Below, piece by piece: positions 1 through 34,142 of a DNA stretch of 34,142 nt (position 1 is its first letter; each line of letters begins with the position of its first letter). The stretch lies in IMG/VR virus record IMGVR_UViG_3300030106_001109, positions 1 through 34,142 of that record. One strand, given 5' to 3'. The translations under genes and the position numbers were made by a program. Source of the stretch: a virus. Below the pieces are notes generated by a model that had not been told where the DNA came from, ran no database searches, and was given only the letters and a program-made list of their open reading frames with translations.

Positions 1-2414
1 TACAAAGTATAGAATCATTAGAAAGATTTCAGTTTTCTAAGATAAGAAATACAGAAAGAACACAAGGTAGATTAGATGATTTAGTAGAACAACTAGATGC
101 AGAAAGTGAAAATGCTTTTGCTGAGTTTGAAAAAATTATAAAAAATCCAGAATCTATATTAGATATAGAAAAAGATATTATGAAGAGATTAAAAAAATCT
201 CATCAAAGAAATTTAAAAGTATTAAGAGAACTATCTGAAGAATTTGCTACTAGAGGTTTAACAAAAAAACAAAAAGCATATTATGATATTCTTATTGATA
301 GAGTTACAAGTATATATAAAAATGCAACACCAAAAGAAAAAGGTATATTAGATGAGATTATTACATTTAAGATAGGTGAAACAACAGTACGTGGTAGTAA
401 AAGTAGAGCAAACAAATTACGTCAGCTTCTTGGTAAAATAGAAAATCCACAAAGACTAGATGCAGATTCTTTGATAGCTAATATGACAAGAACATTTGAA
501 GCATTGTATACAAAACCAGTTAAACCTACAAACGAAAAGTTTTATTTTACAAGACATTGGAATACAGGAGCAATACAGGATAATGAAGTATTATTTAGAG
601 GTATTCTGTATAATCATTATCTTAAAAATCCTGTTGGTAGACTAGCATCAATAATTGAAGATGGTGATAAAGCTAAAATAGAATCAGAAATAAATAAAAA
701 AGTTACACAAACCTATAACAGAATTATAGCTGATCACGATAATTTAAATGTAGAAAACATAAATGGGCAAGGTTTAAACAAGTTTGTTATGCATAGAAAA
801 CTTGATGCACCTAATAGTTTGTTTGTAGGAGTTGGTCCAGATAAAATTAATTTTATAGATGTAAATGCAGACTCAGTAATGAGAGTGTATATGCAAAGGT
901 TCGGACCTAATGTAGAAATGGCAAGAATGTTTAATGGAGATAGATTTGGTGATAGTGAGTTATTTCAATCTATAGATGATGCTATACAAAGATACAGTAA
1001 AGAAGTAAATAAAAATTACAATAAAGAAGCAAATAGATTTGCAAATCAATATGATGATATGCGTGAATTATCTTATGCTGTTATGGGTAGAATGGGATTA
1101 GGTGCTAATACAGGCTCACGTTCTAATCAAGTAGCAAGAATATTACAGCAATATGCACAGCTTACTATGATGGGTAGTGCAACATTAGCATCTCTTGCAG
1201 ATCCATTTAAAGTAATTTTATCTAGAGGACTAAGAGAAACTTTTGGCAGATACATTAATTCTTGGTTAGGTGATTTAAATGGTATTGAAAAAGCATTAAG
1301 AAAAGCTGGAGAAGAAGACTTACTTATTGTTACTGGAGAAGCTAATGATCCAATACTAAATACAGTAGCAACTAGGATGTCAGATATTGATTCATCACTT
1401 GGTATGCATGGTAATAGGAAGTTAGGTAGAATAGGAGATAAAATTGCAGATATTACAGATAGAGCATCAGCTAGTTTTTATAATGTAAATTTATTAAATC
1501 AATGGACTACAGGTCTTAAAAGATGGGTATCTAGTATGTCTGCTGATAGAATAATTAGAACTGGTATAGCTATTGTAGATGGTAAACCAACAACCAAAAA
1601 CTTAAAATTTGATGAACAAATATTATTACAGCATGGTTTAACAAGAACTGATTTAAGAAAGATAGCTAAAGTTTGGAGAGCAAATAATGGCGAAAGAGGT
1701 AAAAAAATATATTATAGTAATGTAACAAAGTGGATGGATCAAGAACCAGAGTTAGCTAGAAAGTATATTGCGGCTGTTAGAGCAGACATTATTAGCACAA
1801 TCATTACACCTACAGATGCAGATAAGCCACTTTTATCATATGGTAAATTTAAAGGTAGTAGATTTGGTAAATTATTAGGTGATAGACAACACACATTTTT
1901 TAAAATACCTATACAATTTATGAGTTGGAGTTTTGCCGCTAACAATAAAATATTATTATCTACATTGCAAGGTAGACACAAAGGAGTTATGGCTGGGGTT
2001 GTTGCTATGTTAGCGGCTGGGGTAGCAAGTGATTATATTAGAAATAGAAGTTGGTGGGAAAATAAATCTTTAACAGAAAAAATTATAAGAGGTATTGAAT
2101 ATTCAGGACTAACAAGTTATTGGTTAGATATTAATAACTTTGTAGAAGTAGCTTCATATAATAACTTTGGTATACGACCTTTGTTTGGTCAAGAAAATCC
2201 TTTTGCTGGTGAAACAGGTGATGCATTGTCAGAACCATTTGGTCCTGTAGGTAGTTTAGCTTATGATAGTTATAGGTTATTTGCAGATGATGAATTGACA
2301 TTAGATAGAAAAGCATCAATAATACGCAGATTGATACCATACAACAATATTTTATATTTAAAATGGTTGTTTAAAAGTATGGAAAATACTATAGTGGATC
2401 AAATAGAGGATTAA
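1..2414 (+). CDS. Large internal virion protein (T7 gp16 position), C-terminal part
   Basis: The reading frame is open from the left edge (codons start at base 3), so the gene is cut by the window boundary; the ATG at 180 is only an internal Met. The visible part is about 804 residues of mostly helical, Lys/Arg/Glu-rich protein, with a hydrophobic stretch encoded near 1981-2030. It lies directly upstream of the tail fibre, the T7 gp16 position, so it is probably ejected with the DNA and helps cross the cell envelope. No catalytic motif is seen. The frame matches the truncated gene at 32605-34142: joining the ends through a 10-base near-identical overlap (34133-34142 with 1-10) gives one uninterrupted protein of 1313 aa. 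Position supports the role better than sequence does. Confidence 0.75.
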   Translation, partial: QSIESLERFQFSKIRNTERTQGRLDDLVEQLDAESENAFAEFEKIIKNPESILDIEKDIMKRLKKSHQRNLKVLRELSEEFATRGLTKKQKAYYDILIDRVTSIYKNATPKEKGILDEIITFKIGETTVRGSKSRANKLRQLLGKIENPQRLDADSLIANMTRTFEALYTKPVKPTNEKFYFTRHWNTGAIQDNEVLFRGILYNHYLKNPVGRLASIIEDGDKAKIESEINKKVTQTYNRIIADHDNLNVENINGQGLNKFVMHRKLDAPNSLFVGVGPDKINFIDVNADSVMRVYMQRFGPNVEMARMFNGDRFGDSELFQSIDDAIQRYSKEVNKNYNKEANRFANQYDDMRELSYAVMGRMGLGANTGSRSNQVARILQQYAQLTMMGSATLASLADPFKVILSRGLRETFGRYINSWLGDLNGIEKALRKAGEEDLLIVTGEANDPILNTVATRMSDIDSSLGMHGNRKLGRIGDKIADITDRASASFYNVNLLNQWTTGLKRWVSSMSADRIIRTGIAIVDGKPTTKNLKFDEQILLQHGLTRTDLRKIAKVWRANNGERGKKIYYSNVTKWMDQEPELARKYIAAVRADIISTIITPTDADKPLLSYGKFKGSRFGKLLGDRQHTFFKIPIQFMSWSFAANNKILLSTLQGRHKGVMAGVVAMLAAGVASDYIRNRSWWENKSLTEKIIRGIEYSGLTSYWLDINNFVEVASYNNFGIRPLFGQENPFAGETGDALSEPFGPVGSLAYDSYRLFADDELTLDRKASIIRRLIPYNNILYLKWLFKSMENTIVDQIED

Positions 2415-4490
2415 ATGGCAATAGTAGTCAATGATACAACACCAAGAAACCAGTACACTGCTAGTGGTGGTCAAACACAGTTTACTTATAGCTTTGAAAT
2501 ATTTGAAGTAACAGATATTAAAGTATTTAAGGGTGCTACTTTATTAACATATGCCGCTTCTCCAAGTGGAGCTACACAATATTCAGTACAAGGTGCTGGT
2601 ACAAGTGGTGGAGGTACAATAACATTAGGTGCTGGTGCTACTGCTAGTGATATATATACATTAGTAAGAGATATACCAGTAAAAAGAACTTCTGATTTTC
2701 CTACATCTGGTCCGTTTGTTATAGAAAGTTTAAATACTGATCTTGATAAAATGGTTGCTATGATGGGTGAAAGAGAAGATGAGATAGCAAGATCAATAAG
2801 ATTAACAGATGATGATGCAACAGCAACATTAACACTGCCTGTATCAGCAACAAGAGCAAATAAAGTTTTAACATTTGATGGTAGTGGTAATGTATCTACT
2901 TCCATAGCATCTACTGATGTAAGTACAGTTGCTGGAATAGCTAGTAATATAACAACACTAAGTGGAATAGCAAGTAATGTTACAACAGTAGCTGGTATTA
3001 GTAGTAATGTAACTACAGTTGCTGGCAAGTCATCAGAAATAACTTCTGTTGCGGCAGTTGCTAGTTTAATAACTTCAGACTTTGTATCAGATCTAAACAC
3101 ATTAGCAGTAACAGATGTTGTAAATGATATTAATACATTGGCTACTTCTGATATTGTAAGTGATTTAAATACTTTAGCTACATCAGATATTGTTAGTGAT
3201 CTTAATACATTAGCAACAAGTGATATTGTTACTGATATAAATACTCTTGCTACAAGTGATATAGTAAGTGATTTAAATACACTTGCTACAAGTGATTTTG
3301 TATCAGATTTAAATACAATAGCTACTTCAACAAATGTAAACAATATTGCAACAGTTGCTGGCAATAACTCAAATATAAATACAGTAGCTGGTAACAATTC
3401 TAATATTTCTACTGTCGCTGGAATATCAAGTAACGTTACTACTGTTGCTGGTATTACAAGTAATATTGCTACAGTCGCTGGAATATCAGCAAATGTAACA
3501 ACAGTTGCTGGTAATAATGCAAACATAACTACACTAGCTGGTATAAGTTCAGATGTAACTTCGTTAGCAAATGCTTTATCTTCTACTACTAATTATACAG
3601 TAACAGTTGCAAGTGGTAATTTATATGGTGGTGGAACTGGTAATGTATTTTATTTAGATGGTACAGGTAATCCAGCAATTACTTTAATAAGAGGTAATAC
3701 GTATATATTTGATCAAAGTGATTCTAGTAATGCTACACATCCAATAGCATTTAGAACAAGTGCAGATGCAAGTTATACAACAGGTGTAACTTCTACTGGT
3801 ACTCCTGGAAATGCTGGAGCAAAAACTACATTTGTTGTGCCTTCAGATGCACCAGCTTCTTTAAAGTATTATTGCACTAGTCATGGAAATGGTATGGGTA
3901 ATGTTATTACTGTAGAAACTTCAAACATAAATGTTGTTGCTAGTAATATAGGAGAAGTGAATAGTTTTGCACAAAGATATAGAGTAGGAACAAGTGATCC
4001 TACATCATCACTTGATGAAGGTGATTTAGCATATAATAGTACAGCAAATGCTTTAAAATATTATAATGGATCTGCTTGGGTTACTATTGTTGCTGGTTCT
4101 TTAACAGATGTAGTTCAAGATGGTAGTCCACAATTAGGTGGTAATCTTGATGTTCAAACTAATTCAATAGTATCTACATCTAATCGAAATATAAACATTA
4201 CACCAGATGGTTCTGGAAAAGTAGTTTTAGATGGATTAAGCTATCCAACATCTGATGGTACAGCAAATCAATCTATAACAACAGATGGTTCTGGCAATCT
4301 ATCATTTGCTACAATACAAGCAAGTGAGTTGACAACTGCTGGAAATTTGTTTAGTAATTATAATAGTGTAAGTAGTAATGCTACTTCTACGACAGCCAGT
4401 ACAAAAAATGCGTTTCTTTTTGGACCGATAACTGTAAGTGGTTCTGCTACTTGGACAATAAATGGAAATGGTACATTAGAAATATTATAG
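2415..4490 (+). CDS. Tail fibre with T7 gp17-like N-terminus, repeat shaft and cupredoxin-like domain
   Basis: A 691-aa adsorption protein. Residues about 1-135 (opening MAIVVNDTTPRNQYTASGG) resemble the N-terminal domain that fixes T7-type fibres to the tail. A shaft follows: 10-aa repeats of the SNVTTVAGIS type (about 172-210 and 315-385) flanking 12-aa repeats of the NTLATSDIVSDL type (about 225-315). Residues about 395-505 look like a cupredoxin: His442 in a THPIAF context, then Cys487-x2-His490-x3-Met494 in YYCTSHGNGMGN. These four could be type 1 copper ligands. The C-terminus has Gly/Ser-rich fibre segments. The gene starts right after the upstream stop (TAAATG), with AGAGGA as ribosome site. 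Fibre identity is firm; copper binding is inferred from the motif only. Confidence 0.8.
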   Translation: MAIVVNDTTPRNQYTASGGQTQFTYSFEIFEVTDIKVFKGATLLTYAASPSGATQYSVQGAGTSGGGTITLGAGATASDIYTLVRDIPVKRTSDFPTSGPFVIESLNTDLDKMVAMMGEREDEIARSIRLTDDDATATLTLPVSATRANKVLTFDGSGNVSTSIASTDVSTVAGIASNITTLSGIASNVTTVAGISSNVTTVAGKSSEITSVAAVASLITSDFVSDLNTLAVTDVVNDINTLATSDIVSDLNTLATSDIVSDLNTLATSDIVTDINTLATSDIVSDLNTLATSDFVSDLNTIATSTNVNNIATVAGNNSNINTVAGNNSNISTVAGISSNVTTVAGITSNIATVAGISANVTTVAGNNANITTLAGISSDVTSLANALSSTTNYTVTVASGNLYGGGTGNVFYLDGTGNPAITLIRGNTYIFDQSDSSNATHPIAFRTSADASYTTGVTSTGTPGNAGAKTTFVVPSDAPASLKYYCTSHGNGMGNVITVETSNINVVASNIGEVNSFAQRYRVGTSDPTSSLDEGDLAYNSTANALKYYNGSAWVTIVAGSLTDVVQDGSPQLGGNLDVQTNSIVSTSNRNINITPDGSGKVVLDGLSYPTSDGTANQSITTDGSGNLSFATIQASELTTAGNLFSNYNSVSSNATSTTASTKNAFLFGPITVSGSATWTINGNGTLEIL
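2920..3575 (+). repeat. Tandem coding repeats of the tail-fibre shaft (30-nt and 36-nt units)
   Basis: Within the fibre gene, a 36-nt unit encoding NTLATSDIVSDL-like peptides is repeated about six to seven times (about 3085-3330). It is flanked by 30-nt units encoding SNVTTVAGIS-like peptides (about 2925-3040 and 3340-3560). The copies differ mostly at synonymous positions (for example aca/act/aag-agt choices for Thr and Ser), so the protein period is kept while the DNA has diverged. Confidence 0.8.
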
Positions 4491-4499
4491 GAGTAAAAC

Positions 4500-5081
4500 A
4501 TGGCAAGTACAGTAGCAGTAGATAAAATACAAGGAGCAAGTGGAACAACAGTAACTATACCTACTGGACATTCCTTAGTCGTAACAGATGGTATAGGTAT
4601 ATCAAGTTTACCAACAGTCACAGTAGCAAAAGGTGGTACAGGATCAACAAGTGCAAGTGCCGCTAGAACAGCTTTAGGTGTTGCAATAGGTAGTGATGTA
4701 CAGGCATTTGATGCTGATACAGTTAAGAAAGATGTAAACAATACATTTACTAAAGCACAAAGAGGTAGCACACAAACTGCTGGATCACAGACAGGTAGTG
4801 TAACACTTGATTTTGATACTTATCAAAACTTTGTTTTAACAGCAACAGGTAATGTAACACTAGCTAATCCTTCAACTGAATCAGTAGGGCAGTCTGGTAT
4901 AATAGTTTTTATACAAGATGGTACAGGAAGCAGAACACTATCACTAGGTACAGATTATGAAACTGCTGGTGGTGCTGGTTTAACAATATCAACAGGAGCA
5001 AATGCTGTTGATGTTATACCATATTTTGTTAAGGCTTCTGGGTCAATACAACTAGGAGTACCACAACTTGCCTTTGCATAG
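4500..5081 (+). CDS. Tail fibre/collar-like structural protein
   Basis: A 193-aa protein opening MASTVAVDKIQGASGTTVTI, followed by the VAKGGTGSTSASAARTALGV segment typical of phage tail-fibre repeats. The second half (about 85-193) is rich in Thr, Gly and Ser and predicted beta, as in fibre tip or baseplate-attached proteins. It starts 9 bases after the main fibre with AGGAG as ribosome site, so it belongs to the same adsorption cluster. It is probably an accessory fibre or distal tip. No enzymatic motif is visible. Confidence 0.65.
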   Translation: MASTVAVDKIQGASGTTVTIPTGHSLVVTDGIGISSLPTVTVAKGGTGSTSASAARTALGVAIGSDVQAFDADTVKKDVNNTFTKAQRGSTQTAGSQTGSVTLDFDTYQNFVLTATGNVTLANPSTESVGQSGIIVFIQDGTGSRTLSLGTDYETAGGAGLTISTGANAVDVIPYFVKASGSIQLGVPQLAFA

Positions 5082-5093
5082 GAGACATAAGTA

Positions 5094-5915
5094 ATGCCAG
5101 TACGAGGTGAATTTTTCCAAAATCCTGGTAGTGGAGGTGGTGCATTTTATTCTTATCAAATAGAACAAAGTGTTAGACTAGACAGACTTCATGCCGATAG
5201 ATTATATAGAACACCTAGTAGTGCAGGCAATAGAAGAACTCTTACTATTTCTTTTTGGTTAAAAAGAGCTGAGACTGCTCAATACCAAACAGCGATATTA
5301 CAATCAGATGACCCATCAACAGTTAACAGAACAAGTTCTATAAATTTTTTAACAGAAGCTAATGGAACAGGTAATGAGGGTAAACTAGCTTTTGGTATAA
5401 ATGGTGGACTTGAAGCAGTAGCATATAGTGAAGGAAGATATAGAGACTCAACTGGTTGGACAAATATAGTACATAGAATAGATACCACACAATCAACAAA
5501 TACCGATCGAACAAGAAGTTATGTAAATGGAAGTTTAATTAGTTATGGTAATGATCCTGGTACTACAACTTATCCTAGTCAAAATTATGAAACTGGATTT
5601 TGTAGTACATCTCAAATAACTGTAGCAAGTAATGGTAATGCAAACGCTGATTATCCTTTAGCAGGATATTTAGCAGAATTTATATTAGCAGATGGTTATT
5701 CATATGATGCTAGTTATTTTGGAGAAACAAAAAATGGTGTATGGGTTCCAAAAGACTATCACAATACAACAGGTAATTATGGTACCACAGGATTCTATCT
5801 CCGATTTGAAAATGCAAGTGACCTCGGCAATGATTCGAGTGGGAACAATAATGATTTTACAACAGCTATGGGAGCAGACCATCAAGTTCTTGATAGTCCA
5901 ACATTTGGGAGTTAA
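5094..5915 (+). CDS. LamG/concanavalin-like lectin-fold tail protein
   Basis: 273 aa. Residues about 45-235 have the look of a concanavalin A-like (LamG/laminin G) beta-sandwich: RRTLTISFWLKR, then GWTNIVHRID, YVNGSLIS, and AGYLAEFILADGYSYDASYFGE near the end. The C-terminus (DLGNDSSGNNNDFTTAMGADHQVLDSPT) is a linker that, in marine phage proteins as I recall them, continues straight into a SPRY-like domain. Here it ends in a stop, and the SPRY-like domain is the next gene two bases on. Likely role: carbohydrate recognition on the host surface. Start ATG has AGGAG upstream. Confidence 0.65.
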   Translation: MPVRGEFFQNPGSGGGAFYSYQIEQSVRLDRLHADRLYRTPSSAGNRRTLTISFWLKRAETAQYQTAILQSDDPSTVNRTSSINFLTEANGTGNEGKLAFGINGGLEAVAYSEGRYRDSTGWTNIVHRIDTTQSTNTDRTRSYVNGSLISYGNDPGTTTYPSQNYETGFCSTSQITVASNGNANADYPLAGYLAEFILADGYSYDASYFGETKNGVWVPKDYHNTTGNYGTTGFYLRFENASDLGNDSSGNNNDFTTAMGADHQVLDSPTFGS

Positions 5916-5917
5916 TT

Positions 5918-7678
5918 ATGCCGAGTAGTGGAAATTTTCCAGTTTTAAATACTTTATACAGGGGTCAAAGATCATCATCTTCAAGTTATTATTCAGCAGC
6001 AACACAAGGAAATACAAGATTTAAATCATTAGGAACAAGTGCAGATGTTTTACAAATAAGCACTGTTGAAAATTTAAAAACTGGTAAATGGTATTGGGAA
6101 TTTGTTTTAATGAGTAATAATGGTGATAGAATGGCAAATACTGGTGTTGCTGACTCTAATCGTGCTAACTGGGATTATACTGTTAATTCTGATGTTTACG
6201 GTACTGGCACAAGTTCAAAATCTGTTCATTTTTATACTTATGGTCAAATAATGAGAAAAAATGGTTCTGATACTGGAGCTTATTCAACAAATAATTCTTC
6301 TCATTCAATAGGAGATGTTTTTGGATTTGCGTTAGATACTGATAATGGTAAAGCATATGCTCATAAAAATGGAACATATTATGCTTCTGGTAATCCTGCC
6401 ACTGGTGCAAATCCTGGTGCTACTTGGACAGTAGCAACTGAGTTTACAGATGGTTTTACACCATATTTTGCAAATTCAGGAGGATTTGATGGAGATGGAA
6501 TACTCAACTTTGGACAAGACTCAACATTTGGTGGAGCTAAAAGTGCAGGAGGTAATGCTGATGAAAATGGTTTTGGTGATTTTCAATATGCTCCTCCCTC
6601 TGGTTTTTTAGCAGTATGTTCGGCTAACTTACCTATTTCAGATGACATAGACCCAGCACAGACTGATACAAATTTTCCTGCAAAACAATTTAATACTATT
6701 AATTATACTGGTAATGATGGAGCACAAAGTGTAACTGGATTAGGACTATCCCCTGACCTCATTTGGCTTAAAGCTAGAAATAGCTCACAACATTATGCTT
6801 TATTTGATACTAATAGAGGTGCATTAAAAAGACTAGGAAGTAGTAGAACAAATGCTGAAGATACAGATTCTTCATTTTTATCTTCTTTTGATGCTGATGG
6901 TTTTTCTTGGTCATCTGGAGGAGATAATACACAAAATGGATCTTACAATTATGTTGCATGGTGTTGGAGAGCTAATGGAGGAACAACTTCTAGTAATGGT
7001 AATGGTTCAATAACTTCTACAGTACAAAGTTCTACTTCTGGGGGTTTTAGTATTATAACCTATACTGGAAATGGAAGTTCAGGTGCTACTATAGGGCATG
7101 GTTTATCATCTAAACCAGAATGGATTATAGTAAAAAATCGTTCATCTTCAGAGCATTGGACACTTTATCATGTATCGGCTGGAGCAACAGATTATACAAC
7201 ATTTACTGCTTCCGCATTTACTGCTAATAGTGGATTTTGGAACGATACAGAACCAACAAATAGTCTTATAACATTAGGAAATAATGCCAGAGTTAATAGT
7301 AATGGAGATAATTATGTATGTTATGCTTGGCATGGAGTTGATGGATATAGTAAATTTTCTAATTATAAGGGAACAGGAAGTTCAGATGATGACGGAGTAT
7401 TTGTGTATACAGGATTCAGACCAAAATTATTATATTTAAAAAAAGATGGTACAACAAGTTGGAATGTATTTTATTCACCACCAAAAACATTTAACTCAGC
7501 TAGTAACGCATATTTAACTTGGGATACTTCAGATCAAGAAGCAAATGGAGTTCCAGTTGACTTTTTAAGTAATGGTTTCAAAGTGCGTAGCAGTGGTACT
7601 GGTGTAAATGCTAGTGGTACAACTTTTTATTATGGCTGCTGGGGAGACGTGCCATGGAAATATAACAATACTTTTTAG
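5918..7678 (+). CDS. SPRY-like plus repeated DUF7483-like tail protein
   Basis: 586 aa. The N-terminal part (about 10-230) resembles a SPRY/B30.2 domain (TGKWYWEFVLMSNNGDRMAN, GDVFGFALDTDNGKAYAHKN). Two beta-rich modules follow, each with an ITYTGN opening, a GLSPDLIWLKAR- or GLSSKPEWIIVKNR-type segment and a WCWRANG- or YAWHGVDG-type end, as in the DUF7483 family of phage tail proteins. It probably binds host surface structures together with the preceding lectin-like protein. Start: ATG with GGGAG about 6 bases upstream, inside the end of the previous gene. The frame differs from that gene, so this is either a natural split of a usually fused protein or a frameshift. Confidence 0.6.
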   Translation: MPSSGNFPVLNTLYRGQRSSSSSYYSAATQGNTRFKSLGTSADVLQISTVENLKTGKWYWEFVLMSNNGDRMANTGVADSNRANWDYTVNSDVYGTGTSSKSVHFYTYGQIMRKNGSDTGAYSTNNSSHSIGDVFGFALDTDNGKAYAHKNGTYYASGNPATGANPGATWTVATEFTDGFTPYFANSGGFDGDGILNFGQDSTFGGAKSAGGNADENGFGDFQYAPPSGFLAVCSANLPISDDIDPAQTDTNFPAKQFNTINYTGNDGAQSVTGLGLSPDLIWLKARNSSQHYALFDTNRGALKRLGSSRTNAEDTDSSFLSSFDADGFSWSSGGDNTQNGSYNYVAWCWRANGGTTSSNGNGSITSTVQSSTSGGFSIITYTGNGSSGATIGHGLSSKPEWIIVKNRSSSEHWTLYHVSAGATDYTTFTASAFTANSGFWNDTEPTNSLITLGNNARVNSNGDNYVCYAWHGVDGYSKFSNYKGTGSSDDDGVFVYTGFRPKLLYLKKDGTTSWNVFYSPPKTFNSASNAYLTWDTSDQEANGVPVDFLSNGFKVRSSGTGVNASGTTFYYGCWGDVPWKYNNTF

Positions 7679-7691
7679 GAGGTAAAATAAT

Positions 7692-8330
7692 ATGTGGGCT
7701 TATATAAAAGATAATAAAATAGAGGAGATAATAGCTAGACCTAAAGATATGGTCATAGATGATGTAAGACATTCTCGAAGAATATTTACAGCATGGACTT
7801 GGGATGAACTTAATGCCATAGGTATCTATACTGTAGAAGCAGGAGCAAAAGGGAATGATAGGTTTGAAATAACAAGTCAACCTACTTATACATTTGATAA
7901 TTCTAACAAAAAAGTTACTACTAAATACACCACCAGTGATAAAGCATTAGATGATGCTAATGCTAAAAACGAAGATGGTAGTGATATGAAAGACCCTATT
8001 ACAGGAGAACAAGTAATTAACTATGGTTTAAAAACATTAGCTAAAAATCAATGTAAAATTACTGCCAATGAACTAATAGCACGATTTAATTGGTTAGTAG
8101 AACGTAGTATTTATGATAGTAGTAAAGCTATTCCTGATGCAGTAAAAACATATGTTACAGCAATAAGAAAAGATTGCAGTGATATTGAAACAGCAATCAC
8201 AAATGCAAAAGATATGGATGCTTTCAAAGAATTGTATTTAGATGAATATAACAGTGATGGTTCAATTAAAACAGTAGCAAGAGTAAATAGGTGGACAAGT
8301 GATAGCACAGTTAAAGAATATATTAGATAA
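7692..8330 (+). CDS. Putative tail fibre assembly-like protein
   Basis: 212 aa with a strong GGAGG ribosome site. It opens MWAYIKDNKIEEIIARPKDM and has a middle part (about 55-100) with YTFDNSNKKVTTKYTTSDKA. Short proteins of this type commonly follow tail fibre genes and resemble XkdW/fibre-assembly-type proteins. The C-terminal half (about 105-212) is helical and charged. No catalytic motif is visible. The position between the fibre cluster and the lysis cluster supports a chaperone or accessory tail role, but the family assignment is tentative. Confidence 0.5.
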   Translation: MWAYIKDNKIEEIIARPKDMVIDDVRHSRRIFTAWTWDELNAIGIYTVEAGAKGNDRFEITSQPTYTFDNSNKKVTTKYTTSDKALDDANAKNEDGSDMKDPITGEQVINYGLKTLAKNQCKITANELIARFNWLVERSIYDSSKAIPDAVKTYVTAIRKDCSDIETAITNAKDMDAFKELYLDEYNSDGSIKTVARVNRWTSDSTVKEYIR

Positions 8331-8394
8331 GATAAAATCTTATTTTAAAAAGAAACGTAAAAGAGGTAGACCTCCAAAGACAAGAGCATTCTAA
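8299..8394 (+). CDS. 31-aa AT-hook-like basic peptide
   Basis: A GTG start at 8299, preceded by AGGTGG six bases upstream, opens a 31-codon frame ending in TAA at 8392-8394. The C-terminal half is very basic and contains KKKRKRGRPPKTRAF, with the RGRP core of an AT-hook minor-groove binding motif. It overlaps the end of the upstream gene by 32 bases and shares one base with the next ATG (TAATG), as in translationally coupled phage genes. Binding AT-rich DNA is inference from the motif. Being so short, it could be a chance frame, but the ribosome site, the coupling and the motif all agree. Confidence 0.5.
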   Translation: MIAQLKNILDKIKSYFKKKRKRGRPPKTRAF

Positions 8395-8633
8395 TGACTA
8401 TAGATCCTTTTCTAGTTTGGAATATAGTTCTGTCTTTTATAGTTGTTCCTTTTGGTTGGGCATTTGGTAAATTATTTTCAGAGGTAAAAAGATTACAGCT
8501 ACACTTAAATGTTACACGTGAAACATATGCCACTAAATCTGAGTTAAATAATGAAGCAAGAGAAACTAAAGAAGCTATAATAAGACTTGAACAAAAACTA
8601 GATAGGATAGCAGATAGATGGTCGAGCCAGTAA
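8394..8633 (+). CDS. Small membrane protein with C-terminal coiled coil
   Basis: 79 aa. Residues about 5-28 are a hydrophobic segment (PFLVWNIVLSFIVVPFGWAFG). A charged helical region follows (about 30-76), with heptad-like spacing: LNNEARETKEAIIRLEQKLDRIADR. The architecture fits a small phage membrane or spanin-associated protein. It lies in the lysis neighbourhood, one base overlapping the AT-hook peptide and 16 bases overlapping the next gene. Topology is visible; function is not established. An accessory holin or antiholin is possible. Confidence 0.55.
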   Translation: MTIDPFLVWNIVLSFIVVPFGWAFGKLFSEVKRLQLHLNVTRETYATKSELNNEARETKEAIIRLEQKLDRIADRWSSQ

Positions 8634-9250
8634 CAGCAGTTCTTACTGGCATAGCACTAGTAAAACAAGCAACTTCATTTATAAAAGAAAACATCAATAC
8701 AGTAAATGATATATCTGGTATTGCTAAACAGATAGATCAAATGTTTGCTGGACAACAAGAGATTAATAAAGAACGAAGTAGAGTAGCAAATAGTACAGCT
8801 AATGAGTTAGGTTTATCAAATGTTACTCAAAGTATAATTGATGCCAAGTTAGCAAATGAGCAAATGCAAGAAGTAAAGAATATGATAAATCTTAGATTCG
8901 GACCTAATACTTGGGATGAAATTTTAATGGAACGCAAACGTAGAATAGAAGCAGTTAAGCAACAAAAGTTATTAGCTAAAAAAAGAAAGATAGAAAAACA
9001 AAGAGAAATGATGGCTACTGCAAAACAAGCAACAATAGGTATAGGTATAGTATTTACTGTGGTTGTATTATTTATTATATCATACGTAGCTTTTGCATCT
9101 GAAGAAGAAGAATGTATGCAATTCTATCCTAAGTATTATTTGGTATGTTTAAATGAAGGTAAAGAAACAGCTTTGACTGAACAATATTTAGATCGTCTTA
9201 AATACAGACAACAAAATACTTGTTGTTTATTACAAAATGAAATGGAGTAA
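8618..9250 (+). CDS. Conserved phage membrane protein of the lysis/tail-end cluster
   Basis: 210 aa opening MVEPVTAVLTGIALVKQATS. Residues 1-135 are helical and strongly charged, with a KKRKIEKQRE stretch around 121-130. One transmembrane segment lies at about 138-158 (TIGIGIVFTVVVLFIISYVAF). A C-terminal domain of about 50 residues follows with four Cys (166, 177 and a CC pair), which may sit in the periplasm. Proteins with this opening are familiar from marine T7-like phages, but I know of no assigned function. The context beside the holin suggests an envelope role, perhaps spanin-like; the absence of a lipobox argues against a classical o-spanin. Confidence 0.6.
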   Translation: MVEPVTAVLTGIALVKQATSFIKENINTVNDISGIAKQIDQMFAGQQEINKERSRVANSTANELGLSNVTQSIIDAKLANEQMQEVKNMINLRFGPNTWDEILMERKRRIEAVKQQKLLAKKRKIEKQREMMATAKQATIGIGIVFTVVVLFIISYVAFASEEEECMQFYPKYYLVCLNEGKETALTEQYLDRLKYRQQNTCCLLQNEME

Positions 9251-9252
9251 CT

Positions 9253-9642
9253 ATGGCACTAACAGCATTAATCGGACCAGCAACTAAACTCATTGGTAAG
9301 TTTGTTAGAGATAAAGATAAACAAGCACAACTTGCACATGAGATCTCAACTATGGCAGAGAAACATAGTCAACAACTTATGATGCAACAACTAGAAGTAA
9401 ACAAAGCTGAAGCTAAAGGTAATTGGTTTCAATCTTCTTGGCGACCTCTTGTTGGTTGGATCTGTGCAATATCTCTAGGAATTAATTTTATGGTATCACC
9501 AATTTGTGCTGGGTTTGGTATAACAATACCACAAGCTGACATGAGTGTAATGATGCCATTGCTTTTAGGTATGCTTGGACTTGGTGGTTTACGTTCTTTT
9601 GACAAGTTAAAGAAAACTGATACTAAAACTTTGAAAAAGTAG
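9253..9642 (+). CDS. Holin, 3TM / GTA-holin-like family
   Basis: 129 aa. A charged N-terminal helix (about 18-55) is followed by the family-typical junction KGNWFQSSWRPLVGWICAIS and hydrophobic segments at about 65-90 and 98-114. The end LGLGGLRSFDKLK matches the 3TM holin family (GTA_holin_3TM type). It would form the membrane lesion that lets the cytoplasmic endolysin reach the peptidoglycan. The endolysin is encoded convergently just downstream on the other strand. Start: ATG two bases after the previous stop, with GGAG upstream. This is the last gene of the plus-strand arm. Confidence 0.75.
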   Translation: MALTALIGPATKLIGKFVRDKDKQAQLAHEISTMAEKHSQQLMMQQLEVNKAEAKGNWFQSSWRPLVGWICAISLGINFMVSPICAGFGITIPQADMSVMMPLLLGMLGLGGLRSFDKLKKTDTKTLKK

Positions 9643-9696
9643 GTAGAATCATAAGCAAAGATTATTTAGTGGCACTCAGTGGTCATTTAAACGACT

Positions 9697-9718
9697 CGAA
9701 AAATCCCAGTTTTCTGGG
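9697..9718 (-). terminator. Rho-independent terminator of the early operon
   Basis: Read on the minus strand, the endolysin stop is followed at once by CCCAG-AAAA-CTGGG and then ATTTTTC. The 5-bp GC-rich stem with a T-tract fits an intrinsic terminator acting only in the minus direction. No comparable T-tract follows it in the plus direction, so the plus-strand lysis operon may read into this region. Confidence 0.75.
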
Positions 9719-10162
9719 CTAATCGTAGAACTTACCACCAGCTTCTTTCATTAGTAAAACTATTTTTTCTGCTCGTGTTTTAGTTTGTTTAAACCATTTT
9801 GAGTCTTGTGCTTCTATACTTGCCTTGTCATAGTTACCTTCTTCGAGGGCGGCAATCATATTTTTAAACTTACTAAATCTAGTTATACCTAAATTAAATG
9901 CCATATTGTATACAGCTTTTTGTATTGGATGTGGTGCTGTTTTCATAAAAGGATAATTTATATCTACTTCTGCAATCACTTCTTCTATTCTTGCTTTTAA
10001 TAATAATCTTGCTTCTCTTTCAGACAATCCATGATCTTGTATTTCTATACCATATCCTATTGTCTTTAATCCAGCTGGACAATCATACACAATATGTCTA
10101 CCATGTTCAGTCTTGACTGAACCTTCATCTCTCACTAAATCATTTATCAAATCATCAATCAT
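9719..10162 (-). CDS. Endolysin, T4-type lysozyme (GH24 muramidase)
   Basis: 147 aa. The GH24 active-site layout is clear: Glu13 in VRDEGSVK, then YDCPAGLKTIGYG with Thr34. The position equivalent to the T4 Asp20 is Cys28, preceded by Asp27, as in P22/P1-like endolysins with a C-P-A-G motif. The middle helices (AVYNMAFNLG, about 84-93) and NYDKASIEAQDSKWFKQTKTRAEKI also fit. There is no signal peptide, so export depends on the holin. It overlaps the zinc-ribbon gene by 4 bases (ATGA). Unusually, it is the last gene of the minus-strand early arm, convergent with the holin. Confidence 0.9.
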   Translation of the reverse strand: MIDDLINDLVRDEGSVKTEHGRHIVYDCPAGLKTIGYGIEIQDHGLSEREARLLLKARIEEVIAEVDINYPFMKTAPHPIQKAVYNMAFNLGITRFSKFKNMIAALEEGNYDKASIEAQDSKWFKQTKTRAEKIVLLMKEAGGKFYD

Positions 10163-10416
10163 TTTACCATCCTATATTTATCTATTTTAATTTTTCTATC
10201 TTTTCTTTTTCTCTTTTGCTCCGAGTTTTCAGACCCCCCTCCTTTCATATAAGGGGGTGCTGAAAACTCTTGTCTTGTATGACCTTGAACTATTATATCT
10301 TCATAACAATCAGCACAATAATATTTACCACCTTTCCATTTTACAGCTGGTTCATTACAATATCTGCATTGTTTCTTTAATGCAGCCATCTTCCAAGCAT
10401 CATCAAAGATTCCCAT
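10159..10416 (-). CDS. Small zinc-ribbon protein with basic tail
   Basis: 85 aa. Cys17-x2-Cys20 and Cys34-x2-Cys37 form a four-cysteine zinc ribbon (CRYC...CADC). A linker with QEFSAPPYMKGGGSENSEQ follows, and a highly basic C-terminus (KRKRKDRKIKIDKYRMVK). Nucleic-acid binding is plausible but unproven. It has a good AGGAG site and is coupled by ATGA to the endolysin. The linker is encoded by a long near-perfect inverted repeat (10223-10269), which is unusual inside a coding region. Confidence 0.6.
   Translation of the reverse strand: MGIFDDAWKMAALKKQCRYCNEPAVKWKGGKYYCADCYEDIIVQGHTRQEFSAPPYMKGGGSENSEQKRKRKDRKIKIDKYRMVK
10223..10269. repeat. Long inverted repeat inside the zinc-ribbon gene
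   Basis: GAGTTTTCAG (10223-10232) pairs perfectly with CTGAAAACTC (10260-10269). The pairing continues with A and CCCCC against GGGGG and T, with one bulged G (10259). This gives a stem of about 16 bp around a 14-base loop. There is no T-tract on either side, so it is not an ordinary terminator. On the minus-strand RNA the loop and stem contain AAAGGAGG, a Shine-Dalgarno-like sequence. Confidence 0.8.
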
Positions 10417-10425
10417 TCCTATCTC

Positions 10426-10653
10426 CTATAAGTATACTATATTGCCTTTTCTTTTTTGTGCAAGACTAACCTTTATCTTATATATTTTTGACAATATTTG
10501 TATAGTTCTAGGACTAGGTATTTTTCTTTCTGAGTTTACAATAGTTGATATAGACAAGCCAGACTCATTGGCTACCTCTAAAAGAGTATAGCCAAGATTA
10601 TGTCTAGCTTCTCGGAGAATTTTACATATATTAGAATGGCGGTGCATCATCAT
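10426..10653 (-). CDS. Small HTH (XRE/Cro-like) regulator
   Basis: About 75 aa from the first of three consecutive Met codons; the exact start is uncertain, with only a weak GGTG upstream. Residues about 10-60 form an XRE-type helix-turn-helix: ICKILREARHNLGYTLLEVA, then ESGLSISTIVNSERKIPSPRT and a final helix. It lies between SSB (23-base overlap) and the zinc-ribbon gene, in the distal part of the recombination operon. It is a candidate repressor for the palindromic operators in the early promoters, although the 63-aa HTH protein at 13363 is an equally good candidate. Confidence 0.65.
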   Translation of the reverse strand: MMMHRHSNICKILREARHNLGYTLLEVANESGLSISTIVNSERKIPSPRTIQILSKIYKIKVSLAQKRKGNIVYL

Positions 10654-10981
10654 CTTTTACACCAGCACTATCTTTTTTCTCACATAGTTCTATTCTACTA
10701 TCAAACCTACCACACACAATACTTGTGTAGTAAGTACCATCTTCTAGTTTAGAATATTGTAACTCACCTTCGATATAAACAATCATACCTTTCTTAATGT
10801 AATCCATTACAAATTTACTTTTGTATGGATCAAATACACTTATCTTGTGATGATGTGCTTTACGATTTTCTTTACTACCAGAGTTGTGAGTAACAACAAG
10901 TTTGCAATACTCATCATTCTTCATAGGTTCTGGATCTACTGCACAATGTCCTAATATAATAACTTTAGCTAATGTCTGCAT
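10631..10981 (-). CDS. ssb: Single-stranded DNA-binding protein
   Basis: 116 aa. An OB-fold of the bacterial SSB type: MQTLAKVIILGHCAVDPEP at the start, HHHKISVFD in the middle, then KKGMIVYIEGELQYSKLEDG and YYTSIVCGR. The C-terminus DDDAPPF is the acidic tip that recruits partner proteins in bacterial SSBs. It follows the ERF annealing protein with a 17-base overlap, forming a recombination module. Somewhat shorter than typical bacterial SSB because the linker is short. Ribosome site AAAGGA is about nine bases upstream. Confidence 0.85.
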   Translation of the reverse strand: MQTLAKVIILGHCAVDPEPMKNDEYCKLVVTHNSGSKENRKAHHHKISVFDPYKSKFVMDYIKKGMIVYIEGELQYSKLEDGTYYTSIVCGRFDSRIELCEKKDSAGVKDDDAPPF

Positions 10982-11588
10982 TCTTTTCTTTCCTTTCTTT
11001 CATTAGTTTAATTTGATCTTTGTAAGCATCTTGAAACCATTTCTTATCTTTTTCATCTAATTCATTGATTTCATCTTTGTAAGTAAGATACAGATCATCA
11101 AGCATAGTTTTATCTACTGCTTCTTGTATCTCCCTATAGTAATCTTTCTTCAGTCTTTCTAATGCTTTAGGTGAAGTATCTGGTTTACTAGATAAATTAC
11201 CATCATCATCATCATCACCTACAATACCAAGTAATGCACACATACCATATCTTCTAGCATATGTAATAGATCCACCAAGTTTCTGTGGATCATTAGCATC
11301 TTTAGATACTAGAGGTATACCACCATCACAAACTACCTTACCAGATATATGTATAAGATTAGTCTGCAATATAGATCCTCCAGATTCTAGTTGCTTTACT
11401 ACTTGTTGTAATGCAAAGTTATTAGATTGCAAAGCTGGTTTGATTGTTTTCAAACAACTTGCAAGTCCAGCAAATTTACTTTTAAAATGAGGATTCTCAT
11501 CACCTTTGAATGGATTTTTTACATCATGCAATAGGTTGAATAAATCTCTATCGAAGTCTGGTTTATTCTTTGTCTTTTGTTCTGGCAT
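10965..11588 (-). CDS. erf: ERF-family single-strand annealing protein
   Basis: 207 aa from the ATG at 11588, chosen because GTGGAG lies seven bases upstream; the ATG at 11594 is only one base from it. The ERF signature is clear: PFKGDENPHFKSKFAGLASC near the start, then KLGGSITYARRYGMCALLGI and an acidic GDDDDDG run. The C-terminal third is helical and charged. It anneals complementary strands exposed by the neighbouring YqaJ exonuclease, with SSB downstream. This is a Red-like recombination set used in phage DNA replication or concatemer formation. Confidence 0.85.
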   Translation of the reverse strand: MPEQKTKNKPDFDRDLFNLLHDVKNPFKGDENPHFKSKFAGLASCLKTIKPALQSNNFALQQVVKQLESGGSILQTNLIHISGKVVCDGGIPLVSKDANDPQKLGGSITYARRYGMCALLGIVGDDDDDGNLSSKPDTSPKALERLKKDYYREIQEAVDKTMLDDLYLTYKDEINELDEKDKKWFQDAYKDQIKLMKERKEKNADIS

Positions 11589-11700
11589 TGTCATACTCCA
11601 CTATTAGGTTGTTGATAAATCCTGGGTGTTTACTTACTAGATTTTCATCAGCATAAGTTTTTGCCCACATAGCTATTAGTTCTTTCAATGTAAACTTCAT
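11563..11700 (-). CDS. 45-aa hypothetical protein
   Basis: A short frame between the exonuclease and ERF genes, 45 codons plus stop, opening MKFTLKELIAMWAKTYADEN and ending in DNARTKDKE. The ATG at 11700 has AAGGAG seven bases upstream, located in the last codons of the exonuclease gene. It overlaps the ERF start by about 26-32 bases. It looks like a single amphipathic helical domain and is not recognised. Its ribosome site, the operon spacing and filling of an otherwise empty gap support it being real. Confidence 0.5.
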   Translation of the reverse strand: MKFTLKELIAMWAKTYADENLVSKHPGFINNLIVEYDNARTKDKE

Positions 11701-11702
11701 CT

Positions 11703-12539
11703 TCATTCTCCTTTTGTTTTGACAACAAGTGTACCTTTCTTGTTGCGTGTTATTACATAGTTACTGTTAGGAAACTCACATCTTCTAGCATCCTTAGGTA
11801 CAAGTAACTTCATCTTCTTCTTCGTTTCTTCGAAGCTGGTAACAGCACCTTGATACTGATTCATCATACCATCAAGGCTTCTGTATAATTCATTATCAAA
11901 CTCAAGATAGTCTTTCATACCATCTACAAGCACGTGTTCTTCTGCCAAAGTTTCAATAGTACTTTTGCCACTTGACTCTGGTGGTTGCTTGTCATTCTTT
12001 ACGAACAACCAAAACCTTTTCATCTTTGCAAATAGTCTGTCGTAGAACTCTTGATTCCAATCTACTCTTACTACTTTGGGATCATCATTACCAAGTATGA
12101 CAGATAGGTAACACCAATCTTGATTGTATACTTTCATATAATGATGTAGCTGTGGTGCATAGTATCTAGCCTTGTGTTCAATAGTTGCTCTTGCATTACT
12201 GTGTTTACATTCTAGTATTACATTGTCTACCTTGGCATCAAGATGAGCAAACAATGGTACATCTCTAAATGTAAATTGTTTTACTTCTTGTCCTGGAGTT
12301 GGTCTAGTTACTATCTTACCAGCAAACTCTGTCTTAGCTAACCATTCAATATGAAATGACTCAGTATGTACTCCAAGTTGTACACGAAATACATTAGATA
12401 AATCTTCTTCCATATCTCTTTTAGTTTTTACTTTCCATAGTTGTACTAGGTTTTGGTTGTGCCATATTCTATTGGCATCACTACCACCAAGACCTACAGT
12501 ACGGTCAAAATCATCTGCTATTCTTACTTTATTTGCCAT
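11703..12539 (-). CDS. YqaJ-type viral recombinase (lambda-exonuclease fold)
   Basis: 278 aa from the ATG with AAAGGAG seven bases upstream (an in-frame ATG at 12545 is too close to it). The nuclease core is visible: GLGGSDA (16-22), LGVHTE (55-60), Asp101 in FAHLDAK, Glu110-x-Lys112 in VILECKH, and Gln130 in YYAPQLHHYM. This is the D-ExK-Q set of YqaJ/lambda exonuclease proteins. It would resect double-stranded ends 5' to 3' for annealing by the ERF protein downstream. It is the first gene of its operon, behind promoter and palindrome 12563-12591. Confidence 0.85.
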   Translation of the reverse strand: MANKVRIADDFDRTVGLGGSDANRIWHNQNLVQLWKVKTKRDMEEDLSNVFRVQLGVHTESFHIEWLAKTEFAGKIVTRPTPGQEVKQFTFRDVPLFAHLDAKVDNVILECKHSNARATIEHKARYYAPQLHHYMKVYNQDWCYLSVILGNDDPKVVRVDWNQEFYDRLFAKMKRFWLFVKNDKQPPESSGKSTIETLAEEHVLVDGMKDYLEFDNELYRSLDGMMNQYQGAVTSFEETKKKMKLLVPKDARRCEFPNSNYVITRNKKGTLVVKTKGE

Positions 12540-12562
12540 TTTCATTCTCCTTTGTTAATAAA

Positions 12563-12591
12563 ATTATAATGCATTTCTGCATTGTAATCAA
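12563..12591 (-). promoter_or_regulatory. Early promoter with palindromic operator (exonuclease operon)
   Basis: Minus strand: TTGATT (12591-12586), 17-base spacer, TATAAT (12568-12563). The spacer next to the -10 holds the inverted repeat ATGCA-GAAA-TGCAT (12582-12569). The same WTGCA-N4-TGCAW palindrome occurs at 13576-13589 and 15825-15838 in the equivalent place. The leader continues into an AAAGGAGAATGAA ribosome-site cassette. Sigma70-like promoter and operator are inferred from sequence. Confidence 0.7.
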
Positions 12592-12595
12592 GCAT

Positions 12596-12630
12596 AAAAA
12601 AAGCTAGTAACCCATTGGAATTACTAGCTT
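12596..12630 (-). terminator. Rho-independent terminator after the replication-like genes
   Basis: Perfect 10-bp stem: AAGCTAGTAA (12601-12610) with TTACTAGCTT (12621-12630), 10-base loop, followed on the minus strand by seven T. It lies 18 bases after the stop of the 196-aa gene and just before the exonuclease promoter, so it separates two early transcription units. Confidence 0.9.
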
Positions 12631-12647
12631 AATTGAAGAATGAACAA

Positions 12648-13238
12648 TCAGATTATTGATGCAACTCTTTGCAATGCAGTTTTGCACCAACAATAAAAAG
12701 AATGACAGAAGTTTAATTTGTTGTCAATAGTTTCACGTATTACAGCTGGTAAAGGAAATGTATTGTACTTGTGTGTTTTCATTACCTTTACGATAGCTTC
12801 TTTTAGTAAGACAGGTGGTATGTCTTTGATTGCTTCTATGTAATATTTAAGACCTTCATCCTTCGGAAGTTCTGTTTGAAAAGTGTTGCCAAGCACTTGT
12901 AAACTTTTGACAATACTTTCATTGGTAGCTGGTTTCATTGCAATATCTAACTGATGTATGACATTAGATATTCTTTTTTTTACAACAACAAGTTCTTTGT
13001 CATTTTTTATTTCTTCTAATTTGTCTGACGTTGCTCTCGCTATTGTATCTATCAAGATAAGATCGGACTGACTCAGCATTATTGGTAGAAACTCTGGTTG
13101 GTTTACTATTGGTTGTGGATGCTGGTACTTTTTTACCCAGTCGGAAAGACAGACGACACCAAAATCTGAAGGCGGCATCCCAGTTTGTTTTTGTGTTTCC
13201 TTTAGCAAGGTAGTAATCTCTGAACTGATTTTCTTCAT
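12648..13238 (-). CDS. Hypothetical replication-associated protein (possible helicase-loader-like)
   Basis: 196 aa. ATG with AGAGGA eight bases upstream. The C-terminal half (about 115-185) has EGLKYYIEAIKDIPPVLLKE, then AIVKVMKTHKYNTFPLPAVIRE. This pattern is seen in small phage replication or helicase-loader-type proteins, where a conserved stretch ends in a phenylalanine/proline-rich turn and ExxE-like helix. The N-terminal 79 codons lie in a different frame inside the upstream 116-aa gene, a 239-base overlap. A terminator follows the stop. The functional call is a guess from pattern and neighbours. Confidence 0.55.
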   Translation of the reverse strand: MKKISSEITTLLKETQKQTGMPPSDFGVVCLSDWVKKYQHPQPIVNQPEFLPIMLSQSDLILIDTIARATSDKLEEIKNDKELVVVKKRISNVIHQLDIAMKPATNESIVKSLQVLGNTFQTELPKDEGLKYYIEAIKDIPPVLLKEAIVKVMKTHKYNTFPLPAVIRETIDNKLNFCHSFYCWCKTALQRVASII

Positions 13239-13350
13239 ATTCTAAATCCTCTTTGTTTGCGTGTTTAAATGTATCAAAGAACCATACCTCTAGTTTACCA
13301 GACGGAGTCCAATCTTCAGAGATAGGTTCACCCTTATCGTATTTGCTCAT
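13000..13350 (-). CDS. Short protein resembling the C-terminus of phage replication initiators
   Basis: 116 aa. ATG with AAGGA six bases upstream. Residues about 35-72 read EDLEYEENQFRDYYLAKG, then TNWDAAFRFWCRLSFRLG. The FRDY-x3-KG-x(n)-NWDAAFRxWCR pattern is typical of the C-terminal end of DnaD/O-type phage replication proteins, here without the long N-terminal part. The last 45 residues are Ser/Asn/Arg-rich and probably disordered. It overlaps the next gene by 239 bases out of frame. It could be a trimmed replisome adaptor. The motif is seen; the role is inferred. Confidence 0.6.
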   Translation of the reverse strand: MSKYDKGEPISEDWTPSGKLEVWFFDTFKHANKEDLEYEENQFRDYYLAKGNTKTNWDAAFRFWCRLSFRLGKKVPASTTNSKPTRVSTNNAESVRSYLDRYNSESNVRQIRRNKK

Positions 13351-13362
13351 AGCATTTCCTTT

Positions 13363-13554
13363 CTATAAACTTTTACTAATAAAATTCCACACAGTTTGTG
13401 CAGTTGATTCTCTTAAATGAAACTCACCTGATGATACTCGGTGATAAGTGCTATCTTGTATACCAGCTTTACGAAATGCTTCTCGTAAGTTTACTTTTTT
13501 TTTCTTTGCTAGTTTTTCAAGTTGTTGCATATAAGTTATTAGTTGATTGTTCAT
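13363..13554 (-). CDS. Small HTH DNA-binding protein (Cro-like)
   Basis: 63 aa. Helical throughout, with a helix-turn-helix at about 20-50: KKVNLREAFRKAGIQDSTYH, then RVSSGEFHLRESTAQTVWNFI. Size and layout fit a Cro-like regulator. It is the first gene behind a promoter whose spacer is exactly filled by the palindrome TTGCAT-TT-ATGCAA, so autoregulation is likely. The operon continues into the two overlapping replication-like genes. No ribosome site is obvious near the ATG, so translation may be weak. Confidence 0.65.
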   Translation of the reverse strand: MNNQLITYMQQLEKLAKKKKVNLREAFRKAGIQDSTYHRVSSGEFHLRESTAQTVWNFISKSL

Positions 13555-13565
13555 ACTATATTATT

Positions 13566-13595
13566 AGCATAGCTATTGCATAAATGCAAGTGCAA
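13566..13595 (-). promoter_or_regulatory. Early promoter with palindromic operator (Cro-like/replication operon)
   Basis: Minus strand: TTGCAC (13595-13590), 18-base spacer, TATGCT (13571-13566). The perfect inverted repeat TTGCAT-TT-ATGCAA (13576-13589) occupies the spacer beside the -35. A bound protein would cover the RNA polymerase site. The first gene downstream encodes a small HTH protein. Confidence 0.65.
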
Positions 13596-13658
13596 TCCTT
13601 GAGAAAAGGTCTTATACTAACTAACGATCAAATTAGTACAAGCACAAGGACTGCACAT

Positions 13659-13675
13659 ATTTGTCATTGACAAAT
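13659..13675. promoter_or_regulatory. 17-bp palindrome, possible protein-binding site
   Basis: ATTTGTCA-T-TGACAAAT, eight perfect bases per arm around one central base. It lies immediately after the stop of the 87-aa gene (minus strand), in the 122-base gap before the Cro-like gene promoter. There is no T-tract, so it is not a usual terminator. Its TGACA half-site also occurs in the inverted repeat at the terminase promoter (17163-17185). Confidence 0.45.
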
Positions 13676-13676
13676 T

Positions 13677-13940
13677 CTATATGTTGGCTTCTGCTTCTAG
13701 TTCTAGTTGTTCTAACTTGTATCTTGCATCATACCAGTTATCAAAGACCCAATACTGTTTCTCGTGTAGCCATCCTTTGTTTAGACATTTTATCATTTGA
13801 TAGTAGTCTTTACCTACAAGGTCATAGCCAACAGTAGTTTCTTCAACAATCCAGAACATATCTTTGCCACTCAATATCTTTGCTCTTGTGCTTGAACAAG
13901 CTCTGTTAAACATCTTCTCTCTTACTGATCCTATATACAT
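13677..13940 (-). CDS. Hypothetical 87-aa protein
   Basis: Opens MYIGSVREKMFNRACSSTRA and has aromatic-rich segments (GKDMFWIVEETTVGYDLVGK, QYWVFDNWYDARYKLEQLEL). No family is recognised. The start codon shares its A with the TAA stop of the upstream winged-helix gene (TAATG), indicating translational coupling. It is the last gene of its unit; a 17-bp palindrome follows the stop. It is probably a small soluble early protein. Confidence 0.55.
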   Translation of the reverse strand: MYIGSVREKMFNRACSSTRAKILSGKDMFWIVEETTVGYDLVGKDYYQMIKCLNKGWLHEKQYWVFDNWYDARYKLEQLELEAEANI

Positions 13941-14275
13941 TACTTACTCTCCTTTATTTTTAAATATAATACTTTACCTTTTTCTGTTAAGAACCATACT
14001 CTTTGATACTTACCATGTTTGGATTTACGTTGACCAACAGCACCAATATAGTGTTGTCGTTCTAGCCATACTCTAGCAGTACGATACTTGCTGGTAATTA
14101 CACCATCTTGATATGCTAGTTCTTCATCAGTCATACCTGTTGTACCACCTACTTCCATAATAAGTTCAATGACTCTATCTTTTGCTCGTCTTGTTCTTTG
14201 TACTTCTTCTTTGGCGGCAGTCTTACTAGTTTCAGGATCTGTTCGCCTTACCATATTGTACCATTCTTCATTCAT
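13940..14275 (-). CDS. Winged-helix DNA-binding protein
   Basis: 111 aa from the ATG with AGGAG seven bases upstream (an in-frame ATG at 14281 sits too close). It opens EEWYNMVRRTDPETSKTAAK, the DPETS-x-AA motif common in small phage proteins linked to replication or regulation. Residues about 30-105 form a winged helix: RVIELIMEVGGTTGMTDEEL, ITSKYRTARVWLERQHYIGA, KYQRVWFLTEKGK. Likely DNA binding. It shares the repeated leader cassette GGAGAATGAATATG with other early genes. Confidence 0.65.
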   Translation of the reverse strand: MNEEWYNMVRRTDPETSKTAAKEEVQRTRRAKDRVIELIMEVGGTTGMTDEELAYQDGVITSKYRTARVWLERQHYIGAVGQRKSKHGKYQRVWFLTEKGKVLYLKIKESK

Positions 14276-14353
14276 ATTCATTCTCCTATAATGTTAATAA
14301 ATAAATGTATGCCCATAGTATAACATTGATTGTTGTTATTATGTATACTGCAA

Positions 14354-15250
14354 TCATACATCACCTACTGCTTTATCACTAGCAATCACTTCTGCTTTGT
14401 CACGTACAAAGAAGAAGGATTGACTAGCATACTTACAAGCAGAACGTAATGAGTCTGGCTTATCTCTAAGAGCCTTAGCCCATGACTTCAAGTAATGCAC
14501 GTGGTCACTTCTTGTTTCGTGCAACAAGTTGTAGTGAGCCATATGAAAACTTGCACCAAGTTCTGCTATAAGTTCCTCGAAAGCATAGTCGTGGGATGCA
14601 AAGTTACCTTTAAGGTTTCTGTTACATCTACTGCTATGCCCTGTCCAATGAGTAATCTCATGGAACAATGTACTGTAATAACTTTCTGGTTTCTTAAACT
14701 GTGTCCAATGTGGTACTTTGATTTCATCTGTTTCTGGTATATAACAAGCTCTGTTGTTACCATCAGTAATTCTAGCACCTACTTTTGGAAGGTCTACTTC
14801 TATCTCTCTGATAATATCATGATCAACTTTTCTTGTTGGTTTGATCAAAGATATTTTTAGGTCGTTGATGATTGACGTATCACCTTTTACATCATCAATA
14901 CTAAAGATAGCTATAGTCTTGAATGTCTTTTTTACTTTTTCTTTTTCAGTCTTAGGATCTATTTCTGTTTTGATTATAGGTTGCCATAATGGTATACCAG
15001 TACCAGTCCTAGGTTTTAGTCCTATCTTCTGCCATTGCATAAACGTACCCCAGACTGGTGTCTTGTAACCATACTTGAAGTTAAGATGAAACTGATTCCA
15101 ACCTGTGTATGCTTTGCCATCAACATTCATATGAAAGTTTTGAATCCATTTAGGCACGAAGGGTTGACTAGGATCATGCGACTCCATATCTTTGATGATT
15201 TGTTCTGTAATATCTTTTAGATTATCTTCAGCTAATTGTTTGATAGACAT
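14354..15250 (-). CDS. ArdC-like antirestriction protein (ssDNA-binding domain plus zincin)
   Basis: 298 aa. Residues about 5-115 match the N-terminal ssDNA-binding domain of ArdC/DUF1738 proteins (GKAYTGWNQFHLNFKYGYKT, WGTFMQWQKIGLKPRTG). Residues about 185-260 are a zincin-like metalloprotease: His197-Glu198-x2-His201 in LFHEITHWTGHSSR, with a downstream FEELIAELGA helix (about 224-233) supplying the third ligand. ArdC of plasmid pSA protects incoming DNA from restriction, so a similar early protective role is likely here. It overlaps the upstream gene by 23 bases. The family call is firm; function in this phage is inferred. Confidence 0.8.
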   Translation of the reverse strand: MSIKQLAEDNLKDITEQIIKDMESHDPSQPFVPKWIQNFHMNVDGKAYTGWNQFHLNFKYGYKTPVWGTFMQWQKIGLKPRTGTGIPLWQPIIKTEIDPKTEKEKVKKTFKTIAIFSIDDVKGDTSIINDLKISLIKPTRKVDHDIIREIEVDLPKVGARITDGNNRACYIPETDEIKVPHWTQFKKPESYYSTLFHEITHWTGHSSRCNRNLKGNFASHDYAFEELIAELGASFHMAHYNLLHETRSDHVHYLKSWAKALRDKPDSLRSACKYASQSFFFVRDKAEVIASDKAVGDV

Positions 15251-15578
15251 GACGGTTCTCCATATAATAGTTTCTCCAAGACTGGAGTGTTTTTCTAGAT
15301 GCTAATTGAAACTGATTGTAGTCTTTTCTTTTTATCAATAGTTTCAATTCACTTAATAATATATTCTTGTGTTCAATCCATAGGTCATGAACATCAGCAA
15401 GTTTTTCACTATGGTATTGTTCAAGAAAGTTTAGTCGTGCTTGAAGCTGTTGTATGCTCAAGTATGCATAGGCTAATCTCTTTGCTCTGTAATTATACTC
15501 GTGCATAAACTGACAACCATGTTCAAGCATCATTCTATCCAAGTATCTTTCGTGTATTTGTTCTTTCTTCAATGACAT
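15228..15578 (-). CDS. Hypothetical coiled-coil-rich early protein
   Basis: 116 aa from ATG 15578, chosen because GGAGG lies just upstream, overlapping the previous stop (GGTTGATATG). Almost entirely helical and charged (SLKKEQIHERYLDRMMLEHG, AYLSIQQLQARLNFLEQYHS, DLWIEHKNILLSELKLLIKR), ending in an aromatic-rich segment. No family recognised. It is coupled between the 69-71-aa gene and the ArdC-like gene (23-base overlap with the latter), so it may be co-expressed with the antirestriction function. Confidence 0.6.
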   Translation of the reverse strand: MSLKKEQIHERYLDRMMLEHGCQFMHEYNYRAKRLAYAYLSIQQLQARLNFLEQYHSEKLADVHDLWIEHKNILLSELKLLIKRKDYNQFQLASRKTLQSWRNYYMENRHVYQTIS

Positions 15579-15579
15579 A

Positions 15580-15789
15580 TCAACCTCCAAAGTTATCAAT
15601 ACGATTGCGTAAATCTTCTGCATCAGTTCTGTATTGTTGCAGCAATCTGTTTTTTATTTCTGCATTAAGACTACCAGAGTTTACTAATACTGAATCTTGC
15701 AGTACCATTATTAGTTCTTCTAGTTGTTCTAGATATATTTTGTCTTGTTCGTGTTGTTCCCAATCTGGTTGGGGTATAATGTTAAACAT
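15580..15789 (-). CDS. Small helical early protein
   Basis: 69 aa from the ATG with AAAGGAG seven bases upstream (71 aa from the ATG at 15795). Opens MFNIIPQPDWEQHEQDKIYL. The middle is a long acidic helix with coiled-coil character (EQLEELIMVLQ, EIKNRLLQQYRTDAEDLRNR). No family recognised; small acidic early phage proteins often bind host enzymes, but nothing here shows a target. First gene behind promoter and operator 15810-15838. Confidence 0.6.
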   Translation of the reverse strand: MFNIIPQPDWEQHEQDKIYLEQLEELIMVLQDSVLVNSGSLNAEIKNRLLQQYRTDAEDLRNRIDNFGG

Positions 15790-15809
15790 ATTCATTCTCC
15801 TTTATTAAT

Positions 15810-15838
15810 AGTATAATTTATACAATGCATTTATGCAA
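15810..15838 (-). promoter_or_regulatory. Early promoter with palindromic operator (ArdC operon)
   Basis: Minus strand: TTGCAT (15838-15833), 17-base spacer, TATACT (15815-15810). The inverted repeat TTGCA-TAAA-TGCAT (15838-15825) overlaps the -35 and spacer. The leader then reads ATTAATAAAGGAGAATGAATATG, nearly the same cassette as at the exonuclease operon. It lies directly after the stop of the preceding membrane-protein gene. Confidence 0.7.
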
Positions 15839-16048
15839 CTATATTCTAGTGCATAGTCTGATCAGTACAACAATCATTCCAATGTAACTAGCAAGAGATC
15901 CCATAATACATAGGACTATAAGCTGTGGTTGAAATGCAACAGGGTAGATAGCAAATACAAAACTCATTGATGTTAGAAATATTGCTATGCTGGAATATAT
16001 AATAGCTGTAATTATATAAGCAGTTTTTTCTTGTCTTAGTGTATACAT
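15839..16048 (-). CDS. Small two-span membrane protein
   Basis: 69 aa from ATG 16048, chosen for AAGGA six bases upstream; a longer in-frame start at 16087 adds 13 residues without a ribosome site. Two hydrophobic segments, about 9-36 (AYIITAIIYSSIAIFLTSMS and following) and about 43-64 (LIVLCIMGSLASYIGMIVVL), separated by a short YPVAFQP turn. A charged N-terminus and a basic end LIRLCTRI. Inner-membrane location is likely. Function unknown; possibilities include superinfection exclusion or modulation of membrane state. Confidence 0.6.
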   Translation of the reverse strand: MYTLRQEKTAYIITAIIYSSIAIFLTSMSFVFAIYPVAFQPQLIVLCIMGSLASYIGMIVVLIRLCTRI

Positions 16049-16082
16049 AATGTTCCTTTCTTTGATTAAATAAAACTTTGCA

Positions 16083-16180
16083 GTCATATGCTATGTCTGG
16101 TTGCATATACTACAAGTAGGCTGAGGTCGGCAAAGTGGTCACCGAGTTACGCATACTGAACCGAGCAGAAGGCATATGAC
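16083..16180. repeat. Inverted repeat GTCATATGC enclosing 80 bases
   Basis: GTCATATGC (16083-16091) and GCATATGAC (16172-16180) pair perfectly over nine bases. They enclose a relatively GC-rich 80-base segment that has short internal pairings (for example TCGG 16127-16130 with CCGA 16142-16145). The repeat could close a stem in a small RNA, or be two binding sites flanking a promoter region. Confidence 0.55.
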
Positions 16181-16285
16181 AAACTCATAAAACAAATACA
16201 AAATAAAATTTAGATTCTTAAGACTAGTCTTAAGTCGCTTGTCGGTGCGAGTACCGACTCTCGCCGAAGGCGAAAATTTTTTTTT
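16100..16285 (+). ncRNA. Putative plus-strand small RNA between two minus-strand genes
   Basis: This gene-free stretch ends in a plus-strand intrinsic terminator, although all neighbouring genes are on the minus strand. Going 5' to 3' it holds a GC-richer part (about 16118-16180), an A-rich linker, the perfect palindrome CTTAAGACTAGTCTTAAG (16217-16234), the hairpin GTCGGT-gcgagt-ACCGAC (16241-16258), and the terminator. A TATACT at 16106-16111 could be a -10, but no convincing -35 is found, so the 5' end is a guess. No open frame of note. The terminator is the main evidence. Confidence 0.4.
16261..16285 (+). terminator. Plus-strand rho-independent terminator
   Basis: TCGCC-GAA-GGCGA (16261-16273) followed by AAA and nine T (16277-16285). 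The T-tract is on the plus strand only. It stands tail to tail with the minus-strand terminator at 16296-16326, so two transcripts appear to converge here. Confidence 0.75.
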
Positions 16286-16295
16286 ATATTTGCAC

Positions 16296-16326
16296 AAAAA
16301 AAGGGCAACCAAATTAATGATTGCCC
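16296..16326 (-). terminator. Minus-strand rho-independent terminator of the 146-aa gene
   Basis: Minus strand: GGGCAA (16326-16321), 12-base loop, TTGCCC (16308-16303), then seven T (16302-16296). It lies about 20 bases after the stop of the 146-aa gene, making that gene a transcription unit of its own. Confidence 0.8.
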
Positions 16327-16347
16327 TGGGAGGATTATGACTTGATT

Positions 16348-16788
16348 TTAACTAGCCATTGATTTCTTCATATTTGCTCTTAACTTCTTTAGCTGGTCTG
16401 GACTTACTGTTTTTCCTTTCTCAGCTTTTATGCTATCCCAATTATTTAAGATATCTTTTCTTTCTTGTGGGGTATATGGTGTTTGTTTTATTGGTGACCA
16501 AACATCATCAATAAATGTATTGAATAAATTCTTATAGAACTCAAACACCTTAATATTTACTTCAAGATTATGAGCCAATAAGGAAACATCAGCTTCCTTG
16601 TCTTGCTCCAATCTATCCATTATCTTTTTGTCTGTGTCGTTCATTCTGTCCAATGCTTTCATATACCAGTTTTCAAAGTATATAACTTTTTCTGCTACTA
16701 TATTTGAACTCCTGCCTATAACTAATTGGTTGGTTTCTGCGTCGTGGTCTGCGTCTATGTTTAATAAATCAGTGATGAAGTTATTCAT
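16348..16788 (-). CDS. Hypothetical 146-aa early protein
   Basis: Opens MNNFITDLLNIDADHDAETN; then a helical, charged body (KALDRMNDTDKKIMDRLEQD, LLAHNLEVNIKVFEFYKNLF) and a Lys-rich end (SPDQLKKLRANMKKSMAS). No family recognised. AAAGGA lies six bases before the ATG. It is the first minus-strand gene next to the structured region 16789-17214 and has its own terminator, so it is a monocistronic early gene, the kind often expressed first for host takeover. That role is inference from position only. Confidence 0.6.
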   Translation of the reverse strand: MNNFITDLLNIDADHDAETNQLVIGRSSNIVAEKVIYFENWYMKALDRMNDTDKKIMDRLEQDKEADVSLLAHNLEVNIKVFEFYKNLFNTFIDDVWSPIKQTPYTPQERKDILNNWDSIKAEKGKTVSPDQLKKLRANMKKSMAS

Positions 16789-16810
16789 TGTGATTCCTTT
16801 CTTTTTTTTT

Positions 16811-17059
16811 GTTGCTCAGGGCACCACGCCCTAAGTTACCATCTCAAAGAAACTAGGTAAAATTCAAATGCAAGTTTAGGTTATGGTCGGTACGGAGGAA
16901 CTTGCACCCACCTCGTGGGCACAATAATAAGGGCGAACAAATAAAGAGCGAACAACGTGAGCACAATATAAATATGGGTTCGCATCAGAAAATGTGTTTT
17001 AATTTTACCTAGTTTATTCTCCGCTTACCTCTTTTTCGTGGGCGTGGTCGCTGAGCAAC
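16811..17059 (+). ncRNA. Large multibranch structured element (candidate noncoding RNA)
   Basis: A 249-base gene-free segment with nested perfect pairings. P1: GTTGCTCAG (16811-16819) with CTGAGCAAC (17051-17059). P2: CCACGCCC (16824-16831) with GGGCGTGG (17040-17047). P3: AAACTAGGTAAAATT (16850-16864) with its 15-base complement (17001-17015). Inside lie P4, TGCAAGTT/AACTTGCA (16869-16876/16899-16906), directly abutting P5, CCCAC-ctc-GTGGG (16907-16919), and P6, GCGAAC/GTTCGC (16933-16938 or 16948-16953 with 16978-16983). A possible wobble pair extending P4, and the GNRA hairpin just downstream, favour the plus strand. No promoter is evident, and a DNA-level role (origin or packaging site) is possible. 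It matches no RNA class I can name. Confidence 0.5.
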
Positions 17060-17067
17060 TGGTGGGA

Positions 17068-17128
17068 GCATTGCACCGAATCAATACATAGATAGTGCAA
17101 TGCGAAGACAGACTCTGCGAAGAGTCTG
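17068..17128 (+). other. Two strong hairpins between the structured element and the terminase promoter
   Basis: Hairpin P7: GCATTGCAC (17068-17076) pairs with GTGCAATGC (17095-17103), nine perfect bases, 18-base loop. Hairpin P8: CAGACTCT-GCGA-AGAGTCTG (17109-17128), eight perfect bases closed by a GNRA-type tetraloop when read on the plus strand. Neither is followed by a T-tract. They may be further domains of the RNA upstream, or part of a packaging or origin site. The rest of the gap 16789-17214 holds no open frame that I support. Confidence 0.6.
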
Positions 17129-17162
17129 CCCATATCATCTTCTGAACCTCAGCAAATCATAG

Positions 17163-17206
17163 GTGTCAAATTATTGGCTTGACACAACATATAGACCCAC
17201 TACTAT
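17163..17206 (+). promoter_or_regulatory. Promoter of the packaging/structural arm with overlapping inverted repeat
   Basis: Consensus -35 TTGACA (17179-17184), 16-base spacer, -10 TACTAT (17201-17206). The -35 is the right arm of the inverted repeat GTGTCAA (17163-17169) / TTGACAC (17179-17185), nine bases apart, which looks like an operator. The ATG of the small terminase gene begins only eight bases after the -10, so the transcript would be leaderless or nearly so. Confidence 0.65.
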
Positions 17207-17214
17207 AGAACATA

Positions 17215-17589
17215 ATGAAGATAGACAAATCACAATCTCTCACAACAAGACAACAGGCATTTATTGATAACCTGTTAACAAATGGTGGTACTGCTACACA
17301 ATGTGCGATCAAAGCTGGATATAGTAAGAAATCAGCAAAGGTTGAAGCTAGTCGCTTACTCAAACAGGATAAGGTTTTGAAGGCACTACAGACACAAGCA
17401 ATGAAGTCACTTGGATACAGAAGTATTAGTGCTTTAGATACTGTATCAAATCTCTCACAAAATGCTAACTCGGAGTACGTAAGATTGGAAGCTAGTAAGG
17501 ATATACTTGATCGAGCTGGTATACGGACTGAAGATAGTCAACAGACTCAACTAGGTAATGCAATCCAAGTGAATATAGACCTGAAGTAA
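17215..17589 (+). CDS. terS: Terminase small subunit
   Basis: 124 aa. The Terminase_2/TerS DNA-binding region is clear: TTRQQAFIDNLLTNGGTATQ, then CAIKAGYSKKSAKVEASRLL with a helix-turn-helix, and a helical oligomerisation part (SEYVRLEASKDILDRAGI). It recognises the packaging site and hands DNA to the large subunit. It is the first gene of the plus-strand arm. No ribosome site precedes the ATG, and the -10 element ends eight bases upstream, so translation from a leaderless mRNA is possible. The large subunit follows after a cluster of tiny basic genes. Confidence 0.85.
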   Translation: MKIDKSQSLTTRQQAFIDNLLTNGGTATQCAIKAGYSKKSAKVEASRLLKQDKVLKALQTQAMKSLGYRSISALDTVSNLSQNANSEYVRLEASKDILDRAGIRTEDSQQTQLGNAIQVNIDLK

Positions 17590-17759
17590 GACGGCTCTGT
17601 TGCCTACATAGAATACAGCACGACACATACGAACCTGTATAGTATACCCCACCCCAAAAACTGACGACCACTATACTGCAACAGGACTAGCTTACGTATT
17701 TTTCCTTTACAAAAGTCCTTCAATGTTTTATGTATGGTTTATAACCAAAGGAGAAAACA
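17590..17759 (+). other. Structured 170-base leader of the small-basic-protein cluster
   Basis: No gene is supported here. It has nested inverted repeats: CTGTTGC (17597-17603) with GCAACAG (17678-17684), and inside it GTATAGT (17637-17643) with ACTATAC (17670-17676). A third pair is AGGACT (17683-17688) with AGTCCT (17714-17719). A weak promoter candidate is TTTACA (17706-17711), 17 bases, TATGTA (17729-17734). It ends in the AAAGGAG ribosome site of the next gene. It could be a regulatory leader or part of the packaging site. Confidence 0.4.
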
Positions 17760-17903
17760 ATGCCAGGACATTACGGAAAAAAGAAACCAATGAAAAAGAA
17801 TGGAGCTTTGAAAGGGAAACAAAAGAACTTGCCTACTGCCTTAAAGAATAAAATCATCAAAGCAAAGAAGAAGAAAAAAGCAAAAGGATCTATGTATGGC
17901 TAA
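17760..17903 (+). CDS. 47-aa Lys-rich protein
   Basis: ATG with AAAGGAG about seven bases upstream. It opens MPGHYGKKKPMKKNGALKGK, continues QKNLPTALKNKIIKAKKKKK and ends GSMYG. Very basic, probably DNA- or RNA-binding or a minor virion component. Similar tiny Lys-rich proteins next to the terminase are common in marine podoviruses as I recall them. It overlaps the next gene by eight bases (ATGTATGGCTAA arrangement), the first link in a chain of overlapping small genes. Confidence 0.65.
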   Translation: MPGHYGKKKPMKKNGALKGKQKNLPTALKNKIIKAKKKKKAKGSMYG

Positions 17904-18057
17904 GCTATGTGCCAAAGGTAAAGCCGCCGCTAAAAGAAAATTTAAAGTATACCCAAGTGCATATGCTAATATGTATGCTTCTGGTGTTTGCTCTGGTAGG
18001 ATTAAACCAAAGTCTGCTAAGAAAAAAACTACCAAACGAAAAAGGAAACGTGCATGA
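17896..18057 (+). CDS. 53-aa conserved basic protein (MAKLCAKGKAAAKRKFK type)
   Basis: Opens MAKLCAKGKAAAKRKFKVYP and continues SAYANMYASGVCSGRIKPKS, ending in a basic run (KKKTTKRKRKRA). This sequence pattern is strongly conserved in unrelated marine phages, including T4-like cyanophages, as far as I recall, but its function is unknown to me. Two Cys (5 and 32) could matter. It overlaps the gene before by 8 bases and the gene after by 4 (ATGA). Confidence 0.75.
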   Translation: MAKLCAKGKAAAKRKFKVYPSAYANMYASGVCSGRIKPKSAKKKTTKRKRKRA

Positions 18058-18314
18058 GTCTTCGTAAATGGATCGGAGAAAGATGGGTTGATATTGGTGC
18101 TCCTAAGAAAAATGGAAAGTATCAACCTTGTGGAAGAAGTAAAGGATCTAAACGTAAATATCCAAAGTGTGTGCCAATAGCTAAAGCAAGAAAGATGAGT
18201 AAATCACAAATACGTTCAGCAGTAAAAAGAAAACGAAGTGTTAAACAAGGAGTAGGTGGTAAGCCAACTAACGTAGCGACATTCAAAAAAAAGAAAGGAA
18301 AGAAACGTGGGTAA
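18054..18314 (+). CDS. DUF5872-like basic protein
   Basis: 86 aa. It opens MSLRKWIGERWVDIGAPKKN and has GKYQPCGRSKGSKRKYPKCV, PIAKARKMSKSQIRSAVKRK and QGVGGKPTNVATF. This is the family pattern of DUF5872 proteins found in marine phages and viruses. Two Cys and many Lys/Arg suggest nucleic-acid or metal binding, but the function is unknown. ATGA overlap with the previous gene; its end overlaps the GTG of the next. Confidence 0.75.
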   Translation: MSLRKWIGERWVDIGAPKKNGKYQPCGRSKGSKRKYPKCVPIAKARKMSKSQIRSAVKRKRSVKQGVGGKPTNVATFKKKKGKKRG

Positions 18315-18483
18315 AGGAATGAAACATTATTTTAGAGATGGTAAACTGCACAAAGGTGCTACTCACAAAATGCCTAATGGTAAATTACATTCTGGTAAGA
18401 CACACACCAAAACAAGTAAACCATTATTTCATATGAAAGAATTATCTAAGACTGCACAGAAGAAAGCGAAAGCAAATGCCTAA
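18307..18483 (+). CDS. 58-aa basic protein with GTG start
   Basis: GTG at 18307 is chosen because GAAAGGA lies seven bases upstream; the ATG at 18319 has no properly spaced site. It opens MGKGMKHYFRDGKLHKGATH, then KMPNGKLHSGKTHTKTSKPL, ending in a Lys-rich helix. The repeated HxGxTHxxPNGxxHxGxTHT pattern is His-rich and may bind metal. Overlaps both neighbours by eight bases. Function unknown. Confidence 0.65.
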   Translation: MGKGMKHYFRDGKLHKGATHKMPNGKLHSGKTHTKTSKPLFHMKELSKTAQKKAKANA

Positions 18484-18742
18484 GTCACCAGCATGGCAAC
18501 GTAAAGAAGGTAAAAATCCCAAAGGAGGATTGAACGCAAAAGGTCGTGCTAGTTATAATAAAGGTCGCACCAAAACAGGTAAGAAAAGAAATCTAAAAGC
18601 ACCATCAAAAAAAGTTGGTAATAAAAGACGTGCAAGTTTTTGTGCAAGGATGAAAGGTATGAAAAAGAAACTAACTGGTGCAAAGAAACGTAATGATCCT
18701 AATTCAAGAATTAATAAAGCACTTCGTGCCTGGAATTGTTAA
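18476..18742 (+). CDS. DUF6321-like basic protein
   Basis: 88 aa. It opens MPKSPAWQRKEGKNPKGGLN and continues AKGRASYNKG; later SFCARMKGMKKKLTGAKKRN and DPNSRINKALRAWNC. This matches the DUF6321 pattern of tailed phages. Highly basic; function unknown. The AKGGLNxKGRASYN segment resembles loops that contact nucleic-acid phosphate. The stop overlaps the next start (TAATG). Confidence 0.75.
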   Translation: MPKSPAWQRKEGKNPKGGLNAKGRASYNKGRTKTGKKRNLKAPSKKVGNKRRASFCARMKGMKKKLTGAKKRNDPNSRINKALRAWNC

Positions 18743-18906
18743 TGTATATAATTAATTACAAAATGTATTTTAGTAAAAAACCAGCAAAAGCAGATGTAAA
18801 AAATAAATTGTTTGATTTGTTGCGTGATGATTTTACTTTACGTACTGCTGAAGAAGAAGATGATTATGTTAAAAAAAAAGAGATACAGGAGAAAAAATGT
18901 TTATAA
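18742..18906 (+). CDS. 54-aa hypothetical protein
   Basis: ATG shares its A with the previous TAA stop. It opens MYIINYKMYFSKKPAKADVK, then NKLFDLLRDDFTLRTAEEED and ends KKKEIQEKKCL. Mixed charge, helical. An internal Met at residue 8 is an alternative start. It is not recognised, but it continues the overlapping chain and overlaps the next gene by 10 bases. Confidence 0.5.
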   Translation: MYIINYKMYFSKKPAKADVKNKLFDLLRDDFTLRTAEEEDDYVKKKEIQEKKCL

Positions 18907-19082
18907 GAGAGTTATCTTTTCAAGATTTACTAAGGCTACGAAAGATTGTAAGAAACACACATTTAAAATTTTATCCACAAGCAGACTTGACTGATAAAGA
19001 AGTTGATAAGTTTATCAATACACTTGGTCCAGATGTTGCTGGTAAAATGATTAAGTATGCTGTAGATAATAACCAAGTATGA
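18897..19082 (+). CDS. 61-aa conserved phage protein upstream of the large terminase
   Basis: AGGAG five to six bases upstream of the ATG. It opens MFIRELSFQDLLRLRKIVRN and has LTDKEVDKFINTLGPDVAGK. Helical and soluble. I recall no function. The last four bases overlap the large terminase start (ATGA), so the two are translationally coupled, suggesting a packaging-related role. Confidence 0.6.
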   Translation: MFIRELSFQDLLRLRKIVRNTHLKFYPQADLTDKEVDKFINTLGPDVAGKMIKYAVDNNQV

Positions 19083-20611
19083 AATTTACATACAAGCCAG
19101 ATGGTGAGATCCTCAAAACTTTTATGAAAGATAATAGTTTCTTTCGTGGTATACGTGGACCAGTGGGTTCTGGTAAATCTGTAGCTTGTTGTATAGAAGT
19201 TTTTCGTAGAGCCTTAGCACAAAAAAAATCTCCAGATGGCATACGAAGAAGTCGTGTTGCTGTTGTGCGTAATACTAATCCTCAATTACGCACCACAACA
19301 ATGAAAACTTGGTTAGATTGGTTTCCTGAAAAAGAGTTTGGCAAAATGAATTGGTCACCACCATATACACATAGAATCAAAATAGCAGATCTAGATTTAG
19401 AAGTAATCTTTTTAGCATTAGATAGACCAGAAGATGTTAAAAAATTATTATCTTTAGAACTTACCTTTTTATTTTTTAATGAAGCAAGAGAAATAGCAAA
19501 ACCAATTATTGATGCTGGTACAATGCGTGTAGGCAGATACCCTTCTATGAAAGATGGTGGACCAACTTGGTATGGTGTAATAGCAGATACTAATGCACCA
19601 GACGAGGATCACTGGTGGAGTGTAATGAGTGGGGAAGTTCCTCCACCAGACCATTTATCAAAAGAAGAAATAATGATGTTAGTAAAACCTGATAACTGGA
19701 GATTTTTTATACAACCTCCAGGTATGCAAGAAGTAAAGAATGTTAATAAAGAAGTAGAACGATATGAACCAAGTAAGAAAGCAGAAAATGCAAAGAATCT
19801 ACGAAGTGATTACTATCAATCTATTGTGCGAGGAAAAACAAAAAGTTGGATTGATGTGTATGTAATGAATCGTTTAGGAACAATAGAAGATGGTAAACCT
19901 GTATACAAAGATTTTTCTATGGATACTCATGTAGCATCAGAACCAATCATACCAGCAGAAGTTCCATACTATGTAGGTATAGACTTTGGTCTTACACCAG
20001 CTTGTGTATTTGCACAACAAGTAAGAGGTCGTTGGTTAATCTTAGATGAGATTGTAGCAAGAGATATGGGTATGGTAAAATTTTCTGAAATATTAAGACA
20101 AATGATACAAAGCAAATATAATAAAAAATCAATAGCAAAAATAATTGGAGATCCAGCTGGAGATTACAGGGCACAAACAGATGAGTCTACACCTTTTCAA
20201 ATATTACGTGGTGCTGGTATTAAGGCATACCCAGCACCATCTAATGATGTAAGTCTTAGACTCGAAGCAGTTAATGCACCACTTACAAGATTAATAGAAG
20301 GGAAACCAGCTATGCTTATTGATAAGAGTTGTAAACATTTAATAAAAGGTTTTGCTGGTGGTTATCAATATAAAAGATTACAAGTATCTGGTGAAAGATA
20401 TACAGAAAAACCAGATAAAAATGATTACTCACACGTACATGATGCACTCCAATATTTATTATTAGGTGCTGGTGAAGGTAAAAAAATTACAGGTAATCAA
20501 CAGGAGTCAAAAGTGGTACAAGCAAAAACTCACTTTGATGTCTTTACAAGAGAGCCAAAAAAGAATATAAGAAAGAAATGGAATATTTTTGATATTCGTT
20601 CAAGAATGTAA
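19079..20611 (+). CDS. terL: Terminase large subunit
   Basis: 510 aa packaging motor. ATPase: Walker A GPVGSGKS at 27-34, Walker B with catalytic Glu in FLFFNEARE (130-138), and a coupling segment near ADTNAPDEDHWW. Nuclease (RNase H fold): Asp302 in YVGIDFGLTP, Asp358 and Asp362 in GDPAGDYR, and Asp455 in HVHDALQYLL. It cuts concatemers and drives DNA into the prohead through the portal encoded downstream. Overlaps the previous gene by four bases. Length is normal for the family. Confidence 0.92.
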   Translation: MKFTYKPDGEILKTFMKDNSFFRGIRGPVGSGKSVACCIEVFRRALAQKKSPDGIRRSRVAVVRNTNPQLRTTTMKTWLDWFPEKEFGKMNWSPPYTHRIKIADLDLEVIFLALDRPEDVKKLLSLELTFLFFNEAREIAKPIIDAGTMRVGRYPSMKDGGPTWYGVIADTNAPDEDHWWSVMSGEVPPPDHLSKEEIMMLVKPDNWRFFIQPPGMQEVKNVNKEVERYEPSKKAENAKNLRSDYYQSIVRGKTKSWIDVYVMNRLGTIEDGKPVYKDFSMDTHVASEPIIPAEVPYYVGIDFGLTPACVFAQQVRGRWLILDEIVARDMGMVKFSEILRQMIQSKYNKKSIAKIIGDPAGDYRAQTDESTPFQILRGAGIKAYPAPSNDVSLRLEAVNAPLTRLIEGKPAMLIDKSCKHLIKGFAGGYQYKRLQVSGERYTEKPDKNDYSHVHDALQYLLLGAGEGKKITGNQQESKVVQAKTHFDVFTREPKKNIRKKWNIFDIRSRM

Positions 20612-20621
20612 AGGAGTATAT

Positions 20622-20864
20622 ATGTGTATAGGAAATATTTTTGGTGGCAAACCTAGTATGCCATACATTCCACCACCACCACCACCTGATCCATCTATTG
20701 CCGCTAAACTAGAAAAAGATAGAAAAGAAGGATTACAAATGCAACAACAGGCAACACAGGCACGTAGACAAAGATTACTACAAGGATTTGGTAGAAGAAG
20801 TTTGTTATCATCTTCTGGTGCTGGATATTTGACAAATACAACACAAAACACAAACTTAGGATAA
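20622..20864 (+). CDS. 80-aa proline-rich protein between terminase and portal
   Basis: ATG at 20622 is chosen for AAAGGAG seven bases upstream; an upstream in-frame ATG at 20589 lacks a site. It opens MCIGNIFGGKPSMPYIPPPP, followed by a charged helix (AAKLEKDRKEGLQMQQQATQ) and RRQRLLQGFGRRSLLSSSGA. The N-terminal CIG-x-IFGGK could resemble a short membrane-associating start. Its place fits a minor head or connector protein, but no family is assigned. Confidence 0.6.
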   Translation: MCIGNIFGGKPSMPYIPPPPPPDPSIAAKLEKDRKEGLQMQQQATQARRQRLLQGFGRRSLLSSSGAGYLTNTTQNTNLG

Positions 20865-20865
20865 T

Positions 20866-22464
20866 ATGGTAGCACTAGTTCCAGAACCACTTTTTAAAGA
20901 TATGAATAATCTTGAATCTATGTTAGCTAGATACAAGAGAGCAGAAAGTATAAAAGAATTATGGCGACCAACATTTGAAGAATGTTTTGAGTATGCTTTA
21001 CCAGCAAGAGAAAGTTTTTATCCAACAACTGCTGGTCAAAGTAAAACAGATAAGATATTTGATGAAACTGCTGTGGTTGGTGTACAAGAGTTTGCATCAA
21101 GACTACAAGCTGGTATTGTTCCTAACTTTGCAAGATGGGCAGAATTGATTGCTGGAAGTGAAGTACCACCAGATGATCGAAAAGCAACTAATGAAGCATT
21201 AGATGGAGTAACAAATTATATATTTGAAGTATTGCAAAATAGTAATTTCTCACAAGAAGTGCATGAATCATTTTTAGATTTAGCTGTAGGCACAGGTGCT
21301 TTGTTAGTAGAAGAAGGAGATGCTGTAAGACCTGTAAGGTTTACTGCTGTACCACTATCAAGATTAACTTTAGATACAGGACCGAATGATACTGTTGATA
21401 CAATTTATAGAACTAGAAAAATAAAAGCATCAAATATAAAACTAATATATCCAAATGCTGTTTTACCTATAGAAATACAAAGACAATTAGATAATGGTAA
21501 AGATTTGTTTGTGCAAATAGTAGAATGTGTATCTAGAAATTATGATACACCTAATGTAGAGAAATATGATTGTACTATTTTTGGTACTAATCCACAGCAC
21601 GTTTATGATAGAAAAGAATTTAAAGGAGAAGGATCTAATCCATATGTAGTATTTCGCTGGAGCAAAGCCGCTGGTGAAGTATATGGTCGTGGTCCACTTC
21701 TTAATAGTTTACCAGCAGTAAAAACCTGTAACTTGGTAATAGAAATGATACTAGAAAATGCACAGATGTCTATATCTGGTATGTATCAAATCGAAGATGA
21801 TGGGATTATCAATGTGGACACCATACAACTCCTACCAGGCACAATAATACCACGTTCCCCATCATCTCGAGGACTAGAACCAATTACACCAGCTGGAAGA
21901 TTTGATGTTGCTGATTTAGTTTTGAAAGATATGCGTACAAATATAAAAAAAGCATTATATAATGAAATGCTTGGAGATCCTAATACAACACCAATGTCTG
22001 CAACAGAAGTAGCAGAACGTATGGCAGATTTATCAAGACAAATTGGTTCTTCTTTTGGAAGATTACAAGCAGAAATGGTAACACCTGTATTACAAAGAGT
22101 AATACATATACTTAAAAAGCAAGGAAGAATAGATATACCAACAGTAAATGGTAGAGAAATAAAAGTTTTATCTACATCTCCACTTGCACAAGCACAAGCA
22201 AATCAAGATATATCAGGATTTAATAGATTTTTAGAATTAGTTCAAGCTAGATTTGGACCACAACTTGTAAATTTATTAGTAGATAATAACGAAGCTACTA
22301 AATTTTTAGCAGAAAAGTTTGGAATACCAGCAAGATTAATTAGAAGTAAAGAACAAATGAATGAAACTATTGCACAGATGACACAAGCTATACAGCAACA
22401 ACAACAGATGCAACAACAAATGGCACAGCAAGGTAATGAAGGACAAGAAACCCCTACAAGTTAG
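20866..22464 (+). CDS. Portal protein (T7 gp8-like head-tail connector)
   Basis: 532 aa. Typical T7-type portal pattern: an early RYKRAESIKELWRPTFEECF with FDETAVVGVQEFASRLQAGI, the wing and stem part with GRGPLLNSLPAVKTCNLVIE, the middle TTPMSATEVAERMADLSRQI, and a Gln-rich tail (TQAIQQQQQMQQQMAQQGNE). It forms the dodecameric ring at the capsid vertex through which DNA passes and to which tail tube A attaches. Starts two bases after the previous stop; overlaps the next gene by 29 bases. Confidence 0.9.
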   Translation: MVALVPEPLFKDMNNLESMLARYKRAESIKELWRPTFEECFEYALPARESFYPTTAGQSKTDKIFDETAVVGVQEFASRLQAGIVPNFARWAELIAGSEVPPDDRKATNEALDGVTNYIFEVLQNSNFSQEVHESFLDLAVGTGALLVEEGDAVRPVRFTAVPLSRLTLDTGPNDTVDTIYRTRKIKASNIKLIYPNAVLPIEIQRQLDNGKDLFVQIVECVSRNYDTPNVEKYDCTIFGTNPQHVYDRKEFKGEGSNPYVVFRWSKAAGEVYGRGPLLNSLPAVKTCNLVIEMILENAQMSISGMYQIEDDGIINVDTIQLLPGTIIPRSPSSRGLEPITPAGRFDVADLVLKDMRTNIKKALYNEMLGDPNTTPMSATEVAERMADLSRQIGSSFGRLQAEMVTPVLQRVIHILKKQGRIDIPTVNGREIKVLSTSPLAQAQANQDISGFNRFLELVQARFGPQLVNLLVDNNEATKFLAEKFGIPARLIRSKEQMNETIAQMTQAIQQQQQMQQQMAQQGNEGQETPTS

Positions 22465-22729
22465 TATTGATGGAGTAAGAAGATCTCAAGGTAATGAAGA
22501 TAAACTTAATAGTACAGTTCTATCTTGTTTCCTTACTGATGCTGGTGCTGAAACATTGAAGTATTTGAGAAGTATAACAATCGAAAGTGTAGCTGGATTT
22601 AACATATCTGATCAAGAACTAAGACAAAGAGAAGGTATGAGATTTCTAGTAGGTATTATTGAACAACGTATAAAGGAGGGTAAAAATGTCAGAGCAAGAG
22701 AGTCTAATAAACACAGAACAGGAAACTAA
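22436..22729 (+). CDS. Bbp19-like small head protein
   Basis: 97 aa. The core reads NSTVLSCFLTDAGAETLKYL, RSITIESVAGFNISDQELRQ and REGMRFLVGIIEQRIKEG, the pattern of Bbp19-like phage proteins found between portal and scaffold genes. Helical. The start ATG lies inside the portal gene with AAGG two bases upstream, so the ribosome site is poor and coupling to portal translation is likely. It overlaps the scaffold gene by 44 bases. Confidence 0.65.
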   Translation: MKDKKPLQVSIDGVRRSQGNEDKLNSTVLSCFLTDAGAETLKYLRSITIESVAGFNISDQELRQREGMRFLVGIIEQRIKEGKNVRARESNKHRTGN

Positions 22730-23408
22730 AAACGAAGTAGGAGAAGTAGCAGAAAGACCAGAGTGGCTTCCAGAAAAATTTTGGAATGATGGTAATCCTG
22801 ATTATGAAAACTTAAGTAAGTCTTATGCAGAACTTGAAAAATTATCATCAAGAAAAAAAGAAGAACTTACCACAGAAATAAAAACTGAAATAGAACAAGA
22901 GCAATTAAAAGGTATACCAGAAGCTCCAGATAAATATGCTATACCTGAAATACCAGAACAATATAATACAGATACACCTCTTATGGAAGGATGGAAAAAG
23001 TATTGTCATGATAACAAATTAAATCAAGATGCTTTTAATGCTGGTATTGATTTGTTTATTAAATCACAACCACAGTTTGATGAGAAAGCTGAGTTAGCAA
23101 AACTTGGTGAAAATGCTACACAAAGATTAGAAGCAGTAAGTTTGTGGACAAATAAAAACTTCAATGAAGGTGAAAGACTTGCTATATCAAATATTTGTAC
23201 TACAGCTGAAGGAGTACAAGCTGTAGAAAAAATTATAGCTATGGCACAAACAACAGTATCTTCAGAAGGTGAAGCAAGTTTAACTTCAGGTAAAACAAGA
23301 GCAGACCTTGAAGCTATGATGAAAGATCAAAAATATTGGCATCCTACTCATAGAGATGAAGGATACGTAAAACAGATAAACGAAGCATTTGAAAAACTCT
23401 ATAGATAA
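22686..23408 (+). CDS. Capsid assembly scaffolding protein
   Basis: 240 aa, acidic and helical. The N-terminal RPEWLPEKFWNDGNPDYENL with SKSYAELEK is the hallmark of phage scaffolds of this type. The body has DKYAIPEIPEQ and NKNFNEGERLAI segments, and the end includes DLEAMMKDQKYWHPTHRDEG. It guides capsid shell formation and leaves before packaging. AAGGAGGG lies six bases before the ATG. It lies between the portal and gp13-like genes, before the capsid gene. Confidence 0.85.
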   Translation: MSEQESLINTEQETKNEVGEVAERPEWLPEKFWNDGNPDYENLSKSYAELEKLSSRKKEELTTEIKTEIEQEQLKGIPEAPDKYAIPEIPEQYNTDTPLMEGWKKYCHDNKLNQDAFNAGIDLFIKSQPQFDEKAELAKLGENATQRLEAVSLWTNKNFNEGERLAISNICTTAEGVQAVEKIIAMAQTTVSSEGEASLTSGKTRADLEAMMKDQKYWHPTHRDEGYVKQINEAFEKLYR

Positions 23409-23871
23409 TTTAGTTTGGTTAGTTAAACCTTCTAAATTAAGTGATGCAAGATACATAGCAGACAATATGAGAGAACAAGATGTTAAAGAAGTATTGGCTC
23501 TTGGACATAAACCTTATGAAGCATTAGTATATCCTGTAACACATGATGATGCTCAAACATTTACTTTGTTTTATGATAAAGAACCAGTATTAATGTTTGG
23601 TACTGTTAGTGAAGGTATGGGAGTAGCAAGACTTTGGATGTTAGCAACAGATAAAGCATTTACAAGACCACAGAAATTAGCTTTTTTAAGCAAACAATGG
23701 ACAGATACTTTACAGAAACCTTACAATTATTTGTATAATTATGTGTGGTTAGGTAATGAAAAAGCAATTCGTTTACTAAAATACCTTGATTGTAAGTTTG
23801 ATAAAGTTCCTATTACTAGAAAAAATTTAAATTTTATAAAATTTTCTCGTTGCAAAACTTATAAAAATTAA
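23389..23871 (+). CDS. T7 gp13-like internal virion protein (GNAT-like)
   Basis: About 160 aa. It resembles T7 gp13 along its length: WLVKPSKLSDARYIADNMRE, EPVLMFGTVSEGMGVARLWM, and YNYLYNYVWLGNEKAIRLLK, which parallels the gp13 segment LWNYVWVGNTSHIRFLK. The fold is GNAT-related, but gp13 acts in virion morphogenesis rather than as a known acetyltransferase. The only fitting start is TTG 23389, 20 bases inside the scaffold gene with a weak site; the first ATG (23467) would remove conserved residues. Confidence 0.75.
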   Translation: MKNSIDNLVWLVKPSKLSDARYIADNMREQDVKEVLALGHKPYEALVYPVTHDDAQTFTLFYDKEPVLMFGTVSEGMGVARLWMLATDKAFTRPQKLAFLSKQWTDTLQKPYNYLYNYVWLGNEKAIRLLKYLDCKFDKVPITRKNLNFIKFSRCKTYKN

Positions 23872-23986
23872 GTATATGTAATTTAGTAGACCGAAATTAT
23901 CGGAGTTTAGCCCATTTGGACAACTGGACAGAAGATAAGCTCGACAATCTCAATGTTGTTTTATTAATTTTTTTAAGGAGAGTAAA

Positions 23987-24808
23987 TTGGCTATATCAAT
24001 TTCTACTGCTTTTATTAAACAGTTTGAGAGTGATGTCCATATGGCTTATCAAAGAATGGGTTCTAAACTCAAAGATACCATTAGACAGAAACCAAATGTA
24101 AATGGTAATCAAACTGTTTTTCAAAAAGTAGGCAAAGGTACTGCTGTTCAGAAATCTCGTCATGGACAAGTACCAATAATGAATGTCGATCACACAAATG
24201 TAACAGTTACACTAAGCGACTATTATAGTGCTGACTATGTGGATAGATTAGACGAGTTAAAAACAAATATAGATGAGAGAATGGTTGTTGCACAAAGTAG
24301 TGCTGGTGCATTAGGAAGAAAAACTGATGAACTTATTACTACTGCTCTTGATGGTACATCTAATACTCAGACTGAAAGTGGATCAGATGGTCTTACATTA
24401 GCTAAGATTAATACTGTTTTTGGTTCTATGGGTGAGGGTGATATACCTGATGATGGCGATAGATACTTTGTGGTATCACCTGATGGTTGGATAGACCTTC
24501 TTGCAATCAACGCATTTGCTGATGCTGACTTTATTGGACCAGATGAACTACCTTATAAAGGTGGTATGGTAGCAAAAAGATGGCTTGGTTTTATGTGGAT
24601 GGTACATAGTGGTTTACCAACAACAGGTGGTAAAAGACAATGTTTTGCTTATCATAGAACTGGGTTAGGAGTAGCTATGGGTGCTGATGTAACAACAGAA
24701 GTAAACTATATTCCTGAAAGAGTGTCTAACTTAATTACTGCATATATGAGTCTGGGTGTTGTGTTGATTGACGACAACGCAGTCTTTGAAGTGCAGATAG
24801 CTGAATAG
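23987..24808 (+). CDS. Major capsid protein
   Basis: 273 aa, starting with TTG behind a strong AAGGAGA site. It opens MAISISTAFIKQFESDVHMA and has SRHGQVPIMNVDHTNVTVTL, DYYSADYVDRLDELKTNIDE and a C-terminal FVVSPDGWIDLLAINAFADA region. This is the phage capsid type of small podoviruses with an HK97-like fold, without an N-terminal protease domain. It would make most of the head. A 115-base leader (23872-23986) with T-rich segments precedes it. A TTG start for such an abundant protein is notable. Confidence 0.85.
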   Translation: MAISISTAFIKQFESDVHMAYQRMGSKLKDTIRQKPNVNGNQTVFQKVGKGTAVQKSRHGQVPIMNVDHTNVTVTLSDYYSADYVDRLDELKTNIDERMVVAQSSAGALGRKTDELITTALDGTSNTQTESGSDGLTLAKINTVFGSMGEGDIPDDGDRYFVVSPDGWIDLLAINAFADADFIGPDELPYKGGMVAKRWLGFMWMVHSGLPTTGGKRQCFAYHRTGLGVAMGADVTTEVNYIPERVSNLITAYMSLGVVLIDDNAVFEVQIAE

Positions 24809-24817
24809 GAGGTACAA

Positions 24818-25063
24818 ATGGCTTTAGATGCAACAAATTTATTTAAGGTCGGTGGTGCTAATCCTGGAATGTGGATATATAAAACCACAGATGCAATAGG
24901 CACAGCTGACGATTCTGGTTACTTTAATGATGTAACTAATGAATTAAAACAATTTGATGTAATAGTTATCATAGGATCAACTGGTGGTACTGCCACTATT
25001 GATATGGCAACTGTAACATCAGCAACTGGTGCAACTACAGTAACAGTAGCACTTCTTGCTTAA
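24818..25063 (+). CDS. Small head protein, probably capsid decoration
   Basis: 81 aa with AGGAGG upstream. It opens MALDATNLFKVGGANPGMWI and continues YKTTDAIGTADDSGYFNDVT, ending in beta-rich Thr/Ala/Val repeats (TATIDMATVTSATGATTVTV). Directly follows the capsid gene; size and composition fit a decoration or head-fibre-base protein. A strong hairpin follows its stop. Confidence 0.6.
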   Translation: MALDATNLFKVGGANPGMWIYKTTDAIGTADDSGYFNDVTNELKQFDVIVIIGSTGGTATIDMATVTSATGATTVTVALLA

Positions 25064-25070
25064 CGGAGTA

Positions 25071-25090
25071 TGGGGGAGGTAACTCCCCCA
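25071..25090 (+). promoter_or_regulatory. Strong hairpin between capsid-level and tail-level genes
   Basis: TGGGGGAG-GTAA-CTCCCCCA, eight perfect pairs with a GNRA-type tetraloop, ending seven bases before the tail tube A ATG. There is no T-tract, so at most a partial terminator; it may protect the 3' end of the capsid mRNA. It also buries GGGGGAGG, the only Shine-Dalgarno-like sequence near that ATG. Confidence 0.65.
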
Positions 25091-25097
25091 ACATTAT

Positions 25098-25721
25098 ATG
25101 GCTACTACTAAGATAGATATATGTGCAAGAGCATTAGTTATGATAGGTGCAAATCCTATAACTTCTTTTGCAGATGGTACAACAGAATCTACAGTAGCTA
25201 GTAACCTGTATTTAGATACAGTAAAGAATACATTGTCCAGTTATAGATGGAGGTTTGCCAGTAAACAGGCACAACTTTCAAGATTAACAGATGCACCAGA
25301 TCATAAATGGGATGCCGCTTATCAACTGCCTAGTGATTTAGTAGGTCTACATGGTGTGTTTGTTAATGATATGCCGATAAAGTTTGAGAGATATGGAGAT
25401 ATGGTTTATAATGATGCGACATCAACTGATAAAGTATATATAGATTATACATTCTATGATGAAAGTGCAACTAATCCAGAAGAATTTTTTCCTCCGTATT
25501 TTATTTTTTTATTAGAACTATCATTAGCTTCTATATTTGGATATGCTGTAGCACAGAATAATGCATTATCAGATTCTTTGGAAGGTAAAGCACAAAGACA
25601 ACTAGCAATAGCTAAGAATCTAGATGCACAACAAAGAACATCTAGCAGATTAAGAATAACAAGATTTGCTAATACAAGAAATTCTACAGGTGCTTCTAGT
25701 ATAGAAGGAACTGTGGAGTAA
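25098..25721 (+). CDS. Tail tubular protein A (T7 gp11-like)
   Basis: 207 aa. Family pattern: TKIDICARALVMIGANPITS, SRLTDAPDHKWDAAYQLPSD, a central DYTFYDESATNPEEFFPPYF, and an Arg/Ser-rich tail (AQQRTSSRLRITRFANTRNS). It binds the portal and forms the adaptor between head and nozzle. The ATG lacks an accessible ribosome site because the hairpin just upstream occupies it. Confidence 0.85.
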   Translation: MATTKIDICARALVMIGANPITSFADGTTESTVASNLYLDTVKNTLSSYRWRFASKQAQLSRLTDAPDHKWDAAYQLPSDLVGLHGVFVNDMPIKFERYGDMVYNDATSTDKVYIDYTFYDESATNPEEFFPPYFIFLLELSLASIFGYAVAQNNALSDSLEGKAQRQLAIAKNLDAQQRTSSRLRITRFANTRNSTGASSIEGTVE

Positions 25722-25723
25722 AT

Positions 25724-27910
25724 GTGGCAAAAAATAGAGCATTACTAAGACAACTTAAAACAACATTTCAAGCTGGTGAACTTGATCCATTAATGGATAT
25801 GCGTAGTGACGTTAATGCATATACTAATGGAGCAAGGCAAATGCAGAATGTTAGTTTATTTTCACAAGGTGGATTTAAAAGAAGAAATGGAACAAAAAGA
25901 TATGCAAGTCTATCAGGAAATGCTAGACTTGTTGGTTTTGATTTTGATGATAATGAACAATATATATTAGCATTTGGAAATCAAAGAGTAGATATATATT
26001 ATCTTGGGAATGATACATTAGCACAATCAATTACTGGTTGTGTATGGACTACTAGTATTCTATTTGAAATGCAGTTTAGTCAGTCTGGTGATACTATGAT
26101 TATTACACATCCTAGTATGCAAACACAAAAACTATTTAGAACTGGATTAACTACTTTTACTAAAAGTAATTATACTTTTGATTCTGATGCACAAAATATA
26201 TATCAACCATATTATAAGTTTGCTGATCCATCTACAACTATAACAGCAAGTGGCACAACCGGTAGTGTTACCTTAACAACAAGTGTAAATCATTTTACTG
26301 CTGATTATGTAGGTGTTTACCTTATGATTGAAGATACAACTTTATTGATAACTGGATATACAAGTGCTACACAAGTAACAGCTACAATACTTGGTACACT
26401 ACAAAAACAATTAATAATAGATCCTTTTACTACTGCTAATGGAACAAAAACAATAACTGTCAATGATCCTTTACATGGATTAGCAAATGGAGCAACTGTA
26501 AATATATCTGGATCAAATAGTATAGAAGGAATTAATGCAACAAATATAAATGGATCAAGAACTATAACAGTTTTAAATGAAGATAGTTACACATTTACAG
26601 CTGGTGGAAGTACTAATGCATCTAACACTGCCGCTGGTGGAGGAGCCGCAGTTTTTATATCAAGTGCAAATCAAGTAAATACAAGATGGAAAGAACAAAC
26701 TTATAGTTCTATAAGAGGTTACCCAGCATCATCTACATTTCATGATGGTAGGTTGTGGTTTGGTGGGTCATCAAGTTTACCAGATTTTGTATGGGCATCA
26801 AAGGTAGATGAGTTTTTTAATTTTGATTTAGGAGAAGGTAATGATGCAGATAGTATACAATCTTCTATTGGTGCATCACAAGTAGCAGACATAAGACATT
26901 TAGTATCTAATAGACATCTTCTTATTTTTACAGCAAATGGTGAGTTCTTTTGCCCACAAACAGATACAGCAGTTTTGACTCCAGGAAACTTCCAAGCACG
27001 TAGACAAACTACACATGGATGCAGTCACGTTAATATTAAAACTTTAGAAGGTGGTGCTTTATTTGTACAAAAACATGGCAGAGCAGTAAGAGAATTATTG
27101 TTTACAGATTTAGAATTATCATATTCAGCAACTAATATAAGTGTCTTAGCAAGTCATTTGGTACAAACACCAATAGATATGACAATACTACAAGGTACAT
27201 CTGAAAGACCAGAATCATATGCTATATTTATAAATACTGATGGTACTGCTGGTGTGTTTCATGCAGTAAGAGCAGAGAAATTAGCTGGTTGGACTGAATG
27301 GAAAACAACTGATGGTGCATCATATAAAAGTGTAGAAGCTGTTGGATCACGATTGTTCTTTACTGTATTTAGAAATAGTGCATATTATATAGAAGAAATG
27401 GGTACAGAAGATAATACACTAGACCATGCATCAACATTTACAATAGGAAGTGCTGGTACTGTGTTTACTGGATTATCTAATTATGCTAGTCAAACTGTAA
27501 AAGTAAGAAGTGGTAATTTTTATATGGGTGAGTTTGCTGTAACAAGTGGAGGACAACTTACATTGTCAACTGGATTTGATACTACTACTATTACTGTAGG
27601 TTTTGATTATAATATTAATGTAGAAACAATGCCTGTAGAAATAGCACTGCCTAGTGGTAGTTTACAAGGTAAACCAAAAAGAATTAGTAAAGTTATACTA
27701 GGACTTAATTCAGCATTAGCTACTACTGTATCAGGCAATACATTAGTACTAAGACAAGTTACTGATGATTTATCTTTAGCACCAACTGCTGTAACAGGTA
27801 AAAAAGATTTTTATTTATTAGGGTATAACAAAGATGCAACTGTTACTATTACACAAAGTGATCCTTTGCCAGTAAGAGTAACAGGATTAGTTATGGAGTA
27901 TGCTGTTTAA
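25724..27910 (+). CDS. Tail tubular protein B (T7 gp12-like nozzle)
   Basis: 728 aa, GTG start (GGAGTAAAT upstream). It opens AKNRALLRQLKTTFQAGELD, DPLMDMRSDVNAYTNGARQM and SQGGFKRRNGTKRY, the start typical of gp12-like proteins. A long beta-rich body has FHDGRLWFGGSSSLPDFVWA and HLLIFTANGEFFCPQTDTAV. It forms the tail nozzle and holds the fibres. An inserted Thr/Gly/Asn-rich region (about 175-310) looks like an added domain. The ATG at 25722 is out of frame. Confidence 0.85.
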   Translation: MAKNRALLRQLKTTFQAGELDPLMDMRSDVNAYTNGARQMQNVSLFSQGGFKRRNGTKRYASLSGNARLVGFDFDDNEQYILAFGNQRVDIYYLGNDTLAQSITGCVWTTSILFEMQFSQSGDTMIITHPSMQTQKLFRTGLTTFTKSNYTFDSDAQNIYQPYYKFADPSTTITASGTTGSVTLTTSVNHFTADYVGVYLMIEDTTLLITGYTSATQVTATILGTLQKQLIIDPFTTANGTKTITVNDPLHGLANGATVNISGSNSIEGINATNINGSRTITVLNEDSYTFTAGGSTNASNTAAGGGAAVFISSANQVNTRWKEQTYSSIRGYPASSTFHDGRLWFGGSSSLPDFVWASKVDEFFNFDLGEGNDADSIQSSIGASQVADIRHLVSNRHLLIFTANGEFFCPQTDTAVLTPGNFQARRQTTHGCSHVNIKTLEGGALFVQKHGRAVRELLFTDLELSYSATNISVLASHLVQTPIDMTILQGTSERPESYAIFINTDGTAGVFHAVRAEKLAGWTEWKTTDGASYKSVEAVGSRLFFTVFRNSAYYIEEMGTEDNTLDHASTFTIGSAGTVFTGLSNYASQTVKVRSGNFYMGEFAVTSGGQLTLSTGFDTTTITVGFDYNINVETMPVEIALPSGSLQGKPKRISKVILGLNSALATTVSGNTLVLRQVTDDLSLAPTAVTGKKDFYLLGYNKDATVTITQSDPLPVRVTGLVMEYAV

Positions 27911-28395
27911 TGTGTGATGCAATTTTAGTTTTAACTGCAATAAGTGCTGGTGCTACTGTTCAAAGTGCTAGAATACAAGCACAAGCATCAAGAATAAATA
28001 ATAAACTTGCTGAAGAAGAAGCAAAAATAAGAAATGCAGAATTAGAAGAAAGAAGAAAACTAGCAAAAATAAATGCTAAAATAGAAGAAAATAACAGACG
28101 ACAAGCATATGCTAGAAATATAGCTACCATAAGAGCATTAGGTAAAGGTAAAGATAATCAATCTTTTTTAGCAATATTAAACAAAGAAGAAGAAAGTCTA
28201 CGATTAGATATAGATAATATACGATTAGGAAGAAGGGTACAGGATAGTAGGCTATCAACACAAATTGCTGTAAATACAGTACAAGGTACAAAACCAGACT
28301 TAAGTGGATTTTATACTGCCGCTGGTATTGCATCAGCTTCAGGTACAGTAGCTAGTGGATTGTCTGCATCTGCGGCAACAAAGACTGGTGGATAA
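27910..28395 (+). CDS. Internal virion protein (T7 gp14-like)
   Basis: 161 aa. A hydrophobic start MCDAILVLTAISAGATVQSA, a long coiled coil rich in Ala, Glu, Lys and Arg (EEEAKIRNAELEERRKLAKI and following), and an Ala/Ser-rich hydrophobic end (GIASASGTVASGLSASAATK). Size and order match T7 gp14, an ejected protein that makes a channel in the outer membrane. Shares one base with the preceding stop (TAATG). Confidence 0.75.
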   Translation: MCDAILVLTAISAGATVQSARIQAQASRINNKLAEEEAKIRNAELEERRKLAKINAKIEENNRRQAYARNIATIRALGKGKDNQSFLAILNKEEESLRLDIDNIRLGRRVQDSRLSTQIAVNTVQGTKPDLSGFYTAAGIASASGTVASGLSASAATKTGG

Positions 28396-28397
28396 TT

Positions 28398-31300
28398 ATG
28401 GTAAAAAGATATTCAGATTTAAATAGATTAAAAGTAGATACAGGAACACAAGTTAATGTAAATTTAGGTAGAGTAGATACTAGACCAGTACAAGCATTCT
28501 TTAATGCTGTAAGTAAATCATCAGATCAATTTAGACAAATAGCTATTAAAAATGCAACTGATAGAGCAAAAAAAGATGCAAAAGAAAATGCAGAAAGTGC
28601 AACATTTGAAATACATCCAGCAACAAATAAACCTATATATGATCCTATACTAGATGGAGGTTCTATATATAATCAAACTTATGAAGAAATATATGATCAA
28701 AATTATTTAGCAGAAGTACAAACTTCATTTGGTAAAGAAGTATCTGATATTAGAGGAAATCATGTAAAGAAACCAGATTCTGCATTTAGTATTGGTAATT
28801 TACCTACAGATATGGAAGAAGCAAAAAATAATATTTTAGATACATTGCCTTTAAAATTTAAAAATGATTTTACTACTTATGCTGATGGTACAATTACAAG
28901 AATACTAGATGCAGAAAAACAACAAGTAGGAACTAACTTAGTAAATCAAAATAGAAGTGCATGGAATAAAACAAAAACAACATTATTAGATGAATATCGA
29001 GGAAGTCCTTCAGAAGAGAATAAAACAAAACTAGAAAATCATTTAAATCAAGCAGACATATTATTTGGTCCAGATGAAGCTGATGCATTAAAAGCTAGTA
29101 CAGAAGTTGAAATAAATTCTATTCCTATTGCACAAGCATTTATACAAGAAATATCTAAATTAGAAGAAGGAAAAGGTAATGAATTAATTTTTGTTAATAA
29201 TAGAGATCAATTAATGAGTGTATTAGAAATAATACATAACAGAACAGGTACAGTTAATTTAACAATTAATGGAGAAGATAAAAGTTATAGCTATTCTGAT
29301 ATAGTTGCTATGTTTCCAACTGAAGCAAGAAGAAAAGAAGTTAGTTCAACAATACGATCAATGATAGAATTAAGATCAAAACAAAATACAAATGCAGTAG
29401 AATCAAAACAATTTTATAAGAGTGTATTAGATCAAGCAGAAAAAGATATTAGAACTTTTTCAGGATCAAATGAAGAATTACAAACTTTGCAACAAGAATT
29501 TATAAACTCAGTAGAAAATTTTGTACCAACTAATTCTTCAGAAGCATTTACAGGATCAGCATTAAAATCTAAAACAGAAGCAGTAGCTAAAATAGAAACA
29601 TTAGGCGAATTATTTTTATTTAATAGATTAAAAAAGAAAGAAGCTATTAATTTAAAAGAAGATGAAAGAGAATTAGAATTTAAAATGTATACACTAGAAC
29701 CTGAGGAGTTAAAGAAAGCACTTATTATACATCAAAGAAATCATCCAAATACAAAATACTCAATAGATAATTTTGAATCTATAACTGCTACTGCACAAGT
29801 TATGAAACAAATTAATATAGAAGAATTAGATCCTGAAAAAATAGAACATAATCTTATGATTTTAAATAATGGTGTGTTGACTGAAGATTATGATCAGTTT
29901 TATTTAGATAATGATAATGCTGTTAGTAGTAAAGAACTTGTTGAACTTGCTGGATCTAATGGAATGACTGCAATCAAAAATTTATTTGATAGATTTAGTA
30001 GAGGAGCAAGAGGAGAAGGCTCTGGTAAAAAAGTAGAAAAACTAGATAATATGGTTTCTTTGGTTAATGAAAATATATATCAAGAAGTTACACCAGCTAA
30101 TGCAGATAAAATATTTGTTGAAATGTTAAAAGATGAATTACAATTAAATCCACAACTAAAAGACATTGATTTAGGTGGTGATACAACAATCACACAAATG
30201 TTAATGAAACCAGATGCAAACGGACAAACATTAGTTAATAGTCCTGAGTTTGCTACAGTAATAAGCAAACTACACAATTTATCAAAACTACCAAAGCCTT
30301 TACATGGATTAATACATGATGCTAGATATTTAAATTTAAAAACTATATTTGAACAATCACTTCCTATACTAGATATTATCAAAGAAGAAAATGAAAACTT
30401 ATACTTTAGAGAAAAAAATAGATCTAATTCTGGTATTGGTTTTTTAGAAAGTATTGGAGGACTTAATGTTGAACTAAATGATGATGGATCATATTCAGGT
30501 ATTACTGTTACTAAATTTGAAACATTACAAAAATTATTTCAGCAACCAGATATTTTAAATATAGTAAATAATGATGTTTTTAAAATTATAGGGAAAAATA
30601 AAACAAAAGAAAATGTTACTACTAAAGATGTTAAAAGTGCTATACAAATTATGGCAGAAAAACAATTTAAAAATGATGAAGATAAATTAAGTATATTTAA
30701 AGAAAATTTAACAGATATAACAAATGCAGTATATTCTGATGTTATATCTCGAAGATATATAGGAGAAGATAGTTTTGATGTTGAAGATTATATACAAAAA
30801 GATTTATCATCAAGAGTAAATAGATTTGTACCATCATCTAAAACACCTTTTGTAAAATCAAAAAGGGTAGATAGTATAGACCATAAATTAGCAACTAATA
30901 AAGAAATAACAATAACTAGCAAATATAATGGTTTAGAATCTTTAATGAGTTCATATCAAGTAAAATTAGCAAGTGAAATATTAAGTAATGGCAATGTATC
31001 TTTAGAAGAATCACAACCAAATTTATTAGATATTATTGGAAATTCTATTACTATACCTGATGTTAATAAAGATAGAACATTTTTAGCTGGTAACCTTAAA
31101 GAAGAAACTAGAATAAATGATTTTAATACTATTATTGCAAGTGAACATAATTTAGAATTAAACTTTAATAATGCTAATTTAAAAACAAATCAAGATATAT
31201 TAACTCCTAGTATTACTGTAAATGGACAAAAACAAAATGTACCAATAGTAATTGGTAAAAATGCAAGACTACAAGAAGTAGATACAGAAGAACTTGCAGA

Positions 31301-32615
31301 TGGTTCTACTAATGTAACATATGCTGTGCAAATGCATTATCTTGATAAAAATAATATGACTGCAACTAATAAAGATTATTTAATGGATGGTACTGATATA
31401 TTTAAGTTTACTGTAAATCGTACCAACCAGCTAAATAATGCAATAAAAAATCAAGCAGTACAAGATGCTAAAAATTCAATTAACAATAATATTAAAATAG
31501 CAAAAAGAAATATAGAAAATAGCACAGTAGTAGATGATAAAGATAAACCAAGAATATTAGAAAACTTATCTTATAAAGAATTTAGTGAAAATAATTTATA
31601 TAAAGATATTAAAAATGGATCTAACTATATTGCTTATCATAGAGATAATTTATTCTTAGCAAAACCAAATGAAAATGGAGAAATACAAACAGTAAAAGGT
31701 ACAATTATATCTTTAGATTCTTATCCAGAAGAAAAAACTTTACAAGAATTTTTAAAAAATGATTCAGAACTTTTAAAAAAAACTACACATTATTTAGTGC
31801 CAACAATACGAGTAAATGCTCAAGGTGAATTAGAAGATGTACCACAGAGCCAAATACTAGCTCATGCAAAATCACTTGGTTTAAATAATTTAGTATCAGG
31901 AGATTCTGTACAAGAAGTTAGACAACATGAAATTAGATTAAAAAAAGTAATAGATGCTGATAATAAAACACATCAAGATAATCAAAACATTAAGGCTCCA
32001 CTACCTATGTTTACAGAAAATGCTAAAGGAGTAAAAGTAACTATTGATGTTATTAATGAAGTATTAGATTTATCTGACAAAGCATTTCCTAGTACTAAGT
32101 CTGGCAGAGATGATAACTTTAGAATGATGTTAAGTACAGCAAAAGCAGAAAGTAAATTTGGTATAGCAGAAGGATCTTTTGACCCCAATAGAGTAAGCAC
32201 TGGTATTTTTCAGTTTGATAAACGTAGAACTATTATAGATGAAAATGGTAAGCCTAAAGATATAATTCCTATTTTTGCTGATTTACAAAAATTTAAAATT
32301 AAATCAAGCAGAAAGTTTGCAAAGAATGTAGAAAAAATGGAAAAAGTAATTAATGAAAAATATCCAGATATGGATTTTAAATTTTCAGAACTGCAACATT
32401 CAGATTTAAGAGTACCATTTAATGCCGCAGTTGTTATGAGATTATGGCTTATGACTATTCCATCATCATATAAAACAATAGATCAAGCGGCAAAGTTATA
32501 TAAGGATAGATACAATAGTAATGATCCTAATGCAAAAGGTAGTGAAGAAGGTTTTAAATTATTAAATAGATATTTTTATAATAAAGAAGTACAGGATATT
32601 ATTGATGGCTACTGA
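28398..32615 (+). CDS. Large internal virion protein with C-terminal transglycosylase-like domain
   Basis: 1405 aa, in the T7 gp15 position. The first 1200 residues are helical, Lys/Asn/Glu-rich and without known motifs. Residues about 1230-1400 resemble an SLT/lysozyme-type fold: LSTAKAESKFG with Glu1251 as the likely catalytic acid, then STGIFQF (1268-1273, Gln1272), and later helices (VPFNAAVVMRLWLM, AAKLYKDRYN). It would locally open peptidoglycan as DNA enters. In T7 the transglycosylase is at the N-terminus of gp16, so its location differs here. Overlaps the next gene by 11 bases. Confidence 0.75.
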   Translation: MVKRYSDLNRLKVDTGTQVNVNLGRVDTRPVQAFFNAVSKSSDQFRQIAIKNATDRAKKDAKENAESATFEIHPATNKPIYDPILDGGSIYNQTYEEIYDQNYLAEVQTSFGKEVSDIRGNHVKKPDSAFSIGNLPTDMEEAKNNILDTLPLKFKNDFTTYADGTITRILDAEKQQVGTNLVNQNRSAWNKTKTTLLDEYRGSPSEENKTKLENHLNQADILFGPDEADALKASTEVEINSIPIAQAFIQEISKLEEGKGNELIFVNNRDQLMSVLEIIHNRTGTVNLTINGEDKSYSYSDIVAMFPTEARRKEVSSTIRSMIELRSKQNTNAVESKQFYKSVLDQAEKDIRTFSGSNEELQTLQQEFINSVENFVPTNSSEAFTGSALKSKTEAVAKIETLGELFLFNRLKKKEAINLKEDERELEFKMYTLEPEELKKALIIHQRNHPNTKYSIDNFESITATAQVMKQINIEELDPEKIEHNLMILNNGVLTEDYDQFYLDNDNAVSSKELVELAGSNGMTAIKNLFDRFSRGARGEGSGKKVEKLDNMVSLVNENIYQEVTPANADKIFVEMLKDELQLNPQLKDIDLGGDTTITQMLMKPDANGQTLVNSPEFATVISKLHNLSKLPKPLHGLIHDARYLNLKTIFEQSLPILDIIKEENENLYFREKNRSNSGIGFLESIGGLNVELNDDGSYSGITVTKFETLQKLFQQPDILNIVNNDVFKIIGKNKTKENVTTKDVKSAIQIMAEKQFKNDEDKLSIFKENLTDITNAVYSDVISRRYIGEDSFDVEDYIQKDLSSRVNRFVPSSKTPFVKSKRVDSIDHKLATNKEITITSKYNGLESLMSSYQVKLASEILSNGNVSLEESQPNLLDIIGNSITIPDVNKDRTFLAGNLKEETRINDFNTIIASEHNLELNFNNANLKTNQDILTPSITVNGQKQNVPIVIGKNARLQEVDTEELADGSTNVTYAVQMHYLDKNNMTATNKDYLMDGTDIFKFTVNRTNQLNNAIKNQAVQDAKNSINNNIKIAKRNIENSTVVDDKDKPRILENLSYKEFSENNLYKDIKNGSNYIAYHRDNLFLAKPNENGEIQTVKGTIISLDSYPEEKTLQEFLKNDSELLKKTTHYLVPTIRVNAQGELEDVPQSQILAHAKSLGLNNLVSGDSVQEVRQHEIRLKKVIDADNKTHQDNQNIKAPLPMFTENAKGVKVTIDVINEVLDLSDKAFPSTKSGRDDNFRMMLSTAKAESKFGIAEGSFDPNRVSTGIFQFDKRRTIIDENGKPKDIIPIFADLQKFKIKSSRKFAKNVEKMEKVINEKYPDMDFKFSELQHSDLRVPFNAAVVMRLWLMTIPSSYKTIDQAAKLYKDRYNSNDPNAKGSEEGFKLLNRYFYNKEVQDIIDGY

Positions 32616-34142
32616 TTTTCAAAATCCATATAAAATAAACCATATAAGGAGTAGACTGCCTGAGATATTTGAAGTAGAAGAAAATCCTACATGGTGGCAA
32701 GATGTTGGTAGTAACTACAAACTTATGTATGCACCAGTTATATCTAGAATAAAAGAAGGGCAACTATTTGGTTTTGAAGATGATCCTAATTTTAATGTAA
32801 CATCTGATATGTTTGATGGGTCAGAACCTTTTGAATTGTATGAGGATCTAATAGATTCTAAAAGTCAAAAAGAATTTGATTATAGAAAAAATATTTATTC
32901 AAAGATGGAAGGTATAAGAAAAGAATTAAGTATAAATAATTCTATATCTGCTGGTTTATTTGCTGGTGTGTTTGATCCTATAAATTTAATACCGATACCG
33001 ACAGCTGTAGGAATGGGTTTTGCAAAAGGAGCGGCAAGATTAGCTATGGGAGCATCAGCAGTAACAGGAGTACAAGAAGGGTTTAGAGGATATAACGATC
33101 CATTATATGAACCTATTGAAACTGTTTTTGCATTAGGAGGGTCTACATTATTTGGTGGATTGCTTGGTGGTACAATAGGTCATGTTACAAGAAACTCTGG
33201 TAAAAATTTTAGTAAAGCGACTTATTCTGATGATGGTGCAGATATATCAAAAGAAACAAAACTAATAACATATGAACCTAATGAGAAACAACCTATACCT
33301 AAAAAGAAAACAGAGCCTGTAAATAAAGAAGATATAAAAGTATCAGGTGATGTAGATTATAAAGAAGTAAAACCTATACCAAAAAATAAAAATGATGAAA
33401 TAGATGATGTAGTACAAGAAGTTGATTTAAAAGAAAAAAGCATACAAGAAGAAGTAGCACCTGAAAAAGCATTTGGTTTAGAGTTTACTTTAAAAGGTAG
33501 TATATTTGGTAGAACAGTAACAAGATTTAAAGCTAAAAAACTTAGAGATTGGAGTGTTAATGTTGCCGCAGATTTTGGTATAGCTTTTAGAGATTCTAAA
33601 TTAGGTAGAGCTATAACTAATAATACTGTTGGTGGTACTGTTAGTATGAATAAAGGAATATGGTTAGGACAAACAGCAGACTATATTAAGTTTGCACAAA
33701 ACAAATACCTTGAAGCAGTACAAAATATCAAAGATCCAACATACATAACTGGTATTAACGTACCATTACAAAAAGAAAAAATAAGACAATTTTTTACTAG
33801 AGATGGTACTTTAAAATACAAAGATTTTATGGATGAAGTAGGACTTGCAATTATCAAAGGTAGTGATTCTGGAAAGATAGAACATGAAATACCACAAGTA
33901 AAAGAAGTAGCACAAAAATTTTTAGACAAAATGGATCTTGCTAAAAAGTCTGGTATAGAAGCAAATTTCTTTATGACAGGTAAAAGTTTATTAAGAAGGC
34001 ATAAACAATTAGCTACAGAAATACGAAGTGGTTTAAATGTACAAAAAGGATTACTAAAAGCAAATAGAAAAAAAGCAACTGGAGAATATAAACTACGATT
34101 AAGATATAACTTACAAAGAATATATACAGCTTTACAGAGTAT
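32605..34142 (+). CDS. Large internal virion protein (T7 gp16 position), N-terminal part
   Basis: ATG at 32605 inside the end of the previous gene; the frame stays open to the right edge (512 codons plus two bases). It opens MATDFQNPYKINHIRSRLPE, then WWQDVGSNYKLMYAPVISRI. Two hydrophobic Gly/Ala-rich stretches follow (about 115-150 and 170-190: SAGLFAGVFDPINLIPIPTA, ALGGSTLFGGLLGGTIG), probably membrane-inserting on ejection. A Lys/Glu/Pro-rich linker (about 205-290) precedes more helical sequence. It joins in frame with the gene at the left edge to make one 1313-aa protein. Confidence 0.75.
   Translation, partial: MATDFQNPYKINHIRSRLPEIFEVEENPTWWQDVGSNYKLMYAPVISRIKEGQLFGFEDDPNFNVTSDMFDGSEPFELYEDLIDSKSQKEFDYRKNIYSKMEGIRKELSINNSISAGLFAGVFDPINLIPIPTAVGMGFAKGAARLAMGASAVTGVQEGFRGYNDPLYEPIETVFALGGSTLFGGLLGGTIGHVTRNSGKNFSKATYSDDGADISKETKLITYEPNEKQPIPKKKTEPVNKEDIKVSGDVDYKEVKPIPKNKNDEIDDVVQEVDLKEKSIQEEVAPEKAFGLEFTLKGSIFGRTVTRFKAKKLRDWSVNVAADFGIAFRDSKLGRAITNNTVGGTVSMNKGIWLGQTADYIKFAQNKYLEAVQNIKDPTYITGINVPLQKEKIRQFFTRDGTLKYKDFMDEVGLAIIKGSDSGKIEHEIPQVKEVAQKFLDKMDLAKKSGIEANFFMTGKSLLRRHKQLATEIRSGLNVQKGLLKANRKKATGEYKLRLRYNLQRIYTALQS

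Follow-up and report, generated by a model that had tools for sequence, protein, structure and literature searches.

A recurrent, fast-diverging giant-hairpin element at the early/late divergence point of Hodr-type pelagiphages and related podoviruses

The segment at 16811-17059 of the virus record IMGVR_UViG_3300030106_001109 is a small member of a recurrent, fast-diverging giant-hairpin element, which lies at the early/late divergence point in a broad podovirus group that comprises Hodr-type pelagiphages together with relatives from other aquatic samples. The window, by which we mean the whole stretch of DNA analysed (34,142 bases), carries one modest copy; in relatives the stems run to hundreds of bp and reach both flanking genes, which a first-pass annotation of the window could not see. 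The element is real and recurrent, has no earlier description that we could find and has strong comparative support; the function proposed below is putative.

Results

The early genes of the phage, between about 16.8 and 9.7 kb, are read leftward, and the late genes are read rightward from terS. The element occupies the gap between the first leftward gene and terS (Table 1), so the first-pass annotation had placed it correctly between the early and late arms, just upstream of terS. RNA folding of the plus strand of the segment gives -78.1 kcal/mol (z = -4.55, 0/200 shuffles as stable) and the minus strand gives z = -4.42 (also 0/200). The nested closing stems had been reported as 9, 8 and 15 bp and are 9, 9 and 15 bp, the 8-bp stem gaining one A-T pair. 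Helix mapping also recovered the inner hairpins that had been described, including the two that abut directly, plus a third arm. The element is richer in GC (0.438) than the 250 nt to its left (0.34), the 250 nt to its right (0.40) and the whole window (0.327), as had been claimed.

Table 1. Features of the early/late junction in the window
Position	Strand	Feature	Evidence in relatives or databases
16348..16788	-	First leftward (early) gene, 146 aa, uncharacterised	Very divergent all-helical family beside the hairpin in relatives
16811..17059	+	Whole multibranch hairpin element, closing stem to closing stem	MFE and z-score; kept in L082/L092
16811..16819	+	P1 5' strand, pairs with 17051-17059, 9 bp, GTTGCTCAG/CTGAGCAAC	Identical in L082
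16823..16836	+	P2 5' strand: 16823-16831/17040-17048 (9 bp), 16832-16836/17023-17027	
16850..16864	+	P3 5' strand, 15-bp perfect stem with 17001-17015	
16869..16906	+	Apical hairpin 1, 16869-16877/16898-16906, TGCAAGTTT...GAACTTGCA, G-rich loop	
16907..16919	+	Apical hairpin 2, 16907-16911/16915-16919, CCCAC-CTC-GTGGG, abuts hairpin 1 directly	
16920..16996	+	Third apical arm: 16920-16923/16993-16996 and 16933-16938/16978-16983	
16997..17059	+	3' strands of P3, P2 and P1	
17179..17206	+	Sigma-70-like promoter of terS, TTGACA, 16 nt, TACTAT	Conserved with L004, L082-L085
17215..17589	+	terS, small terminase subunit, first late gene	PHROG phrog_51, Pfam PF03592

Perfect 12-mer inverted-repeat seeds no more than 300 nt apart are confined to two sites of the 34-kb window, namely P3 (15 bp) and a 12-bp seed at 32288/32374, and P3 is the longest and strongest perfect inverted repeat within 300 nt across the window. 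The first-pass annotation had held that such nesting is beyond what AT-rich DNA usually shows. The z-score and the shuffles uphold this, but the strict Watson-Crick score of the window copy is 34, within the range of the shuffles (maximum 40) and of other windows of the genome (maximum 46), and is not exceptional. Similarly, a GC-adjusted scan of 249-nt windows puts the copy at about -2.1 SD, with several coding windows lower. Because the window copy is modest by both measures, the strength of the case comes from the relatives.

The region matched nothing in phage records at the nucleotide level, and relatives were therefore sought through the neighbouring proteins. TerL and TerS protein searches yielded more than 300 loci, to which the cultured pelagiphage EXVC031P Hodr was added. 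Folding of the 500 nt upstream of terS gave very long hairpins in many of these. A strong inverted repeat (strict score at least 50) is present at 103 of 176 non-redundant junctions upstream of terS and the score is at least 100 at 44 of them, with a maximum of 430; the controls reach 46 elsewhere in the same contigs and 48 in shuffles. Most of the relatives' repeats are far larger than the window copy. The largest is that of L003, in which 564 pairs extend over 1,145 bases at 77% identity; there the left arm spans almost the entire leftward ORF and the right arm continues for 262 nt into terS. The repeat of Hodr has 334 pairs at 86% identity. Sizes range from 66 to 1,145 nt, with medians of 380 nt for span and 0.82 for identity over a non-redundant set of 57 elements. 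The start codon of the leftward gene lies inside the left arm in 36/40, and 11 elements extend into terS; the stem of the window copy does not include the leftward ATG at 16788.

Sequence and length turn over fast among the relatives and position and pairing are kept. A branched domain of about 120-130 nt tops the long stem in several clades, and the window copy shows this arrangement too. A short second hairpin like apical hairpin 2 is present in L200, L210, L217 and L179, and the third apical arm carries the AAGGGCGAA and GAGCACAATA motifs, which are common to L003, L083 and L086. The apical motifs of the window's clade occur almost only on the plus strand and at the junction. Small C(NNN)G loops recur among the elements; GNRA and UNCG loops are not enriched in them. 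Among six more distant terminase relatives, the giant hairpin is absent in MEP301, Mwe-JY08, Ss1, VA-RY-3 and Pmp11; the deposited genome of BcepC6B (NC_005887, L332 1-98) begins with a separate quasi-palindrome of 98 bp, which lies upstream of the repressor-terS genes.

Chance folding of AT-rich DNA is ruled out by the shuffle z-score, the control scores and the recurrence in relatives. An assembly artefact is excluded by the cultured isolate Hodr, the many independent contigs and the compensatory changes described below. An invertible segment flanked by inverted repeats is also excluded, because the arms meet at a loop of 3-4 nt in many relatives. A search for N4-like hairpin promoters or stable GCGAAGC mini-hairpins found only three C(GAA)G stems.

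As judged from alignments of relatives, the pattern of changes shows conservation of base pairing without conservation of sequence. In many clades compensatory Watson-Crick double changes are more numerous than shuffling predicts, for example in L194/L197 (15 vs 2.1), L259/L261 (10 vs 0.9) and L266/L265 (15 vs 3.1); relatives thereby pass the covariation test that the first-pass annotation had proposed. Double changes in close pairs are mostly isolated single pairs (69/82 runs). In the L099-L103 alignment (A2) 95.8% of cells are paired and there are 19 covarying pairs, against 7.6 +/- 2.0 in shuffled alignments and 0-3 in slid controls. As members of one clade cannot be treated as independent, the counts should not be read as strict probabilities, and the argument is the recurrence of the signal across clades. 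L082, from the window's own clade, keeps the fold with P2 re-formed on a shifted partner and the third arm shortened, and supplies the only compensatory change seen for the window's copy (16874/16901, G-C to A-T).

The mismatches within the helices show which strand folds. Read on the plus strand, isolated mismatches are G.T in 225 cases and A.C in 36 over all elements, and G.T in 150 and A.C in 30 (p about 2e-20) in the 57 non-redundant elements. Random best inverted repeats from elsewhere also have more G.T than A.C (134 vs 96), so part of this bias is background. The non-redundant elements have 29 G.G against 7 C.C, and 77 A.G against 89 C.T. The plus-strand RNA fold is more stable than the minus in 68/77, and single changes in close pairs favour G.U (90 vs 41). 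A C-to-T deamination bias on the plus strand cannot explain the excess of G.G over C.C, and the composition of third codon positions shows no large strand asymmetry of mutation and no large excess of T. It is thus the plus (rightward) strand that folds, as the first-pass annotation had proposed. In DNA, G.A mismatches are favoured over C.T. Judged by such nearest-neighbour rules, the mismatch spectrum lies nearer to that of RNA than to that of DNA.

The first-pass annotation had also proposed a noncoding RNA read on the plus strand. A multibranched, structured and undescribed element is borne out; a discrete RNA gene is not, as neither a plus-strand sigma-70-like promoter to the left of the element nor a terminator to its right was found. 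The suggested roles in packaging, towards the host or as an origin are conjectural. In 76 loci such promoters are almost absent on the left, without enrichment, and a promoter-like site recurs at -150 to 0 of terS. No intrinsic terminator (a GC-rich hairpin followed directly by a U run) lies within 16811-17059. A plus-strand terminator-like hairpin with a long T run, at 16261-16273, would stop rightward read-through from further left. The terS transcript is predicted to start no more than about two bases from the ATG (17201-17215) and no Shine-Dalgarno sequence is evident; the terS mRNA may be leaderless.

The first leftward gene has a minus-strand terminator-like hairpin at 16302-16327. Profile comparison links several clades of its family and leaves others unlinked. 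An AlphaFold model of the L179 homologue, the sole model made, is a helical hairpin (pLDDT 84.7), and its comparison with solved structures in the PDB gave no informative match (all E > 0.04). Elsewhere in the early arm, 14354-15250 (minus strand) encodes an ArdC-like antirestriction protein with a zincin metallopeptidase domain.

Several other features were observed around the junction. A further noncoding stretch with structure (z -4.2) is found at 16080-16290 (plus strand) and ends in the 16261-16273 hairpin; its identity to L082 is 96%, against 89% for the adjacent gene, and it is a candidate plus-strand small RNA. Two strong hairpins lie between the giant hairpin and the terS promoter (17068-17128), at 17068-17076/17095-17103 and at 17109-17116/17121-17128 with a GCGA loop. 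An operator-like inverted repeat, TGTCAA-N-TTGACA at 17163-17185, overlaps the -35 box of the terS promoter and is conserved in L082, L083 and L085. A double G-tract (GGGGGG..GGGGGG), the two runs about one and a half helical turns apart, is found upstream of terS on the plus strand at 96/176 junctions and on the minus strand at 7 (control 6/141); it follows the terS promoter in one clade (L099, at -51), sits in an apical hairpin loop in others (L179, at -282), and is possibly an operator or pac site. In L099-L101, iteron-like repeats of TTTATAG-ATG-like words lie about 90-150 nt upstream of terS, just before the promoter. Left ends of contigs (L099-L330) cluster 0-200 nt upstream of terS, with about threefold enrichment (16 vs about 5 per bin), but share no common end sequence. 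Read as genome ends they fall at no fixed sequence, and strain variation would account for the enrichment equally well.

Discussion

The element matches no class known to us, in agreement with the first-pass annotation. Rfam 15 at the gathering score gave no match in the whole window, and permissive thresholds gave only sub-threshold, chance-level matches in the region and ten relatives. No published description was found in the open-access literature. The element belongs to a hairpin family, not described before as far as we found, in which folding is conserved across relatives and sequence is not.

Some known systems are nevertheless similar in part. The pRNA of phi29 is a small, branched RNA of fixed size encoded near the packaging genes, in phages without a classical terminase pair; the present element is likewise structured, branched and near packaging genes, but this phage has both terS and terL and there is no match to a packaging RNA in Rfam. 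Like telRL of N15, the telomere palindrome on which protelomerase acts, it is a palindrome in a phage genome. Here, however, the records run through the palindrome, the arms are imperfect and differ between relatives, and no protelomerase was found among the 20 window proteins scanned. Lambda cos and SPP1 pac are protein-binding and cleavage sequences that also lie just upstream of the small terminase gene; they are short sites and not hairpins of hundreds of bp. The ornate RNAs GOLLD and ROOL are large, structured, covariation-supported RNAs of phages and prophages, of unknown function and often near tRNA islands (PMC12286853). The element resembles them in its size, structure and covariation support. 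They are recognised by covariance models, however, and this element matches neither the family models nor Rfam, being one long hairpin with little sequence conservation and a fixed place between the early arm and terS; ARAGORN found no tRNA or tmRNA in the 34-kb window. Finally, a 460-bp palindrome in the E. coli chromosome is reported to form DNA hairpins at forks (PMC4245961). Its long arms, small loops and possible fork hairpins, and its size range, overlap with those seen here. The E. coli palindrome is perfect and chromosomal, in contrast with the imperfect, naturally maintained arms of the phage element, with their compensatory changes and strand-biased mismatches. Long inverted repeats that could fold in single-stranded DNA, as in fork palindromes of the SbcCD substrate type, are present in L003 and Hodr, and the window copy is much smaller.

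We infer that the element works as RNA, and among the functional readings RNA is modestly favoured over DNA. The mechanism we favour, tentatively, is a cis-acting double-stranded barrier in rightward RNA. In RNA that crosses the junction rightward, the left arm, which is antisense to the 5' end of the first leftward gene and usually also to its start codon, would pair with the right arm. The folded arms would form a double-stranded barrier that does not depend on sequence and would probably be cleaved by RNase III. The barrier would prevent rightward RNA from silencing early mRNA in trans and would keep it apart from the terS operon, whose own promoter lies, for most elements, on the right-hand side. 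A more sequence-specific signal may in addition reside in the multibranch apex. The recurrence at 103/176 junctions, the compensatory changes, the mismatch spectrum, the stability of the plus-strand fold and the start codon within the repeat argue for this barrier; the missing left promoter, the terminator-like hairpin at 16261-16273 and the lack of enrichment of RNA tetraloops argue against it. RNase III needs only about two helical turns, which leaves arms of hundreds of bp unexplained by the enzyme.

The main rival is a hairpin of plus-strand DNA, in which the lagging-strand template would fold at a rightward fork and be processed or recognised as a break, a restart site or a start for packaging or recombination. 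The polarity of the fork fits if the origin is in the early region, near the DnaT-like initiator at 13000-13350, and the hairpins reported on replication strands for the E. coli palindrome (PMC4245961) lend it a precedent. The phage also carries Erf annealing and RecE-like exonuclease genes, and the small loops and the lack of a left-hand promoter fit DNA, as does a site beside terS reminiscent of pac or cos. A.G mismatches are about as common as C.T, whereas DNA should favour the purine pair, and on balance we regard this reading as possible but rather doubtful. Alternatively, the start codon in the left arm could be taken to mean that the element is a minus-strand leader or masks the ribosome-binding site of the leftward gene. 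This is very improbable and is disfavoured by the mismatch bias, since A.C, which is G.U on the minus strand, is the depleted class; the minus strand also folds worse, and the ATG of the window is outside the stem.

A discrete, trans-acting structured RNA, acting as a regulator, on the host, or in the virion or packaging, would account for the multibranch apex, for the apical domain that recurs in several clades and for the plus-strand, junction-bound apical motifs of the window's clade. It is unlikely, as it has no promoter or terminator of its own that we found, no conserved sequence core across clades, a size that varies from 66 to 1,145 nt, arms that reach into coding sequence and no Rfam match. 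The fold may instead be a functionless by-product of mutation, template switching at a quasi-palindrome having repeatedly copied one arm onto the other. The extreme length, the fast turnover and the extension into flanking genes would be expected of this, and a copied single change also mimics a compensatory one. Copying is strand-neutral, however, and would not be expected to give the excess of G.T over A.C, the greater stability of the plus strand or the preference of single changes for G.U; nor would recurrence at one site in unrelated sequences follow from it. We consider a by-product quite unlikely.

On the boldest reading, the element may represent a new class of phage element in marine podoviruses: a very long, sequence-free hairpin RNA, with arms of up to about 560 pairs, placed at the early/late divergence point, whose evolution is tied through base pairing to that of the coding sequences of two divergent genes and which serves as a dsRNA insulator or decoy during the early-to-late switch. 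We put this forward as a possibility that is still open to considerable doubt. The element is testable because it has a cultured member, EXVC031P Hodr on Pelagibacter HTCC1062. Elements of this kind, whose sequence is not retained, are invisible to homology searches, and others like them may therefore be common but overlooked. Pairing that is kept without sequence across many lineages, and that overlaps one or both neighbouring genes, implies an unrecognised mechanism at the level of RNA or DNA.
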